NCBI GenBank assembly: GCA_029688905.1
Contig: JARULB010000004.1
Span: 248,001 to 312,000, forward strand
Direction: 5' to 3'
Length of the DNA: 64,000 nt
Source: Balneolales bacterium ANBcel1
GTDB lineage: Bacteria; Bacteroidota; Rhodothermia; Balneolales; Natronogracilivirgulaceae
Shown here: piece by piece, positions 1 through 64,000 of the stretch
Numbering within the stretch: position 1 is the first letter of the stretch
Layout: each line of letters starts with the position of its first letter
Translations under genes and position numbers: made by a program
The notes under the pieces: generated by a model
What the model saw: only the letters and a program-made list of their open reading frames with translations
Database searches by the model: none
What the model was told of the DNA's origin: nothing

Positions 1-432
1 ATTCTGGCCCTTACCCCGGCCGGGGGCCGGACCAAGGGCGTTGACAGTACCGACGACGCCGACCAGGCCCTGGATGCCATCCGGGAGCTGGCTCTCCGGC
101 ACGATGTCATCGTTTCGGTAAGCGGTAAAACCGATCACATTATCTCTGCAGAACAGCACATCCGGGTTCAAAACGGAACCGCCCTGATGGCGCGCATCAC
201 CGGAATGGGCTGCACCGCCTCGGCATTTACCGGTGCTTTTTGTGCCGTGAATGAGGAGTACCTCCAAGCCGCCGCCCACGCAATGGCGACCCTCGGCATT
301 GCCGGCGAAATTGCCGAAATGGACAGCCGCGGTCCCGGCAGCTTTCCGGTCGTTCTGCTTGACACCCTCGCGAAACTGGATGCGGAAACCGTCACCAAAC
401 TGGCCAAATTCGATGAAGGTGAGCAAAACTGA
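1..432 (+). CDS. thiM: Hydroxyethylthiazole kinase, C-terminal part
   Basis: Phosphorylates the thiazole alcohol 4-methyl-5-(2-hydroxyethyl)thiazole with ATP in the salvage arm of thiamine synthesis. Only the last 143 codons are present; the 5' end lies outside the window and the frame is open from base 1. The translation has the family motif ITGMGCTASA near the ATP/thiazole site and an upstream GVDSTD segment typical of ThiM. The 3' end overlaps thiE by 20 bases, and thiL and thiD follow, so this is a thiamine operon. The identification is firm. Only the start, and anything regulating the operon upstream (for example a TPP riboswitch), cannot be seen. Confidence 0.93.
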   Translation: MLALTPAGGRTKGVDSTDDADQALDAIRELALRHDVIVSVSGKTDHIISAEQHIRVQNGTALMARITGMGCTASAFTGAFCAVNEEYLQAAAHAMATLGIAGEIAEMDSRGPGSFPVVLLDTLAKLDAETVTKLAKFDEGEQN

Positions 433-1120
433 CTTATACAAGAAAGGGGCGCGGAGCCATCCTCCCGCCACATCCCGCCCGGCGACACCGGATTATCGCC
501 TCTATCTGGTAACCGACAGCGGGATGACCGGGCCCGGGCGCCTGGCAGATTGCGCGGCCGAAGCTGCCATGGGTGGAGCCACTATGGTCCAGTATCGAGA
601 AAAGTCCGCTTCCACCGCACAATTGATCCGGGAGGCAGAAACCCTGCTCCATAAGCTGCGGCCAATGGGTATTCCGCTCATCATCAACGACCGGGTGGAT
701 GTGGCCCTGGCTATCGGTGCCGACGGCGTACATGTCGGGCAGAACGACATGGATCCGCAAACGGCACGAAGGCTCATGGGACCCGATGCTATTATCGGCT
801 ATTCGGTTGAAACACCGGAACAGGCTCAAATGGCAGAGTTATGGGACATCGACTACCTGGGAGTGAGCCCGATTTTCGCAACACCGACCAAAACCGATAC
901 CGGAATCCCGTGGGGGCTGGACGGCCTTCGCACACTGCGGACATCCACACGCATTCCGCTTGTCGCTATTGGCGGTATGAACCGGGAAACCATCGCCGAA
1001 ACCCTCAAAGCCGGGGCCGACGGAGTTGCGGTTGTCTCGGCTATTTGTGCCGCCGGCGACCCCCGAATGGCCGCAAGGGAACTGCTGGCCATCATTGATT
1101 CGGCATTAAACGCAAAATGA
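413..1120 (+). CDS. thiE: Thiamine-phosphate synthase
   Basis: Joins HMP-pyrophosphate and thiazole phosphate to give thiamine phosphate, in the cytosol. The sequence shows a TIM-barrel ThiE: LYLVTDSG at the N-terminus, QYREK (pyrophosphate/Mg site), INDRVDVALAIGADGVHVGQ, a DYLGVSPIFATPTK segment, and a closing VAIGGM...GADGVAVVSAI phosphate-binding strand. The frame stays open back to 251, but ATG 413 (or GTG 419) fits the 210-240 residue family length and normal operon overlap better. It overlaps thiM by 20 bases and thiL by 4 (ATGA), so translation is probably coupled. The first 25 residues are a non-conserved extension. Confidence 0.95.
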   Translation: MKVSKTDLYKKGARSHPPATSRPATPDYRLYLVTDSGMTGPGRLADCAAEAAMGGATMVQYREKSASTAQLIREAETLLHKLRPMGIPLIINDRVDVALAIGADGVHVGQNDMDPQTARRLMGPDAIIGYSVETPEQAQMAELWDIDYLGVSPIFATPTKTDTGIPWGLDGLRTLRTSTRIPLVAIGGMNRETIAETLKAGADGVAVVSAICAAGDPRMAARELLAIIDSALNAK

Positions 1121-2193
1121 CAGCCATGGAAGAGCACCCCCTCAAACAAATCGGCGAATTCGGATTAATCGACCGGATATTATCCTGGTTCGGTGCCGAA
1201 ACGACCGACCTGGAAGGCGCCGGAGACGACTGTACCGTATTAAAACGCAACGGCGACTCCGTCGATCTGGTAACCACCGACCTGCTGATTGAAGAGACAC
1301 ATTTTCTGTTTGAAAAAATCACGCCATACCAACTTGGGCATAAAGCCCTGGCGGTTAATCTGAGCGATATCGCCGCTATGGGTGGTCGCCCCAAAAATGT
1401 CTGGCTCTCTATCGGACTCACCACACGGGCCGACCTCAACTGGCTCGAAGATTTTTTTTCGGGGATGAAGGACCTGGCTCATAAATACGGAGTCAAACTG
1501 ATGGGAGGCGATACCACACGCTCTCAGAATCACCTGGTCATTAATATCATGGTGACCGGTGAGGCTGCTCCCGACAGAGTGAAATTCCGATCCTCCGCCC
1601 GCCCGGACGACATCATTTTTGTAACCGATCCAGTCGGCGATTCCGGTGGCGGGCTGCAATTGCTGCTGGAGGGAGATCTCTACACAACCGATCCGGATGA
1701 GCAGAAACTGATAACCGCTCACAACCTGCCCTGGCCCTGTGTTGACGAAGGGGTTTGGCTGGGGCAGCAACCTGCCGTTCATGCCCTCATTGACGTATCG
1801 GACGGGATTTCATCGGACGCCGGGCATATTGCCAACCGATCCGGAGTGGCCATGAACATCGAGCTGTCAGCCCTGCCGATAAGCAGCGAACTGAGACGGG
1901 TCGCCCGGAAACGCAACTGGGACCCGGTGCAACTGGCCTGCTCGGCCGGTGAGGATTATGTTCTGATGGGTACATGCGCCCCGGCAGAATGGGACACCCT
2001 GTCAGTGCAATACCGCAACGTGTTCGACTCCGACCTGCATGCTGTGGGTACTGTTCGAAAAGTCAGCGGTGACGGGAAGAAGACGCATGAAAAGTCCGCG
2101 GGATTGCTCCGTGGAGGGGAAGTGCGCTTTACACGGAACGGCGAGCCTGCCGAACCCGGCCGCCCCGGCTTTGACCATTTCAGGAGCGCCTGA
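1117..2193 (+). CDS. thiL: Thiamine-monophosphate kinase
   Basis: Phosphorylates thiamine monophosphate to thiamine pyrophosphate, the last step of the pathway. The AIRS/PurM fold is visible: GDDCTVL, then VNLSDIAAMGG, MGGDTTRS with the metal-binding Asp, and a C-terminal DVSDGISSDAGHI followed by GEDYVLMG. At 358 residues it is slightly longer than usual because of a 30-residue basic tail. The ATG at 1117 shares ATGA with the thiE stop. A second in-frame ATG at 1126 is also possible. It is third of four genes in the thi operon. Confidence 0.95.
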   Translation: MTAMEEHPLKQIGEFGLIDRILSWFGAETTDLEGAGDDCTVLKRNGDSVDLVTTDLLIEETHFLFEKITPYQLGHKALAVNLSDIAAMGGRPKNVWLSIGLTTRADLNWLEDFFSGMKDLAHKYGVKLMGGDTTRSQNHLVINIMVTGEAAPDRVKFRSSARPDDIIFVTDPVGDSGGGLQLLLEGDLYTTDPDEQKLITAHNLPWPCVDEGVWLGQQPAVHALIDVSDGISSDAGHIANRSGVAMNIELSALPISSELRRVARKRNWDPVQLACSAGEDYVLMGTCAPAEWDTLSVQYRNVFDSDLHAVGTVRKVSGDGKKTHEKSAGLLRGGEVRFTRNGEPAEPGRPGFDHFRSA

Positions 2194-2284
2194 AACGGTG
2201 CCCCGGTTGCAATTCCAACCGTGACGCAAAAACGCAGTTTCCAGTCAAAATCACAGCAATGTTCATCCTTTCAACGATAGACCG

Positions 2285-3133
2285 ATGCACCCTCCAAAAG
2301 TACTTGCCATAGCAGGCTCTGACAGCGGCGGCGGAGCCGGCATCCAGGCGGACCTCAAAACATTTTCGGCGCTGCAGTGTTATGGCATGAGCGTAATCAC
2401 CGCCCTCACCGCACAGAATACCCGCAGCGTGACAGCCATCCACGATGTGCCGTCCGGGTTTATTCGCGATCAGATGGAAGCTGTATTCAGCGATATCGGG
2501 GTTGATGCCGTCAAAATCGGCATGTTGAACCGGCCGGAGGTGATCCACACGGTCACCGAAGTTCTTTCCCGTTACAAACCGCCGCATATTGTCCTGGACC
2601 CGGTTATGGTTGCCAAAAGCGGAGACCGGCTGCTGCAGGATGAGGCGATCACCGCCCTGAAAACGGAACTGCTCCCATTGGCTACCCTCATCACACCGAA
2701 CCTGCCGGAAGCCGGTGTATTGACCGGCACGGATGTAACAAACCGTCAGCAAATGGAACATGCGGGGCGGGCACTGCTGGCAATGGGTCCCGAGGCCGTG
2801 CTGGTAAAAGGGGGACACCTCACCGGCTCGGATCTCAGTCCCGACTGCCTCATTGAACATGCCGCTGAACATCCGGCGGATATGTCCGATAGCAGTATAC
2901 AGGTCACATTACGGTGGTATGAAATGCCGCGGGTCGAAACCCGCAACAACCACGGGACCGGCTGCACCCTGTCATCCGCCATAACAGCGTTACTGGCCAG
3001 GGGCATGAGTCGTGAACAGGCTGTCGGCAGCGCGCTTTCCTATGTAAACCGGGCGCTGCGAAAATCCGTCGACTGGCAGATCGGCCAGGGGTACGGCCCG
3101 GTGCACCATTTTCATCCTTTGTGGCCGGTCTAG
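2285..3133 (+). CDS. thiD: Hydroxymethylpyrimidine/phosphomethylpyrimidine kinase
   Basis: Phosphorylates HMP and HMP-P in the pyrimidine branch of thiamine synthesis. It begins with the ribokinase-like signature VLAIAGSDSGGGAGIQADLK, followed by LDPVMVAKSGDRLL and the catalytic anion-hole motif NNHGTGCTLSSAI near residue 220. Its length of 282 residues is typical. It lies 91 bases after thiL on the same strand and probably closes the operon. No obvious intrinsic terminator was seen in the 222 bases before the convergent floA gene. Confidence 0.96.
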   Translation: MHPPKVLAIAGSDSGGGAGIQADLKTFSALQCYGMSVITALTAQNTRSVTAIHDVPSGFIRDQMEAVFSDIGVDAVKIGMLNRPEVIHTVTEVLSRYKPPHIVLDPVMVAKSGDRLLQDEAITALKTELLPLATLITPNLPEAGVLTGTDVTNRQQMEHAGRALLAMGPEAVLVKGGHLTGSDLSPDCLIEHAAEHPADMSDSSIQVTLRWYEMPRVETRNNHGTGCTLSSAITALLARGMSREQAVGSALSYVNRALRKSVDWQIGQGYGPVHHFHPLWPV

Positions 3134-3355
3134 CCACGGCACGGTTGGGTGCGCCCGGCTCTCTGTAGTATGGGATGAATATGAATACGTTCGGTGGCGT
3201 TGATCTCTCCGGATTGCGGCACCAATAGAAGCATACAGTCACATTCACCAACAGGAGCACACCGGCACATCGGGGGAAAGCGATATAACGCGATCCCCGG
3301 CCAATGCATCACCTGCACCGGCCGGAGAATCCACGTTCAAACAGTCAGCTAACGG

Positions 3356-4384
3356 TTACTTGCGTCGGCCGGAGGATTTTTCATCATCCGGATCGCCGGT
3401 ATCCTTCGATTCGGTGCCTTTGGCGATCGATTCGCGCATATCAGTGTCGGACATTACGTTTTTCATGTTGTAATAATCCATGACACCCAGCTTACCGCTG
3501 CGGAAGGCTTCGGCAATGGCTTTCGGAACCTCGGCTTCGGCCTCAACCACACGAGCCTGCATCTCTTCGATCTTGGCGCGATTCTCCTGCTCGACGGCAA
3601 CAGCCATCGCGCGGCGCTCTTCAGCGCGTGCACGGGCGACTTTAAGGTCGGCGCTTGCCTGATCGGTCTGCAGTTTCGCACCGATGTTCTCACCGACATC
3701 CACATCCGCGATATCAATGGAAAGAATATCAAACGCAGTGCCGCTGTCAAGCCCTTTGTCCAGTACCGTCTTGGTAATCTGATCCGGATTCTCGAGTACC
3801 GCTTTGTGATCAGTGGAGGAACCGACAGTCGAAACAATCCCTTCACCCACACGGGCCAGGACGGTCTCTTCGGTCGCGCCACCCACGAGGCGATCGAGGT
3901 TGGCCCGCACGGTCACACGAGCGGTCGCTTTCACCTGAATACCGTCCTTGGCAAGCGCGGTAATCACCGGGGTGTTGATCACTTTGGGGTTCACCGAAAT
4001 CTGAACCGCCTCGAATACGTCACGGCCGGCCAGGTCGATAGCGGCCGCCCGTTCGAAACCGAGAGCAATGTTGGCCTTGTCAGCCGAAATAAGGGCGTTG
4101 ACCACTCTCTGAACATTTCCACCGGCCAGGTAGTGAGCTTCCAGCATGCCGATTTCCACATCTTTGAGGCCCGCCTTGGTGGCGGTAATAGCGGCTTTGA
4201 CAATCGGGCCGGGAGGCACCTTGCGAAGGCGCATGGCCACCAGGTCACGGAAAATACCGATGCGCACTCCGGAAAAAAGCGCAGTGATCCAGAGTCCGAT
4301 GGGAACAAAATAGAAGAAAATGAATAGCAGGAGGATACCCCCGGCTATCATTCCAAGGGGAAAATAGGCGTCCATAGATCCCAC
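3356..4384 (-). CDS. floA: Flotillin-like membrane scaffold protein FloA (UPF0365)
   Basis: Flotillin-like proteins organise membrane microdomains and affect membrane fluidity and assembly of protein complexes. The protein has an N-terminal hydrophobic hairpin (about residues 8-38, with many Phe/Ile/Leu), then a PHB/SPFH-like domain containing [20 protein letters not shown], and a coiled-coil Ala/Glu-rich segment (about 225-300). The tail is hydrophilic and charged. Length of 342 residues is normal. On the minus strand it follows an NfeD-family gene, the standard partner of flotillins, though separated by 420 bases. Function is assigned by family similarity. Confidence 0.93.
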
Positions 4385-4804
4385 AAATTAGTAGTTGATT
4401 AAAAAAATCCGGAATCACCAGTTACGATTCGGCAATCACCGGTTTATTGTGGATGCGTGCCGCGGAAAATACCGCACCCGCTTGCCTTTAAGAACGGCAT
4501 GGCGGGACTTGGTTAACGAGGTACTGCATCTGCTATAAAAAATCGTATTCCGTGAAATATAATGAGGTGTGCCATGGATACCAACCAGTCGCTACGGTTT
4601 TTCGGATATTTATCAGCGGTATTGGTTTCAGTGGGTCGGGTTTGGCAACAACCGGCTGCAACCCGACAGAAAGCGGCGCCAAGAAATGCGGTATCCCGGG
4701 AAAGCTGGAAGCGGGCCTGAAGTGATCCGGATTCGCTATCACTCTTCGACGCTGATTTACATTATTCAAACTCCAGGATCGGGGGTGGATACGATTCAGA
4801 ACCG
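4385..4804. other. 420-base spacer between nfeD and floA
   Basis: No convincing gene is seen here. Short ORFs occur on both strands (for example 4569-4838 plus and 4533-4811 minus) but resemble nothing known. The part next to nfeD contains a near-copy of the nfeD 3' end, listed separately. The spacer is large for a co-transcribed nfeD-floA pair, so floA may have its own promoter here. I did not find one I could defend. Confidence 0.5.
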
Positions 4805-4821
4805 CTACCACTCTTCGACGC
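4734..4821. repeat. Direct repeat copying the nfeD 3' end
   Basis: The 19-base segment CGCTATCACTCTTCGACGC (4734-4752) recurs at 4803-4821 with one change (CGCTACCACTCTTCGACGC), 69 bases apart. The second copy contains the last codons and stop of nfeD on the minus strand. This looks like a short duplication of the gene end left in the spacer. It could also be slippage or chance. Confidence 0.55.
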
Positions 4822-6172
4822 GGGTTACGACCACTTGACCGGCGGCGGTGGATATGACCTTCACGCGCGTCCCCTTGTCGATATACTCACCATCGGAAAC
4901 CACATCAACACGACGGTCACCGATCCTGGCGGTGCCGGAGATTCTGAGGGTGGTAAGTGTGACCCCTTCCTGCCCCATAAGATCATCCCTGCTGGAATAG
5001 GAGGTATAGCCGGAGTCTTTGTCGGTGGATCTGGTGAGTACAAGTCGACCAAAAAAAGGTGTTTTCATAGCATAGCGCAGTGTGGATCCGATAAAAGCAA
5101 ATGTCAGAACCAGGGTGATGAACAGAGTCCAGAGCTGGATTCTCATCTCCTCAAGCTGAGGAAAATTGAAACCTACGTTGCCAACCAGAGAAGCGAAAAG
5201 CCCGAAAAAGAGCAGAACGATCCCTGTAATACCCGCGATTCCGAATCCGGGCAGCACAAATAGCTCCACGAGAATCAACCCGATGCCAAGGATTACGATG
5301 AGAATTTCCCAGAACTGCGCCAGCCCCATAATGTAGAGTGGCAGAAAGAAGAGCAACGCGCCGATACCGGCGATGGCTCCGGCGAATCCGATACCGGGCG
5401 ACTGCAGCTCGAAATAGAGTCCGCCCAGCATCATCAGCATCAGGAGGCTCTGGAGGATCGGGGAAGCGAAAAACCGGATCACCGACTCTTGCCAGCGTTC
5501 ATCAACATCAAACAGTTCGACCTCCTCCCACCCCATTTCGGCGGCCACTTCCCGAATTGAGCGCACCGTAGCGGTGGAAACGTTGAGTGCCAGGGCTTCG
5601 GAGGCGCTCAACGTGAGCAACTCACCTTCGGCGATGATCCCTTCGATTTCAATGCGTTCATCTACCATTGCCTCTGCTACTGCAGGATCGTAACCTTTGG
5701 CTTCGGCGGTGGAGCGCATGAGTCCGCGCATGTAACTCTGCAGTTTTTCGTCGGCTTTCTCCCCGGTTCCGTCAACGACGGTAGCGGCACCGATGGAACC
5801 TCCGGGCGCCATGAAAATATTGCTGGTTGCATAAGAAATTAGGGCTCCGGCCGAAGCTGCGTTGGCATCGATGAACGTGACGACGGTGAGGTCGGTCGCA
5901 AGCAACCGCTTTCGGATTTTGTCGGCGGCATCAACAAGTCCGCCGAATGTATCCATATGCAAAATAACCCCGGCCGTCCGATCGTCGGATTCCGCGACGG
6001 AGAGTCCACGGTCGATATACATGTAAAGGCCGTTGTCGATAAGCCCTTCCACCCGGATAACATACACCTTGTCCCCGGTTTCATTTGCATAAGCCTTCCA
6101 TAGTGCGGCAGGCGCCAGGGTTGCGGTGGCGGCCACCAGGAGCATTCCGGTAATTGCGAACCATTTATTCAT
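4805..6172 (-). CDS. nfeD: NfeD-family membrane-bound ClpP-class serine protease
   Basis: A membrane serine protease, normally paired with stomatin/flotillin proteins. Residues 1-30 form a signal peptide or anchor. Residues 35-210 form a ClpP/SppA-like domain with HMDTFGG and the nucleophile segment NAASAGALIS (Ser107), with Lys in DEKLQSY (about 143) as probable general base. Residues 235-370 hold four or five hydrophobic segments, and the end is an OB-fold NfeD domain (GTARIGDRRVDVVSDGEYIDKGTRVKVI). Full length at 455 residues. A terminator-like hairpin sits in its leader at 6211-6245. Confidence 0.93.
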   Translation of the reverse strand: MNKWFAITGMLLVAATATLAPAALWKAYANETGDKVYVIRVEGLIDNGLYMYIDRGLSVAESDDRTAGVILHMDTFGGLVDAADKIRKRLLATDLTVVTFIDANAASAGALISYATSNIFMAPGGSIGAATVVDGTGEKADEKLQSYMRGLMRSTAEAKGYDPAVAEAMVDERIEIEGIIAEGELLTLSASEALALNVSTATVRSIREVAAEMGWEEVELFDVDERWQESVIRFFASPILQSLLMLMMLGGLYFELQSPGIGFAGAIAGIGALLFFLPLYIMGLAQFWEILIVILGIGLILVELFVLPGFGIAGITGIVLLFFGLFASLVGNVGFNFPQLEEMRIQLWTLFITLVLTFAFIGSTLRYAMKTPFFGRLVLTRSTDKDSGYTSYSSRDDLMGQEGVTLTTLRISGTARIGDRRVDVVSDGEYIDKGTRVKVISTAAGQVVVTRVEEW

Positions 6173-6210
6173 GTCGATTTGTCTTGCTGTTGGGATATCA
6201 GCGCAGGGGT

Positions 6211-6245
6211 GAAAAACAGGGCTGTCAGCACATCCGACAGCCCTG
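6211..6245 (-). terminator. Terminator-like hairpin in the nfeD leader
   Basis: CAGGGCTGTC (6217-6226) and GACAGCCCTG (6236-6245) form a perfect 10-pair stem with a 9-base loop. On the minus strand it is followed by a run of five T (6212-6216). It lies about 40 bases upstream of the nfeD start, with no minus-strand gene before it. It could be a leader attenuator or a block to antisense transcription from the divergent receptor region. Confidence 0.6.
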
Positions 6246-6441
6246 AAACAAGAGGATTAACAATACGTAAAGGTACAAAAAATTGCATATTTTCGTTGTA
6301 CGCAATCCGTGGGAAAAAGTTAAATTGCAACGCGGTTTCGACAGCGGTTGCCGGTTCGGTCGGCACCTGCTCCGGTTCAGCGCTTCATCAACAGAACCAC
6401 CCCGCTTTCGTCAGAATTCAGTCCGTCCGAAGAATCCGCAG

Positions 6442-8772
6442 ATGCGCACGTTCGCCAATTACTATCCCCTTATTGTCTCGATCCTCTTTGTCGTTGTTTT
6501 CGCCGGCATGACTCCGGCCGCCGGTGATACAGGAAGCGCAGGCGGCAACGGTTCGCCGCCGGCCAACCCCGGCACGGCAACCGAAGAACAGACGACCAGA
6601 GCATCGATTAACGGGTTTATTCGTGATGCTGATAACGGAGAAACCCTGATGGGAGCCACCATTCTGCTGATGGATACCAGTCGTGGAGCCACGACCAACC
6701 ACTCCGGATACTATATTGTCAACAATATCCCGCCCGGTACCTATACCGTCCGCTTTTCCTATCTGGGGTACAACGAAAAGCGGGTGGAAGTCACGCTCGA
6801 AGCCGGCGACGGCCTTCGCATCGACATCGATCTCGAACCCGCCGAGTTCGTCCTTGACGAGCTGGTGGTGACGTCGGCCCGCGAGCGCGAAGAACGGCAG
6901 AATATCGGTACCGCGTCGGTCTCCACGGAGCTCATCAAAAGCGTGCCGTCGGTTCTGCAGGCCGATGTGTTCCGCTCCGTCCAGTTGCTGCCCGGCGTCA
7001 AGGCGGCTTCCGATTTTTCCAGCGGCCTCTACATCCGCGGAGGCGGGCCCGATCAGACGCTCATCCTGCTCGACCGCACCACCGTTTACAATCCCTCCCA
7101 TTTTTTCGGATTCTTTTCGACTTTCAACCCCGATGCCATCAAGGATGTCCGGCTCTACAAAGGCGCCTACCCCGCTTCATACGGCGGCAGGCTCGGTTCA
7201 GTGCTTGATGTGTACAACAAGGACGGCAACCGCTACGAAACCCGGGGCTCACTGAGCCTGGGCATGCTTTCCTCACGAGCCATGATCGAAGGGCCCTACT
7301 CCAGAGGATCCTATATGCTGGCGGTTCGCCGATCTACACTGGAGCCATTGCTGGCCGCTCTGCGCACATCGGTCGACAATGTCCCGCACGCCTTCTATTT
7401 CTACGATATAAATGCCAAAATCAACTACGACCACTGGGACAACAACCGGCTGAGTATCGCCGCCTACACCGGTACCGACAAGGTTCGCTTTCCGTTTGGT
7501 GACGACAGCCAGTTCAACCTGTTTTACGGCAACCGAACCCTGAGCATCGACTGGACCCACCTCCTCTCCCGGCGCACTTTCACCAACATCACCATAACCG
7601 GTTCGGAGTATTTCAACGACCCTGCTTTTGAATTCGGCGGCACCGATTTCGAGCGGCAGAACCGCATTTACGACATCTCCGCCAAAGCAGATCTGGAGTG
7701 GATTCCGTCCGGCGAGTTTGAATTGCTGGCCGGCTTTTGGGGCGGTCGCAAAACCTTCCGGCTCAGGGACTACTTCGACGATCAGATGACCATGGATGAA
7801 CGCATCGGCGCCGATTACGGCTCCCTCTACCTGCAAAACATCTGGAGGCCCCGGGACCGCTGGATCATCAACGCTGGCCTGCGTGCCAACTATTTCAGCA
7901 GCGGTGATTATTTCCGACTCGATCCCCGACTGAGCGTCGAGTATTATCTGACTCCCGAAACCCGCCTCCAGGCTGCCTACGGCCGCTACCACCAGTTCCT
8001 TACCCTGCTCACCAACGAAGCCATATCCGCTTTCGATCTCTGGCTGATAACCGATACCGGCGTACCTCCCGCCTACGGCGATCAGTTCGTACTGGGCGTC
8101 AAAAACAGCTCCCTGCCCGGGTACAATTTCGAGTTTGAACTCTATTACCGAACCATGCGCGACCTGTTCGAGTTTGATCCCTTTCTGGCTGACGCTGCAG
8201 GCCTGGATTACGCCGAGCTCTTCCGCTTTGGCGAGGGATACGCCGCCGGTTTCGAAACCTTCCTTGAAAAAACACGCGGACGCCTTTACGGATTTATCGG
8301 ATATACATGGGGCATCACCCGCCGGAAATTTGAAGGCTTCAACCGCGACCGGTTCTACCCGCCGAAATACGACCGCATCCACGATATCAATGTGGTTGCC
8401 AACTACCAGCTGAGCAGCCGCTGGACCGCCTCCGCCGTGTTTAATTACGCTACGGGCCAGGCATACACCGAACCGCTCGGTCGCACCGCACTCTCCTCCA
8501 ACCCCTTTGACGGAGGAACCGTGGATGCCATTGTCGTAGGACGTGTGAACGCATCCCGATTACCCGCATACCACCGGCTGGATATCGGTTTTACCCGGCA
8601 AAGCTCATTTTTTGGAATCGCCGAGTCGGAGTGGCAGTTCCAGGCGATCAACCTCTACTCCAGACGCAATGTCTGGTTTTACATGTATGATTTCGACGAA
8701 AACCCGGTTAAGCGCGAGGAAGCCACCATGCTACCCATAATACCGGTCGTAGGCTACACCATACATTTTTAA
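6442..8772 (+). CDS. TonB-dependent receptor with carboxypeptidase-regulatory-like N-terminus
   Basis: Outer-membrane beta-barrel transporter driven by TonB; substrate unknown. The frame is open from 6283, but ATG 6442 starts directly before a signal peptide (YYPLIVSILFVVVFAGMTPA), giving 776 residues. After a Gly/Pro/Thr-rich linker comes a CarboxypepD_reg-like domain (INGFIRDADNGETLMGATI ... GYNEKRVEVTLEAG), then a plug with LQADVFRSVQLLPGV and GLYIRGGGPDQTLILLD, and a barrel ending in an aromatic strand (VVGYTIHF). A lipoprotein gene begins two bases after the stop. The same gene order recurs at 54464-57586. The family is firm; the ligand is not known. Confidence 0.9.
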   Translation: MRTFANYYPLIVSILFVVVFAGMTPAAGDTGSAGGNGSPPANPGTATEEQTTRASINGFIRDADNGETLMGATILLMDTSRGATTNHSGYYIVNNIPPGTYTVRFSYLGYNEKRVEVTLEAGDGLRIDIDLEPAEFVLDELVVTSAREREERQNIGTASVSTELIKSVPSVLQADVFRSVQLLPGVKAASDFSSGLYIRGGGPDQTLILLDRTTVYNPSHFFGFFSTFNPDAIKDVRLYKGAYPASYGGRLGSVLDVYNKDGNRYETRGSLSLGMLSSRAMIEGPYSRGSYMLAVRRSTLEPLLAALRTSVDNVPHAFYFYDINAKINYDHWDNNRLSIAAYTGTDKVRFPFGDDSQFNLFYGNRTLSIDWTHLLSRRTFTNITITGSEYFNDPAFEFGGTDFERQNRIYDISAKADLEWIPSGEFELLAGFWGGRKTFRLRDYFDDQMTMDERIGADYGSLYLQNIWRPRDRWIINAGLRANYFSSGDYFRLDPRLSVEYYLTPETRLQAAYGRYHQFLTLLTNEAISAFDLWLITDTGVPPAYGDQFVLGVKNSSLPGYNFEFELYYRTMRDLFEFDPFLADAAGLDYAELFRFGEGYAAGFETFLEKTRGRLYGFIGYTWGITRRKFEGFNRDRFYPPKYDRIHDINVVANYQLSSRWTASAVFNYATGQAYTEPLGRTALSSNPFDGGTVDAIVVGRVNASRLPAYHRLDIGFTRQSSFFGIAESEWQFQAINLYSRRNVWFYMYDFDENPVKREEATMLPIIPVVGYTIHF

Positions 8773-8774
8773 CC

Positions 8775-9779
8775 ATGCCATATTCCGAACGAACCCATAA
8801 GGATCCGTCTCTGCACACGAACCCTGCCCGGCCCCGTACAACGCCGGGCACCGGTTCCGGTGTATTTCTGTTGTTCTGGCTGATGGCCTTCGCTGCCGTG
8901 TCCCTTGTGCCGGCAGGATGCGAACTGTACAGGCAGGATGACTATGAAGAGCAGTTTGTCGTTGAAAGCTACCTGATTGCCGGAGAACCGCTTCCGGAGG
9001 TACGCCTGTCGATTACGGCGCCTTTTGATGAAAGCTATTATTTTGAGGAGCGGGCCGTCGGCGATGCCGACATAACCATCTCATGGTATGATGAGGGCGG
9101 GCAGCGCCGGTCCAGCTTCCGCTATATCGAACAAGAGCGCGGTATTTACATTCCGGCGGAACCGGACCGGGCGACAGAGGTTGAGCCGCGCCATATGTAC
9201 CGGCTGGAAGCCGATGTGCCCCTTGCGAGCGGAACCCTTCACCGTATAGAAGCGGAAACCGTCATCCCGGATACTTTCTCGGTGATGGAGGTTGTCCGCA
9301 ACCGGGCCGTTTACCAGGACCCGGAACAGCTCGAGTTCCGGATTACACGCAACCGTCAGGCCGGCCGGCAAAACCATTATATATATTCTACCGAATCCCT
9401 TGAGCCGTACGAAGAAAATCTGACACCCTTCTGGGATGACATCACAGACGATCTGGACGATGCCATCCGCATACGGACCGGTATTGTCAATGAAGAGAAT
9501 TTCGATATCAATCCCGACGGCACCCTCACACTGCGCATGCCCTGGATCGGGATCGCGTTCTACGGGCAGAATATCATTTCGACCTTTTCCATCGACAATA
9601 ACACCTATGATTTCTTCCGTTCACAACCGGTGCAGGCCGGAGGGGGCGCAGGATCCATATCCCCCGGAGAAATCCAGAACATCATCTACCATGTAGATGG
9701 TGGAATCGGCCTGTTCGGAGGCATGTCGAAACTGGATATCCTGGTAACGGTCGACCGCCCGCCTTCGCCGCAACCCTGA
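8775..9779 (+). CDS. DUF4249-like lipoprotein
   Basis: Probable surface or periplasmic lipoprotein working with the receptor encoded immediately upstream. A cytosolic N-terminal extension of about 30 residues precedes a hydrophobic segment and the lipobox LVPAGC (Cys near residue 52). The mature part opens with YEEQFVVESYLIAGEPLPEVRLSITAPFDE, the usual opening of DUF4249 proteins, and is rich in beta-strand-like sequence. It starts two bases after the receptor stop, so it is almost certainly co-transcribed. A later start nearer the signal peptide is possible. The molecular role is unknown. Confidence 0.75.
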   Translation: MPYSERTHKDPSLHTNPARPRTTPGTGSGVFLLFWLMAFAAVSLVPAGCELYRQDDYEEQFVVESYLIAGEPLPEVRLSITAPFDESYYFEERAVGDADITISWYDEGGQRRSSFRYIEQERGIYIPAEPDRATEVEPRHMYRLEADVPLASGTLHRIEAETVIPDTFSVMEVVRNRAVYQDPEQLEFRITRNRQAGRQNHYIYSTESLEPYEENLTPFWDDITDDLDDAIRIRTGIVNEENFDINPDGTLTLRMPWIGIAFYGQNIISTFSIDNNTYDFFRSQPVQAGGGAGSISPGEIQNIIYHVDGGIGLFGGMSKLDILVTVDRPPSPQP

Positions 9780-9969
9780 ACCTGGGACACACCGCCAAAC
9801 AACCTCAGCCGACTCGTCACAATTGGGTTTTCAACGGAAGGCGGATGCCTACGGCAGACACTTAGCCGGTGGCCATGCATGCCGTTCATAGCGCGGTAAA
9901 AGTTATGAACTTTGCGCAATGCCCATCCGGCCCGCTTTTGCATTCGGGTGACAAGCTCGTGCTGTCTGG

Positions 9970-11868
9970 TTATTTACCGGACATCAAATCGAGCACCATC
10001 GGGGTCATCGCGGGCACTTCCAGAATTCCATCAAGCGTGACCGGTGTATCGGTAATGATCTCATGCGCGGCCGGGTAGCCGTCCAGTACCTCACTGAACC
10101 GGCTCAGATCCAGTACCGCCTGTTCGTCCGATGCGTTCAGCACCACCATCACGGCGTCATCGTCGTTGTGGCGGAAATAGACATAGGTATTCTCCTCCGG
10201 CACAAAGTGGGTGAGGTCGCCGTAATGGAGCACCGGCTTGTCCTGCCGCCACCAACTCAGCGTTTTGATCAGGTCGTAGGCATCCGACACCGGAAGGCCT
10301 CGTTTTTCGCCAAGTTCGGCCCGGCCTTCACTGGTAAAGGCGTTGATCGGATCATCCGGCCAGCCGCCCGGGAAATCTTTGCGTTTTAGGGCATCCGGAC
10401 CCGCGCCCGTTTTCAGGATCTCCGTCCCGTAATAGATTTGCGGGATCCCCCGGGTGGTATAGATCAGGGTCACTCCAAGGCGAAACTTGTCGTAATCTTC
10501 GCCGATGGAGGAGAAAAAGCGGTCCAGATCATGGTTATCGACGAAAATGACATTCAGGAGCGGATCGGTATACAGAAAGTCCTGCCCCAAAGTTAAATAG
10601 ATGCGATTCATACCGGTATCCCATCCCTCCTCTTCGTTGAGGCCGGCCACAATGGCATTGTAAAGCGGGAAGTCGGTAACACTCGGCAGATAGGAGTTGT
10701 ACCCGCTTTGGGTGGGGAAGTCGTATTGCCACCAGGCGGTAGTCGGCACGTTGGGCATCCATGCTTCACCGACTATGTTAAAATCGGGGTACTCCTCGAG
10801 CACCTTGCGGGTCCACTCGGCCATGTAATCCTTGTAGGGATAGGGGTGGGTATCCATGCGGATGCCGTCGATGCCGGCATACTCGATCCACCAGATGGTG
10901 TTTTGGATGAGGTAGTTCGCCAGCAGCTCATTGCGCTGGTTCAGGTCGGGCATCTCATCAACGAACCAGCCCTTGACGGTGGTCTCGTAGTCGTTGCGCG
11001 AGGCATAGGGATCCATGATGGTGTTGGTGCGGAAGGAGGTATTACCGACCTCCTCCTGGTCGTGGATCCAGTCGCTGGTTGGCAGATCCTTCATCCACCA
11101 GTGGTGGGTGCCGATATGGTTGTGAATCATGTCCATAATGACTTTCAGTCCCATTTCGTGCGCACGATCCACCATTTCCACAAACTTTTCGTTGGTGCCG
11201 AACCGGCGGTCGACACGGTATTTATCGGTAGCGGCATAGCCGTGGTAGAATCCGATCTGTTGACTGTAGTCGTAGGGCATGTCGTTTTCCAGGATGGGGT
11301 TGAGCCAGAGGGCGGTCATGCCGAGGTCCCGGATATAATCCAGATTGTCGATAATGCCCTGGATATCGCCGCCATGGCGCGCGAAAGGCTCGCTGCGGTC
11401 CACTCCTTCGTACATCCCCTCGATTTCACTGATGGAGGGGTCCCCGTTGGCAAAACGGTCGGGCATAATGAGATAGATGACATCAGATGGATCAAACCCT
11501 CTGTGGCGCATGCGATTGTCTCGCCGCTCACGAAGCTCGTAGCTCCAGGTATGGGAACGATCCTCACGCTGGAAGCGGATGTCGAGGGTACCCGGCCGGG
11601 CTTTTTCTCCGATCTTCAGATCGATAAACAGGTAGTTGGGGTTTTCGACGGCGATGATCCGTTCCAGCGAAACCCCGGGGTAGTCCACCGACGGGCGCGA
11701 TTTCGCAATATCCTCTCCGTACACCATCAACTGAACCCGGGAATCATTCATGCCGGTCCACCAGAACGGCGGTTCCACCCGATCGGGCTCCACCGCTTCC
11801 GCAGCCGTAAACGGCAAAACCGAAACCAAAAACATCAGTGCAACAATCCATCTTCCAGCCATAGTCAT
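9970..11868 (-). CDS. Exported GH13 alpha-amylase/cyclomaltodextrinase-type enzyme
   Basis: Hydrolyses alpha-1,4-glucans or maltodextrins, probably in the periplasm or outside the cell. A signal peptide (about residues 1-24) precedes a beta-sandwich N-terminal domain (25-115), then a (beta/alpha)8 barrel with DVIYLIMPDRFANGD, DMIHNHIG, GIRMDTHPYP (nucleophile Asp339), IVGEAW (acid/base Glu368) and FVDNHD (Asp447), and a C-terminal beta domain with a DGYPA turn. The extra N-domain and DRFANGD motif match the neopullulanase/cyclomaltodextrinase branch. It is transcribed alone. An inverted repeat, TGTAAG-N2-CTTACA, lies 27 bases before the start codon and may bind a LacI-type regulator. Confidence 0.93.
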   Translation of the reverse strand: MTMAGRWIVALMFLVSVLPFTAAEAVEPDRVEPPFWWTGMNDSRVQLMVYGEDIAKSRPSVDYPGVSLERIIAVENPNYLFIDLKIGEKARPGTLDIRFQREDRSHTWSYELRERRDNRMRHRGFDPSDVIYLIMPDRFANGDPSISEIEGMYEGVDRSEPFARHGGDIQGIIDNLDYIRDLGMTALWLNPILENDMPYDYSQQIGFYHGYAATDKYRVDRRFGTNEKFVEMVDRAHEMGLKVIMDMIHNHIGTHHWWMKDLPTSDWIHDQEEVGNTSFRTNTIMDPYASRNDYETTVKGWFVDEMPDLNQRNELLANYLIQNTIWWIEYAGIDGIRMDTHPYPYKDYMAEWTRKVLEEYPDFNIVGEAWMPNVPTTAWWQYDFPTQSGYNSYLPSVTDFPLYNAIVAGLNEEEGWDTGMNRIYLTLGQDFLYTDPLLNVIFVDNHDLDRFFSSIGEDYDKFRLGVTLIYTTRGIPQIYYGTEILKTGAGPDALKRKDFPGGWPDDPINAFTSEGRAELGEKRGLPVSDAYDLIKTLSWWRQDKPVLHYGDLTHFVPEENTYVYFRHNDDDAVMVVLNASDEQAVLDLSRFSEVLDGYPAAHEIITDTPVTLDGILEVPAMTPMVLDLMSGK

Positions 11869-11895
11869 AGTAATTATGTCCGTGATTAAACAAAA

Positions 11896-11909
11896 TGTAA
11901 GCCCTTACA
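11896..11909 (-). promoter_or_regulatory. Operator-like inverted repeat upstream of the amylase
   Basis: TGTAAG-CC-CTTACA has 6-base arms and lies 27 bases upstream of the amylase start codon. The form resembles LacI/GalR-family operators, which often control maltose and starch genes. No regulator gene is present in the window, so the link is inferred from form and position. Confidence 0.45.
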
Positions 11910-12078
11910 AAATAGAACAACTCCTTCAGAATTAAAAATGAAATGGGCGGATTTCAATGCAAAACCATCCACAACGATACCGGTGCCTGTTGCGTTATAA
12001 AGTCCGTATCATCAGACACGACAAATCAACGCGGCAACAAGCAACGGAAGCAACTTCACACCAGCAATTCGGTTAGAT

Positions 12079-12924
12079 ATGCGATGTAGACAAAAGGAAA
12101 CAGGCAGCCAGGATCATTTCGAAATTCGCAAGTCCGAAACAACCTGCAGCGGTCCAGTGCGTCTTATTAAAGGATATGCCGGATGGGTTCACCGATCTTT
12201 GGCGGCGGGTCTGATGATACTGACCATTGCGGCACTTGCCGTTTTCGGCATGGCTCCGGCCGGATCCGTTAACGCGCAGCCGGCAGGCGACGCACCCGCA
12301 AGTTTCCGCAACGAGGTGCCTGAGGAGTACAAGTTCCGGATTGCGCGAATAGAATACCGGGGCGGCGGTGACTGGTACAACGACCCGTCCTCGCTAACCA
12401 ACCTGATCGATTTTGCCGTCGATTACCTGCCGATATCGATTCAGCGCGAGTACGACGATGTTCCGATCGGCAGCCGCGATCTTCACTCCTATCCGTTCGT
12501 TTTCATGACCGGCCACGGCAATATCGATGTTAACGCCACCGAAGCGGCCAACATGCGCGATTACCTGGACAATGGTGGCTTTTTATACATAGATGATGAT
12601 TACGGATTCGACCCGTATGTCAGGTCCGTCATTGAAAAGATTTTTCCCGGTGAAGAGCTGATCGAGCTGCCTGCATCGCACCCCATATACTCCATGGTCT
12701 TCGACTTTCCCGATGGCCTCCCAAAGATCCATGAGCACGACGGAAAGCCGCCCCGGGGGTTCGGTATCTTCCGCAACGGCCGCCTGGCGCTTTACTACAC
12801 CTATGAATCCAACCTGGCCGACGGCTGGGCGTTTGACGTGCACGACAACCCGCAGCATATCACCGACAAATCCCTTCAGATGGGTGTTAACCTGCTCCTT
12901 TACGCTTTCACCAGGGAAAATTGA
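12079..12924 (+). CDS. DUF4159 domain protein, exported
   Basis: Function unknown. A charged N-terminal stretch leads to a hydrophobic segment (about residues 40-67, LAAGLMILTIAALAVFGMAPA) that looks like a signal peptide or anchor. The rest matches DUF4159: FRIARIEYRGGGDWYNDPSSLTNL, then YPFVFMTGHGNI, MRDYLDNGGFLYIDDD and a C-terminal MGVNLLLYAFTRE. DUF4159 proteins are found beside MoxR/BatA-type and von Willebrand domain genes in many bacteria; none is adjacent here. A shorter start nearer the hydrophobic segment is possible. Two small dyads (TGAGA...TCTCA near 12932 and GCGTA...TACGC at 12949-12961) follow the gene. Confidence 0.85.
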   Translation: MRCRQKETGSQDHFEIRKSETTCSGPVRLIKGYAGWVHRSLAAGLMILTIAALAVFGMAPAGSVNAQPAGDAPASFRNEVPEEYKFRIARIEYRGGGDWYNDPSSLTNLIDFAVDYLPISIQREYDDVPIGSRDLHSYPFVFMTGHGNIDVNATEAANMRDYLDNGGFLYIDDDYGFDPYVRSVIEKIFPGEELIELPASHPIYSMVFDFPDGLPKIHEHDGKPPRGFGIFRNGRLALYYTYESNLADGWAFDVHDNPQHITDKSLQMGVNLLLYAFTREN

Positions 12925-13004
12925 GCCACAATGAGACTTTAATCTCACGCGTATTTTACGCATATTTCCCCGATATCATATAACGGTTGGAAAGGACTCC
13001 AAAA

Positions 13005-13469
13005 ATGGAAAAAAAGGAAAAAATGATTATCCCGATCGCATCCGATCATGCCGGCTTCGAAGCCAAGGAAATTGTGAAGCGCATACTTGACGAAATGGAC
13101 ATCACCACGATCGACTACGGTACGGATTCCGGCGAGTCTGTGGATTACCCGGACTTTGCCAACATGGTTTCGCAGACCGTAAACAACCGTGAGCATCCTG
13201 TCGGTATTCTCCTGTGCGGCAGTGGGCAGGGCATGTGCATGACGGCAAACAAGTATCCCCGAATCAGGGCTTCTTTGGTCTGGAACGATGAAATGGCCCG
13301 GCTCTCCCGGCAACACAACAACTCAAATATCCTCTGCCTTCCCGGCAAGTACCTCAATGAAGAGGAGCTGCGCTCCATTGTCAGCATCTGGCTGAATACG
13401 GAGTTTGAAGGCGGCCGGCACAAGACCCGGGTCGAGAAGATCAAACCCGTGAACCCCAACAGTGACTGA
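13005..13469 (+). CDS. rpiB: Ribose-5-phosphate isomerase B
   Basis: Interconverts ribose 5-phosphate and ribulose 5-phosphate in the pentose phosphate pathway. RpiB signatures are clear: IASDHAGFEAKE at the N-terminus, DYPDFA, and LLCGSGQGMCMTANKYP with the active-site Cys, followed by RASLVWNDEMARLSRQHNNSNIL. The start is decided by an unusually good AAGGA eight bases before ATG 13005. A TTG at 12987 would only add six residues. Length of 154 residues is normal. glyA follows on the same strand after 123 bases. Confidence 0.95.
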   Translation: MEKKEKMIIPIASDHAGFEAKEIVKRILDEMDITTIDYGTDSGESVDYPDFANMVSQTVNNREHPVGILLCGSGQGMCMTANKYPRIRASLVWNDEMARLSRQHNNSNILCLPGKYLNEEELRSIVSIWLNTEFEGGRHKTRVEKIKPVNPNSD

Positions 13470-13592
13470 CCCCGTTTGCGATGACGGCGACGCAGCGGCG
13501 GCACGGATGGTTTCGCGCCTGCCGGCTGCCCATGTCACTCCGCCGGTCCTGCCCGGAACTCGCATATCTAACCCAAATCATTCAACGCATCC

Positions 13593-14891
13593 ATGAAGCA
13601 TCTGAAAGACCAGGATCCCGAAGTATTCAGCCTCATTGAAAAAGAAACCGACCGGCAGAACCGGGGGATGGAACTCATCGCATCCGAAAACTTCACCAGC
13701 AAGGCGGTGATGGAAGCCATGGGCTCGTCGCTGACCAACAAGTACGCCGAGGGGCTGCCCGGCAAGCGCTACTACGGCGGATGCCGTTATGTGGATATTG
13801 TGGAAGACCTGGCGCGCGACCGTGCCAAAATCCTCTACGATGCCGAATGGGTCAATGTACAGCCCCACTCCGGGGCTACCGCCAACGCCGCTGTCTACCT
13901 CACCTTCATGCAGCCGGGAGAAACGCTGCTCGGCCTCGATCTCTCTCATGGCGGCCACCTCACGCATGGCTCTCCGGTCAATTTCTCCGGAATCACCTAC
14001 AATGCCAGTTTTTACGGAGTCGACAAGGAGACGGGCCGGCTGGATATGAACGCCATCCGCGATACCGCCAAAAAGGTTCGCCCCAAGATGATCTCCATCG
14101 GCGCCTCGGCCTATCCGCGCGATTTCGATTACGAAGCTTTCCGCCAGATCGCCGATGAGGTAAATGCTTTTCTGTGGATGGATATGGCGCATACCGCCGG
14201 TCTTATTGCCGCCAAACTGCTTAAAGATCCGCTCCCCCATTCCCATGTGGTATCCACTACTACGCATAAAACCTTGCGGGGGCCCCGTGGTGGCATGATT
14301 CTGCTTGGCCGCGATGGCGAGAACACGCTTGGAAAAATCGCACCGAAATCGGGCCGTATCAAAAACTGGAGCGAACTGCTGGATTCGGCCGTTTTCCCCG
14401 GAACCCAGGGCGGGCCGCTCATGCATGTGATCGCCGGCAAGGCCGTCGCTTTCGGCGAAGCGCTGCAAAAGGATTTCGCAGGCTACCAGAAACAGGTGAT
14501 CAGCAACAGCAAGGCGATGGCCACCAAATTCCTGGAAATGGGATACGACCTGGTCAGCGGCGGCACCGATAATCACCTCATACTTGTAGACCTCAGAAAC
14601 AAGGGCATCACCGGAAAAACCGCCGAGGAAGCACTGGGACGGGCGGAGCTGACTGTCAACAAAAACATGGTGCCCTACGACACCGAGAGTCCGTTTGTGA
14701 CTTCCGGCATCCGCATCGGCACTCCGGCCATGACCACCCGCGGCATGGGCAATGAGGAGTTTGTGCGCATCGCCGGGATGATGGACCGGGTTATGACCAA
14801 CCCGACCGACGAAACCGTCATTTCAAAGGTCAAAAACGAGGTGCACGATATGTGCGAAAAATTCCCGCTCTACGACTTTGTAGTCGCCTGA
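13593..14891 (+). CDS. glyA: Serine hydroxymethyltransferase
   Basis: Converts serine and tetrahydrofolate to glycine and methylene-tetrahydrofolate; a PLP enzyme of the cytosol. It shows [10 protein letters not shown], the [15 protein letters not shown] motif, [26 protein letters not shown] and the PLP-lysine segment [14 protein letters not shown] (Lys226). Length of 432 residues is slightly above the usual 415-425. tatC starts 13 bases after the stop, so the two are probably co-transcribed. Confidence 0.97.
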
Positions 14892-14904
14892 TTGAATAAA
14901 CGCC

Positions 14905-15759
14905 ATGGCCACAAGCGAAGCCACCGACCGCAGCGTTATGGGGGAAATCCCGCCCGCAGCATCCTCACCGGGCCTGCCGGATGAAATGTCTTTTCTGGAT
15001 CATCTCGAGGAGTTGCGCTGGCGCATACTGAAGGGCCTGCTGGGCATCGGTATCGGCGTGATCGTAGCATTCTTTTTTTCCGATTTCATCATGGACAAGG
15101 TGCTGCTGGGTCCGGCCAAAGCAGACTTTTTTGTCTACGAATGGATCGGAATCAATGCCTCTGACCTGGACCTGCAGAACCGTCGCCTTCCCGGACAGTT
15201 TTTCACCTACTGGGGAACACTGCTGGTGGTCGGGTTTATTATCGGGGTTCCCGTGCTCTTCTACCAGCTATGGGCTTTCATCGCACCGGCTCTGGACAAG
15301 CGGGAACAGAAAGGCACCCGCCTGCTCGTTTTTTACATGACTCTGCTTTTTATCATGGGTGTCGGCTTCGGATATCTGATTCTCACACCGTTCGCCGTGC
15401 AGTTCTTCAGCAACTTTCAGATATCCGCTTCGGTGCGCAACGACATCGATATCAACGCCTACTTTTCGGCCCTGACCATGTGGAGCCTCTCCTGCGGTAT
15501 CATATTCCAGCTTCCCATGGTAAGCTATGTCTTTTCGAAAATCGGGCTGCTCACCCCCGAAATACTTAGAAAGCACCGCAAATGGGCCATCATCGTCTGT
15601 TTCATCCTCGCCGCTTTCCTCACACCGCCCGACCCGGTTTCACAGATCATGATCGCCGTGCCCCTGTTGCTGCTTTACCAGCTGGGCATCTACATCAGCA
15701 AGGTGGTTAACAGGAAACGTGACCGGGAAATATGGGGACCGGAAGGCAGGCCGGAATAA
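14905..15759 (+). CDS. tatC: Sec-independent protein translocase TatC
   Basis: Core receptor subunit of the twin-arginine translocase in the inner membrane. After a variable 25-residue head comes the conserved MSFLDHLEELRWRI, then six hydrophobic segments, with FYQLWAFIAPALDKREQK between the second and third and LTPPDPVSQIMIAVPLLLLYQLGI near the end, all typical of TatC. No tatA/tatB is adjacent. Placement 13 bases after glyA suggests shared transcription. Length of 284 residues is normal for this group. Confidence 0.95.
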   Translation: MATSEATDRSVMGEIPPAASSPGLPDEMSFLDHLEELRWRILKGLLGIGIGVIVAFFFSDFIMDKVLLGPAKADFFVYEWIGINASDLDLQNRRLPGQFFTYWGTLLVVGFIIGVPVLFYQLWAFIAPALDKREQKGTRLLVFYMTLLFIMGVGFGYLILTPFAVQFFSNFQISASVRNDIDINAYFSALTMWSLSCGIIFQLPMVSYVFSKIGLLTPEILRKHRKWAIIVCFILAAFLTPPDPVSQIMIAVPLLLLYQLGIYISKVVNRKRDREIWGPEGRPE

Positions 15760-15778
15760 TTCGCAGTGCCCGGCAATC

Positions 15779-15826
15779 CCGTTTTCAGAGGAAACGGATT
15801 TAGAGGAATCTACCGTTTAGAGGGAA
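15779..15826. repeat. Short direct repeats and hairpin after tatC
   Basis: Three copies of TTYAGAGGRAA-like sequence occur at 15784-15793, 15799-15808 and 15816-15826. The first lies in a hairpin, CCGTTT (15779-15784) with AAACGG (15792-15797). No T-run follows, so it is not a standard terminator. Function is unknown. Confidence 0.4.
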
Positions 15827-15911
15827 CGACCACCGGTCCACTGCCGAAGACGAGGCCCCTTCGGCGGATGGCACCCGGCCACTTCACTACCCTGCTTCCA
15901 AACGATGACTT

Positions 15912-18071
15912 ATGATGAAGACCAACCGGCTAATTAACGAGTCCTCCCTCTATCTGCGTCAGCACGCCCACAATCCGGTAGACTGGTACCCCTGGGGGGA
16001 TGAGGTTCTGGAACGCGCCCGCCGCGAGAAACGCTTGATTTTCCTGAGTATCGGCTATTCCAGCTGTCACTGGTGTCATGTGATGGAACGGGAATCGTTT
16101 GAAGACCCGGAGACCGCGCGCCTGCTCAACACCCACTTCATCAATATCAAAGTGGACCGCGAGGAGCGACCCGATGTGGACGCGGTCTATATGGAGGCGC
16201 TGCAGATGATGACCGGACGCGGTGGATGGCCCCTGAACATCTGGCTGACTCCCGAACAGGTTCCCATCTTCGCCGGCACCTACTTCCCGCCACAAGATTA
16301 TCATGGACGGCCCTCGTTCACTACCGTCATCCGGCGCCTGGCCGATGCCTTTCGCCAGTACCCGGAGAAAGTGCAACAGCAAGCGGCCGAAATGCGAAAG
16401 GCTCTGAACAGTGATATCTACGACCGGCTGAAACCCGCTGCCCTGTCCGGGTTGCAGCTTGATCGTGCCTTTCAGGCTCATGCCCAGAACTATGACCCGA
16501 TTCACGGAGGCTTTTCGGAGGCGCCGAAGTTCCCGATGGCCATGAGCATCGGTTTCCTGCTGCGCTACGGCCACAAGCCCGGCAAACCGGAATCCGCCCC
16601 CGATCCGGCGCCGACCCGTACCCGTTCAGACACCTCCGCCTCTCCTCCGTCTCCTTCAGATCCGGCGACATCGGAAGCCCACCAAATGGCGTTGCACAGC
16701 CTCGAGAAAATGATATGCGGCGGCATTTACGACCAGGCAGGCGGCGGTTTTCACCGGTACAGCACCGACGGGGAATGGCTTGTTCCCCACTTCGAAAAGA
16801 TGCTCTATGATAACGCGCTGCTGATTCCGGTGATGGCCGAGGCGGCGCAGCTTACCGGCACGCCGCTTTTCCGGGACGCCGTCGAGGAAACCATCGGTTT
16901 TCTGAACAGGGAAATGCGTCACCAGAACGGCGCCTATTACACCGCGCTCGACGCCGATACCGATGGTGTCGAAGGCAAATTCTACACCTTTTCCTTCCGG
17001 GAGCTGGAGGAGCTTCTGGAACCCGATTTGTTCCGGCTTGCCGCCGACCGGTTCGGGCTCACACCCGGCGGAAATTGGGAGGGAGTCAATATCCTCCACC
17101 GGGCTGCCGGAATCGGGGAGCTTGCCGCCGACCGCGGCAGCAGCACCGAATCCATCCACCGGAAACTGGAAAAAATAAAAGAGGCCATACGGAACTATCG
17201 CAACAAACGGACCCGCCCCGGCCTGGACGACAAGATCATCACATCCTGGAATGCGCTCATGCTCATCGCGCTGTGCCACTCCAGCCGCTCTCTCGGCCGC
17301 AGTGATGATGACGCGGTTCGCCTCGGTGACTTTCTGACCCGGCACGCCCTCTCCGGCGACACCCTCTACCGCATCATCGATAATCATGGCACAGCCAAAC
17401 AACCGGGTTTTCTGGATGACTATGCCCTGCTGACGGACGGATTCACACGCCTGTTCGAAATCACGGGCGACCCCGCCCGGCTCGAGCTTGCCGTACAACT
17501 GACCGAACGGATGCTGGACCTTTTCTTCGACCGGGATAAAAATGCTTTCCGCTACTCCGCCCGCGGCCAGGCCCCGCTCGTATCCGAAACCCGTGACGTT
17601 TTCGACAACGCCATGCCGGGCGGCAACTCTGCAGCCATAGCCGCGCTGTACCGGGCCGGGCACCTTGCCGGCCGCCCCGAATGGATTCGAACCGCGGTTA
17701 CTGCCATGGAGCCGCTTTCAGAAATCGCCGCCGAACACGCGACCGCTTTCGGATATCTGCTTCAGACGATGCATCGGCACATCCATCCCGGCAACGAAAT
17801 CGTAATCGTATGTCCGCCAGAATCCACCCCCGAAACCGATCCCGTGGCAAAAAAAATGGCCGCCATCTGGCGAGAATACTACGACCCGTCTTCGTATCTT
17901 GTGACAATCGCCGGAAACACCTCCTTCAAGGGCACCGCGTTCGAGGCGTTGTACGGTGACAAGCAAGCCCGCAACGGACAAACAACCGCCTACATCTGCC
18001 GTGATTTTGAATGTCGTGCTCCGGTGCATTCTCCAGAGATGTTTCGGGAAAAAATCGTATCATCCCGGTAA
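15912..18071 (+). CDS. Thioredoxin-domain/DUF255 protein (YyaL/spermatogenesis-associated protein 20 family)
   Basis: Large cytosolic protein of uncertain function. The N-terminal 160 residues match the DUF255 thioredoxin-like domain: [20 protein letters not shown], the redox motif CHWC (Cys52/Cys55), [15 protein letters not shown] and [11 protein letters not shown]. The remainder is an alpha-toroid similar to N-acylglucosamine 2-epimerase/cellobiose epimerase folds ([45 protein letters not shown]). A low-complexity Pro/Ser/Thr stretch (about residues 222-255) interrupts the first toroid part and looks like a lineage-specific linker. Two adjacent ATG codons start the gene. Confidence 0.93.
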
Positions 18072-18168
18072 TTTTTAACACAACTTGGGAATGACGTATT
18101 CGTTTACCTAATCAGTTGTTCCCGGATGATCATTATTCGCAACACCACATACAGAACCCGAAGAATTC

Positions 18169-18693
18169 ATGTTGAATCAAAACGCCTCCTCTTCCCTGCT
18201 ATTTATTACACTGGCCCTGGCACTGACTGTCGCACTTGCCTCGTGCGATGACAACAATATAACATCCATCAGTTACCACGATATTGGTCCCTTCGACCTC
18301 TCCGGTGCTGAACGCATCGAAACCGAAGAAGGGCTGGTCATCTACGAACACCAGGAAGGAGACGGAGCCCAGATCGCCGAAGAGGTCCACCAGGTCCTGA
18401 TACGCTACACCGGCCGAACGACCGACGGGGAAATTTTCGACAGTTCCTACCGGAACGAGTTTGACAGTCCGCGTTCCATGAATGTCCGCAGAAACGATCT
18501 GATTCGAGGCTTTTTCCAGGGCCTGGTTGGGGTACATGTGGACGGTGAACGGAAGTATTATTCAAGGGAAGGCACACAACGGACGCTCATCATCCCCCCG
18601 GAACTGGGCTATGGAGACAGCCCGGGCCACTGGCTGGGCAGCGACACCCTGATTTTCGATTTCGAGATTATCGAAATTTCATTCCAGGACTAA
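18169..18693 (+). CDS. FKBP-type peptidyl-prolyl isomerase lipoprotein
   Basis: Probable periplasmic proline isomerase or chaperone. The N-terminus is a lipoprotein signal with lipobox ALASC (Cys26). The FKBP fold is visible from about residue 75: VLIRYTGRTTDGEIFDSSY, LIRGFFQGLVGVHVDGERK, and TLIIPPELGYGDSPG with DTLIFDFEIIEI at the end. Length of 174 residues fits a single-domain FKBP. A palindrome (ACCCTGCAGGGT, 18712-18723) lies between this gene and the convergent alr. Confidence 0.93.
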   Translation: MLNQNASSSLLFITLALALTVALASCDDNNITSISYHDIGPFDLSGAERIETEEGLVIYEHQEGDGAQIAEEVHQVLIRYTGRTTDGEIFDSSYRNEFDSPRSMNVRRNDLIRGFFQGLVGVHVDGERKYYSREGTQRTLIIPPELGYGDSPGHWLGSDTLIFDFEIIEISFQD

Positions 18694-18810
18694 CTTCCGC
18701 CGAAACGAAACACCCTGCAGGGTTTCAGCTCCGAAACATATCGCGGGGTCTGGCCGCAATTTTCGCCGGTTTTCATTTCGTTTTGCCGGAAACTCTTGAC
18801 GATGCGATAA

Positions 18811-19902
18811 TCAGACCAGTTTTCGGGGTATATTCGGATGAATCCCGCAACATATTTCATAGGGGATGGTACCGATGGCATCTGCCCACAGCGCGGCATG
18901 GTTTCGCTCTCCTCCCATCAGCGTCACTTCCGTACCGGGCTTGTAGCGGTCATCTCCCAGCCAAACCATGATATAGTCCATGGTTACGCATCCTGCTTGC
19001 GGATACCACTTTCCGTCGATTTCCACCGGCATCAGCCCGGACAAATTACGGCGATAACCGTCGGCATAGCCGGAGGGAATGATTGCCAGCCGGCCGTCCG
19101 CCGGTGCTTCCCATGTCGCGCCGTAGCTCACCGTATCCCCTTTGCGGATGATCTTGCAGTCGGCCACCCGGGATTTCCACCGCATCACGGGGCGGAATTC
19201 CGGTGATGGGTCAGGCGTCGGGTCGTAGCCGTACAGGGCGATGCCGTGGCGCACCATATCGCCATGGCTGTCGGGGTGATCGAGCGAAGCGGCGGAGTTC
19301 GCTGCGTGGAATATCATCTGCCGGCTATCCGGCAAACGGTCGTAAAAAAAACTGCGCATCTCCCGAAACCGCTCTTTCTGGAGTTCCATATGGCTGGAGC
19401 CGGATTCATCGGCAGTAGCGAAGTGGGTCATCACCCCTTCGCAATGCAGATCGGCCCGCTCTTCCACCATCCGGGCGACCTCCTCCAGGGCGCGATGCGA
19501 AAAACCGAGCCGGCCCATACCCGTATCGATCTCCATATGATAGCGCGTACCTGACTTCAACAAACGGAAATGGTCGGGAGCGCTCACTACCGCAATCAGA
19601 TCGTGTGAAAGGAAGGTCCCGGCGGCCTCCCGGACGGGCACCCCGAAAACCAGGATATCCCGGGTGATACCCGCATCCCTGAGCTCCATGCCTTCGGCAA
19701 CATTCGCCACTGCGAAGGCATCATACGTGTCCGCCAGTACGGGGGCAATCAACGAGGCTCCGTGCCCGTAGGCATTGGCCTTGACAACGGCCATGGACCG
19801 TACCCCCGGCGCCAGATTTTTCTGAAGTTGCCGGGCGTTGGCTCGCAACGACTCCCGGTCCAGCTCCAGACAGGATTGATAAAACGGATACAGGGTGTTC
19901 AT
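18811..19902 (-). CDS. alr: Alanine racemase, fold-III type, copy 1
   Basis: Converts L-alanine to D-alanine for peptidoglycan. Canonical Alr features are present: MAVVKANAYGHG with PLP Lys41, MEIDTGMGRLGF, the HAANSAAS segment, GIALYGYDP, and DTVSYGATW with the catalytic Tyr (260) followed by IIPSGYADGYRR. Length of 363 residues is standard. A second canonical copy lies at 47413-48573. The site-2-protease-like gene is upstream on the same strand, 21 bases away, so the two may be co-transcribed. Confidence 0.95.
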   Translation of the reverse strand: MNTLYPFYQSCLELDRESLRANARQLQKNLAPGVRSMAVVKANAYGHGASLIAPVLADTYDAFAVANVAEGMELRDAGITRDILVFGVPVREAAGTFLSHDLIAVVSAPDHFRLLKSGTRYHMEIDTGMGRLGFSHRALEEVARMVEERADLHCEGVMTHFATADESGSSHMELQKERFREMRSFFYDRLPDSRQMIFHAANSAASLDHPDSHGDMVRHGIALYGYDPTPDPSPEFRPVMRWKSRVADCKIIRKGDTVSYGATWEAPADGRLAIIPSGYADGYRRNLSGLMPVEIDGKWYPQAGCVTMDYIMVWLGDDRYKPGTEVTLMGGERNHAALWADAIGTIPYEICCGIHPNIPRKLV

Positions 19903-19923
19903 GACGCGGTTAATTCCGGCGGT

Positions 19924-21060
19924 TTATGCAAGACCTTCCTCGTTATTTTGCGGAGGAAATATTACGCTCTTGTGCTGCAATAACCAAAAGCGAATTTCAT
20001 TGGCGTCGCTCATCCCCAGGATGGTTCCGTCCTTCAGCACAGGGAGGAGGTCCGCTTTCAGCGAGACGCCGGGTTTATAGGTCGATTCATCCTCTACATC
20101 CACAAAGTATCCCCTTTCAACCGGCCGGTACAGATGGTCGAGCGGCTCTTCGTTCTCGGGAAGCTTTTCAATATCCCGGCCCAGAACCACCGACTCCAGC
20201 TCTCCGTTGCTGGATACCGGAATCACGGCGTTCGGCAGGTATCGGGCATCAATCCGGTTGATCTGCCGGATGATGGAAGCCGGACTGCGCTTTTCGTGAA
20301 TCCGGAAGACCAGATCCTCAAACCGTGGCCGGTAGATGAGCTCGTCCCGCCCGCTGTAGGCTGTGTACCAGAGATAACCGGCCAGCAGAGCGGCCCAGAA
20401 AGAGGTTCTAAAGCCCTCAATGAATGTAAGCACCAGGGTAATGACCAGCAGCCCGATGATGATGCCGATACTGATGTAGTAGGTCAGGATGGATGCCTTG
20501 TAGAAATATCGCTTGAAGTGCCAGAGTACCGCCCGCAGGGCGCGGCCGCCGTCCAGCGGAAAAATCGGGAGCAGATTGAACCCGCACAGGAGCAGATTCA
20601 TGTAGAAGACAAACTGAAGCACGAGGAACGCCTCGTTGTGGTCCTGATGGATGACCTGTGACAACCCCCATGCGGCTCCGGCAAAAAGAAGAGAAGCTAC
20701 CGGTCCGGCAAGGGCGATCAACATCTCCTCGACCGGCCTCATCGGCCGCTGTTTCAACTCGGCCATCCCCCCGAACAGATAGAGATGAATGCGTTCCAGC
20801 GGGAGTTTCAGGGCCCGGGCCGCCAGCGCATGCCCGTACTCATGAAAAAAGATGGAAAGCGACAAAAACAGGGAGGATACGATGCCCATGGCCCAGTATA
20901 CCCAGGTGGCCTGTGTGAACATGATTTGCGGGAAGTAGCGGTCGCTGAGAATCCATGCCATGAAAATAATGACTACCGGCAACAGAGGATCGATCGTGAT
21001 CCTGAGCCCGTTACGGCGGGTGCCTGTTCTTCTCCGATATGTAAGCCGTTGCCCGTGCAC
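19924..21060 (-). CDS. Site-2 protease family (M50) membrane metallopeptidase
   Basis: Integral membrane zinc peptidase of the S2P/SpoIVFB kind. Hydrophobic segments start at residue 25; the metal-binding helix carries HEYGH (His73, Glu74, His77), and the third ligand lies in LPIFPLDGGRALRA (about residue 175). The C-terminal 130 residues are soluble and may form a divergent CBS-like regulatory pair. Length of 378 residues matches S2P proteins with such a tail. It ends 21 bases before alr. Substrate unknown. Confidence 0.9.
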   Translation of the reverse strand: MHGQRLTYRRRTGTRRNGLRITIDPLLPVVIIFMAWILSDRYFPQIMFTQATWVYWAMGIVSSLFLSLSIFFHEYGHALAARALKLPLERIHLYLFGGMAELKQRPMRPVEEMLIALAGPVASLLFAGAAWGLSQVIHQDHNEAFLVLQFVFYMNLLLCGFNLLPIFPLDGGRALRAVLWHFKRYFYKASILTYYISIGIIIGLLVITLVLTFIEGFRTSFWAALLAGYLWYTAYSGRDELIYRPRFEDLVFRIHEKRSPASIIRQINRIDARYLPNAVIPVSSNGELESVVLGRDIEKLPENEEPLDHLYRPVERGYFVDVEDESTYKPGVSLKADLLPVLKDGTILGMSDANEIRFWLLQHKSVIFPPQNNEEGLA

Positions 21061-21094
21061 GCTTGTTCTGTTTTCGCGTTATCTGTGGGGACGG

Positions 21095-22720
21095 TCAGGA
21101 CCGCCTCCAGCCAAACCATCGTTTTTCTTTGCGGATGTCTTTCAATATAACGTGTGCCGCGTTGTATCCGGCCGCGGCAAACACCCCCCCGCCGGGATGG
21201 CAGGATGCACTGGAAAGATACAGATTTTTCACCGGGGTTTTATAGCGGCTCAGTTCGGGAGTAGGCCGGAACAGGAACATCTGGTCGAAGGTCATCTCCA
21301 CATGCATGACATTGCCGCGCGGCATGCCGTGTTTTCGTTCAATATCGGGAGGTGCCTGGATGTACCAGTCAATCAGCTTGTCTTTCATATTGGGTGCATA
21401 GCGGGTGACCACATCGTATATCTTTTGGGCCTCCTGTTCCCGGATATCATCCCATTGCCGTCCTCCGGAGAGCTTCCACGGGTGCCACTGGGCCCAGGCA
21501 TAGAGCAGATGGCGGCCTTCCGGAGCCAGTGAGGGATCAATTTTGGTAAACGTCATTGCCAGCACCGACGGATGTTCCGGCGTTCTTCCCGCCTTGAAAT
21601 CCCCCAGTGAGGCATCCATGTATTCGCGGGATGGAACCAGAAGTTGCAGTCCGTTGTGGATCAGCGGGTCGTCGGGGCATGCGTCATATACGGGCAGCTC
21701 TTCCACCGCGCAGCGGATGATCATTCCGAACCCGTTCCCGACATTGATATCGCCCACCCGTTTGAACAGCGCGGGTGACAGATGTTCGGGCCCTACCATG
21801 GAGAGCATGGTGGTCTGTACATGGGCATTGGATACCACTCGCCGGGCGGCGATCTCTTCCCCGCTTTGTAGCCTGACGCCCACCGCCCTGCCGCTGATGC
21901 CGTCCGGCCGGATGAGAATCCTGTCGACCGGCGCGTTCAACCGGACCTCCCCGCCATGGGCCTCCAGCATACGGATCATCGCTTGCGTCAGCATGCCGCT
22001 CCCTCCTTTCGGGCGTTTGCCCCCGCTTTCATGCAGCATCGCCTGCCATCCGACAAAATCGGCGGTGGCCGTCTGATCGGGCGGCGGACCCGATTGCGCG
22101 GCAAACCACAACAGAGCCGTCTTTACCGACTCATTTTCAAAATATTCGTCCACTACCTGTCCGTAGCTGCTCAATATCTTTCGAATTCCATCCACCTGAT
22201 CCCCTTTGCCGAACATGGAGCCGTCGCGGAGCTGCCCCGCCAAAATCTCCCGAAACAGTCCGCCGGGTGCCGGAGGCGTCAAAAAGGTGGTCAGCACCCT
22301 CTTGTTGATCCGTTTCCAGAAATCGATAAAATCCCGGTAGGCGGCCGCGTCCGGTGGCGAGACGGCGGCGATCGACTCCATGGTCTTTTCCACCGACCGG
22401 TGAAAATGGATCACGCCTCCTCCCGGCACGGGGTACGACATGAACGGATCCATTTCAATATATTCCAGCCCATACGATTCCAGGTCGAGATCGCGGATTA
22501 CCGGTGTCTGGTGGATCATGAAATGGGCGGATGAGCCCACATCGACGCGATAGCCCTCCGGGGCCTCCGGCGTTTCAAACATGGGCTCGGTACAGACGGC
22601 GCCGCCCGGTGTTTCCCGCCGCTCGAGCACGCACACCTTATGCCCGGATTTTGCCAGATAACAGGCCGTCGTGAGTCCGTTGTGCCCCGACCCGATTACG
22701 ATAACATCATAGCTGTTCAA
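21095..22720 (-). CDS. Phytoene-desaturase-like FAD-dependent oxidoreductase
   Basis: FAD/NAD(P)-binding amine-oxidase-fold enzyme. The dinucleotide motif VIVIGSGHNGLTTACYLAKSG is at the N-terminus, followed by ERRETPGGAVCT. The C-terminal end has NLYLSSASCHPGGGVFAAAGYNAAH, the second FAD motif of the CrtI/PYROXD2 group. At 541 residues it resembles the PYROXD2-like branch rather than true carotenoid desaturases, and no carotenoid genes are nearby, so substrate is unassigned. It is divergent from sppA across a 162-base region with three half-sites of AAAANTCGTA. Confidence 0.88.
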   Translation of the reverse strand: MNSYDVIVIGSGHNGLTTACYLAKSGHKVCVLERRETPGGAVCTEPMFETPEAPEGYRVDVGSSAHFMIHQTPVIRDLDLESYGLEYIEMDPFMSYPVPGGGVIHFHRSVEKTMESIAAVSPPDAAAYRDFIDFWKRINKRVLTTFLTPPAPGGLFREILAGQLRDGSMFGKGDQVDGIRKILSSYGQVVDEYFENESVKTALLWFAAQSGPPPDQTATADFVGWQAMLHESGGKRPKGGSGMLTQAMIRMLEAHGGEVRLNAPVDRILIRPDGISGRAVGVRLQSGEEIAARRVVSNAHVQTTMLSMVGPEHLSPALFKRVGDINVGNGFGMIIRCAVEELPVYDACPDDPLIHNGLQLLVPSREYMDASLGDFKAGRTPEHPSVLAMTFTKIDPSLAPEGRHLLYAWAQWHPWKLSGGRQWDDIREQEAQKIYDVVTRYAPNMKDKLIDWYIQAPPDIERKHGMPRGNVMHVEMTFDQMFLFRPTPELSRYKTPVKNLYLSSASCHPGGGVFAAAGYNAAHVILKDIRKEKRWFGWRRS

Positions 22721-22783
22721 TAGTTACCTCTAATATCCATTTTTTATGGCGAAATAAATTCTTCACTGAAACATTTTTATCAA

Positions 22784-22848
22784 AAAACTCGTACAGCACG
22801 GGAATAATTCTGCCAATTTACGAGTTTTGTTTACGTACAAAAGTCGTA
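22784..22848. promoter_or_regulatory. Three AAAANTCGTA half-sites between divergent genes
   Basis: AAAACTCGTA (22784-22793), its exact inverse TACGAGTTTT (22819-22828) and AAAAGTCGTA (22839-22848, one change) lie in the divergent region between the oxidoreductase and sppA. The last copy ends 34 bases before the sppA start. This suggests a shared operator. The regulator is unknown. Confidence 0.5.
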
Positions 22849-22882
22849 ATTTCATTTCCGCCACCTTCCACAAAATCGACAC

Positions 22883-24676
22883 ATGATGGGTTTCTTCAAA
22901 ACATTCTTTGCCACTCTGCTGGCCATAATCGTCTCCTTTTTCTTTTTGTTCCTGATCGGCATGATCCTTGTAATCTCGTCTCAAAAGGAGACGGAGCCCT
23001 ATGTAAGAGACGGTTCCGTTCTTGAAATCCGCATGGGTATGACGCTCAGCGAACGTCCTCCGGATGATCCGCTCAGCCTGCTGTTTCAGGAGAGTTCACG
23101 GGCGCCGGTCACCTTGCGCGGGCTGGAAAGCAGCCTGACCAAAGCAGCCGCCGACGACCGTATCGAAGGCGTTTGGTTCCAGGTCAACAACCTCTCGGCC
23201 TCATGGAACCACCTGGTCGCGCTTCGAGAGATGATGCTCACGTTCAGGGAAGAGTCCGGCAAGTTCATCTATGTGTCGACCGATGACCTCGGCTTTAATG
23301 AGCAGAGTTATTTTCTGGCTACCGCCGCAGACTCCATTTTTTCACCACCTGAAACATTTTTTGAATTTGACGGCTTTTTCATGCAGACGGTCTTTTTCAG
23401 TGAATTTCTCGACAAAATAGGTGTGGAGGCGGAAATTTTCCGTGCCGGGGCCTACAAGAGCGCAATGGAGCCTCTGTACCGAAACGATCTTTCGGATGAA
23501 AACCGCGAGCAGATGCGGGCGATTATCGACAATGTGGCCGACACGTTTCTGAGCGCCGTTTCCGAGCGAACAGGCATGTCCAGGGATGAGCTGGATACCA
23601 TCATGAACGAGGCGCAGATATTTACTTCCAGAAGCGCCTACGAACAGGGCCTGATTGATGCGCTCGTCTATCCTGATGAACTGGAAACCCGAATCGAGGA
23701 GCGTATCAAGGAGATGGGGCACCGTGAAATGCGCACCATCCGATTCGGCCGTTACAACAGGGTGAGCCCCTCAGGTGCCGGGGTGGAGCAAGTATCCACT
23801 TCCAACAAAATTGCGGTTATCTATGCCAATGGCAATATCATGCCCGAGACCAGCGAACCCGGCATGTTCCCAGGGTCTACGGACAACATCACAGCCAGGA
23901 ATTTAAGCGAGAATATCGAATCCGCACTCGAAGACGACGATGTCAAGGCCATTGTCCTCCGCATTAACAGTCCGGGTGGATCGGGTGCCACCTCCGATCT
24001 TATCTGGCACAAAGTTAAACGCGCTGCAGAAGAGAAGCCTGTAATCGCCTCATTCGGCTCGGTAGCCGCCAGCGGCGGGTATTATATCGGCATGTCGGCC
24101 GACACCATTGTGGCGTCTTCCCAGACCATTACCGGCTCCATCGGCGTTTTCGGCGCGCATATGAACATGCAGGAACTCCTGAACAACAAACTGGGTATCT
24201 ATTTCGACGAAGTAACTTCACACGAGCAGGCAATATGGGGCTCTCCCGACAAGCCACTCGATGAAATGACCCGCCGCATGATCCAGAGCTATGTGGATGA
24301 TTTTTACGATGTGTTCCTGAACCGGGTTGCCGAAAGCCGGAATATGACTCCCGAAGACGTGCATGAAGTAGCCCAGGGACGGGTCTGGACCGGGCCTGAC
24401 GCACTGGAGACCGGACTGGTGGATGTTATCGGCGAACTGGATACCGCCATCTCCATTGCCGCGGAAAAAGCGGGTATCGACGAGTATAATATAGAAATGC
24501 TTCCCAGACCGAAATCCCTTTTTGATCTATTCAGCGGATCAGCACAGGCACAAATCCGCTATTTCATGAATCCGGGATTAAAGGAACTGGAGTCATTGGA
24601 TCCGATTATTCATATATTGAGAAACGATCCGCGCACAGCGATTGCGCGCATTCCGTTCGATCATAAAATCCACTAA
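22883..24676 (+). CDS. sppA: Signal peptide peptidase SppA, 67K type
   Basis: Membrane-bound serine/lysine protease that degrades cleaved signal peptides. A single N-terminal membrane helix (about residues 8-32) anchors the protein. Two ClpP-like halves follow: the first carries the general base Lys in RAGAYKSAMEPLY (Lys192), the second the nucleophile Ser in SVAASGGYYIG (Ser397) after INSPGGSG and before TGSIGVFG. Length of 597 residues fits the long double-domain form. Two adjacent ATGs start the gene. The metallo-beta-lactamase gene follows 31 bases later. Confidence 0.96.
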   Translation: MMGFFKTFFATLLAIIVSFFFLFLIGMILVISSQKETEPYVRDGSVLEIRMGMTLSERPPDDPLSLLFQESSRAPVTLRGLESSLTKAAADDRIEGVWFQVNNLSASWNHLVALREMMLTFREESGKFIYVSTDDLGFNEQSYFLATAADSIFSPPETFFEFDGFFMQTVFFSEFLDKIGVEAEIFRAGAYKSAMEPLYRNDLSDENREQMRAIIDNVADTFLSAVSERTGMSRDELDTIMNEAQIFTSRSAYEQGLIDALVYPDELETRIEERIKEMGHREMRTIRFGRYNRVSPSGAGVEQVSTSNKIAVIYANGNIMPETSEPGMFPGSTDNITARNLSENIESALEDDDVKAIVLRINSPGGSGATSDLIWHKVKRAAEEKPVIASFGSVAASGGYYIGMSADTIVASSQTITGSIGVFGAHMNMQELLNNKLGIYFDEVTSHEQAIWGSPDKPLDEMTRRMIQSYVDDFYDVFLNRVAESRNMTPEDVHEVAQGRVWTGPDALETGLVDVIGELDTAISIAAEKAGIDEYNIEMLPRPKSLFDLFSGSAQAQIRYFMNPGLKELESLDPIIHILRNDPRTAIARIPFDHKIH

Positions 24677-24707
24677 AATCAACAGGTAACACGCGCAGGA
24701 CCAGGCT

Positions 24708-25538
24708 ATGGACATCGGTGGTTTCCGGGCAGAACAGCTGAGTGAGGGAATTTTTGAAATCTCTTCCGGTGGATCTATCCAGAAGATCCGAAATCATCAG
24801 CAGGAGAAGACGGCGCTTGCTTCCGTCCAGCGAGTGGGGCTGGATCCCGTGCTGATCGATACCGGCAACACCCTGGTGCTGCTGGATGCCGGTTTGGGCA
24901 TGGGCCTGGACTCCAGTGAACCCGACCGCAATACCTCCAACCTGCTAACCAACCTGGAGATATTCGGATACCGCCCCGGAGATATACGGCACGTCATTTT
25001 GAGCCACCTCCACTATGATCACGTCGCCGGGCTAAGCTACACCGACCGCGCAGGCAACGTCACCGCCTCGCTACCCAACGCACGGATTTATGTGCAGCAA
25101 GCCGAGTGGGATGCCGCCATGCACAGCCTGGAAAACCGGAAGTATAACCGGGAAGTGGGCTATGACCCGGATGACCTCTACCGGCTGGTTGCCGACGGCA
25201 GGTTTGTCTTCCTCCAAAAGGAACGGCAGGAAATTCTGGACGGTTTTACCGTCATCCGTACCGGCGGGCACACACCCGGACACCAAATCGTGCGAATCCG
25301 GAGCGGAAGAGAGACTGCCTATTATTGTGGCGACCTCATCCCCAGCGAGTTCCATCTGAACCATTATGTCCTGAGCAGGGTCGATACGGATATCACCAAA
25401 GCCCGGAAAGCCAGAATGCTGCTGATGCAGCAGGCATACCACGATCAGGCAACACTGCTGTTTTACCATTCTGTTTACCAGAAGGCGGGCAAAGTGACTC
25501 GTGACAAAAACCGGAAATTCGTGCTCCGGAACAAGTAG
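24708..25538 (+). CDS. Metallo-beta-lactamase-fold hydrolase
   Basis: Probable zinc hydrolase of the glyoxalase II/lactonase superfamily. The metal site HLHYDH (His100, His102, Asp104, His105) is intact, with later ligands in TGGHTPGHQIV and CGDLIPS. Residues 1-60 include VLIDTGNTLVLLDAGLG, normal for the fold. Length of 276 residues suits lactonase or quorum-quenching-like members, but no substrate can be assigned. No signal peptide is seen. It lies 31 bases after sppA and is probably co-transcribed. Confidence 0.88.
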   Translation: MDIGGFRAEQLSEGIFEISSGGSIQKIRNHQQEKTALASVQRVGLDPVLIDTGNTLVLLDAGLGMGLDSSEPDRNTSNLLTNLEIFGYRPGDIRHVILSHLHYDHVAGLSYTDRAGNVTASLPNARIYVQQAEWDAAMHSLENRKYNREVGYDPDDLYRLVADGRFVFLQKERQEILDGFTVIRTGGHTPGHQIVRIRSGRETAYYCGDLIPSEFHLNHYVLSRVDTDITKARKARMLLMQQAYHDQATLLFYHSVYQKAGKVTRDKNRKFVLRNK

Positions 25539-25581
25539 CCCGGGCTCTCCGAAGCGATACTGCTCCGTTGCTCCGGCGATA

Positions 25582-25672
25582 GACCGGCAACCTGGCATCA
25601 GCGATGGACCTCAGATAGACTCCCGCAAATGACCGGCAACCAGAGTCCAGCAAGGAACCTCAGCCAGACCCC
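25582..25672. repeat. Imperfect tandem repeat between convergent genes
   Basis: A unit of about 42 bases starting GACCGGCAACC recurs 49 bases later (25582 and 25631). Shared blocks are GACCGGCAACC, CAGC and ACCTCAG. It lies in the 184-base gap between the convergent hydrolase and rho ends. No clear terminator with a T-run was seen. Confidence 0.45.
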
Positions 25673-25722
25673 GACGTTGGCATCCAGGCATCGGCTGCAG
25701 GCATCCGAAAGACGCTTGAACC

Positions 25723-27609
25723 CTACTGATTCATCGACAGAAGAAACTCGTGGTTGCTTCGGGTTCCCTTCATTTTATCGAGCAGAAACTCCATGGCTTC
25801 ATGGGGCGTCATGGTGGTAAGGTAACGCCGCAACAGCACCACTTTTTCACGCTCGGCCTCGTCAACCAGCAAATCCTCTCTTCGCGTACCGCTCTTGAAC
25901 ACATCAATGGACGGGAAAATACGCCGCTCGGAGAGACGGCGATCCAGCACCAGTTCCATGTTACCGGTGCCCTTGAACTCCTCAAAGATCACATCGTCCA
26001 TCCGCGAGCCGGTATCCACCAGGGCGGTGGCGACGATCGTCAGGCTTCCGCCGTCTTCGATATTCCGGGCAGAGCTGAAAAGTTTTCGAGGCTTTTTCAG
26101 TGCCTCGGCATCCACCCCGCCCGACATGGTGCGGCCGGTGTTGGAACAGATGTTGTATGCGCGTCCCAATCGGGTAATCGAGTCCATAAGCACCAGCACG
26201 TCGTGTCCGCTCTCCACCATGCGTTTCGCTTTTTCAAAAACGATCTCCGCAAGTCCGATATGATTTTCCGGCTTCTGGTCGAAGGTAGACGCAACTACCT
26301 CGGCGCTGGTCACATTTCGCTCCATTTCGGTAACTTCCTCAGGGCGCTCATCCACCAGCAGAATGATGATTTTGGTGTCGGGATTGTTGGCGGCCACTGC
26401 GTTGGCGATGTTGCGCAGAATGGTGGTTTTGCCCGTCTTGGGCTGGGCCACAATCATGCCCCGCTGCCCTTTTCCGATAGGGGCAAACAGATCGACCAGC
26501 CGGGTGGTGTAGTCCGGAGCGCTGTACTCCAGAACATAGCGGCTGTCCGGGTAGACCGGAAGCAGGTCATCAAAATCCTTCCGGGAATCCATATTCGACG
26601 GTACCCGGCCGTTGACGCCATCCACCCGAAGCAGGGCAAAATAGCGTTCCCCGATTTTCGGTGGCCGGATAACCCCGATGACACTGTCCCCTTGTTTCAG
26701 GCAGAAGCGCTTGATCTGTGACGGTGATACATAGATATCATCCGGGCTGGCCGAATAGTGATAATTGACCGATCGCAGAAAGCCGTACCCGTCGGGAAGA
26801 ATTTCGAGAGTGCCTTCGTTCATTAAATGTCCGCCGAGCTGGGGCTCAATCTCGCTAAGCCGCTCTTCCAGGGTTTCGGCTTCAGAGATCGGAAGCTTGT
26901 TATTCACATGCTTTTTGCCGCTTTCCTGATCCTGGCTCTGCTGCTTTTGTTTTTTGGGGGATGGGGATGGAGCCTGTGGCTCATTTCTGCTTTTCTGCTT
27001 TTTACCGCGGACTTTCCCGCCCTCTTTTCGGGATGGCTTTCTTTCGGACGTGTCGGATTTGCGGAAACCGGAGGGTTGTCCCTCTCCCGCTGATTTACGC
27101 GTGTCCGGGGCAGACTTACGGCCCTGATCGGCAGGCTTCCGGGAACCCTCTTCTTTGCGATGCTGGTCTGGCGCTCCCTTACGCTCTGCCGGTGACTCCC
27201 CGCCCGGTCCAGAGCTCTCCTTCATATTGCCAGGATGCTCCTGTTGGTCAAATGAATTTTGCGATTCACCTGTCTCAGGTCCATTCTGAGGATTTCGCGA
27301 TGTGGAATCGTCTTCCACTTTCCGGGGCTTCTTGTACTTGCTCAGGTCCTTCTTCCGGTACATGGGCACATCGGGATTACTCCCGGAACCTGCCTTTTCT
27401 TCGTCAAAGGAAATCAGCTGCTGCGCCTGTTGGCTGGCAACTTCCCGAAGCCGCTCGATGAGTGTTTGTTTTCGCAATCCGGTCACAGGTTTAAGGCCCG
27501 ATTTTCTGGCCAGGTCCTGCAATTCTTTAAGCGTCTTGTTTTGTATATGATCCAGTTCTTTCAATGCTATACCAACTTGGTGTAGGTAAAATTCATAATC
27601 CGCAGGCAT
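25723..27609 (-). CDS. rho: Transcription termination factor Rho
   Basis: Hexameric RNA helicase for factor-dependent termination. An N-terminal Rho_N helix bundle ([21 protein letters not shown]) is followed by a charged Lys/Ser/Glu-rich insert (about residues 75-245). The cold-shock RNA-binding domain ([13 protein letters not shown]) and the RecA-like motor follow: QPKTGKTT Walker A (about 386-392), [16 protein letters not shown], and [20 protein letters not shown]. 628 residues is long against E. coli (419) because of the insert, which is usual in Bacteroidota-type Rho. Confidence 0.97.
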
Positions 27610-27732
27610 ACCTCCTGAAGTGCTGGAAAGCGCAACGATTTCATCAGGGATAAGCGAAAATCCGGTTATGCGGATTTTAGTCAGCGACTATAGGTAAGAG
27701 GTGTTTTGCAACAATACGGAGAGAGGAAACAG

Positions 27733-29043
27733 CTATAAGGTCCTGATGATTCTCGAAATCCATCTTTTGACCCTAGAGTAAAAATAGAAACTTCCTGTGA
27801 AAATTACCACTTGTTCTTCTAAGCCTGCTAAGAAATCGATGATTTCCTCTTCCTGGGGGGGCAAAGGTTTAATATCGGGCAAATATGGCGTTATTTGCGT
27901 AATATCTGCCGCCCTCTCCATGTGCAAGGTATAATAGTAGTTTTTTTTAAAAACGGAAAACGGTGTGAGGATTTTTTTTTCGGCCTTGTCCTTCATCAAA
28001 CTCAATACCATAACGGGCTCAGTGCCCCATTCGTGCCTTTGTATGGTATCGATCAACGAACCAACGGCTTCCGTGTTATGCGCACCGTCAAAGTACCACG
28101 GCAACCGGGGATGCAGCCGTTCAAAACGGCCGGGAAGCCAGCCTCGGCCGTGTACATCGCGTATCGCCCGCTGGAACAACGGCAGCGAAACCGGATAGTC
28201 CGGGTTCAGGAGGATGGTTACGAGTCTGGCCATGGCAACATTCCAGCGTTGAACCGGGGCTGCGAGGTCTGTGTTCACTTCAATTCTTCGACCATTTTCG
28301 TTGAATCTGATACGGCTCCGAATCCCCTTCGTATGATTTTCCGCTGTAAACCGGGGCCGCATGGATCGCGCATCCAGCAGCTCCGAACCGTGCTTCTCAG
28401 CTATCCGAGTGATGACATCCCTGGCTGTGGCGGGCATCGATCCGATAACAACAGGACGCCCCTCCTTGATGATCCCGGCTTTTTCTGTTGCGATTGCCCG
28501 AATGGTACTTCCCAAAAAGTTCATGTGATCGTATCCGACCGATGTAATCACCGAAATCATCGGTACGATAATATTGGTCGCATCCAGGCGGCCGCCCAGA
28601 CCGGTCTCGATTACAGCCAGATCCACATTCCGCTCCCGGAACCACCAAAAAGCGATCGCCACGCTGATCTCAAAATAGCTTGGCTTCAGTTCCTCCAGCA
28701 GCCCGGCATGCAGCTGGAAAAACCGGATCAGTTCCTCTTCCTCAATCATGATTCCATTAATCCGAAACCGTTCCCTGAGGTCCATAAGATGGGGAGAGGT
28801 GAACAATCCGCAGGTAAATCCGGCCTCCTGATACACTTTCGCAAGTATTGCGCTCACACTCCCCTTCCCGTTGGTTCCCGCGACATGGATCGCAGGCACA
28901 CTTCGCTCGGGACGCCCGGTACGGCTGAAAAAGTCGCGCATGGGCCCAAGGCCCAGACGTGCCGCCACGGCCCCGTGTACCTGAAAAGACGGCAACCGGT
29001 CAAGGTACCGGTTCACATCGGAAATATCTGAAAATCGATTCAC
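27733..29043 (-). CDS. folC: Folylpolyglutamate synthase/dihydrofolate synthase
   Basis: Adds glutamate to folates, and in many bacteria also makes dihydrofolate from dihydropteroate. The Mur-ligase ATP loop VAGTNGKGS (residues 55-62) is clear, with DLAVIETGLGGRLDATN and HGRGWLPGRFERL further on and PWYFDGAHNTEAVGSL in the C-terminal domain. Length of 436 residues is standard. The start is ATG 29043. It is divergent from pyrD and sits 123 bases upstream of rho in the same direction. Confidence 0.95.
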   Translation of the reverse strand: MNRFSDISDVNRYLDRLPSFQVHGAVAARLGLGPMRDFFSRTGRPERSVPAIHVAGTNGKGSVSAILAKVYQEAGFTCGLFTSPHLMDLRERFRINGIMIEEEELIRFFQLHAGLLEELKPSYFEISVAIAFWWFRERNVDLAVIETGLGGRLDATNIIVPMISVITSVGYDHMNFLGSTIRAIATEKAGIIKEGRPVVIGSMPATARDVITRIAEKHGSELLDARSMRPRFTAENHTKGIRSRIRFNENGRRIEVNTDLAAPVQRWNVAMARLVTILLNPDYPVSLPLFQRAIRDVHGRGWLPGRFERLHPRLPWYFDGAHNTEAVGSLIDTIQRHEWGTEPVMVLSLMKDKAEKKILTPFSVFKKNYYYTLHMERAADITQITPYLPDIKPLPPQEEEIIDFLAGLEEQVVIFTGSFYFYSRVKRWISRIIRTL

Positions 29044-29136
29044 CAGAACAGAGCGTTAACAGTGCGGTTAGCTGCCCTCGAATATCGTATATTGCAGCCA
29101 GTAACGCACGAATTAATTTGAAAGCACCGGTTATTG

Positions 29137-30246
29137 ATGTACAAAGAAATCATTCAGCCACTTTTTTTCCGGCTCGATCCGGAGAAAGCGCATCACCTCG
29201 CCGTCACAGCGGGCGAACGTTTGGCATCCCTGCCTGTTGTTAACCGAATACTGACCAAACGATATATCGGTAAATGGCCCAATCTGGAGCAGTTCTGCCT
29301 TGGAATGCCGTTCCCGCTTCCTGTCGGGGTTGCCGCCGGATTCGATAAAAACGCGCGGCATACTCATCTTCTGCGAGCATCTGGTTTTGGTTTTGCAGAG
29401 TACGGCAGTATTTCCGCACTTTCATCGGTTGGCAATCCTGCACCAAGACTGTTTCGACTACCGTCCGACCGGGGCCTTGTCAATCGCATGGGCTTGAACA
29501 ACGAGGGGGCGGAAACGATATGTCGTCGCATATCAACATTGAAATATCGTTCCCCATATCTTTTTCACCAATTTCCTGTCGGAATCAATATCGCCAAAAC
29601 ACACAGCCCGGAGATAACGGGGGATGCAGCCATCAGAGATTATATTACAAGTTATCTCGAGGCGAAAAGTACTGCCGGATATATTACACTGAACATTTCG
29701 TGTCCCAATACCCGGGAGGGCAAGACATTTGAAGACCGCCATGCACTAAAGGATCTGATTGACGGGGTGAAGGGTGTGGTGGAACCCGAAGATCCTCCTT
29801 TGCTGGTAAAGTTTTCTCCGGATTCTTCCACTAAGGAACTTGATGCCATGCTGGATGTGTGTGAAGAACAGAATGTGAGCGGATATGTGCTATCCAACAC
29901 CTCTGCCGGCCGAGAGGGTCTTGTCACTCCTGAAAAGAATGTTAATGACGCGGGAGCGGGAGGGTTAAGTGGTGCTCCGTTGTTCGAGGGAAACATAGCA
30001 CGCGTTATGCATGTCAGGCGACAAGTTCCAAAATCACGTGTAATTATAGGTTGCGGAGGAATTGACGCACCGGAGAGGGCTGTTCGCGTGTTAAAAGCCG
30101 GTGCCAATCTGCTGCAAGTCTACACCGGATTTATTTATGAAGGCCCGTCACTGCTGCCTTCGATTCACAGCGCCATTTCGGATGCTGTTATCAAAAACGG
30201 CCACAGGTCGATGCGCACATGGCTGGCGCAGCATCATCCGGAATAA
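29137..30246 (+). CDS. pyrD: Dihydroorotate dehydrogenase, class 2-like
   Basis: Oxidises dihydroorotate to orotate in pyrimidine synthesis, normally passing electrons to quinone. The class-2 layout is seen: an N-terminal EIIQPLFFRLDPEKAHH helix for membrane/quinone contact, GVAAGFDKNARH, GLVNRMGLNNEGAE and PVGINIAK. The catalytic-base segment reads NISCPNT, giving Cys189 where class-2 enzymes such as E. coli PyrD have Ser; Cys is the base in class 1. ATG 29137 is preferred over TTG 29134. Length of 369 residues is normal. Confidence 0.94.
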   Translation: MYKEIIQPLFFRLDPEKAHHLAVTAGERLASLPVVNRILTKRYIGKWPNLEQFCLGMPFPLPVGVAAGFDKNARHTHLLRASGFGFAEYGSISALSSVGNPAPRLFRLPSDRGLVNRMGLNNEGAETICRRISTLKYRSPYLFHQFPVGINIAKTHSPEITGDAAIRDYITSYLEAKSTAGYITLNISCPNTREGKTFEDRHALKDLIDGVKGVVEPEDPPLLVKFSPDSSTKELDAMLDVCEEQNVSGYVLSNTSAGREGLVTPEKNVNDAGAGGLSGAPLFEGNIARVMHVRRQVPKSRVIIGCGGIDAPERAVRVLKAGANLLQVYTGFIYEGPSLLPSIHSAISDAVIKNGHRSMRTWLAQHHPE

Positions 30247-30281
30247 TCGACTTTCACCTCACTTCCGCCCGACGGTGTATG

Positions 30282-33200
30282 TCACTCTTCCTCGACGGCA
30301 GCCTGACCGGCGTCACTTGATTGCGAGCGTGGCTCGAATTCCAGATGGTACTCGCATTGTGCCGGAACAGAGACCCCGAATACCGCAGGTGGATTGAACC
30401 GCAGGTGTTCGTGCACGGCTCTTCGCAAACCTTCGAGAAACTCACCGGCATCGCTTTCATCTGACGCGGACCCTTGCTCGTCCCTTGTATCGGGCTCCCC
30501 TTCCACCGATACCGGCTCCTGTCCGGACTCCAAACCGCCGACCTCACTGCTCACATCTCCCGTTTCAATCACAGCCGCCGTATCTGCAACCGCTTCTGTT
30601 TCTTGCGCTAACGAATCCCGTTCCGTAACTCCATCCGGAACCACAGCTGATTGTTCGAGCGTATCCGGCGGGTTGCCAAGCGTGTCTGCTACCGGATCCG
30701 GATTTTCACGCAACGCTTCCACGTTTTCCTCATCGTTGCTATCGGTGGTGCCAGGCTCAAGAAGACCATGCGCGGATTCGCTCAAATCAATATCGGCAAA
30801 ATCAATCTCGACGGGACTTCCCTCTGGGTCGATCAACACAGAAAGCGTCACAGAACCTCGAATCAGGTAGGCATCGATCACATCCTGCAAGCCGCTCTGT
30901 TCGAGAGTTGCATCAAAACCACCAATGATTTCCGGCTTGCTCTCAAGTTCTCCGCATTCATGTACGCGATCCGGATCCACCATTATGGATATGGCCCTAT
31001 CCGCGTCAATTTCTCTTGCCAGTTCGGTTACCACCCTCCGCCGGGGAAAGTCCGGATAATTACTTTGCAAAATAAACACCGCCACTCGCGCACTGTCCCA
31101 ATAAGCGCCCTCATAGGGGAACCATTCACTGAAGTCGGGCTCCTGCAGCTCTTTCGAAAGAATATCCCGAAACAGCTCCTCTGTGGTTACACCGGCAACC
31201 GCTTCCTCTGCAGCTTCTTCGTCCTTTTCGTCCATTTGACGGGAATCGGACTCATCGGCTTCATGAGCTTCTTCTGTAGCTTCGGCGTAATCTGTAGTAT
31301 CCTCCGGTTCTTCAGCAGCCAGGAGGGTGTCCGCCTGGAGATTTTCGGAGACTTCCTGCGCATCAGCGGACCGGTACGGATCGCTATTAGCGCTTTCCAG
31401 AAGCCGACCACGTTCCGTCCGGCGATTTTGAGTACCATTTGCAGTTTCCGTTTCACTGTCGCGATATTCTTCCGGATCTCCAGCATCGTTCTGCGATTCC
31501 GTTTCTTCACCTGCTCCATCATCCTGAAGTCCACCTGAAGATCCGGTTTCGGAGGTATCTGTCACTGCAGGCTCTATCGTATATGCGTTGACCATCTCCA
31601 TAAAGGTGGTATCGGCCAGCATTGCCTGGATAGACTCGTTCATCGATTCCCGTGTCGCACGTTCCTGACGCCAGATTGATTCCACGGTCGAAAGTTCATA
31701 GAGGTTAAAGTTATACTGTTCATCCTGCCTTGCCACGGCCACATACTCATTGACGGCCCGGTACAAAGCGTCCGCAGCTTTTTCAAAATCGGGATATGCT
31801 ACGACAAACCTTCGCAACTGTTCCGCCCTTTTCATCGGATCCTCATATGACAAAATGCGGTTATACACTTGTGAAAGGCTGTCTTCACGGCTCATCTCCT
31901 CCTCCGGAATCTCCAGATCCAGCATATAGCGGTCGGACATTCTCCGGGCAAAGATGGTACCGGGGTAGAAATCCGTCAGCTGCATGGCATACTGGAGGGC
32001 CTGCACAGTATCGCCGGCGGCGTGATAGAGTTCCGAAAGAGAGTAAATGGCCTGAGGGGCCAGTTCGGAATCCGGAAATCTCCCCATCACGCTTCGGAAA
32101 TACGTTGCGGCACTATCGGGCATTGCAAGAGATGTAAAAAACACATTTCCGATCTCATATTCATAGGATGCAATCCTGTGGCGTGTTTCCTGCTGCTCTT
32201 CTTCGGTAAAAGGCACCCCTGAAAGGTCAATCTGGATGGTCGGAGCTTGTCGTTCGGCCATTTCCTGCAGCACTTCATCGACATCTTCCACCTCTTCTCC
32301 CCCCTCTTCGGCCTGCCGCACAATATTAACCCGCACCATATCCATCCTCCTCCAGTCATCCACCAGGGCCCTCTGCCCCCAGTAAGCCTGAAACGCCTGT
32401 GACATCTGCTGCATGATCTGGGGATTAAGGTGGTTCAAAAAACCGTTATCGGTGTGCTCGTCGGCCTGTGCTCCCGCCTCTTCAATTCCATCTACCGAGA
32501 CCATACGGGCGCGGTTCTGTCTGCGGGCCTCCTCCTCCATTTCGGCGATTTGTTGTGCCCGTACTTCCGCGATGACCGAATCGCGCTCCTCCGGCGACAA
32601 CGAACCAAGCCACAGCAGGCTGTCAAGATGGTGGACCTCCGCCTTCAACCGGGAATATTCACCAAAGGAACTGGCCATAATATCCGCGTCAAAGTTTTCG
32701 GGCAGGAGCCGGCGGTTGGTGGCCTGCTGGGCTGAAGAGTCATAATAGGCGGCCGCAAGAGTATAATCCTGGTAAAAATCGCGATAGATTTCAGCCAGGC
32801 CGTAGTAGATACGCGACTGTAGCTCCGGCGGGGGGGTCATCGTACGGTGTTCAAAAATGTACTCGTACCTTCTTTTTGCGGCGGTATAACTGGCCTGCTC
32901 CTGCAATGTCCTTGCAATTTCATATTCAATGGCTGCCATATACCCGAAGTGCCGGTCATCCCGGCTCATGGATGAAAAGTGGTCATAGGCCCATTCGAGG
33001 TCCCCGCGTAGTCGTGCAACCACGCCCATTTTTCGTTCCGCGTGATAGAGCAGGTCATAGTTCTGATTGGAACGATGTGTGGCTTTGGCATACGATTCAA
33101 AAGCTTCATCAAAACGCTCCAGTTTTTCCAGAATCTGGCCGTGCAGGAAGTAGGCCCTCATTCTCATGTCCCGTTCACCGATCTCAGGGAGAGCTTCCGC

Positions 33201-33803
33201 CATATACACTTCGGCGTCCTCATACTCACCGCGCAGAACATACATCTGTGCGATGAGCAGTTTGACACCTGCTTCAATTTTCGGATCCCAGTCGAGCTCG
33301 GAGGAGAACAGTCGCGACTGGAGGAAGTTGATGCCTTCGGAATAGTTTTCCATCTCCAGCGCGGCCTTGCCTCTCCACATGATAGCCTCCTGCCTGAGCG
33401 TTGGATCGGTAGTCGATGCCAGCAATTCCACAAATTTCTGATCCGCCGAGAAATACTGCTGGCGGTAGTAAAACGACATGCCTATGATTTTAATGGCATT
33501 ATCCACCCATCGGGATTGTGGATGAAACCTGATGACGTCGGCGGCTTTCTCTGCGGCGTGAGCGAAATCATTTTGACCCGCCTGCCGCGGTGTGACGTGC
33601 ACCCTGATGGGCCGCTCGGGATTTATCTCGACGGTCTGCTGCTCCTGCGTCTCCAGTCCGCGCTCAAAACTGGTTTTGGCATTGTAGTAGGTATTGAAAT
33701 AGGCGTTGAAATCTCTCCAGGAGCTCCGCAATGTTGTGGAACAACTCTGCATAAAAAGTGAAAGCAGGAGCAAGGTTCCAAAAAGCCTGACCAGTCGAAT
33801 CAT
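30282..33803 (-). CDS. Large TPR lipoprotein, PorW/SprE-like
   Basis: Resembles the PorW/SprE lipoproteins of gliding and type IX secretion, but identification is tentative. The lipobox is FMQSC (Cys21), followed by FNAYFNTYYNAKTSFERG. Tetratricopeptide-like helices fill about residues 75-370 and 560-720. Two long acidic, low-complexity stretches follow (about 765-890 and 1010-1117). Between and after them are pieces resembling a TonB C-terminal domain: ECGELESKPEIIGGFD...SVTLSVLIDPEGSP, then LRRAVHEHLRFNPPAVFGVSVPAQCEYHLEFEP at the very end. No other type IX genes lie nearby. pyk is upstream on the same strand, 20 bases away. Confidence 0.75.
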   Translation of the reverse strand: MIRLVRLFGTLLLLSLFMQSCSTTLRSSWRDFNAYFNTYYNAKTSFERGLETQEQQTVEINPERPIRVHVTPRQAGQNDFAHAAEKAADVIRFHPQSRWVDNAIKIIGMSFYYRQQYFSADQKFVELLASTTDPTLRQEAIMWRGKAALEMENYSEGINFLQSRLFSSELDWDPKIEAGVKLLIAQMYVLRGEYEDAEVYMAEALPEIGERDMRMRAYFLHGQILEKLERFDEAFESYAKATHRSNQNYDLLYHAERKMGVVARLRGDLEWAYDHFSSMSRDDRHFGYMAAIEYEIARTLQEQASYTAAKRRYEYIFEHRTMTPPPELQSRIYYGLAEIYRDFYQDYTLAAAYYDSSAQQATNRRLLPENFDADIMASSFGEYSRLKAEVHHLDSLLWLGSLSPEERDSVIAEVRAQQIAEMEEEARRQNRARMVSVDGIEEAGAQADEHTDNGFLNHLNPQIMQQMSQAFQAYWGQRALVDDWRRMDMVRVNIVRQAEEGGEEVEDVDEVLQEMAERQAPTIQIDLSGVPFTEEEQQETRHRIASYEYEIGNVFFTSLAMPDSAATYFRSVMGRFPDSELAPQAIYSLSELYHAAGDTVQALQYAMQLTDFYPGTIFARRMSDRYMLDLEIPEEEMSREDSLSQVYNRILSYEDPMKRAEQLRRFVVAYPDFEKAADALYRAVNEYVAVARQDEQYNFNLYELSTVESIWRQERATRESMNESIQAMLADTTFMEMVNAYTIEPAVTDTSETGSSGGLQDDGAGEETESQNDAGDPEEYRDSETETANGTQNRRTERGRLLESANSDPYRSADAQEVSENLQADTLLAAEEPEDTTDYAEATEEAHEADESDSRQMDEKDEEAAEEAVAGVTTEELFRDILSKELQEPDFSEWFPYEGAYWDSARVAVFILQSNYPDFPRRRVVTELAREIDADRAISIMVDPDRVHECGELESKPEIIGGFDATLEQSGLQDVIDAYLIRGSVTLSVLIDPEGSPVEIDFADIDLSESAHGLLEPGTTDSNDEENVEALRENPDPVADTLGNPPDTLEQSAVVPDGVTERDSLAQETEAVADTAAVIETGDVSSEVGGLESGQEPVSVEGEPDTRDEQGSASDESDAGEFLEGLRRAVHEHLRFNPPAVFGVSVPAQCEYHLEFEPRSQSSDAGQAAVEEE

Positions 33804-33823
33804 GTGTGTGCTTGCCGTGTTTC

Positions 33824-35257
33824 CTACTCGATGGTACTGACCTTGATCATGTTGGTGCTTCCCCGTTTGGTTATGGGCATTCCCGTGGCAACTACCACAC
33901 GATTTCCCATTTGCACCAGGCCGGCATCTTTCAGGTACTCTTCTATGCGTTTAACGCTGACATCCGTGTTGAAAATCTTGTCCAGCTGCACCGGGGTTAC
34001 ACCCCAGACCAGCATCAGCTGCCGGCGTACTTCAACGCTTTCCGTAAATGCTATAACGGGAACCTTTGGCCGAAATTTTGCAATCCTTCGTGCGGTTGTT
34101 CCGGAGTGGGTAATGGTAGCGATCGCTTTGGCCTCTACGGCTTCACCGATCGTCACGCAGGAGTAGCTCAATGATTCTACTACCTGTTTTTCTCGCCACT
34201 CCGGCTGCACAAATTCCAGGGTTTGATAAATTTTAGGTGCCTTTGCCTCAATATTGCGGCAGATCTTGTCCATATGCTGCACCGCCTCAATCGGGAAATT
34301 TCCGGCTGCCGTTTCGCCGGAAAGCATCACGGCATCGGTCCCGTCCAGTACGGCATTGGCCACATCGGAACTTTCGGCACGGGTGGGCCGGGGGTTGTTC
34401 ATCATCGACTCGAGCATCTGCGTAGCGGTGATCACCGGTTTGCCCGAGATTTTGCATCGGTTGATGATATCTTTTTGAATCAGGGGAACCCGTTCGCTTG
34501 CGATTTCGATACCAAGGTCACCGCGGGCCACCATGATGCCATCGGCCTGTTCGATGATATCGTCGATTTCATTAAGTGCTTCCGGCTTCTCGATTTTTGC
34601 TATGATTCCGGCGTTGCTCCCCTGCACACGTACTTTGGATATCAGGCTCTGAACATCGGCCGCAGACCGGACAAATGAGATAGCGACAAAATCAACGCCT
34701 TGCTCCAGACCGAACTTCAGGTCGGCTTCGTCTTTTTCGGTAATTGCCGAAATGGAGGTTTTAACATCCGGCAGGTTGACCCCTTTTCGGGGTTTGAGAA
34801 ATCCACCGTTTATTACACGTGCCGTTATATCGCCATCCGATATTTTCACGATCCGCAGCTCCATCAGTCCGTCATCCATGAGGATGGTATTCCCCTGTTT
34901 GACATCCTGCGCCAGATTAGGGTAGTCTATGGGGATGATTTCACTGTCTCCCTCAACATCATCCGGGGTCAGTTTGACGTAAGAATGGGTTTCCAGCACG
35001 GCTCCTTCACCCTTCATGCGTCCCACACGAATTTTTGGGCCCTGCAGGTCCATCAGAATGGGGATAGTGACATCCAGGCGCTCCGATATGCGGCGAATAT
35101 TGTCAATGTTTCTCTTGTGGACCTCGTGATTGCCGTGGGAAAAATTCAGACGCACGACATTCAACCCGCCCCGTATCAGTTTTTCGATCATTTCGGGGGA
35201 GTTGGTGCTCGGGCCGATGGTACAGACCAGTTTCGTCCTTCGGGTGCTTACTTCCAT
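33824..35257 (-). CDS. pyk: Pyruvate kinase
   Basis: Makes pyruvate and ATP from phosphoenolpyruvate in glycolysis. It contains TKLVCTIGPSTNSPEMIEKL, VRLNFSHGNHE, MDLQGPKIRVG, the metal/substrate segment MVARGDLGIEI and TQMLESMMNNPRPTRAESSD, then SGETAAGNFP. The C-terminal effector domain ends normally at 477 residues. It is 20 bases upstream of the TPR lipoprotein gene in transcription order, so the two probably share a transcript. Confidence 0.97.
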   Translation of the reverse strand: MEVSTRRTKLVCTIGPSTNSPEMIEKLIRGGLNVVRLNFSHGNHEVHKRNIDNIRRISERLDVTIPILMDLQGPKIRVGRMKGEGAVLETHSYVKLTPDDVEGDSEIIPIDYPNLAQDVKQGNTILMDDGLMELRIVKISDGDITARVINGGFLKPRKGVNLPDVKTSISAITEKDEADLKFGLEQGVDFVAISFVRSAADVQSLISKVRVQGSNAGIIAKIEKPEALNEIDDIIEQADGIMVARGDLGIEIASERVPLIQKDIINRCKISGKPVITATQMLESMMNNPRPTRAESSDVANAVLDGTDAVMLSGETAAGNFPIEAVQHMDKICRNIEAKAPKIYQTLEFVQPEWREKQVVESLSYSCVTIGEAVEAKAIATITHSGTTARRIAKFRPKVPVIAFTESVEVRRQLMLVWGVTPVQLDKIFNTDVSVKRIEEYLKDAGLVQMGNRVVVATGMPITKRGSTNMIKVSTIE

Positions 35258-35428
35258 AGTGTGCGGATCAACTTTCTGGATATAACATTTCTGTGCCTTG
35301 CCGCAAAGATAAGAACTTTATGCATGCCAAGTTAACAGGGATATTACAAGCACCTGTACTCTGCTGATCGAGGGAACATCAGCCGGATCATAATCGGCCG
35401 CCGCGCACAGCAAGTTGCACATATCGGC

Positions 35429-35466
35429 AAAAAAAAAGGCCACCGGATTACATCCGATGGCCTTTT
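35429..35466 (-). terminator. Intrinsic terminator of the SusC/SusD operon
   Basis: AAAAGGCCA (35434-35442) pairs with TGGCCTTTT (35458-35466); inside, CGGA pairs with TCCG around the loop TTACA with one mismatch. On the minus strand it is followed by a T-run (bases 35429-35437 are A on the plus strand). It lies about 20 bases after the stop of the lipoprotein gene at 35485. Confidence 0.85.
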
Positions 35467-35484
35467 CAAAAGTAACAGAAAAGG

Positions 35485-36336
35485 TTATTCGTCGAGTGAA
35501 ACGACCACGGCCCACTCAAATACCGAACCATTCTGAGTATAAACCACATCCAGCGACAGGGCCTGGCTGTCGAAGTTATACGTGCCGGAAACTGCTGCTC
35601 CGAGATCGAAGACATGGGATTCATCGGCACCTACCACTGTACCACCGGAGGTTACGTTGAAAGCCCAGGGGATTCCAACACCGAACAGGTCACCGGCGCC
35701 TGTAAAGTCGGAGATCTCGAAGAAGTAGAGATCGCCACCCACATCGATGCCGCCATCCGGTTTGGCAATGGTCACTTCTGCATCCGCGGGAGAGAAGCCT
35801 ACCCTGCTGCCGACATAAGTGCCGACCGGGATGTCAACAAACCCTTCAAGGGAGAGATCAAAGGTTGTAAAGAGCTCTCCCCGGCCGGGCAGGACTTCAC
35901 GACCCGAGGCCGATTCGGCTTCAACAAGCTGGATCGAAAGCTGTCTGCCGTCAACGGCGTCAAAGTCAATAGCGACAAACAGCGTATCGCGGTCGATGCT
36001 GGTTTCTTCCGCATCATAGAAGATGGTTGAGGTACCACCTTCTGCGGAGAAGCCGCCACGCACATTGCCATCGGTGTCAACGATAGTGAAATCTTCGCCG
36101 TAAACCGCATCTCCACCGAAGGAGACGGTATAATCCACATCTTCCTCGATGGTTGTCGGCAACTGGACGATGACGTTTACAACGCTTTCAGGTGCCCCTA
36201 CGGCAGTTTCAGCTTGAAAGCGTACATAAGGTCCGATTTGTTCTCCCATTTCATTTACCGGGTTGTCGACATTCTCACAACCGGCATAAATGAGGAGAGC
36301 CAACCCCATGATTAACGTTATTTTTAAATATTTCAT
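35485..36336 (-). CDS. Lipoprotein of a SusCD operon, Calx-beta-like repeats
   Basis: Probable surface lipoprotein, third gene after susC and susD. The lipobox is IYAGC (Cys20). The sequence is Gly/Asp/Val-rich and beta-strand-like. Residues 45-125 (VVNVIVQLPTTIEEDVDYTV, GEDFTIV, DTLFVAIDFDAVDG) resemble Calx-beta or DUF4843-type domains that often accompany SusD proteins. The C-terminal half (from GTYVGSRVG) looks like a second beta domain with few charged residues. It starts 30 bases after susD. No enzyme motif was found; ligand binding is the likely role. Confidence 0.72.
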   Translation of the reverse strand: MKYLKITLIMGLALLIYAGCENVDNPVNEMGEQIGPYVRFQAETAVGAPESVVNVIVQLPTTIEEDVDYTVSFGGDAVYGEDFTIVDTDGNVRGGFSAEGGTSTIFYDAEETSIDRDTLFVAIDFDAVDGRQLSIQLVEAESASGREVLPGRGELFTTFDLSLEGFVDIPVGTYVGSRVGFSPADAEVTIAKPDGGIDVGGDLYFFEISDFTGAGDLFGVGIPWAFNVTSGGTVVGADESHVFDLGAAVSGTYNFDSQALSLDVVYTQNGSVFEWAVVVSLDE

Positions 36337-36366
36337 AATGATTGTCTCATCTATATAAGTTCAAGA

Positions 36367-37845
36367 TTAGTTTCCTTCAAACCACATCGGCGCATCCAGA
36401 TTCGGCGGGGCCGGGGTATTTGGATTGGAGGACAACTCGGATGGCGGAAGCGGGAAGCGCCGGATGATGTCACCCAGAACTGCCTGCTCGGCTACCGGAA
36501 GATCCGGATACTTGGTTCTTCTCCAATGTGTCCAGTTTTCAGGAGCACGATCGAGAACTTCAATATACTGCTGGGCATGGATGGCGTTTAGTGCCACACC
36601 TTGAGAACCAAAGCTGCCCGGCAACCCGTCAATGTAAGCTTGCTTGTCATCGGCGGCAATGGCACCTGGCTTTCCGTCAAAGAAGTCCAGGGCGGCCTGC
36701 ACTCCCTGCAGATAGCTGGCATGAGCGCCATTGAGGTCACCGGTCAGAGCAAGAAATTCGGCCTCATAGAACCAGACTTCAGCAGCGGGGAGAATACGGC
36801 TGGGCCAGTCCCTTCGGATGATGTTCTGGCTGACCATGGAGGTCTCACTGTTGTTCCAGTTGGCAACCCCGGCGGTTTGGCCGAAATGCTCCGTTGTGGC
36901 TGCGCCGCCGCCATCAGGTGACTGATTATGATCTTCCACCGCCAGTTCGAAGTAGGTGTCGATCCGGGGATCGCCGAGATCTTTCATAAGATCCACCAAA
37001 GTCTCTCCGGCGTAGATAAAGCTGTTGCCGTTCATTGAATTGGTGAAACCACCAAACATGTTATTCAGCCTCCAGACGAGGTTCTCATTGTTGGTTTCAT
37101 CGAAAAACGGAATGGCGGCTTCATCTGCGTTGGTACGGATGAGCGGCTCGTTCAGCAGTGCGGCGATTTGGCTGTCCACACCGGCATCCTGATTGCGGAT
37201 CATCATGAGCGTGCGGAGTTTCAGGGAGTTGGCGAATTTTTCCCACTGCTCCATATCACCACCAAAGATGAGGTCTCCATCATCCACACCCGGCAAGCCA
37301 TCGGGATCGATCATCGCCACGGCATTTTCAAGTGTTTCCACGATACCTCGGAGAATGGTTTCCTGGTCGTCAAATTCGGGATGCGGATAGGTGTCCCCGT
37401 CCAGTGCCTGGGTATAGGGGATATCCTCCCACATGGCTGTGAGCATCCAAAAAAGATAGGATTTGAGGATATCTGCCTGCGCAACTACATTCACGCGGCC
37501 AACTGCGTCAGCATCAGCTCTCATCAGGTCCAGATTTTTAAGGCCTGTGGCATAGAAGTTCACCCAGGTATTTCCTGTTGAAAAGGAGCTGATGATGTAC
37601 CGGTCAGGGTCGATGAATACGCCCGTAGAACCGTTAGATGCCCAGGCATTAATAAAGAATGCCGTTCCGGGCTGGATTTCCATGGCTCTGTTGGATGCCA
37701 CGTTCACAAGAACGGTCGGCAGCAACAGATCGCCAGGAACTTCTGTAGCCCGGTTGGGGTCTTCATTCACATCTAGAAACCCGTCACATGCTGCCATCGA
37801 GAGCAGCAGCAATCCGGTGAGAAGATATACTTTGAATAATTTCAT
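36367..37845 (-). CDS. SusD/RagB-family nutrient-binding lipoprotein
   Basis: Outer-membrane lipoprotein that closes over its SusC barrel and captures substrate. The lipobox MAAC (Cys20) is followed by DGFLDVNEDPN, the usual SusD opening. TPR-like helices include QADILKSYLFWMLTAMWEDIPYTQAL and WEKFANSLKLRTLMM, and the end (QQYIEVLDRAPENWTHWRRTKYPDLP) is typical of the SusD-like_2 branch. Length of 492 residues is normal. It begins 18 bases after the SusC stop. No glycan enzyme is in the operon, so the substrate may be peptide or another compound. Confidence 0.92.
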   Translation of the reverse strand: MKLFKVYLLTGLLLLSMAACDGFLDVNEDPNRATEVPGDLLLPTVLVNVASNRAMEIQPGTAFFINAWASNGSTGVFIDPDRYIISSFSTGNTWVNFYATGLKNLDLMRADADAVGRVNVVAQADILKSYLFWMLTAMWEDIPYTQALDGDTYPHPEFDDQETILRGIVETLENAVAMIDPDGLPGVDDGDLIFGGDMEQWEKFANSLKLRTLMMIRNQDAGVDSQIAALLNEPLIRTNADEAAIPFFDETNNENLVWRLNNMFGGFTNSMNGNSFIYAGETLVDLMKDLGDPRIDTYFELAVEDHNQSPDGGGAATTEHFGQTAGVANWNNSETSMVSQNIIRRDWPSRILPAAEVWFYEAEFLALTGDLNGAHASYLQGVQAALDFFDGKPGAIAADDKQAYIDGLPGSFGSQGVALNAIHAQQYIEVLDRAPENWTHWRRTKYPDLPVAEQAVLGDIIRRFPLPPSELSSNPNTPAPPNLDAPMWFEGN

Positions 37846-37863
37846 AATAGATACACTTATGGA

Positions 37864-40800
37864 TTAGAATCGTAATTGGATATTGGTTCCGAAGGAGCGG
37901 GTCGATGGCAGAACGTTCCATTCGATACCCTGGCCGTTAGAGGCTGATCCAAAGAGTCCGGTCTCGGGATCGATATGCGGAACCTCTTTATACAGGATAA
38001 ACAGGTTACGAGCCTCAAATCCGATCGCCAGACTGCTGATCGGGAGGGAATCGATCCATCGTGCCGGCAAGGTGTAGTCGATACGGACTTCACGCAGACG
38101 GACGTTCGTAGCGCTGAAGATATTGCCTTCATGGATACCTGCGGCAGAATACTGCTGCCAGAAGCTCTGCATGCTGGCTACGGGTACATCATTGGGCCGG
38201 GTAGAGCCGTCGGCTTCCACAATCACACCCTCATCAATGAAGGTTCCGCCACGGTTTTCGGCAGTTTCGGAAACCATTCCATTTCTGCGAAGCAGACCTA
38301 CCGTCTGTGAGAAGAGGCTTCCGCCTTGTCTCCAGTCAATCAGGAAGCCTACGTTCACTCCTCTGAAGTTGAATGAGTTATTGAAGCTCAATCTGAAGTC
38401 GGGGTCAATATCACCCAGGCGGATGATGTCTCCTTCGAGCCTCAAGCCGGTATTGGCATCAATGATGGGCAGGCCGGACTCTTCATCACGCTGGAAACCG
38501 GGTCCGTAGAGACCGAGGGATTTTCCAGGCTCGGCTTTCACCTGCAGTGAGTTGAATCCGCTCTGAATTACGATTTCATCCAGGCCTTCGGCCAGAGAAA
38601 CCACCTCGTTCCGGTTTCTGGTAAAGTTGACATCCAGTACCCAGTTGAGGTCACGGGTACGAATCGGGTTCAGCGACAGTTGCGCTTCAATTCCTTTGTT
38701 CGAAACCTCACCTACGTTGGTACGGTTCAATGTGTACCCGGTCGTGTGGGGAATCGGAATTGATATAATCTGATCTTCGGTACTTACATCGTAGTAGGTC
38801 AGATCCAGACCAATGCGGCCGTCAAAGAACTGCAGTTCACCCCCAACTTCCACGGAAACCTGGTTTTGCGGCTTCAGGTTTTCCGGCGGGATGGTGTTTG
38901 TGGCACCAAAAGCGGTCAAGCCCCCAAATGGGAAGGTGACCCCGGTACCGTACTGGCCGAATACGCTGGAAATCGGCGAGTAGGTAAATCTCAGCTGGTA
39001 GGGATCTTCATCACTACCTACCTGTGCCCAGTTGGCGCGAAGCTTACCGTAGGAGAGCACATCGGAGGCAAGATTGAAGGCTTCTGTAAACACGAAGCTC
39101 AGGTTAACCGAAGGATAGAAGAACGAGTTGTTATCCGTCGGCAGTGTGGATGACCAGTCGTTTCTTCCCGTCAGGTTCAGGAACAGGTAGTTGCGGTATC
39201 CGAAAGTAACATCACCAAATACACCATGAAGGCGTCGTTCGAGGAACTGGTTGTTCGGTGTGTTTGCATTGGCGTTTGCAAAGTTGAGCAAACCGTCGAC
39301 CTCAAGGTCGGATCCCTCATTCCTTAAAATTTGACGGTCAATGATGTTAACGTTATATCCAAGTACACCGCGGAAAGAGACATCCTGGTTGATGTCACGC
39401 TGAATCTCCGACAGGAAGTCAAAGTTCATCTGACGCTCCTGGATGTTGTCCATGGAGAAGAGTCCGTCCATCCGACCCAGCGTTCCTTTGGAATTTACAT
39501 TCTGACGATCCTCCGAGTAGTAGTCAAGGCCCGCGCGGCCGGTGAAGGTCAGCCAGGGAGTAGCGTTGAAAACAAGCTGTGTGTTACCGAACAGCCGCTC
39601 CACTTCCGTGGTAAACTGGTTTTCCTTGGCGATCCAGTAGGGGTTGTTGGTAAAGCTTCCCAACGTGTTCGTCTGATTTCCTAGCTCATCCTTGTAATCC
39701 TTGAGATCGTCAAGGGATACGGTTCTCGGAAGTGTGTTCATGATTGACGTCATGACGTTGGGGTCGTTACCACCGGCTACTGCGCGGCCCTTGGAATTGG
39801 TCGCAGTATACTGAGCCGATATCCGGGTGCTCAGACGGTCGGAAAGACGGCTTCCTGTATTGAAGTTGATCGCGGTTCGACCCTGATGGCTGTTGGGAAC
39901 AATACCTTCCTGATCCTGGCGGGTAATCCCAAGGCGCAGGTCATAATTCTCATCTGCTGTGGCAAACGAGACACTCTGTACGGAGAGCAACCCGGTCTCA
40001 TAAAAATCACTTACGTTATTTTCATAAGCCTGCAGATTTACCGTATTACCGAAAATATCGGTCACTTCCTGGCCGGTGATGCGTGCACCCCAACCATTCA
40101 GGCTGGTCTGGTTATATTTCCCGGCAGAACCTGCGGCAAATTCATTTTGAAAATCCGGCAGCTCCAGAACGGAAGAAACCCGTACGGAGGAGTTGATAGT
40201 TACGGAAAACGGATCCTGCTGGGTACCACGCTTGGTGGTAACCAGAACAACACCGTCTTTGGCCCTTGAACCGTAGAGTGCAGCGGCAGCGGCACCTTTC
40301 AATACGGTCACGCTTTCGATGTCGTCCGGGTTGAGGTCCGCGCCCCGGTTACCTACGTCAATGGCGCCGGTGAGGCGATCCTGACTGGTCGGGCCAACCA
40401 CGTTGGCGTTGGAGATGGGCACACCATCGACAACAAACAACGGCTGGTTGTCACCGGAAAGGGAAGAGATACCCCGAATCACGATACGTGTGGACGCACC
40501 GATATTGCCTGACTGGCCGGTGATTTCCACACCCGGAACCTTTCCGGCAAGGGCATCAACAAAGTTGGTTTCCCGGGCTCTTGTAATCTCTTCACCCCGA
40601 ACGGTGGCGACAGAATAGGCAAGCTCGCGTGATTGACGCTCGATCTGCTGGCCGGTAACAATCATTTCGTCCAGTCCCAGAAAATCCTGACGGAGAACGA
40701 AATCCAGTTCGTTTTCACCTTCGGTGATGGCTACGGTCTGACGAACCGTCTGATATCCGACATAGGTGACACGGACGCTGTACTCTCCGGTCGGGATGTT

Positions 40801-40995
40801 AGTCAAAACATATTGACCGTCAATTCCACTTGCCGTACCTCTGTCCAGCTCCACGATATACACCGTAGCACCAGGCAGAGCTTCGTCACTTGCCTGATCA
40901 GTGATGGTCCCTGCAAGAGACCCCACTTGAGCCAAAACAGATGCCGGTATGATGAAGGCTATTATACAAGCCAACGATAGTACCTTTCTGAACAT
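37864..40995 (-). CDS. SusC/RagA-family TonB-linked outer-membrane transporter
   Basis: TonB-dependent beta-barrel importer paired with SusD. The frame is open from 41157, but ATG 40995 is chosen because MFRKVLSLACIIAFIIPASVLAQ is a clean signal peptide; this gives 1043 residues. A CarboxypepD_reg domain (LAGTITDQASDEALPGATVYI) leads to the SusC plug motifs VDALAGKVPGVEI, IRGISSLSGDNQPLFVVDGVPI and ESVTVLKGAAAAALYGSRAKDGVVLVTTKRG. The barrel ends in FGTNIQLRF. It heads a three-gene operon. Confidence 0.95.
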   Translation of the reverse strand: MFRKVLSLACIIAFIIPASVLAQVGSLAGTITDQASDEALPGATVYIVELDRGTASGIDGQYVLTNIPTGEYSVRVTYVGYQTVRQTVAITEGENELDFVLRQDFLGLDEMIVTGQQIERQSRELAYSVATVRGEEITRARETNFVDALAGKVPGVEITGQSGNIGASTRIVIRGISSLSGDNQPLFVVDGVPISNANVVGPTSQDRLTGAIDVGNRGADLNPDDIESVTVLKGAAAAALYGSRAKDGVVLVTTKRGTQQDPFSVTINSSVRVSSVLELPDFQNEFAAGSAGKYNQTSLNGWGARITGQEVTDIFGNTVNLQAYENNVSDFYETGLLSVQSVSFATADENYDLRLGITRQDQEGIVPNSHQGRTAINFNTGSRLSDRLSTRISAQYTATNSKGRAVAGGNDPNVMTSIMNTLPRTVSLDDLKDYKDELGNQTNTLGSFTNNPYWIAKENQFTTEVERLFGNTQLVFNATPWLTFTGRAGLDYYSEDRQNVNSKGTLGRMDGLFSMDNIQERQMNFDFLSEIQRDINQDVSFRGVLGYNVNIIDRQILRNEGSDLEVDGLLNFANANANTPNNQFLERRLHGVFGDVTFGYRNYLFLNLTGRNDWSSTLPTDNNSFFYPSVNLSFVFTEAFNLASDVLSYGKLRANWAQVGSDEDPYQLRFTYSPISSVFGQYGTGVTFPFGGLTAFGATNTIPPENLKPQNQVSVEVGGELQFFDGRIGLDLTYYDVSTEDQIISIPIPHTTGYTLNRTNVGEVSNKGIEAQLSLNPIRTRDLNWVLDVNFTRNRNEVVSLAEGLDEIVIQSGFNSLQVKAEPGKSLGLYGPGFQRDEESGLPIIDANTGLRLEGDIIRLGDIDPDFRLSFNNSFNFRGVNVGFLIDWRQGGSLFSQTVGLLRRNGMVSETAENRGGTFIDEGVIVEADGSTRPNDVPVASMQSFWQQYSAAGIHEGNIFSATNVRLREVRIDYTLPARWIDSLPISSLAIGFEARNLFILYKEVPHIDPETGLFGSASNGQGIEWNVLPSTRSFGTNIQLRF

Positions 40996-41352
40996 ATATG
41001 ACCTCAAATTTATTTTTGGTTGGTGGCGATAGCTAAGGTACAAGAGCAAAAACTGCCGGGCACGGGGGACCATCCCGCTACGACCGTTTCTACCCTGCAA
41101 CTCATAACCCTTTATCAATTTGTGAAATGAAAGCAAATACACAGGACTTACATTCAATCAACAAACCGTAATAAAATACTGAATATACTACTTATGCAAG
41201 TAATTATTCAATATTACGCATGGCAGTAAAGATTAGGGTAAAATGAAAATAAAGCAATTTTTTTTTAACAGAAGTGCTGTTTTCAACAAAAAACATTTAC
41301 CCTGCCGCCTATAAGATGTTTTTTATCAACAATTTATGCGCAAACAAAAGGG
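40996..41352. other. AT-rich upstream region of the SusC operon
   Basis: No gene is seen in these 357 bases. The region is clearly richer in A and T than its neighbours, as expected for a promoter. An imperfect dyad at 41180-41210 (TGAAT...TACTT-ATGC-AAGTA...ATTCA) may be a regulator site. A TAAATTTG on the minus strand (41005-41012) fits the Bacteroidota -7 consensus TAnnTTTG but lies only about 10 bases from the start codon, so I do not call it a promoter. Confidence 0.45.
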
Positions 41353-42792
41353 TCATATCGGCCTGGACAGGATCGTGCCGGTAAGCCAGCGCTGAATTTG
41401 TTCGTATTCGACGCTGTGGTACTGCGTATGCCGTTGAAGGATATAATGCTCGAAGGGATACTGGTCGCTGTTCACCCTGGTTCGCTGAAAATAGAAGACC
41501 CTCCTCGGGTTGGCACGATCATAACCATAAATCCACACCATACGGTCCAGCGAACGCTCCACATACCAGGGGGAGCCGAACAAAATATAGACCATTCCCA
41601 TGTCCGTCATCCACCCCTCCTTGAAGTTGGAAAACTGTTTGTTTGCCTCCTCCACCCGCTGGTAATACTGTTCAATGACCCGGGAGGCCCGATCCTTGTC
41701 CCCGATATTGGACAACCAGAACCGGTCGATGGCCCGTTTGAGCGAGTCCTGGTCCTCGATCTGCATCAGATCACGGTATTCCCTGCGGCGCATAAGGTAG
41801 ACAAGCGGTTTCGACAGCTCCTCTACCGTAATTACATGGGGAAAGTTGTCACTCATGGAGGCGAAGTCGCGGGCTTTGAAGAGCTCATCCATTTCATCAT
41901 CCGGCCCTGCAACCCGTACTTCAAACCGGTAGTTGCCGCGCGGCGGACGATCTGTGCGGTATTCGATGGTGATGGTCCCGTACTCCTGTTCCAGGATTCG
42001 TTCCTGGGTCTCAATGATCTCGCTGCGGCTGTAATTGATGCCGCGATATTCGATCGATCCCCGAGAGGGAGTTATTCCCGACATGGGGCGCGGGGGCGAG
42101 GTATCTGAATCAAATTTCCTCAGCTGCATGGTTACCCTGAGCGGAGGGGAGCCTTCCGGCCGGGTCACCTGGTACTCGAATCGAATGGTATCAACCCTGC
42201 CCGGGATGCTGTATGTGGAAAGCGGCAGCGAAAAGGAGCCGTCGGAAAAATCCTCGCCCCTGACCTGCACATGGCTCAGGTTGGGGATGTCGTCATTGGG
42301 GTCGTACACCCGCACATTTGCGGAGCGGCTGGCTGTCTGGTCGGAATCCAGATCCGTAACGGTAACCAGGACACGGTAGCGTCCCGGAGCCACGCGTATG
42401 CGCTCTTCGAGAGAAATCACGTCGCGGCTGTCGGTCACGCCCGAATGGGTGCTTTCTACCGTTTTGGAATCTCTGATCACAGTCACTCGCTGAAATTCAT
42501 CGTCGGAAGAATCAATCACTTTGAAGACATCAATTTGCACACCGGCCTCGGCCGAAAAAATACCGTTGCGCTCGCGGTAAATCAGACTGCCTTCAATAAT
42601 ATCCAGACTCACATCGATAACCGGGTTGTTTTCATCGTCGACGAACGATATCGCGGATACAAGAATCTCGGGATGTCCGTTGGCAGGACGGAAATGCGAT
42701 CCGGTACGAACTTCCGGGTCAAATGCACGTGAGCATGCACTGGAAAGAATGGCAAGGGCCAGAATCAGAAGAACGATTTTACGGTCTTTCAT
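41353..42792 (-). CDS. GWxTD-domain lipoprotein
   Basis: Function unknown; the family is found in Bacteroidota and related phyla. ATG 42792 (frame open from 42834) starts a lipoprotein signal MKDRKIVLLILALAILSSAC. The middle is beta-rich (repeated VRV, RYRVLVTV), and the C-terminal GWxTD domain is visible as FKEGWMTDMGMVYILFGSPW, then RMVWIYGYD and RRVFYFQRTR. Length of 479 residues is typical. It lies 111 bases after the efflux permease stop on the same strand and may not be co-transcribed. Confidence 0.87.
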   Translation of the reverse strand: MKDRKIVLLILALAILSSACSRAFDPEVRTGSHFRPANGHPEILVSAISFVDDENNPVIDVSLDIIEGSLIYRERNGIFSAEAGVQIDVFKVIDSSDDEFQRVTVIRDSKTVESTHSGVTDSRDVISLEERIRVAPGRYRVLVTVTDLDSDQTASRSANVRVYDPNDDIPNLSHVQVRGEDFSDGSFSLPLSTYSIPGRVDTIRFEYQVTRPEGSPPLRVTMQLRKFDSDTSPPRPMSGITPSRGSIEYRGINYSRSEIIETQERILEQEYGTITIEYRTDRPPRGNYRFEVRVAGPDDEMDELFKARDFASMSDNFPHVITVEELSKPLVYLMRRREYRDLMQIEDQDSLKRAIDRFWLSNIGDKDRASRVIEQYYQRVEEANKQFSNFKEGWMTDMGMVYILFGSPWYVERSLDRMVWIYGYDRANPRRVFYFQRTRVNSDQYPFEHYILQRHTQYHSVEYEQIQRWLTGTILSRPI

Positions 42793-42903
42793 AAATAGAA
42801 TAAAATCATCACGGGGATGAGTAGCAACACCCACAGTTTTTAAACGAACAATTTTCCGTTTACGTCTGCCGAAAATCGAAAATAGCAGGTCGAAAAAAGT
42901 CGT

Positions 42904-45900
42904 TTAAGTCACATCCTGCCGCACCGGGTGCTGGTGCGCAACTCCTGCATGCTCCGGCCGGTTGTCGGCGGTCGTTGTTTCCGAGCTGAAATAGGAGTAA
43001 ATGGCCGGAATCACAAACAAGGTGAGGATACTGGCGAAAATGAGTCCCCCGATAATGGCCAGGCCCATGGAAACCCGGCTCTCGGATCCGGCGCCCAGGG
43101 CAAGGGCAATCGGCGTCACACCGAGCACTGTCGACAGGGAAGTCATAAGGATAGGCCGGAATCGAACCGCAGCCGCATCGGTAATCGCATCATGGATATT
43201 CATTCCCTGTGCCTTACGCTGATTGGCAAACTCCACAATCAGGATGGCGTTCTTCGAGACCAGGCCGATGAGCATGATAATACCGATCTGGCTGAAAATA
43301 TTGAAGCTTTCATGGAAGTACCAGAGGGTCATGAACGCGCCGAAAACCGCCAGTGGCACCGTAAAAAGAATAATAAACGGATCCCGGAAACTCTCGAACT
43401 GCGCGCTAAGTACCAGATATATCAGAACGATAGCCAGAATGAAGGCGAAAAAAAGGCTGTCGGCGCTTTCCACAAAATCCCGCGAGGCACCGCTGAGACT
43501 GGTGGTGAACGCCTCATCCAGCACTATGGCCGCAACTTCATCCATGGCGCGGATACCGTCATCCATGGCGTAACCGGGAGCGAGACCGGCCGAAACCGTC
43601 GCCGACACGTAACGGTCGAAACGGAAACGTTGCGGCGGACTGCTTCGCTCCTGGAGCGTCACCAGATTGTCGAGCTGTATCTGGACACCGTTGCTGCCTG
43701 TTACATACAGATTGCGGATACTGGCCGGACTGCCCCGCCTTTCGCGCTCAAGCTGACCGATCACCTCATACTGCTTGCCGTCCAATATGAAGAACCCGAG
43801 CCGCTGATCAGTAAGGGCCAGCTGTACCGTCCTGGCGATATCCCTGGCCGAAACCCCGACCGCCCGGCTGCGGTCCCGGTCAATGGACATCTCAATTTCG
43901 GGTTTGTTGAACTTCAGGTTTACATCCACCACGGAAAACTCGGAGCGCTCTCCGGCACGATCCAGGAATTCGGGGAGCAATGCCTCCAGACGATCAAATG
44001 TGGGCGCCTGAATAACATACTGGATGGGAAGTCCGCCGCGCCGCTGGCCGATCGTCTGGTCCTGGCTGACGAAGTTGCGGGTGGCAGGGTATTGCTGCAG
44101 ATAACGGTTCAGTTCGTCGGCGATCTGCATCTGGGACCGGCCTCTGTCCGACGGATCGTTGAGGATTAGATTCATGAAACCGGAATTGACCGAACTTGCC
44201 GCCCCGAAACCCGGCGAAGTGACCGAGATAATGGCCTCGTTTTCCGGTACCGTCTCCTGGATACCGCGTATCATGCGATCCATGTGGTGATCCATGTATT
44301 CAAAAGTTACGCCTTCCGGACCGGAAACAGAGACACGCACTCGGCTTCGGTCCTCCAGCGGAGCCAGCTCCGCAGGCAGCTGGGTCCAGAATAAAAACAT
44401 CCCGCCACCGGCAAGGCCCATGATCACAAAAGCGACCCAGCGAACCTTCATGAATGTTTGCAGGGAGTCACGATAAACCCGGTTGAGACCGGCGAAAAAG
44501 GGTTCGGTGGCCCGGTACAGCGCGTTTTTCTTCTTACGCTGTTTCAGAATTTTCGAACAGAGCATCGGGGAGAGTGTGAGTGCCACGAACGACGAGATAA
44601 TCACCACTCCGGCCATCACCACGCCGAATTCACGGAACAGGCGTCCGGTGAGCCCTTCGAGGAAAATCACCGGCATGAATACCGCCACCAGTGCCGTGGT
44701 GGTGGAGATCACCGCGAAAAAGATTTCGCCCACGCCCAGGAGCGCCGCCCGGGTGGGCTCCATCCCCCGCTCGATCTTGGCGTAGATATTTTCCATGACG
44801 ACAATCGAGTCGTCCACCACCAGGCCGATGGCCAGCACCAGTCCGAGCAGCGTAAGCACATTGATGGAGAACCCGGCCACGAACATGATAAAGAAGGAAC
44901 CGATGATGGCGATAGGGATAACAATCACCGGAATAATGGTCGTGCGCCAGTCCCGAAGAAACAGAAAGATGACGGTAACCACCAGAAAGAAAGCGATCAG
45001 AATCGTTTGCTGGACCTCATTGATGGAATCGCGGATGAACTCGGTGGTATCGAATCCGATGCCGGTGGAGATGTCGCCCGGCAGATCACGCTCGATTTCC
45101 GCCACTCTTTTGTAGAATTCATCGGTGATGGCAATATTGTTGGCCCCGGGCTGCGGAATCAGCACCACCCCCACCATGGGGATGCCGTCGCGCTTCAGGA
45201 TGGTGCGCTCGTTTTGCGCGCCGATCTCCGCCCTTCCAATATCCTCAAAACGCACCACCGAGCCGTTCTCTTCCCGGATGATCATCCGGTTGAACTGTTC
45301 GGCGGTTTCCAGCCGGCTCAGCGTGCGCACCGTCAGTTCGGTGAACAATCCCTCAATCCGCCCCGACGGCAGCTCCACGTTTTCGCGGTCCAGCGCAGCC
45401 TGCACATCTGTTGCGGTAACATCGAAGGAGGCCATTTTATCGGGATCCATCCAGAGCCGCATCGCATACCGCTTTTCGCCCCAGATGCGCACTTCACTCA
45501 CGCCGGGTATAGTCTGCAGCCGCTCCTTGAATACCGTGTTGGCGATATCGCTGAGGTCGAGCAGGTTTCGCGTGTTGCTCTGTACATTGAGAAACACGAT
45601 CGGACTGGCATCGGCATCGGCCTTGGAGACCACCGGATTGTCCACGTCGGGCGGAAGACTCCTTACCGCGCGGGAAACCCGGTCACGGACATCGTTCGCC
45701 GCCGCCTCCAGATCCACATCCAGGTCAAATTCCACGGTTACGGTGCTTCGGCCCTCCCGGCTGACCGACGTCATGTTACGGATGCCCGCAATGCCGTTGA
45801 GCTGCTCTTCCAGCGGCTCGGTGATCTGTGACTCGATCACTTCGGCGTTGGCACCGGGGTAGTTGGTCTGCACCGTGACGATCGGCGGATCCACCGACGG

Positions 45901-46011
45901 GTATTCCCTCACCCCCAGATTGAAGTAACCAAGCACCCCGAACAGCACGATCATGATGGACATGACCGTGGCCAGGACCGGACGGCGAATACTCACAGCG
46001 GACAGGCTCAT
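42904..46011 (-). CDS. RND efflux permease, AcrB/HAE1 type
   Basis: Inner-membrane proton-driven exporter of drugs or other small molecules. ATG 46011 is chosen because its ATGA overlaps the adaptor stop; the frame is open slightly further. Twelve membrane segments are visible in two repeats. The proton-relay pair Asp-Asp is in AIGLVVDDSIVVMENIY, and the TM10 Lys in IGLVSKNAILIVEFANQ. The porter domain has LPPDVDNPVVSKADADASP. Length of 1035 residues is normal. No TolC-type channel gene is in the window. Confidence 0.95.
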   Translation of the reverse strand: MSLSAVSIRRPVLATVMSIMIVLFGVLGYFNLGVREYPSVDPPIVTVQTNYPGANAEVIESQITEPLEEQLNGIAGIRNMTSVSREGRSTVTVEFDLDVDLEAAANDVRDRVSRAVRSLPPDVDNPVVSKADADASPIVFLNVQSNTRNLLDLSDIANTVFKERLQTIPGVSEVRIWGEKRYAMRLWMDPDKMASFDVTATDVQAALDRENVELPSGRIEGLFTELTVRTLSRLETAEQFNRMIIREENGSVVRFEDIGRAEIGAQNERTILKRDGIPMVGVVLIPQPGANNIAITDEFYKRVAEIERDLPGDISTGIGFDTTEFIRDSINEVQQTILIAFFLVVTVIFLFLRDWRTTIIPVIVIPIAIIGSFFIMFVAGFSINVLTLLGLVLAIGLVVDDSIVVMENIYAKIERGMEPTRAALLGVGEIFFAVISTTTALVAVFMPVIFLEGLTGRLFREFGVVMAGVVIISSFVALTLSPMLCSKILKQRKKKNALYRATEPFFAGLNRVYRDSLQTFMKVRWVAFVIMGLAGGGMFLFWTQLPAELAPLEDRSRVRVSVSGPEGVTFEYMDHHMDRMIRGIQETVPENEAIISVTSPGFGAASSVNSGFMNLILNDPSDRGRSQMQIADELNRYLQQYPATRNFVSQDQTIGQRRGGLPIQYVIQAPTFDRLEALLPEFLDRAGERSEFSVVDVNLKFNKPEIEMSIDRDRSRAVGVSARDIARTVQLALTDQRLGFFILDGKQYEVIGQLERERRGSPASIRNLYVTGSNGVQIQLDNLVTLQERSSPPQRFRFDRYVSATVSAGLAPGYAMDDGIRAMDEVAAIVLDEAFTTSLSGASRDFVESADSLFFAFILAIVLIYLVLSAQFESFRDPFIILFTVPLAVFGAFMTLWYFHESFNIFSQIGIIMLIGLVSKNAILIVEFANQRKAQGMNIHDAITDAAAVRFRPILMTSLSTVLGVTPIALALGAGSESRVSMGLAIIGGLIFASILTLFVIPAIYSYFSSETTTADNRPEHAGVAHQHPVRQDVT

Positions 46012-47159
46012 CGGTTCTCTCCCGGGCTTTGGTTCCTGTTCCATGCCTGCGAACCCGTCCCGTTATTGTTCGCATCAAACTCTTCCGTGGCCGTATTAAT
46101 ACGTACCGGCATGCCGTCGCGCACCTGCAGCAGTCCGGTGGTAATGACCGTATCGCCGGGTGCCAGGCCTTCCCGGATCACCACGCGCTGGTCGGTTCGG
46201 GTGCCGATTTCAACGTGACGCTCCTGAACCCTGCCGCCGGAGTAGAGATAAACCTTGTAGCCGGCGATTTCCGGCACCAGCGCCTCGGAAGGAATCAACA
46301 GCGCATCCTCAAGCTGCCGGAGGTCGACCTCGACTCGTGCGAATGCTCCCGGAAATATCCGTAAATCCGCATTGTCGGCAATGGCCCGCATACGCAGGGT
46401 ACGGGTATCACGGTCCACTCTGGGCTGGATCGCGTATATCTCGCCTTCTCTCTCATTTTCAACCCCTTCCACACGAAAACGCACGGTCTGGCCTCTTGCC
46501 ACCGAGGACCGAAACCGCTCGGGAATGGAGAACTCGATTTTTATGGTGTCGATTTTCTGCAGGCTGGAGATGGTGGACTGCGGGGTGACATAGCTGCCTG
46601 TACTGACCTCCTTCAGCCCGATAATACCGTCAAAAGGCGCCCGGATTTCGGTCTGATCGATCAGAGCCTGAACCCGGTCGTGCTGAGCAATCAGCGTATT
46701 CAATTCGTTCAGGACGATATCGTAATCCTCCCTGGCGATGGCGTTGCGCCCAAGAAGCTCATCCTGCCTCTGCTCGCGGATGCGCGCCAGATTGATCTGG
46801 TAGGATATCCGCCGTTTCTCCTGCCGTAGCTCGGCATCGTTCATTTTCACCAGCAAATTACCTTCCCGGACGTCACTGTCCTCCCGGAAGTGGATGGCGG
46901 TAATGCGTCCCGATACCTCCGGCCTCACATAAATCTCTTCATCGGCCAGAATGTTTCCGGTTGCCTGGACCGTCTCCCTGAACGATTCCGGAGTTACGAT
47001 AAAACCGTCAACCGCAAGGCTGCCTCTGTCAGCTCCCTGGCCGGCAGCCGGACCCTCCTGCGCATTTCCGCTCCCGCTCCAGAGCCGGATCCACAATAAA
47101 AAACCAATAACAGCCAGCAGCAGCACGGTGGCCAGGGTACGTCTAAATATCGGGCTCAT
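46008..47159 (-). CDS. RND efflux periplasmic adaptor (membrane fusion protein)
   Basis: Bridges the RND permease to an outer-membrane channel. The frame is open from 47240, but ATG 47159 directly precedes a membrane anchor (RRTLATVLLLAVIGFLLWI). Barrel-sandwich and alpha-hairpin segments are clear: GRITAIHFREDSDVREGNLLVKMND, LIDQTEIRAPFDGIIGLKEVSTGSYV, then the beta-barrel with GEIYAIQPRVDRDTRTLRMRA. Length of 383 residues is typical. It overlaps the permease start by four bases. An inverted repeat at 47233-47248 lies upstream. Confidence 0.94.
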   Translation of the reverse strand: MSPIFRRTLATVLLLAVIGFLLWIRLWSGSGNAQEGPAAGQGADRGSLAVDGFIVTPESFRETVQATGNILADEEIYVRPEVSGRITAIHFREDSDVREGNLLVKMNDAELRQEKRRISYQINLARIREQRQDELLGRNAIAREDYDIVLNELNTLIAQHDRVQALIDQTEIRAPFDGIIGLKEVSTGSYVTPQSTISSLQKIDTIKIEFSIPERFRSSVARGQTVRFRVEGVENEREGEIYAIQPRVDRDTRTLRMRAIADNADLRIFPGAFARVEVDLRQLEDALLIPSEALVPEIAGYKVYLYSGGRVQERHVEIGTRTDQRVVIREGLAPGDTVITTGLLQVRDGMPVRINTATEEFDANNNGTGSQAWNRNQSPGENR

Positions 47160-47232
47160 AAGCGAAAACTCATTTACAGGTATGGGTAATCCAACGATGT
47201 GATTTGACAGCCGAAAGAGTTGCAAACCGGCA

Positions 47233-47248
47233 GGTAACACTCGTTACC
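47233..47248. promoter_or_regulatory. Inverted repeat upstream of the efflux operon
   Basis: GGTAAC-ACTC-GTTACC is a perfect 6-base-arm dyad 73 bases upstream of the adaptor start. It lies in a 253-base gap with no gene. It could bind a TetR- or MarR-like repressor, but no regulator gene is nearby. Confidence 0.4.
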
Positions 47249-47412
47249 GGGAAACCATTTTTACCGGGGCATCCTACCTCCGATTATGATGCAGAAACCC
47301 CTTACGCACAGAACAGGGACAATGATACATGCGGTCGACATATAACGGTTATAGACGAACGATTACCCGAACGGTTCGATAAACACCATTTCGGGGATTC
47401 AGGTTTCCGGCA

Positions 47413-48573
47413 CTAATCCACGATGAAACGGGGGATGTCGCGCGGTAGCCTCACAAGAGTTTCATAATTGACGTTGTTCAGCAGGTCACTGAACGATGAC
47501 ACGGTGATTCTGTTGTTTTTCTGGCTTCCGACCAGTACCACCTCATCGCCTCGTTTGACCCCCGGACAGTGTGAAACGTCCACGATCAGCATATTCATAT
47601 TGACCATGCCGATCACCGGAACCCTGCGGCCGTGAACAAGCACTTTGCCGAGGTTGCTGAGGCTTCGGTTGAACCCGTGGCTGTACCCGACCGGAATCGT
47701 CGCCGTCACCGTATCATCCGTAGCCTGATAGGCCGTGCCGTATCCGATGAATTCACCCGAGTTGACCGTTTTAATGCTCATGATCCTGGTTTTCCAGCTG
47801 ATTATCTGACGAAGCGGGTTTTCGGTCATTTTTTTGCGGCCGTTCTGCGTCAGATACTGCATGTGTGTCTCTTTGCTGGGCCAGTACCCGTATTGCGCAA
47901 TACCTATGCGCACCATATTCATCCGGGTTTGCGGATAGGAAATGAGCGGTGCGGAGCAAGCGGTATGACGCATCTCCGAAGCTACCCCCTTTTTCCGCAG
48001 ATACCACTGGTACCGGTTGAAGTTGGCGATCTGGTTCTGGATTCTCAGATAGTTTGCCACACTCTCGGCGCCCGCAAAATGGGTGTTGATACCCTTCACA
48101 TGGAGGTGTTCCCCGTTGTCGAGCAGAAACCCGACAAGCTTTTCGCGATCCTCCCAGGCGAAACCGATTCGGTTCATGCCGGTTTCCAGTTCGACATGGA
48201 TCTGTGCTCTCTTTTTCTGCTCCACAGCGGTTTTGACGGCTGCACGCAGCCGGTCGAACTCAAAAACATAAAATGAGATGTCGTTTTCGATGGCCCAGTC
48301 GAGCTCGTTGTCGTCGATCATTCCCATAATCATCACATGGGAGTGCTCATTCTTGACCATGTGGGCACGCAGGGCTTCATCCGCACTGTGCACCCCGAAA
48401 TAGTCGACCCCGCACTCCTCGGCCAGTGATACGAAGTGCTCGATACCGTGCCCGTAGGCATTGCCTTTTACCACGGAACAGAAACGGGCTTCCGGGCCCG
48501 CCAGCCCCTTCAAAAAACGAAGGTTGGCTTTCAGCGCCGTTTTGTTGATTTCAATATAGGATGTGTGAAACAT
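47413..48573 (-). CDS. alr: Alanine racemase, fold-III type, copy 2
   Basis: Second canonical Alr in the window. It has FCSVVKGNAYGHG with PLP Lys36, ELETGMNRIGF, HTACSAPLI, IGIAQYGYWPS and GYGTAYQAT with Tyr278, followed by TIPVGYSHGFNR. It differs in length (386) and motif detail from the copy at 18811-19902 (for example VKGNAYGHG against VKANAYGHG), so they are not a recent duplication. It ends a run of six minus-strand genes with an M20 amidohydrolase, M23 peptidase, another racemase, GNAT and Na+ symporter, hinting at a salvage role rather than basic cell-wall supply. Confidence 0.93.
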   Translation of the reverse strand: MFHTSYIEINKTALKANLRFLKGLAGPEARFCSVVKGNAYGHGIEHFVSLAEECGVDYFGVHSADEALRAHMVKNEHSHVMIMGMIDDNELDWAIENDISFYVFEFDRLRAAVKTAVEQKKRAQIHVELETGMNRIGFAWEDREKLVGFLLDNGEHLHVKGINTHFAGAESVANYLRIQNQIANFNRYQWYLRKKGVASEMRHTACSAPLISYPQTRMNMVRIGIAQYGYWPSKETHMQYLTQNGRKKMTENPLRQIISWKTRIMSIKTVNSGEFIGYGTAYQATDDTVTATIPVGYSHGFNRSLSNLGKVLVHGRRVPVIGMVNMNMLIVDVSHCPGVKRGDEVVLVGSQKNNRITVSSFSDLLNNVNYETLVRLPRDIPRFIVD

Positions 48574-48666
48574 GAGATGGATCAGAACGTGGGTGTCTCC
48601 GGCTGCTATATATAACTATATAATACGTGTTAAAAAAACTCTGGCGCCATCAGGGCGATACCGGGT

Positions 48667-49833
48667 TTACCGCATTTTCAGGCGATCCGCAATACCCAGA
48701 AATAACGCCAGTCCGGTTTCCAGGAGTTCATCCGGAAAATCATATTCGGCATCGTGCATCTGGGGATGCTGTTCGCCGGCGCCCAGCCCGAACAGGGCTC
48801 CGTGATATCGTTTTGTGAAATGGCCGAAATCCTCCGACCACGAAAAGGGACGGGGGATGTGCCGAACGTCACTGACCCTGGCGGCTGCGCCTTTCCCGGA
48901 TTCGCGGCTCTCAGCAAGTCCCCGCGCAACTTCCTCTACAAGCGCCACCGATTCAGGGGTATTGCTGACCGGCTCAAACGACTCCGTCCATTCGTAATCC
49001 ATATCCAGCCGCCATTGTGACGCAACAGACCGCGTCATTTCCACGGCCTTTTCCCCGATCCGCTTCAGGTCATCGGGTTGGTGCGCCCGCAGGGTCGCCA
49101 TCAGTTCGGCGTATCCGGGCGTGGTCCCGAACGCCCGTTCTCCAATCCGGGCATGGATGATGGTAACGAGTCCCGCCCGGTCGAACGGTATGATGGTTCG
49201 CGGCAGCGCCTGCCAGTCGCGAATGAGTGCTGCAACCGCCGAAGACGGACTCCGCGCGTTCTCCGGATGGGCGGCGTGTGAGGTACTGCCTTTCAGGCGT
49301 ACAATCAATCCACAGGAACCGGCTGCAAACACCCCCTCACCCAAAAGCACCGAATGGAGGGGATATCCCGGGAGATTATGCAGCGCAAACACATGATCGG
49401 GAGCGATATCGGGCCATTTGTCGTCCTGAAGCATGCGCTCGGCACCCTCGCCGGTCTCTTCGGCCGGCTGAAAAAGCAGATACACCTTGCCCCGCCGAAG
49501 CGGATTCGCCTGCAGGTCACGGGCCAGGCCGATGAGAATGGCAATGTGCCCGTCATGTCCGCATTTGTGGGAAACCCCTTCCTGCAATGACGCGTAGGGA
49601 ATATCCAGCGATTCATGGATCGTAAGCGCGTCAAGCTCCGCGCGATACAGCAGCGACGGTCCTTCCCTGCCGCTGTCCAGGACCGCCAGCAGACCATGCC
49701 CGCCGATTCCCTCCGTGATGTCTTCAACCCCGGCCTCCCTCAGTTGTTCGGCAACAAAAGCGGCCGTCTTTTCTTCGTTGTGTGCCGTTTCGGCAAGAGT
49801 GTGCAGTTCCTTTCGGATTTGGACAAGATCCAT
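48667..49833 (-). CDS. M20-family amidohydrolase
   Basis: Zinc-dependent amidohydrolase of the hippurate hydrolase/N-acyl-L-amino-acid deacylase group. The metal site SHKCGHDGHIAIL (Cys91, His93) is intact, and FQPAEETGEGAERM carries the paired Glu (125/126) used as catalytic base and ligand. AELDALTIHES and later LFGLGAGEQHP are normal for the family. Length of 388 residues is typical. No signal peptide, so cytosolic. It lies 72 bases after the M23-like gene and 93 before alr on the same strand. N-acyl or peptide-linked amino acid hydrolysis is plausible from context. Confidence 0.9.
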   Translation of the reverse strand: MDLVQIRKELHTLAETAHNEEKTAAFVAEQLREAGVEDITEGIGGHGLLAVLDSGREGPSLLYRAELDALTIHESLDIPYASLQEGVSHKCGHDGHIAILIGLARDLQANPLRRGKVYLLFQPAEETGEGAERMLQDDKWPDIAPDHVFALHNLPGYPLHSVLLGEGVFAAGSCGLIVRLKGSTSHAAHPENARSPSSAVAALIRDWQALPRTIIPFDRAGLVTIIHARIGERAFGTTPGYAELMATLRAHQPDDLKRIGEKAVEMTRSVASQWRLDMDYEWTESFEPVSNTPESVALVEEVARGLAESRESGKGAAARVSDVRHIPRPFSWSEDFGHFTKRYHGALFGLGAGEQHPQMHDAEYDFPDELLETGLALFLGIADRLKMR

Positions 49834-49905
49834 GAAAAATAAAACGCTATTTCGGTGGTAACAATAAACCTTTCATAGATACCGAAAAACAGCGCGAAAA
49901 TAAAC

Positions 49906-50595
49906 TCAATAATAGCGGCCGGTAACCAGGGCCGGATCGGGATACCGCCCCAACGCTTCCGGAAGATCCCTTTCCGAAACCACCCCCGGCATGTCCGGTT
50001 CCGAAGGCGGTTCCAGCGACAGCTGGAAATGGAGATGCGGAGCCCATCCGCCGTTTTCATGCTCCCCTCCCACCAGGGCGATTTGCTGCCCTTTGCCGAA
50101 CGGCATCCCGGGGAACAAACCGGACAGGGAGCCTCTGGACAGGTGTCCGTAGAGCGCAAACAGTGCTCCTTCAGACGTATTTTCTGCCGTTTCCTGTTGC
50201 CCGTAGCGATTTCCTTTGGCCCGATCCCGAATCTGCTTCAGCAGATGCCGCACCACCGGTCCCTCATGCCGGGTGATGATGGTAGGCCCGTAATCCCCGT
50301 CGTTGGCATTGTCACGGAACATCAGCACCTCTCCATCGGCAAAAGCGTAAACAGGCGTCCCCTCCGGTACCCAGAAATCGAGCCCCATATGAATATCCCG
50401 CACCCCGCCAAAAAGTACCGAGCGATACATGTCACGGCGCTTTTCGTTATAGCGCCCGATGGATGGCGGATCGAGCGATATGGCATTGGGGTCGTAACCC
50501 CGGCTCAGATCGAGCACACGGTAACGATCGTCAATACGGACAACCGGATGGAAGCCAGCGTTGCCGGCTCTATCGTGCGGTTTTTCGATATTCAT
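49906..50595 (-). CDS. M23-fold peptidase without signal peptide
   Basis: LytM/M23-type zinc peptidase domain. The motif HMGLD (His69/Asp73) follows FGGVRDI and is followed by FWVPEGTPVYAFADGEV; YGHLS (His151) and WAPHLHFQL (His187, His189) complete a full metal site. Unusually, no signal peptide or membrane helix is visible, so the protein may act inside the cell. M23 domains without export signals are also known fused to class-III aminotransferases in PLP-linked proteins. At 229 residues it is a bare domain. Its neighbours are racemases and an amidohydrolase. The role in muropeptide or D-amino-acid metabolism is inferred. Confidence 0.82.
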   Translation of the reverse strand: MNIEKPHDRAGNAGFHPVVRIDDRYRVLDLSRGYDPNAISLDPPSIGRYNEKRRDMYRSVLFGGVRDIHMGLDFWVPEGTPVYAFADGEVLMFRDNANDGDYGPTIITRHEGPVVRHLLKQIRDRAKGNRYGQQETAENTSEGALFALYGHLSRGSLSGLFPGMPFGKGQQIALVGGEHENGGWAPHLHFQLSLEPPSEPDMPGVVSERDLPEALGRYPDPALVTGRYY

Positions 50596-50644
50596 GGAAG
50601 TGCTTGATCAAGAAACTGCCGGCTCCGCTGCCACGCCGGAACGT

Positions 50645-51715
50645 TTACTCAACCACCTTGTCGATATAATTCGAGTTCATGAGTCCGAGTGCGCCAACGT
50701 ATTTCAGGCGAAACGACACCATATCACCCACTTTGAGGTCGCGTTCGTTTTGTCCCACATTGACCACCAACATATCCGAACTGGCATCCACGATTTCGAT
50801 ATCCTTGCTCTTCGGGATCAGAAACTCCGGCTGGATATCGAGATATCCGATATCCAGAATCGCACGAAACGCGGTTTTTCCATACAGATCTTCGTCGATT
50901 TCAAGGGTTTCACCCTGCGGATTGGCCGCCAGGTCGCCGCTCGGAACCATCGGCTTTTCATGGATTTCAATTACCTGGGTGTAAAGCTCCAGCACGGAGG
51001 GCTCCATCCCTTCGATGGTTTCACCGGAAAACAGGTCGATTCCGAAATAGAGCGCTTCGCCCACCCTGAAATGGTTGACGCTTTCGGGCAGGTCACCGCG
51101 CAGAATCAGCGGCAGCACCACCGTAGTTCCGCCGGACACCCAGCGGATGGTGCGATTGAATTTCAGCTCGATGATCTGTTTGTACAGGGCAAGCTGGATG
51201 AGCTTGTCGGAGCTGGGCATTACGCCGTGGAGGCAGTTGAGGTTGGTTCCCAGTCCGATGACTTCGATATTCGGCAGTTTGAAGATTTCGCCGTAAAAAT
51301 CGATCAAATCTTCGCGCATCACTCCCTCCCGCAGGTCACCCATTTCGATCATGATGATGATCATATGCTTGCGGTTCTGTTTGACCGCCTCTTCCGACAG
51401 CAGCCGAATGGTTTCCAACTCGGTGTTGAAGCTGACATCGGCATATTTCACCACATCACTGATGTACTTTTTGGGTGGGGGCTTGATGTAAACGGTTTGG
51501 ACATCCGGATCGATGCTCTTGACCACCTTCAGGTTACTTACCCTGGAGTCGTGGATTTCACGTGCACCGAGATTGATCACCTCGCTTATGTACTCCCTGT
51601 TCCCGCAGAACAGTTTGGTGACCACTCCCCATTCAATGTCATGCTTGTCGAAAAGACTCTCCAGAAAAGCATAATTGTGTTTTAGTTTGTCACGATACAG
51701 CTTCAGATAAGCCAT
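50645..51715 (-). CDS. Alanine/ornithine racemase-like PLP enzyme
   Basis: Fold-III PLP enzyme of the alanine/ornithine racemase family, distinct from classical Alr. The PLP Lys is in GVVTKLFCGN (Lys34). Other conserved pieces are GAREIHDSRVSNLK, MIEMGDLREGV, GLGTNLNCLHG, VSGGTTVVLP and FRVGEALYFGIDLFSG, the last typical of this family. Length of 356 residues is normal. It begins two bases after the GNAT stop, which suggests tight coupling of the two. Substrate unknown. Confidence 0.9.
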   Translation of the reverse strand: MAYLKLYRDKLKHNYAFLESLFDKHDIEWGVVTKLFCGNREYISEVINLGAREIHDSRVSNLKVVKSIDPDVQTVYIKPPPKKYISDVVKYADVSFNTELETIRLLSEEAVKQNRKHMIIIMIEMGDLREGVMREDLIDFYGEIFKLPNIEVIGLGTNLNCLHGVMPSSDKLIQLALYKQIIELKFNRTIRWVSGGTTVVLPLILRGDLPESVNHFRVGEALYFGIDLFSGETIEGMEPSVLELYTQVIEIHEKPMVPSGDLAANPQGETLEIDEDLYGKTAFRAILDIGYLDIQPEFLIPKSKDIEIVDASSDMLVVNVGQNERDLKVGDMVSFRLKYVGALGLMNSNYIDKVVE

Positions 51716-51717
51716 AA

Positions 51718-52224
51718 TTATTTTTTAAACCTCATTTCGAGATATTTGTTCGTAAATCCGATACGTTCGTACAGCCGTTTGGCTGGGTTGTCCGGCTCGA
51801 CATGGAGCGCGACATCGCCGTCGGCATTTTGAATGGCCTGCTCCATCAGGGATTTGCCGATTCCGCGCCCCCTGGTGGAGGCATCCACGGCAATATAGAC
51901 CAGCAGGTTCTCGGGAATGTATCCGCTCATGCCGGTTTCGCAGGAAACGACGACACCAAGCAGTTTTCCATGGTCGCCGGTCGAGCCTTCGGAACCGGCG
52001 GCCCCGGCATGCTGTCCGGGAGTGCCCTCAAACGCAGCGAGAATAAAACCCCGGCGGTGTTCGACGATTCCCAGGGCATATTCCAGGCAATTCATGATCT
52101 GCTCCCTCGGGTCGCGAAAACGGTCGAGGTGCTCATGCAGAAAGTCGGCGATCTGATCGGGACTGACCGAGGCCTCCCTGTAGTTTTCCGGGGTAATGGT
52201 TTCGATGGTAAAATTTTTACTCAT
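51718..52224 (-). CDS. GNAT-family N-acetyltransferase
   Basis: Acetyl-CoA-dependent transferase. The acetyl-CoA pyrophosphate motif is RGRGIGKSLMEQAI in VYIAVDASTRGRG..., followed by LHVEPDNPAKRLYERIGFTNK, all standard for GNAT. Length of 168 residues fits one domain. It is squeezed between the symporter (12 bases) and the racemase (2 bases), so these three are very likely one transcript. Acetylation of an amino acid or amino sugar is a reasonable guess from context. Confidence 0.9.
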   Translation of the reverse strand: MSKNFTIETITPENYREASVSPDQIADFLHEHLDRFRDPREQIMNCLEYALGIVEHRRGFILAAFEGTPGQHAGAAGSEGSTGDHGKLLGVVVSCETGMSGYIPENLLVYIAVDASTRGRGIGKSLMEQAIQNADGDVALHVEPDNPAKRLYERIGFTNKYLEMRFKK

Positions 52225-52236
52225 AATGGTATAACG

Positions 52237-53703
52237 TTATTTATTATCAGGTATCGCATAGGAAAGCCCCACAAAAACCAGCAGAGATACTCCCAGTCCA
52301 AAGATAATGGGATCCAGGCCAAACGGCATGGTTATATGCCAGGGCATGGCAAAAGGCAGGCTGTCGTCGGAAAGCAGAGTAAGCGCCAGCGTGAGCGTCC
52401 CGCCCGTGATCATGGACCACCAGGCCGCTGCACTGCTGCTCCGCTTCCAGTACAACCCGCCGACGATCGGAACCAGCAGCGCCGAGACCATGAACGCGTA
52501 GGAATAGAGCATGATCTGCAGCACGGTATCGAAGACTGCTGCCAGCATGAACGCCAGGAGGCCGAGTACCAGGGTCACAATTTGGGACAATCGGATGGCG
52601 GAAAGGCGTCCGGTGTCAATTTTGAACCACTTTTCAAGAATATCGGTGGTGACATTTCCAGACGCGGCCACCAGACAGCTGTCGGCAGTGGACATGATGG
52701 CCGAGAAATAGGCGGACATCATCAGGCCCATGAGTCCGACCGGCAGAACCGTCCGCAGCAACATCGGCAGGCCTTCTTCATGATGCATCTCCGAGGCCAT
52801 TTCGTAGCCCATGTAGGCGAACATCCCCTGGTCAGCGGCCACCCGGGCAAACAGGCCGAGCAGCACGCCCATGAACGCCATCACCGGCCATTCCAGAAGT
52901 CCGGCCAGATACCACGCCTTTTTTGCCTCTTTCTCTGTTCGTGTGGCATAGATGCGTTGGTAGAGGGTCATCCCCACAAACCATATCGGCAGGATGGTGA
53001 TGCCCCAGTTGACCAGCTGCTGCCAGCTGATATTCCTCAGTGAAAGCATTTCCGGGGGAACTGTCTCGCGGATCGCCTCGATGCCCCCCACAGCGAAATA
53101 GCCGATGGGAATGCCGATAAAAATGAGTCCGCCTAACAACAAAATCCATTGGAAGGTATCGGTGTAGATGACGGCCTTGATCCCGCCCATCACGGTGTAG
53201 ACGATAATAATGAATGCCATGAGATAAAGCGCGGCATCCAGGCTCATACCGTCAAATGAGGCGGAGGCCAGCCGTGCGCCGGCCAGCATCTGTGAGCTGC
53301 TGAAGCCGACATACCCGATGGCCGAGATGATCCCCGCCAGAAAAGCTACCCTGGCGTTAAAGAAGTGGTTGAACACCTCGGGCATGGTGAAAAAGCCCTG
53401 CTCTGTGGAGAGGTTCTTGACTTTGGGTATGAGGAAAACCGCGGCAAGCCAGGCACCGAGAAACCCGGTGAACAGCATCCATGAACCGGCGATTCCCATC
53501 AGAAAACCGAGACCGCCCAGGCCGATGGAAAATCCGCCCCCGACATCGGTGGCGACCACGGAGAGCCCGACATGCCCGTATCCCATTTTCCTGCCGCCAA
53601 TATAGTACTCCTCGGCGCCCTTATTTCTGAAATAGAAATAGGTTCCGATCCCAAGAATTACGAGGAAATAGAGAACAAATACGGTCAGATCAACAGGATT
53701 CAT
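52237..53703 (-). CDS. Sodium:solute symporter (SSS family)
   Basis: Inner-membrane Na+-coupled importer. About 12-13 hydrophobic segments are visible, starting with LTVFVLYFLVILGIGTYFYFRNKG, the SSS-type EEYYIGGRKMGYGHVGLSVVATDVGGG, and a GYVGFSSSQMLAGARLAS segment in TM4-5. Length of 488 residues is normal. Substrate cannot be assigned, but it heads the cluster with GNAT, racemase, M23 and M20 genes, which suggests an amino-acid or peptide-like substrate. Confidence 0.92.
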   Translation of the reverse strand: MNPVDLTVFVLYFLVILGIGTYFYFRNKGAEEYYIGGRKMGYGHVGLSVVATDVGGGFSIGLGGLGFLMGIAGSWMLFTGFLGAWLAAVFLIPKVKNLSTEQGFFTMPEVFNHFFNARVAFLAGIISAIGYVGFSSSQMLAGARLASASFDGMSLDAALYLMAFIIIVYTVMGGIKAVIYTDTFQWILLLGGLIFIGIPIGYFAVGGIEAIRETVPPEMLSLRNISWQQLVNWGITILPIWFVGMTLYQRIYATRTEKEAKKAWYLAGLLEWPVMAFMGVLLGLFARVAADQGMFAYMGYEMASEMHHEEGLPMLLRTVLPVGLMGLMMSAYFSAIMSTADSCLVAASGNVTTDILEKWFKIDTGRLSAIRLSQIVTLVLGLLAFMLAAVFDTVLQIMLYSYAFMVSALLVPIVGGLYWKRSSSAAAWWSMITGGTLTLALTLLSDDSLPFAMPWHITMPFGLDPIIFGLGVSLLVFVGLSYAIPDNK

Positions 53704-53885
53704 CTGTCGGAGGGTATTTCAGTCCGGCAAGAACAGGCGTTGAAACGTATGGTGAGTGCGTGCGGAATTACAGGACACGATTTTTGGTTACAAAGTGACG
53801 CAACAGCCTCCAAAGATTGCCATTATTACAGGCAATAGCAAACTGACATCCTGTACGATAATGTGTATCTTGTATATTGCGAGGC

Positions 53886-53921
53886 GAAAAAACAGGCCGT
53901 AATCAATGCAATCCGGCCTGT
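53886..53921 (-). terminator. Terminator-like hairpin between osmC and the symporter
   Basis: ACAGGCCG (53892-53899) and CGGCCTGT (53914-53921) form a perfect 8-pair stem with a 14-base loop. On the minus strand it is followed by a T-run (53886-53892). It is about 185 bases upstream of the symporter start and also lies in the osmC leader. It could terminate antisense RNA or act as a leader attenuator. Confidence 0.5.
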
Positions 53922-53972
53922 CCCGGCACCCACGCCTCCAACGGTAACCATCCACCCGGCAACACGATTCTC

Positions 53973-54392
53973 ATGAAGATAAAACTGCACCGTATCGACG
54001 ACGCTTTTCATCTGAAGGCCTCCAATGAACTTGGTAACAGCATAGAAATGGACGGCGCTCCAAAAATCGGCGGGTCCGACAAGGCGGCCCGACCCATGGA
54101 GGTGCTGCTGATGAGCCTGGCCGGCTGCAGCTCCATGGATGTGCTGGATATCCTGAAAAAACAGCGCCAGCACGTCGAAGAGTACCGGGTGGAAGTCGAT
54201 GCGAAGCGCGATCAGGAGAACATCCCCGCCCTTTTCACCGACGTGCATGTCCATTTCCATGTGAAGGGCGACCTGAGTGAGAAGAAAGTGGAGCGGGCCG
54301 TGCGGATGTCGATGGAAACCTACTGCTCGGTAACCAAAATACTCGAGAAAACGGCCCGGATCACGTGGGAAGCGACGGTGGAACAGGGGTGA
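53973..54392 (+). CDS. OsmC-family peroxiredoxin
   Basis: Probable peroxide-reducing or redox protein. ATG 53973 is chosen over the upstream frame because it starts the OsmC fold directly. The paired redox Cys are present: LMSLAGCSSMDVLDIL (Cys52) and METYCSVTKIL (Cys118). SNELGNSIEMDGAPKIGG and ARPMEVLL are typical of the YhfA-like branch. Length of 139 residues is normal. It is divergent from the symporter operon. Confidence 0.93.
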   Translation: MKIKLHRIDDAFHLKASNELGNSIEMDGAPKIGGSDKAARPMEVLLMSLAGCSSMDVLDILKKQRQHVEEYRVEVDAKRDQENIPALFTDVHVHFHVKGDLSEKKVERAVRMSMETYCSVTKILEKTARITWEATVEQG

Positions 54393-54463
54393 TATTCGGA
54401 TATATCCCGGCTATTTTTATTATATTGGTCGATTCAACTATTTGATTTTCATCTCTTAAATTA

Positions 54464-56737
54464 TTGGATGTTTTGCCGGCAACTCACTACGCACGTTTCC
54501 AAGTCCTTGTTATTGCCTGTCTGATCTGCTGTTCGTTACCCGCATTCTCGCTTGCACAGGAAGTGCAGCTGCGCGGGATCATTACGGATGCTGATGACGG
54601 CCAGCCCGTTGAAGGGGCTCATATCCTCCTGACCGATGAGGACGGCACGTTTTCCAGAGGGGCGGCAACGGACAGGAACGGCCTCTATCGCCTCGCCCGG
54701 ATTCCGGAAGGCACCTATCGCATCAGAATCAGCTATATCGGTTACCACACATTCGAAGAGACGATTGAGATCCCCGCCGACGAAGCTTCCCTGCTGTTCA
54801 ATGCCAGAATCCAGGCAGACCGCACCATGCTGGATGAATTGACAATCACCGTCCCGAATCAGGCGGCGCGGCTGTCTGGCGGACACCAGCGGGTGGCTCC
54901 CGTTGATCTCCAGAGGGTGGTCACACCTGCTGCCGGCGGCGATATTGCCAGCTATCTGCAGGTGCTGCCCGGAGTGGTCGCTGCCGGCGACCGGGGCGGC
55001 CAGCTTTTCGTGCGGGGCGGCACCTCCTCCGAAAACCTGGTCCTGGTTGACGGTATGACCATTTACCAGCCGTTTCATATCGTAGGATACTTCTCCGCCT
55101 TCCCCCAGGAGCTGTTGGCCAACGCCGACTTTTATGCCGGCGGGTTTGAAACCCGATACTCCGGCCGTATCTCCTCGGTACTGGATGTCCGCATGAGGGA
55201 CGGGAATTTCCAGAAAGCGACGGGTTCCGGTTCCATAAGCCCGTTTCTTGCCGAGATATTTGCCGAAGGACCTGTCAGCGAAGGGCGGTCGTCCTGGATC
55301 GGCAGCTTCCGGAGGTCTCATATCGAACACACCGACGAATTGTTCATGAGCGAAGAACAGCCCGTCCATTTTGAAAGCCAGTTTTTGAAATACACGCACC
55401 TGAGTGACGCCGGCACCCGGTGTTCCGGCATGGCCATGCACACCTACGATCGCGGCAGGATGGATCAGGCATCCGGCGACAGTTTCTGGTGGAGGAATCT
55501 GGTAACCGGAGTCGGCTGCACCCACATCACCACCGACCCCGATATCTACCTCGACTTCAACACCGGCATCTCCCACCTTTCAAACGGCATGGGCGGCACT
55601 CCGGCATCGGACCTCACCTCGTCCATCACGAAAATCAATACGGATCTCAACATCAATCAGCATGTCGGGTCGGTACGCCTTACCTACGGGCTGAACACCC
55701 ATATGAAATGGCTTCGTTACGACATCTCCGAGATGTTTCATATCCCGGACGACGACCTGGAAATCTTCCTGGGTCTCGGCGGACATGTCGAAGCTTCCAT
55801 TCCTCTGGGCGATTTCAATTTACGGCCCGGTGTTGCGGCCAACTTCTATACCGGCGGCTACTCGCCTAGCCTGGAGCCGAGATTCCGGCTGGCCTGGCAG
55901 CCGTTCGGCAGCGAGCGTCAGGAACTCAACGCCTCGGTGGGTTACTACCGGCAGCTGGTTACCGGAGTCACCGACCTCAGGGATGTGGGTTCCGCATTTC
56001 TCGCCTGGATGCCCGTTCCGGAGGATCGACAGATGAGTTCGATTCACTACCTCATCGGCTGGCAGCAGCGGTTTGCGAACGGTCTGCAGTTTTCCGCAGA
56101 GGCCTATCACAAAAACATGTCCAATATCCCGGTAACGGTTTGGAGTACAACGGCTACCTTTACCACCGACCTGGAATACGCGGACGGCAACGTCTACGGT
56201 GCCGATGTGCGGCTGGAATACGGCAACCAATGGTTCTACGGCTTCGTCGGATACGGGTACTCCTGGACAAAATACCGCTCCGGGCAGGACCATTTTATGG
56301 AGTGGTTCGGAACCCCGGTGCAATCGTACCACCCGGCTCATGACCGGCGGCACCAGCTTAACACCTCCCTGTCCACCGATATCGCCGATTACACCTTCAC
56401 TGTGGGATGGCAGATGGGCACGGGGCTTCCGTTTACACGGCATATGGGTTTCGATTCCATGCTTCCGTTCGACCAGGGCCTGCCCAATGTGATAGGACAG
56501 TACGGAACCCCCAGAGCGATACTGGACAAGCCGTTTCAGGGGCGTACGCCGGTATTCCATCGCCTGGATGTCTCTGTCAACCGGTCCTTTGTTATTGGTT
56601 CCGCTACAACGGACATACAGGTCGGCGCCATCAACACTTACGGTCAGAACAACCTGTTCTACTATGACCTGTTCACCCAGCGAAGGATTGACCAGCTTCC
56701 GTTTGCCCCCTATGCATCCATGAGAATCAAGTTTTAG
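54464..56737 (+). CDS. TonB-dependent receptor with carboxypeptidase-regulatory-like N-terminus, second pair
   Basis: Outer-membrane transporter of the same type as at 6442-8772. It starts at a TTG (54464), because no ATG lies before the signal peptide FQVLVIACLICCSLPAFSLAQ; TTG 54473 is an alternative. The regulatory-like domain begins VQLRGIITDADDGQPVEGAHILL, the plug has IASYLQVLPGV and QLFVRGGTSSENLVLVDGM, and the barrel ends in FAPYASMRIKF. Length of 757 residues. A lipoprotein gene starts three bases after the stop. Ligand unknown. Confidence 0.9.
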   Translation: MDVLPATHYARFQVLVIACLICCSLPAFSLAQEVQLRGIITDADDGQPVEGAHILLTDEDGTFSRGAATDRNGLYRLARIPEGTYRIRISYIGYHTFEETIEIPADEASLLFNARIQADRTMLDELTITVPNQAARLSGGHQRVAPVDLQRVVTPAAGGDIASYLQVLPGVVAAGDRGGQLFVRGGTSSENLVLVDGMTIYQPFHIVGYFSAFPQELLANADFYAGGFETRYSGRISSVLDVRMRDGNFQKATGSGSISPFLAEIFAEGPVSEGRSSWIGSFRRSHIEHTDELFMSEEQPVHFESQFLKYTHLSDAGTRCSGMAMHTYDRGRMDQASGDSFWWRNLVTGVGCTHITTDPDIYLDFNTGISHLSNGMGGTPASDLTSSITKINTDLNINQHVGSVRLTYGLNTHMKWLRYDISEMFHIPDDDLEIFLGLGGHVEASIPLGDFNLRPGVAANFYTGGYSPSLEPRFRLAWQPFGSERQELNASVGYYRQLVTGVTDLRDVGSAFLAWMPVPEDRQMSSIHYLIGWQQRFANGLQFSAEAYHKNMSNIPVTVWSTTATFTTDLEYADGNVYGADVRLEYGNQWFYGFVGYGYSWTKYRSGQDHFMEWFGTPVQSYHPAHDRRHQLNTSLSTDIADYTFTVGWQMGTGLPFTRHMGFDSMLPFDQGLPNVIGQYGTPRAILDKPFQGRTPVFHRLDVSVNRSFVIGSATTDIQVGAINTYGQNNLFYYDLFTQRRIDQLPFAPYASMRIKF

Positions 56738-56740
56738 ACC

Positions 56741-57586
56741 ATGAGATTTGTCCGCAGATACCATCCCTTAGTCGCACTGCTTCTGTTGATGCCGTCGGCC
56801 GCCATACTTTCCGGCTGCGACAACACCCTGGATCCGTACACCGAAAACGACCTGTTCTATTTTTCCTTTTACGGCTACCTGGATACCGCGGATGACGTAC
56901 ACTGGATCCGGGTCGTTGACCTTCAGGAGGAATCCGGGCATCGCGGCGACCCGCAGATATCGGTGACTCTCGAGCATCTGGAATCTGGAGAGCGTTTCGA
57001 GATGCAGGATTCGCTGTTTCATTTCGGGGGAGGCCGTACGGCCCGCAACTTCCGGGCGGAAGCCGAGATCCTGCCGGAATCAACCTATCGCCTTACCGCC
57101 ATCAGGGAGGATGGGGCACAGAGCAATGCCATCATTGAAACTCCGTCCGGCTTCAGGGATCCCGAGTTGCTGCAACCCCGTTTTATGCAGGATTTCGATG
57201 AGCTCACCATTTTCGATGTGGAACATCTGGCCGATGTCCAGATCCGCTTTAACACCATCCACAAGGAGTCGGGAAACGTGCGGCCTTACACCATTTCGCT
57301 CATGGATATTGTATCACCTGCAGGCGGTAACCAGCACAGCGCCTTGATCAGCCGTGACTTGATACCTCTTGCCATCCGTGGCCTGGAAGACATTCTCGTA
57401 ACTGATTGCAGAATCCATATATCCAAAGGCGGAGACGGATGGGTGGATTTCGATTCCATAGATCCCCGCATCATCGCACTTCCGAGGGGTATCTCCAATG
57501 TGGAACAGGGAACGGGCTATGTCGTGGGAGTTAAAAGCAGAACCATCGAATACGAACACGCCTCTTGTGACGATCAGGAGGACTGA
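56741..57586 (+). CDS. Lipoprotein partner of TonB receptor, DUF4249-like position
   Basis: The lipobox AILSGC (Cys26) follows a short basic head. The mature protein is beta-rich and Asp/Glu-rich with no catalytic motif I recognise. It occupies the same position after its receptor as the DUF4249-like protein at 8775-9779, and may be a shorter, divergent relative (opening NDLFYFSFYGYLDTADDVHWIRVVDL). It could equally be an unrelated lipoprotein. It starts three bases after the receptor stop, so co-transcription is very likely. Six Cys/His near the end (ASCDDQED) show no metal motif. Confidence 0.65.
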   Translation: MRFVRRYHPLVALLLLMPSAAILSGCDNTLDPYTENDLFYFSFYGYLDTADDVHWIRVVDLQEESGHRGDPQISVTLEHLESGERFEMQDSLFHFGGGRTARNFRAEAEILPESTYRLTAIREDGAQSNAIIETPSGFRDPELLQPRFMQDFDELTIFDVEHLADVQIRFNTIHKESGNVRPYTISLMDIVSPAGGNQHSALISRDLIPLAIRGLEDILVTDCRIHISKGGDGWVDFDSIDPRIIALPRGISNVEQGTGYVVGVKSRTIEYEHASCDDQED

Positions 57587-57800
57587 TCGCATAGTCGCGT
57601 GATGGAACCCGCCGGTCACCACATACATGGACGGCGGCACACATGGTTGCTTCCAACCGATTAATCCTGACCGATCTGCCGACCCGTAACAGTCGATTTC
57701 CGATGGCCGCCAGGCGGGATGGTTCACAGCAGACTCACGCTCCATTCGTTTCCACATTGCATATGGCCGATAGTTTTCAGAGATTTAGGCCTGCACGGAC

Positions 57801-57816
57801 TACTGTAGAAATGTTT
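57801..57816 (+). promoter_or_regulatory. 16-base motif upstream of metZ, shared with lat
   Basis: TACTGTAGAAATGTTT lies 14 bases before the metZ start codon. The identical 16 bases occur at 60578-60593, 24 bases before the lysine aminotransferase start. It may be a shared promoter or leader element. No clear -35 or -10 spacing was found. Confidence 0.35.
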
Positions 57817-57830
57817 CCCAATGCCAGCCG

Positions 57831-58994
57831 ATGAAAAAGAAACCTGAAACCGATGCCATCCGTTTACAGGCGGAGCGCTCCGGTCACCGCGAGCATTCCG
57901 TACCTCTCTATCTGACCTCCAGTTTTGTCTTTGACTCGGCCGAGCAGGGACGGGCGCTGTTTGCCAGCGAAGAAGAAGGCAATGTGTACAGCCGCTACAG
58001 CAATCCGAATACCGATGAATTTATTGAAAAAATGTGCCGACTTGAGGGCACCGACGACGGAATTGCCACCGCTTCGGGCATGGCTGCGGTCTTTACCAGC
58101 CTGATGGGACTGCTCAAAAGCGAAGATCACCTCCTTGTGGCCCGGTCGATATTCGGCTCCACCCACCAGATCCTCACACAGCTTCTGCCGCGCTGGAATA
58201 TCGGGCACACTTATGTCGATATCGGCAAACCGGAAACGTGGGAGGATGAAATTCGTCCGGAAACGCGGATGTTTTTCATGGAGACCCCCTCCAATCCCGG
58301 CCTGGACCTTATCGATCTGGAATTTGCCGGCAATCTGTGCCGCAAACACGGCCTGCTGTTTAACGTGGACAACTGCTTCGCCACACCCCTGCTGCAGCAG
58401 CCCGGCAGGTATGGGGCCGATCTGATCGTCCATTCGGCGACCAAGTTCATTGACGGGCAGGGCCGAACGCTCGGCGGCCTGGTGGCCGGTCGCGGAGATC
58501 TCATCGACGAGCTTCGATTCTTTGCGAGGCATGCCGGACCCGCGATGTCACCGTTCAACGCATGGGTCCTTTCCAAAAGTCTGGAGACCCTGTCGGTGCG
58601 ATTGGAGCGCCATTGCAGCAACGCCCTCCGTCTGGCGGAATTCCTGGAAGGCAACAAAGCGGTTGATTGGGTCAAATACCCTTTCCTTGCCTCCCACCCC
58701 CAGTATGACCTGGCCCGGAGACAGATGAAACTGGGCGGCGGGGTGCTGGTCTTCAATATCGCCGGAGGTTTGCCGGCGGCGCAGCGGTTCATCGACCGGC
58801 TGGAGATGCTGTCCCTTTCCGCGAATCTCGGAGATACCCGCTCGATTGTCACGCATCCGGCATCTACGACCCACTCCAAACTGACCGAAGAAGAGCGGCT
58901 TTCGGTGGGTATCACGCCGGGGCTGGTACGCATTTCGGCCGGCCTCGAGCACATCGACGACATTATTGCCGATGTGAAGCAGGCATTGGGATAA
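57831..58994 (+). CDS. metZ: O-succinylhomoserine sulfhydrylase-like trans-sulfuration enzyme
   Basis: PLP enzyme of methionine/homocysteine synthesis. It has YSRYSNPNT, TASGMAAVF, METPSNPGLDLIDL, VDNCFATPLLQQPG and the PLP-Lys segment HSATKFIDGQGRTLGG; the GQGR form favours MetZ over cystathionine gamma-synthase. The C-terminal SLSANLGDTRSIVTHPASTTHSKL is shared by the family. Length of 387 residues is normal. A 244-base leader with no recognised riboswitch precedes it. The exact substrate (succinyl or acetyl homoserine) is not certain. Confidence 0.88.
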   Translation: MKKKPETDAIRLQAERSGHREHSVPLYLTSSFVFDSAEQGRALFASEEEGNVYSRYSNPNTDEFIEKMCRLEGTDDGIATASGMAAVFTSLMGLLKSEDHLLVARSIFGSTHQILTQLLPRWNIGHTYVDIGKPETWEDEIRPETRMFFMETPSNPGLDLIDLEFAGNLCRKHGLLFNVDNCFATPLLQQPGRYGADLIVHSATKFIDGQGRTLGGLVAGRGDLIDELRFFARHAGPAMSPFNAWVLSKSLETLSVRLERHCSNALRLAEFLEGNKAVDWVKYPFLASHPQYDLARRQMKLGGGVLVFNIAGGLPAAQRFIDRLEMLSLSANLGDTRSIVTHPASTTHSKLTEEERLSVGITPGLVRISAGLEHIDDIIADVKQALG

Positions 58995-59035
58995 ACGATG
59001 TGCGGGATTTCTTTTCGATAAAAAGAATGCAGGTT

Positions 59036-59126
59036 GTTTAACGGCAAACGCATAACCGGCGTGGCTGATCAGTTAAAAAGTTAGGGCAGGAGCCTCTCAC
59101 ACGCCCGGTTGATGCGCATGTTAGGT
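59036..59126 (-). other. Integron attC-like recombination site
   Basis: Read on the minus strand: R'' ACCTAAC (59126-59120), 8 bases, extra C, six pairs, extra G, four pairs, a 36-base loop, CACG-CCGGTT-ATGCG (59063-59049), 6 bases and R' GTTAAAC (59042-59036). Arms 59049-59063 and 59100-59116 pair over 15 positions with two extrahelical bases on one arm, six pairs apart. This matches the geometry I know for attC sites such as aadA7. R'' and R' fit RYYYAAC and GTTRRRY. It ends 42 bases after metZ. Confidence 0.68.
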
Positions 59127-59153
59127 AGCCGGAAGATGAATCTTATTTGCAAA

Positions 59154-59185
59154 AATATGTCATAATAGACATATTGCTGTATGTC
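59154..59185 (+). promoter_or_regulatory. Palindromic operator of the toxin-antitoxin operon
   Basis: AATATGTC-N6-GACATATT (59154-59175) is a perfect 8-base-arm dyad. TATGTC recurs at 59180-59185 across the start codon. The hexamers begin at 59156, 59168 and 59180, exactly 12 bases apart, in alternating orientation. CATAAT at 59161 could be a -10. Autoregulation by the antitoxin is typical of such operons. Confidence 0.6.
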
Positions 59186-59510
59186 AGAAAATGATAAACC
59201 TATAGTATGGCTTCAAGTTGAAGTTAAAACCCCGCCATTCTCGCAACAAGCGCGAATTAAAGCCGGTTTTCTACTCAGAAAATTGCAAAGAGGAGAATTA
59301 ATTGAACTGCCGCTATCCCGACCGGTGCCAGGTATCGGGCAAAACTGCCATGAACTAAGGATAACTGATAAAGATAAAACCTGGCGCATCGTTTATTACC
59401 TTGAGATCGACTCAGTAGTGATTCTGGATGTATTCGCAAAAAAAACACAGAAAACGCCATCAGATGTACTTGAAAGGTGCAAAAGGAGATTGGCCTTATA
59501 CAAGCAATGA
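59181..59510 (+). CDS. RelE/HigB-type toxin (phage Gp49-like)
   Basis: Predicted ribosome-dependent mRNA interferase of a type II toxin-antitoxin pair. Features of the Gp49/HigB family are ELPLSRPVPGIGQNCHELRI, then TWRIVYYLEIDSVVILDVFAKKTQKTP, and a C-terminal basic helix RCKRRLALYKQ. Length of 109 residues is normal. The ATG lies inside an operator half-site and has no evident ribosome-binding site, so the transcript may be leaderless. Toxin precedes antitoxin, as in higBA. It lies inside the putative integron cassette. Confidence 0.88.
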   Translation: MSENDKPIVWLQVEVKTPPFSQQARIKAGFLLRKLQRGELIELPLSRPVPGIGQNCHELRITDKDKTWRIVYYLEIDSVVILDVFAKKTQKTPSDVLERCKRRLALYKQ

Positions 59511-59513
59511 GAA

Positions 59514-59858
59514 ATGAACATGGAACAGAATAAGCGAAAAAAACTGACGAGTAAAGGATTTCGGATTGGCTCAGCAGCTGAATTTCTGCAATTAAGCCCG
59601 GAAGAGGAAGCCTATATTGAAATTCGCCTGGAATTGAGCGCTCTGGCTAAAACACAACGTAAAAAACGCGGATGGACCCAAGAGCAACTTGCCAGAGCCA
59701 CGGGATCAAGCCAATCCCGTATAGCAAAACTGGAAGCAGGAGATCCGGGAACATCACTGGATTTGATGATCAAAGTGCTTTTACGACTTGGTGTATCAAA
59801 ACAGGAAATTGGCGATCTACTTTCCGGGAAACTGAAATCAGACTTGGAACCTGCCTGA
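59514..59858 (+). CDS. XRE-family HTH antitoxin
   Basis: Predicted antitoxin and repressor partner of the upstream toxin, three bases after its stop. The XRE helix-turn-helix is RGWTQEQLARATGSSQSRIAKLEAG (about residues 52-76), and the N-terminal 45 residues probably bind the toxin. Start ATG 59514 or 59520. The stop is at 59856-59858, just two bases before the 11-base cassette-end repeat. AT-rich codon use agrees with foreign origin. Confidence 0.9.
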   Translation: MNMEQNKRKKLTSKGFRIGSAAEFLQLSPEEEAYIEIRLELSALAKTQRKKRGWTQEQLARATGSSQSRIAKLEAGDPGTSLDLMIKVLLRLGVSKQEIGDLLSGKLKSDLEPA

Positions 59859-59871
59859 AAGGCTACCTAAC

Positions 59872-60150
59872 TACTTATTAACTGTTATTCTCTTTCAATT
59901 CCTCCCAGTTACGATTAAAAGACAAACCGGACGGCTCGCTGAGATGGTCGGAATGATCTTTTTATTCCTAATTACCGAAATGAAGGGCAATTTTAAAAAA
60001 ACGCTACAGAAATAGAAAACCGGGAGTTTTTGATCCAGGATTCGTTCACCGGCAGGAAGAAACTGAGACCATGAGCGTTCATCTTGGTATGCACTTGATG
60101 CAATAGAAGGAAGGGAAGTGACACTTTTGTTTGCACCAATATTTGCACCT
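59872..60150. other. Non-coding region between cassette and tRNA-fMet
   Basis: No convincing gene is present. A dyad TAACTG (59879)...CAGTTA (59917) lies beside the cassette end but does not fit an attC. TTTGCACC occurs twice in direct orientation (60130-60137 and 60142-60149), 12 bases apart. The short ORF 59895-60170 (minus) resembles no known protein. Confidence 0.4.
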
Positions 60151-60191
60151 AAAAAAGCAAAGGCTTGCAACCCAATGGATTACAAGCCTTT
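60151..60191 (-). terminator. Intrinsic terminator after tRNA-fMet
   Basis: AAAGGCTTG (60159-60167) pairs with CAAGCCTTT (60183-60191), nine pairs with a 15-base loop, and is followed on the minus strand by GC and a six-T run (60156-60151). It begins four bases after the tRNA 3' end. Confidence 0.85.
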
Positions 60192-60194
60192 TAG

Positions 60195-60267
<73 letters not shown>

Positions 60268-60617
60268 ATGTTTAGAATTATAAGGTACCGTTTTTTACTA
60301 TCCCTGTCAAGCATAAACATACGCTTTCTTTCGGGCACCGTTTTCCGGGATCCTTCGGCTTATGCTGACCGGCATTCTGCACCGCTTCCTATATTCCACA
60401 AGCCGAATTGCCGGGAACCCCGGAACCATCGGCCTGTACCGAAGGCCAACCAACCACCGGCATGGCCGGATGAACGCGTGTTCCGGCTTTTCGCAACCGG
60501 GACGGACGCCTCGCTCACAATGCCGGTTTTGGCGGGGCAATGGTTTGGTCTTCAAAATGCAAATTGGTAATTTGCGATACTGTAGAAATGTTTATTTATC
60601 ACAAAAAGAGAAGCTTC
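60268..60617. other. Region between tRNA-fMet and lat
   Basis: No gene is supported in these 350 bases. Short overlapping ORFs have no family features. The part next to lat becomes AT-rich and holds the 16-base motif TACTGTAGAAATGTTT (60578-60593), also found before metZ. AAGAGAAG (about 60607-60613) may be a weak ribosome-binding site for lat. Confidence 0.5.
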
Positions 60618-61985
60618 ATGACTCACAAACCCGGCATAACCCCCGATAAAGTTAAGGAAATACTGAACCGGCATATCCTCGCCGACGGCATGGACATGGT
60701 CCTGGATCTTGAAAAAAGTAAAGGACCCTATCTGCACGACGCCGCCGGAAACCGCTCCTACCTGGATTTCTTTACCTTTTTCGCCTCCAATCCCGTCGGG
60801 ATGAATCATCCCAAAATAGTGGATAATGAAGCTTTTCGTGAGAAAATCGGAAGGATCGCTCTTCACAACCCCTCCAATTCCGATATCTATACCCGTGAAT
60901 ATGCCGAATTCATCGACACCTTTTCGCGGATCGGCATCCCCAAAGAGATGCCCCACGCCTTTTTTGTGGCCGGCGGCGGATTGGCCGTCGAGAATGCGCT
61001 TAAAACCGCGTTTGACTGGAAAGTGCGGAAAAACTTCGAAAAGGGATACCGCCACGAGAAAGGACATATGGTCCTCCATTTCGATGAGGCCTTTCACGGG
61101 CGTACCGGCTATACCATGTCGCTGACCAACTCCCAGCCTATCAAGGTCGCCTATTTCCCGAAGTTCAACTGGCCGCGCCTGGTCAATCCCAAAATGGTCT
61201 TCCCCATGGATGAAGCCCATACGGCGCAGGTCATCGAACAGGAGCAACGGGCACTGAATCAGGCGGAACGGTACTTCGAGCAACATAAAGACGACATCGC
61301 CGCCATCATCATTGAACCGATCCAGGGCGAGGGCGGTGACAATCACTTCCGCCCCGAGTTTCACAAAGCGCTGCGCGACCTGGCCGACCGGCACGAAGCG
61401 CTGCTGATCCATGATGAGGTGCAGACCGGTGTGGGCCTGACCGGCAAGTTCTGGGCTCATGAGCATTACGTGCAGCCCGACATCCTCGCCTTCGGCAAAA
61501 AAGCCCAGGTATGCGGTATACTCGCGGGCAAGCGGGTGGATGAGGTGAGCGATAATGTCTTTAACGTCTCCTCCCGGTTGAACTCCACCTGGGGCGGCAA
61601 CCTGGTCGATATGATCCGCTTCACCCGGTACCTGGAAATCATTAAAGAGGACAACCTGGTCGATAATTCCGCAAAAACCGGTGCCTACCTGCTCGAGAAG
61701 CTCGGCTCGCTGGCGTCAGAATTTGAATTCGCCAATAATGTTCGGGGACGAGGACTCATGTGCGCGTTTGATCTCATCGATGACGCAACCCGAAGTACGT
61801 TTCTGAAGGCTACCTACGAACACGGCCTGGTTATTTTGCCCAGCGGTGAAAAAACCGTCCGCTTCCGGCCACCACTCACCATCCAGCCCGAACAGATTGA
61901 CGAAGGTATGGAGATCATCCGGAAGTCACTTGCCCAGACCTGGGAACGGTCACCTGCCCTGCGCAGCCATTTCGTGACTTCCTGA
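60618..61985 (+). CDS. lat: L-lysine 6-transaminase
   Basis: Class-III PLP aminotransferase that moves the epsilon-amino group of lysine to 2-oxoglutarate, giving aminoadipate semialdehyde. ATG 60618 (frame open from 60540) starts MTHKPGITPDKVKEIL. Motifs are LDFFTFFASNPVGMNHP, AFFVAGGGLAVENALK, FDEAFHGRTGYTMSLTN, IIEPIQGEGGDNHF, LLIHDEVQTGVGLTGKFWA and the PLP-Lys segment FGKKAQVCGI. Length of 455 residues fits the Lat family. It may feed lysine catabolism. Confidence 0.93.
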   Translation: MTHKPGITPDKVKEILNRHILADGMDMVLDLEKSKGPYLHDAAGNRSYLDFFTFFASNPVGMNHPKIVDNEAFREKIGRIALHNPSNSDIYTREYAEFIDTFSRIGIPKEMPHAFFVAGGGLAVENALKTAFDWKVRKNFEKGYRHEKGHMVLHFDEAFHGRTGYTMSLTNSQPIKVAYFPKFNWPRLVNPKMVFPMDEAHTAQVIEQEQRALNQAERYFEQHKDDIAAIIIEPIQGEGGDNHFRPEFHKALRDLADRHEALLIHDEVQTGVGLTGKFWAHEHYVQPDILAFGKKAQVCGILAGKRVDEVSDNVFNVSSRLNSTWGGNLVDMIRFTRYLEIIKEDNLVDNSAKTGAYLLEKLGSLASEFEFANNVRGRGLMCAFDLIDDATRSTFLKATYEHGLVILPSGEKTVRFRPPLTIQPEQIDEGMEIIRKSLAQTWERSPALRSHFVTS

Positions 61986-62062
61986 AACAGAACCGGCGCC
62001 GCGCAAGCAACTGACAGGGCATACTGCAGGGTACCCGAATCCGGAGACATCCCCCGATAACA

Positions 62063-64000
62063 CTATGCCTGAATGGCACGTGTCCCGGATACCGCCTCCG
62101 GCAATACTCCTTCGTAAATTGCTGTCATATCCGCTACCGGAATGTCCGCAAACTCCTCGATCACCAGGCGGTCTCCGCCAACGGTTCCGAGATGATAGGC
62201 TGGAATATCGGCCTCCTGAAACCGGTTTACCACACTTTCCAGATTCGCGGGCGATACGGTTATGAGGACCCCCGACTGCGCTTCACTGAAAAGCTGTTCG
62301 GTGGCGCTTTGTCCAGGAAGGCTCAATGACAGTTTTGCTCCCTTCCCTGAAAAGATCGCTTTTTCCATGAGCGCAACTGCCAGTCCGCCATCGGAAATAT
62401 CATGAGCCGAGACTACCAGTCCGGCCCGGATCGCTTCCAACAGCGCCTGCTGCAACTGAAGTTCGAATTCAAGGTCCAGGTCAGGCGCGTCTCCTGCTGT
62501 AATTCCATGAACATGCGACAGGTACTCGCTGCCGTCGATACCGCTGCGGGTCGCACCGATATAGAGCACTTCATCACCCTCCGACTGAAATCCGGCCGGA
62601 GTCGTATGATTGTCGCAATCCTCTATGAGGCCCAGCATTCCGATCACCGGTGTCGGGAAAATCGCCCCGACGGGGTTTTCGTTATAAAAACTCACATTGC
62701 CGCCTGTAACCGGTGTGTCAAACAGCTTGCAGGCATCTCCCATGCCGCCCACCGCTTCCTTGAACGTCCAGTAGACTTCGGGTTTGTAGGGGTTTCCGAA
62801 GTTCAGGCAGTTGGTAATCGCCATCGGTTTGCCACCGGCACAAACAATGTTGCGGGCCGCCTCGGCCACAGCGATTTGTCCCCCCTTGCGGGGATTCAGA
62901 TAAACGTAGCGCCCGTTGCAATCGGTAGCGACCGCCAGTGCCTTCTTCGTTCCCTTGATACGTACCACTCCGGCATCCGAGGGACCCGGTCCGGTAACCG
63001 TGTTGGTCCGCACCATATGGTCGTACTGCTCATAGACCCAGCGTTTGGATGCGATATTCGGGGATCCGAGCAGCTTCAGCATGGTATCCTGCAAATCGTC
63101 AACATCCACATAATCGGACAGGTCGGTGGTGCCGGTGCTTTCCAGATAGGCCGGTTTCTCGGTTTCCCTGTGGTACACAGGGGCACCGCCGCCCAGAACC
63201 AGGCTGTGCGCGGGAATATCGGCCTTGACCTGGCCGTCGCGCTTGTACACCACACGGCCCGAATCGGTTACTGTGCCGATTTCAACACAGTTCAGGTCCC
63301 ATTTGTCGAATACGGCCTTTACCTCGTTCTCACGCCCTTTTTCAGCGACGATCAGCATTCGCTCCTGGCTCTCGGAGAGCAGAATTTCGTAGGCGCTCAT
63401 ATCGGCTTCACGTAGCGGCACCTTGTCGAGATCGATATCCATGCCGGTTTCCGACTTGGCGCTCATCTCGGAACTGGAACAGCTGATGCCGGCGGCACCC
63501 ATATCCTGGATTCCCACAACCGCACCGGTTTTCAGCGCTTCGAGCGATGCTTCCAGCAGCAGTTTCTCGGTGAACGGGTCGCCTACCTGCACACTTGGCC
63601 GCTTGGCTTCGCTGGCTTCACTGATCTCTTCGGATGCAAATGTCGCCCCGTGAATACCGTCGCGCCCGGTCGAGGCACCGACAATCAACACCGGATTTCC
63701 CGGTCCGTCGGCCACCGCCGAAGCGGTCTCCCCAACTTTCACGGTGCCCACGCTCATGGCATTCACAAGCGGATTGCCCTCATAGCTTTTGTCGAAATAG
63801 ATCTCACCCGCCACTGTCGGAACACCGAAAGAATTGCCGTAATCGGCGATCCCCCTTACAACCCCATCCAGCAGATACCGCACTCTTGGCTCGCTCATGG
63901 AGCCGAACCTAAGGGAGTTCAGGGCGGCTATGGGCCGGGCGCCCATGGTAAAAATGTCGCGGTGAATTCCGCCGACACCGGTCGCCGCTCCCTGATAGGG
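62063..64000 (-). CDS. purL: Phosphoribosylformylglycinamidine synthase subunit PurL, partial
   Basis: Large subunit of the FGAM synthase of purine synthesis. The frame is open to the window end; the visible part is 645 codons of a family usually about 740, missing the N-terminus. The first visible residues are [20 protein letters not shown], then [35 protein letters not shown] and, in the C-terminal half, [29 protein letters not shown] and [16 protein letters not shown]. This is the small Bacillus-type PurL without a glutaminase domain. Confidence 0.96.

Follow-up and report, generated by a model that had tools for sequence, protein, structure and literature searches.

A near-obligate GNAT-racemase gene pair at the core of a six-gene cluster tentatively assigned to D-amino-acid salvage

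Six genes for a Na+ symporter, an acetyltransferase, two racemases, a peptidase and an amidohydrolase lie side by side at positions 47413-53703 of the window, the 64,000-nucleotide stretch of Balneolales bacterium ANBcel1 DNA analysed here. This locus raises the question of whether the genes form one unit, and which pathway the unit would serve. An ORF listing combined with Pfam and NCBIfam profiles placed all six ORFs on the minus strand, and the family name of each gene was confirmed by these profile collections (Table 1). The genes are transcribed in the order SSS symporter, GNAT, Orr-like racemase, M23, M20 and Alr, with intergenic gaps of 12, 2, 49, 72 and 93 bases. The sequence-only reading had described six close-set genes with gaps of 12 and 2 bases between the first three, and its coordinates, families and spacing were all reproduced. 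The upstream neighbour is an OsmC family gene (53877-54392) on the opposite strand, and the run therefore begins at a divergent junction. An RND efflux adaptor and pump follow downstream on the same strand as the run. A promoter and terminator scan returned 4 promoter-like sites against a shuffle mean of 5.7 and gave no proof of a single transcript. No RNA family near the run reached its Rfam gathering score.

Table 1 Genes of the six-gene run in the order of transcription, with window coordinates.
Feature	Coordinates	Strand	Profile
SSS-family Na+/solute symporter, first gene of the run, 488 aa	52237..53703	-	PF00474
GNAT-fold N-acetyltransferase, half of the core pair, 168 aa	51718..52224	-	PF13508/PF00583
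PLP-dependent racemase, Ala_racemase_N family, ornithine racemase sister, half of the core pair, 356 aa	50645..51715	-	NF040742 (below cut-off), PF01168
M23-family peptidase without export signal, 229 aa	49906..50595	-	PF01551
M20-family amidohydrolase, N-acyl amino-acid hydrolase type, 388 aa	48667..49833	-	TIGR01891
Alanine racemase (Alr), 386 aa	47413..48573	-	TIGR00492

The neighbourhood was compared in 392 genomes drawn evenly from the phylum, with a linkage radius of 6 kb around the Orr-like racemase. A six-frame profile search was used for the 6-kb counts because, in 7 of 99 loci, a longest-first ORF caller had missed the racemase, probably through overlapping antisense ORFs. The racemase was present in 69 of the 392 genomes. 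Within 6 kb of it, GNAT was found in 65 of the 69 loci, SSS in 50, M20 in 34, and M23 and Alr in 30 each; about half of the loci consist of the core without M23, M20 or Alr. The gene order differs between lineages: the order in Table 1 becomes M23-M20-Alr-SSS-GNAT-Orr at L140 and M23-GNAT-Orr-SSS-M20-Alr at L110, and GNAT-Orr-SSS-M20-Alr and SSS-GNAT-M20-Alr-Orr also occur. Intergenic spacings between -4 and +2 bases are frequent among the sampled loci, and Alr and M20 adjoin each other in many of them. The clustering of the six genes is more than chance. Each of the six families is widespread among bacteria, and they could in principle have become neighbours by accident; the probability of this is negligible, as the linkage recurs in reshuffled order across several families and classes and the genome-wide profiles match. 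The linkage proposed from the letters alone was thus upheld by neighbourhoods that are conserved, though rearranged, at the 69 racemase loci, and the neighbourhood comparison named with it as a possible refutation found the neighbours conserved together in relatives.

GNAT and the racemase were each detected in 69 of the 392 genomes and together in 67, leaving 2 racemase-only and 2 GNAT-only genomes (Fisher p 1.4e-70, a test that ignores shared ancestry). Four of the 69 racemase loci had no GNAT within 6 kb. Two of these (L133 and L152) are cut by a contig end, and the GNAT was found on another contig in both genomes; the other two (L116 and L172) carry the two lowest-scoring racemases. The GNAT-only genome G095 has sdhCAB-like genes followed by a lone GNAT, which looks like a deletion remnant since relatives carry sdhCAB, SSS, GNAT and racemase at the corresponding place. 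This near-obligate co-occurrence, together with the 6-kb counts, marks the GNAT-racemase pair as the core of the module and the symporter, M20-Alr and M23 as additions. That the two genes so rarely occur apart suggests a single common substrate and one testable reaction pair. The pair also forms a stand-alone two-gene unit in f27, f36 and several f29 and f41 genomes. Its role as the core had escaped the sequence-only reading.

The Orr-like racemase aligns with the ornithine racemase model NF040742 over nearly the full model length at 305.6 bits, below the cut-off of 480, and also matches PF01168. The L116 racemase, used as a positive control, scored 505.7 bits against the same model, over the cut-off. 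K34 is invariant in 29 aligned sequences. When the two racemase families were compared profile to profile, the alignment covered the N-terminal part alone (probability 39.9) and gave no position for the second catalytic residue of the Orr-like enzyme. Judged by sequence, the enzyme is a sister of ornithine racemase and falls outside ornithine racemase proper. RacX of Halocola was considered as the same enzyme and rejected; the catalytic Ala/Cys positions and the modelling template given in the accessible part of the source (PMC12838360) place it in another, PLP-independent family.

The AlphaFold model of the GNAT had a pLDDT of 89.1, and a fold search with it matched generic GNATs of many substrates, none of which pointed to one substrate. 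The symporter scored 164.3 bits against PF00474 (cut-off 22.8), 171.8 bits against TIGR00813 (below 184) and 150.7 bits against the PutP model TIGR02121 (below the cut-off of 515.5). Its D53 and the stretch ATDVGGGFS are invariant in 24 aligned sequences.

The three remaining enzymes retain their catalytic residues in the alignments. M23 matched PF01551 at 53.1 bits, and H69, D73, H151, H187 and H189 are invariant in 17 sequences; we take these residues to be the HxxxD and HxH metal motif and the GH catalytic histidine. M20 scored 210.2 bits against TIGR01891 (cut-off 153.75), and its H89, C91, H93, E125, E126, H152, H186 and H360, invariant in 24 sequences, presumably include the metal ligands. 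Alr reached 297.6 bits against TIGR00492 (cut-off 168), with K36, R135, R222 and Y278 invariant in 24 sequences; placed after the Geobacillus enzyme, these are assumed to be the PLP lysine, the catalytic tyrosine and the arginines. The genome has two more Alr genes besides that of the module.

The predicted M23 structure resembles peptidoglycan endopeptidases in fold. Together with the retained catalytic residues and the Alr-M20 adjacency in many loci, this fold would fit a route that recycles or breaks down the stem peptides of peptidoglycan: M23 and M20 would cut imported muropeptides, and the racemases would feed D-alanine and a second D residue back into the L pool. This explanation is unlikely. 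A hydropathy check of the M23 N-terminus in 17 sequences found no hydrophobic stretch of the kind expected for export; the highest 12-residue mean was 1.27, compared with 2.96 and 3.11 in two exported-type proteins of the window. The best NCBIfam match of M23 is the middle part of PRK06148, from aminotransferase fusions, and not the secreted endopeptidases. M23 and Alr each occur in 30 of 69 loci only, and SSS symporters are not known as peptide carriers. A muropeptide permease, a sugar-cleaving enzyme and a secreted hydrolase are all missing from the six-gene set, and the module enzymes lack export signals and look cytoplasmic.

Our preferred but tentative reading, held at a little under even confidence, is that the six genes form a D-amino-acid uptake and salvage module around the N-acetyltransferase-racemase pair, with acetylation coupled to racemisation. 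The Na+ symporter would import an amino acid or a small derivative, and the Orr-like racemase would interconvert its D and L forms. The GNAT would acetylate one form, which would pull racemisation one way or make the D form harmless. M20 might take acyl groups off again or cleave short amides, Alr would convert freed D-alanine to L-alanine, and a cytoplasmic M23 could cut short peptides containing D residues. PLP racemases require a free alpha-amino group; acetylation would therefore have to take place before or after racemisation, or on a side-chain amine. In this scheme, what the substrate is, which way the flow runs and which group is acetylated are all presumed; as substrate, a basic amino acid is weakly favoured by the sister relationship of the racemase to ornithine racemase. 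The earlier suggestion of D-amino-acid uptake and conversion remains the best reading and fits the two racemases and the Na+ symporter; its muropeptide version is weaker, with an M23 that lacks an export signal and about half of the loci lacking M23, M20 or Alr.

Lysine catabolism was considered as the common pathway and rejected. Of the 31 genomes in the order that carry the racemase, 18 have lysine 6-transaminase no farther than about 17 kb away; outside the order, there was no association. This linkage is probably mere local synteny, because a strong match was found in 11 of 38 racemase-bearing genomes outside the order, against 220 of 392 genomes over the cut-off overall.

The stand-alone GNAT-racemase units fit synthesis better than uptake. 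This raises the alternative that racemase and GNAT make an acetylated amino acid (D, or side-chain acetylated), for example an osmolyte, which the symporter recovers and M20 dismantles. M20 does resemble the ectoine-pathway deacetylase DoeB2 (NF038260), but its 185.4 bits fall short of the cut-off of 550. No osmotic regulator or known osmolyte enzyme was prominent among the recurrent neighbours, as judged by sequence starts, and we consider this alternative improbable.

In an independent parallel, racemases of this type also occur beside another protein. Of 9 proteobacterial plasmid loci inspected for it, 7 have a DgcN-like DUF1611 gene directly upstream of the Orr-like racemase (L178 and L181 are without it), and the annotated pairs overlap by 4 bases. 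One plasmid DUF1611 protein scored 158.5 bits against the DgcN model (cut-off 480), and these pairs may serve another pathway. A DgcN homologue had no match at E 0.001 in the present genome, the one genome searched. A plasmid search for annotated homologues gave one Bacteroidota record, unannotated, with GNAT followed by the racemase. GNATs near acetyl-CoA synthetase genes act as regulators that acetylate protein lysines. The near-obligate pairing and tight spacing could accordingly mean that this GNAT regulates the racemase by acetylating one of its lysines. Such a role is very unlikely, since the parallel DUF1611-racemase pairs have a DgcN-like protein, and passages of one paper (PMC12363236) describe dgcN as the key gene in a pathway for D-amino-acid racemisation.

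The literature searched for the gene set or the racemase contained no description of them. A broader claim, possible but rather doubtful, is that this is a previously undescribed pathway widespread in the phylum. In it, a PLP racemase would have as its obligate partner a dedicated GNAT that acetylates an amino acid; the pair would have converged with DgcN-DgcA, and DgcN-like proteins would replace the GNAT in marine Proteobacteria. In sediments and sea water, D-amino acids make up a large, slowly degraded share of the organic matter; the routes known for them mostly rely on oxidases, dehydrogenases or single racemases. Finding the shared substrate and reactions would assign functions to two families that are still orphans, each present in about one-sixth of the sampled genomes (69 of 392), and might explain why Orr-like racemases stand beside different acetyltransferases in different phyla.

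Several known systems resemble parts of the module. Three module M23 proteins match the middle stretch of PRK06148 at 87.7 to 158.8 bits; they are free-standing, without the kinase and aminotransferase domains that the multi-domain PRK06148/PRK06149 proteins presumably carry. In a Salmonella set (NZ_CP148876.1: alanine racemase, APC permease, Orr-like racemase, permease), amino-acid transporters likewise adjoin an Orr-like racemase; however, the permeases are APC there and SSS here, and no acetyltransferase is annotated near the Salmonella racemase. Compared with Orr of the oxidative ornithine pathway, the racemase matches the model almost end to end but scores below the L116 enzyme, which lies in a cluster resembling ornithine fermentation, and none of that cluster's other genes is found at this locus. 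By analogy, the logic of the module is best read as similar to the DgcN-DgcA D-glutamate pathway, in which DgcA racemises the N-acetylated amino acid. In both, an N-acetyltransferase would be coupled to a racemase for D-amino-acid use, and proteobacterial plasmids carry a relative of DgcN paired with Orr-like racemases. The module would be built from other proteins: here a GNAT fold replaces DgcN, and a PLP racemase replaces DgcA.

All six open reading frames of the run were located at the positions proposed by the sequence-only reading, on the minus strand throughout. The gaps in transcription order are 12, 2, 49, 72 and 93 bases, and the spacing of 12 and 2 bases reported by that reading was confirmed. 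The family names were borne out by Pfam and NCBIfam: SSS symporter, GNAT, Ala_racemase_N PLP racemase, M23, M20 and Alr, with the M20 gene above the TIGR01891 cut-off and the Alr gene above that of TIGR00492. An OsmC-family gene lies upstream in divergent orientation. ORF clustering of 99 loci placed homologues of the downstream RND genes in further module loci, 12 for the adaptor and 9 for the pump; this is perhaps just synteny.

Features of the window and of fetched loci (window positions unless a locus or contig is named)
Feature	Position	Strand	Remark
Six-gene run	47413-53703	-
RND efflux adaptor and pump	42904-47165	-	directly downstream of run, same strand
Lysine 6-transaminase	60540-61985	+	TIGR03251, 679.5 bits; upstream of run, divergent
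Second alanine racemase	18811-19902		TIGR00492, 292.5 bits
Rho termination factor	25723-27609	-	628 aa; the models span 413-415 positions, about 200 fewer
Third alanine racemase	contig C5 of ANBcel1
Locus of third alanine racemase	L120 (contig C5), 3250-7973 and 11214-12257
Diverged GNAT relative with pro-like genes	L186, 7210-10684
Module with uneven identity	L085, 838-3821

A contig search with the racemase as query gave 389 relatives, and the best 80 of these loci were retained. The six-gene set recurs among these best 80 of 389 in local tblastn with the six proteins and some neighbours. When the ORFs of 99 loci were clustered, the top six families were the GNAT (92 loci), the racemase (92), SSS (80), M20 (44), M23 (41) and Alr (38); those ranked next were found in 16 loci each and were recognised by eye as the succinate dehydrogenase genes of a single lineage. 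Many gaps measure -4 to +2 bases, chiefly at the GNAT-racemase and M20-Alr junctions. Because the best 80 loci are the nearest relatives, a recount was made on an even phylum-wide sample of 392 genomes, 69 of which carry the racemase (E 1e-20). The six-frame profile search took in all 69 loci (68 fetched plus the window), with profiles derived from the clustered 99 loci, part of which are also among the 69. Within 6 kb of the racemase it found the GNAT in 65/69, SSS in 50/69, M20 in 34/69, M23 in 30/69 and Alr in 30/69, and these counts are lower bounds because several loci end at contig ends. Linkage of the genes is strongly supported: the module is conserved together in relatives, contrary to the outcome (neighbours not kept together) that the sequence-only reading had named as refuting its grouping.

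The strongest result is the near-obligate pairing of GNAT and racemase. A position-independent, genome-wide search with the GNAT alignment (E 1e-18) found the GNAT in 69/392 genomes; the alignment consists of racemase-linked rows, so that an unlinked, strongly diverged GNAT could escape it. Both genes are present in 67 genomes, the racemase only in two (G175, G355) and the GNAT only in two (G095, G409), with a Fisher p of 1.4e-70, shared ancestry being ignored. The four exceptions are informative. The racemase of G175 (locus L116) exceeds the ornithine racemase cut-off at 505.7 bits, and its neighbours by eye resemble an ornithine fermentation set; that of G355 (L172) scores lowest among the racemases. 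The GNAT of G409 is weak and diverged (93 bits), and the adjoining genes by eye resemble proline biosynthesis. In G095, sdhCAB-like genes are followed by a lone GNAT where relatives hold SSS, GNAT and racemase. At L186, a diverged GNAT relative directly precedes proC-, proB- and proA-like genes.

A parallel was found on proteobacterial plasmids. A DUF1611 (DgcN-like) gene lies directly upstream of the Orr-like racemase in 7 of the 9 plasmid loci compared (L122, L124, L176, L177, L179, L182 and L183, from Vibrio and Rhodobacterales) and is absent from that place in L178 and L181. Among the fetched plasmid loci outside this comparison, the annotation of L123, L125, L180 and L184 contains no DUF1611, and L126 has a GNAT in its place. 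The Vibrio parahaemolyticus DUF1611 protein scored 158.5 bits against the DgcN model, under the cut-off of 480. This parallel is the reason for reading the module GNAT as a probable acetylase of an amino acid rather than of a protein. The pairing of one racemase family with two unrelated acetyltransferase types suggests that N-acetylation and racemisation of a single substrate belong together.

Gene order varies among the 69 loci of the six-frame search. The arrangement within the window's order is SSS-GNAT-Orr-M23-M20-Alr, that of L140 is M23-M20-Alr-SSS-GNAT-Orr, and L110, from outside the window's class, has M23-GNAT-Orr-SSS-M20-Alr. Elsewhere, GNAT-Orr-SSS-M20-Alr and SSS-GNAT-M20-Alr-Orr were seen, and other loci are reduced to SSS-GNAT-Orr or GNAT-Orr alone. 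That membership is kept despite rearrangement points to function, not to an inherited gene order, as the reason for conservation. Separately, identity to the window's proteins at L085 is 83% for the symporter versus 65% for the racemase, hinting at a mosaic with recombination inside the module. In one family (L103-L106) the GNAT-racemase pair stands alone; going by the starts of the sequences only, it is preceded by a universal-stress-like gene and followed by a regulator-like one. A contig titled Candidatus Nealsonbacteria (L023, PWOE01000024.1) carries a Balneolales-type cluster with a racemase 88% identical to the window's and is probably wrongly binned.

At the protein level, the racemase scored 305.6 bits against the ornithine racemase model, far under the cut-off of 480, and is a sister of ornithine racemase; a sequence search found no relative among solved structures. 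The Alr of the run is one of three in the ANBcel1 genome and therefore not the sole D-alanine source, which favours a salvage role for it. The third Alr, 44-45% identical to that of the run, is preceded by an ATP-grasp protein and by one of 683 residues that matches no family, with a putative amidoligase nearby; this gene set could be another D-amino-acid ligation system. Metal and catalytic residues are retained in M20 and M23. The M23 proteins match a central segment of PRK06148 more closely than they match secreted endopeptidases, and their predicted fold is the normal LytM/lysostaphin fold. A hydropathy check found no signal-like N-terminus in the GNAT, racemase, Alr and M23 alignments or, for M20, in the window protein, the one checked; the highest N-terminal value was 1.80 (one Alr), versus 2.96 and 3.11 in two exported-type proteins. 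The GNAT was modelled with confidence (pLDDT 89.1), and the structural matches of the model are generic.

Lysine was the obvious candidate substrate, because lysine 6-transaminase lies near the run and near the module in relatives, at most about 17 kb away in 18 of the 31 racemase-bearing genomes of the window's order (tables, by eye). Outside the order, a strong match (E < 1e-180) was seen by eye in just 11/38 racemase-bearing genomes, against 220/392 genomes above the cut-off overall, and the lysine link is unsupported. The ANBcel1 genome gave no match to DgcN, and the module is therefore not the DgcN-DgcA pathway, the known D-glutamate route of N-acetyltransferase and then racemase. No description of the gene set or of the racemase was found in the literature searched, which is not proof, subscription papers lying mostly outside it. 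We regard the module as a putative form of D-amino-acid salvage with acetylation, built from other parts than the known systems.
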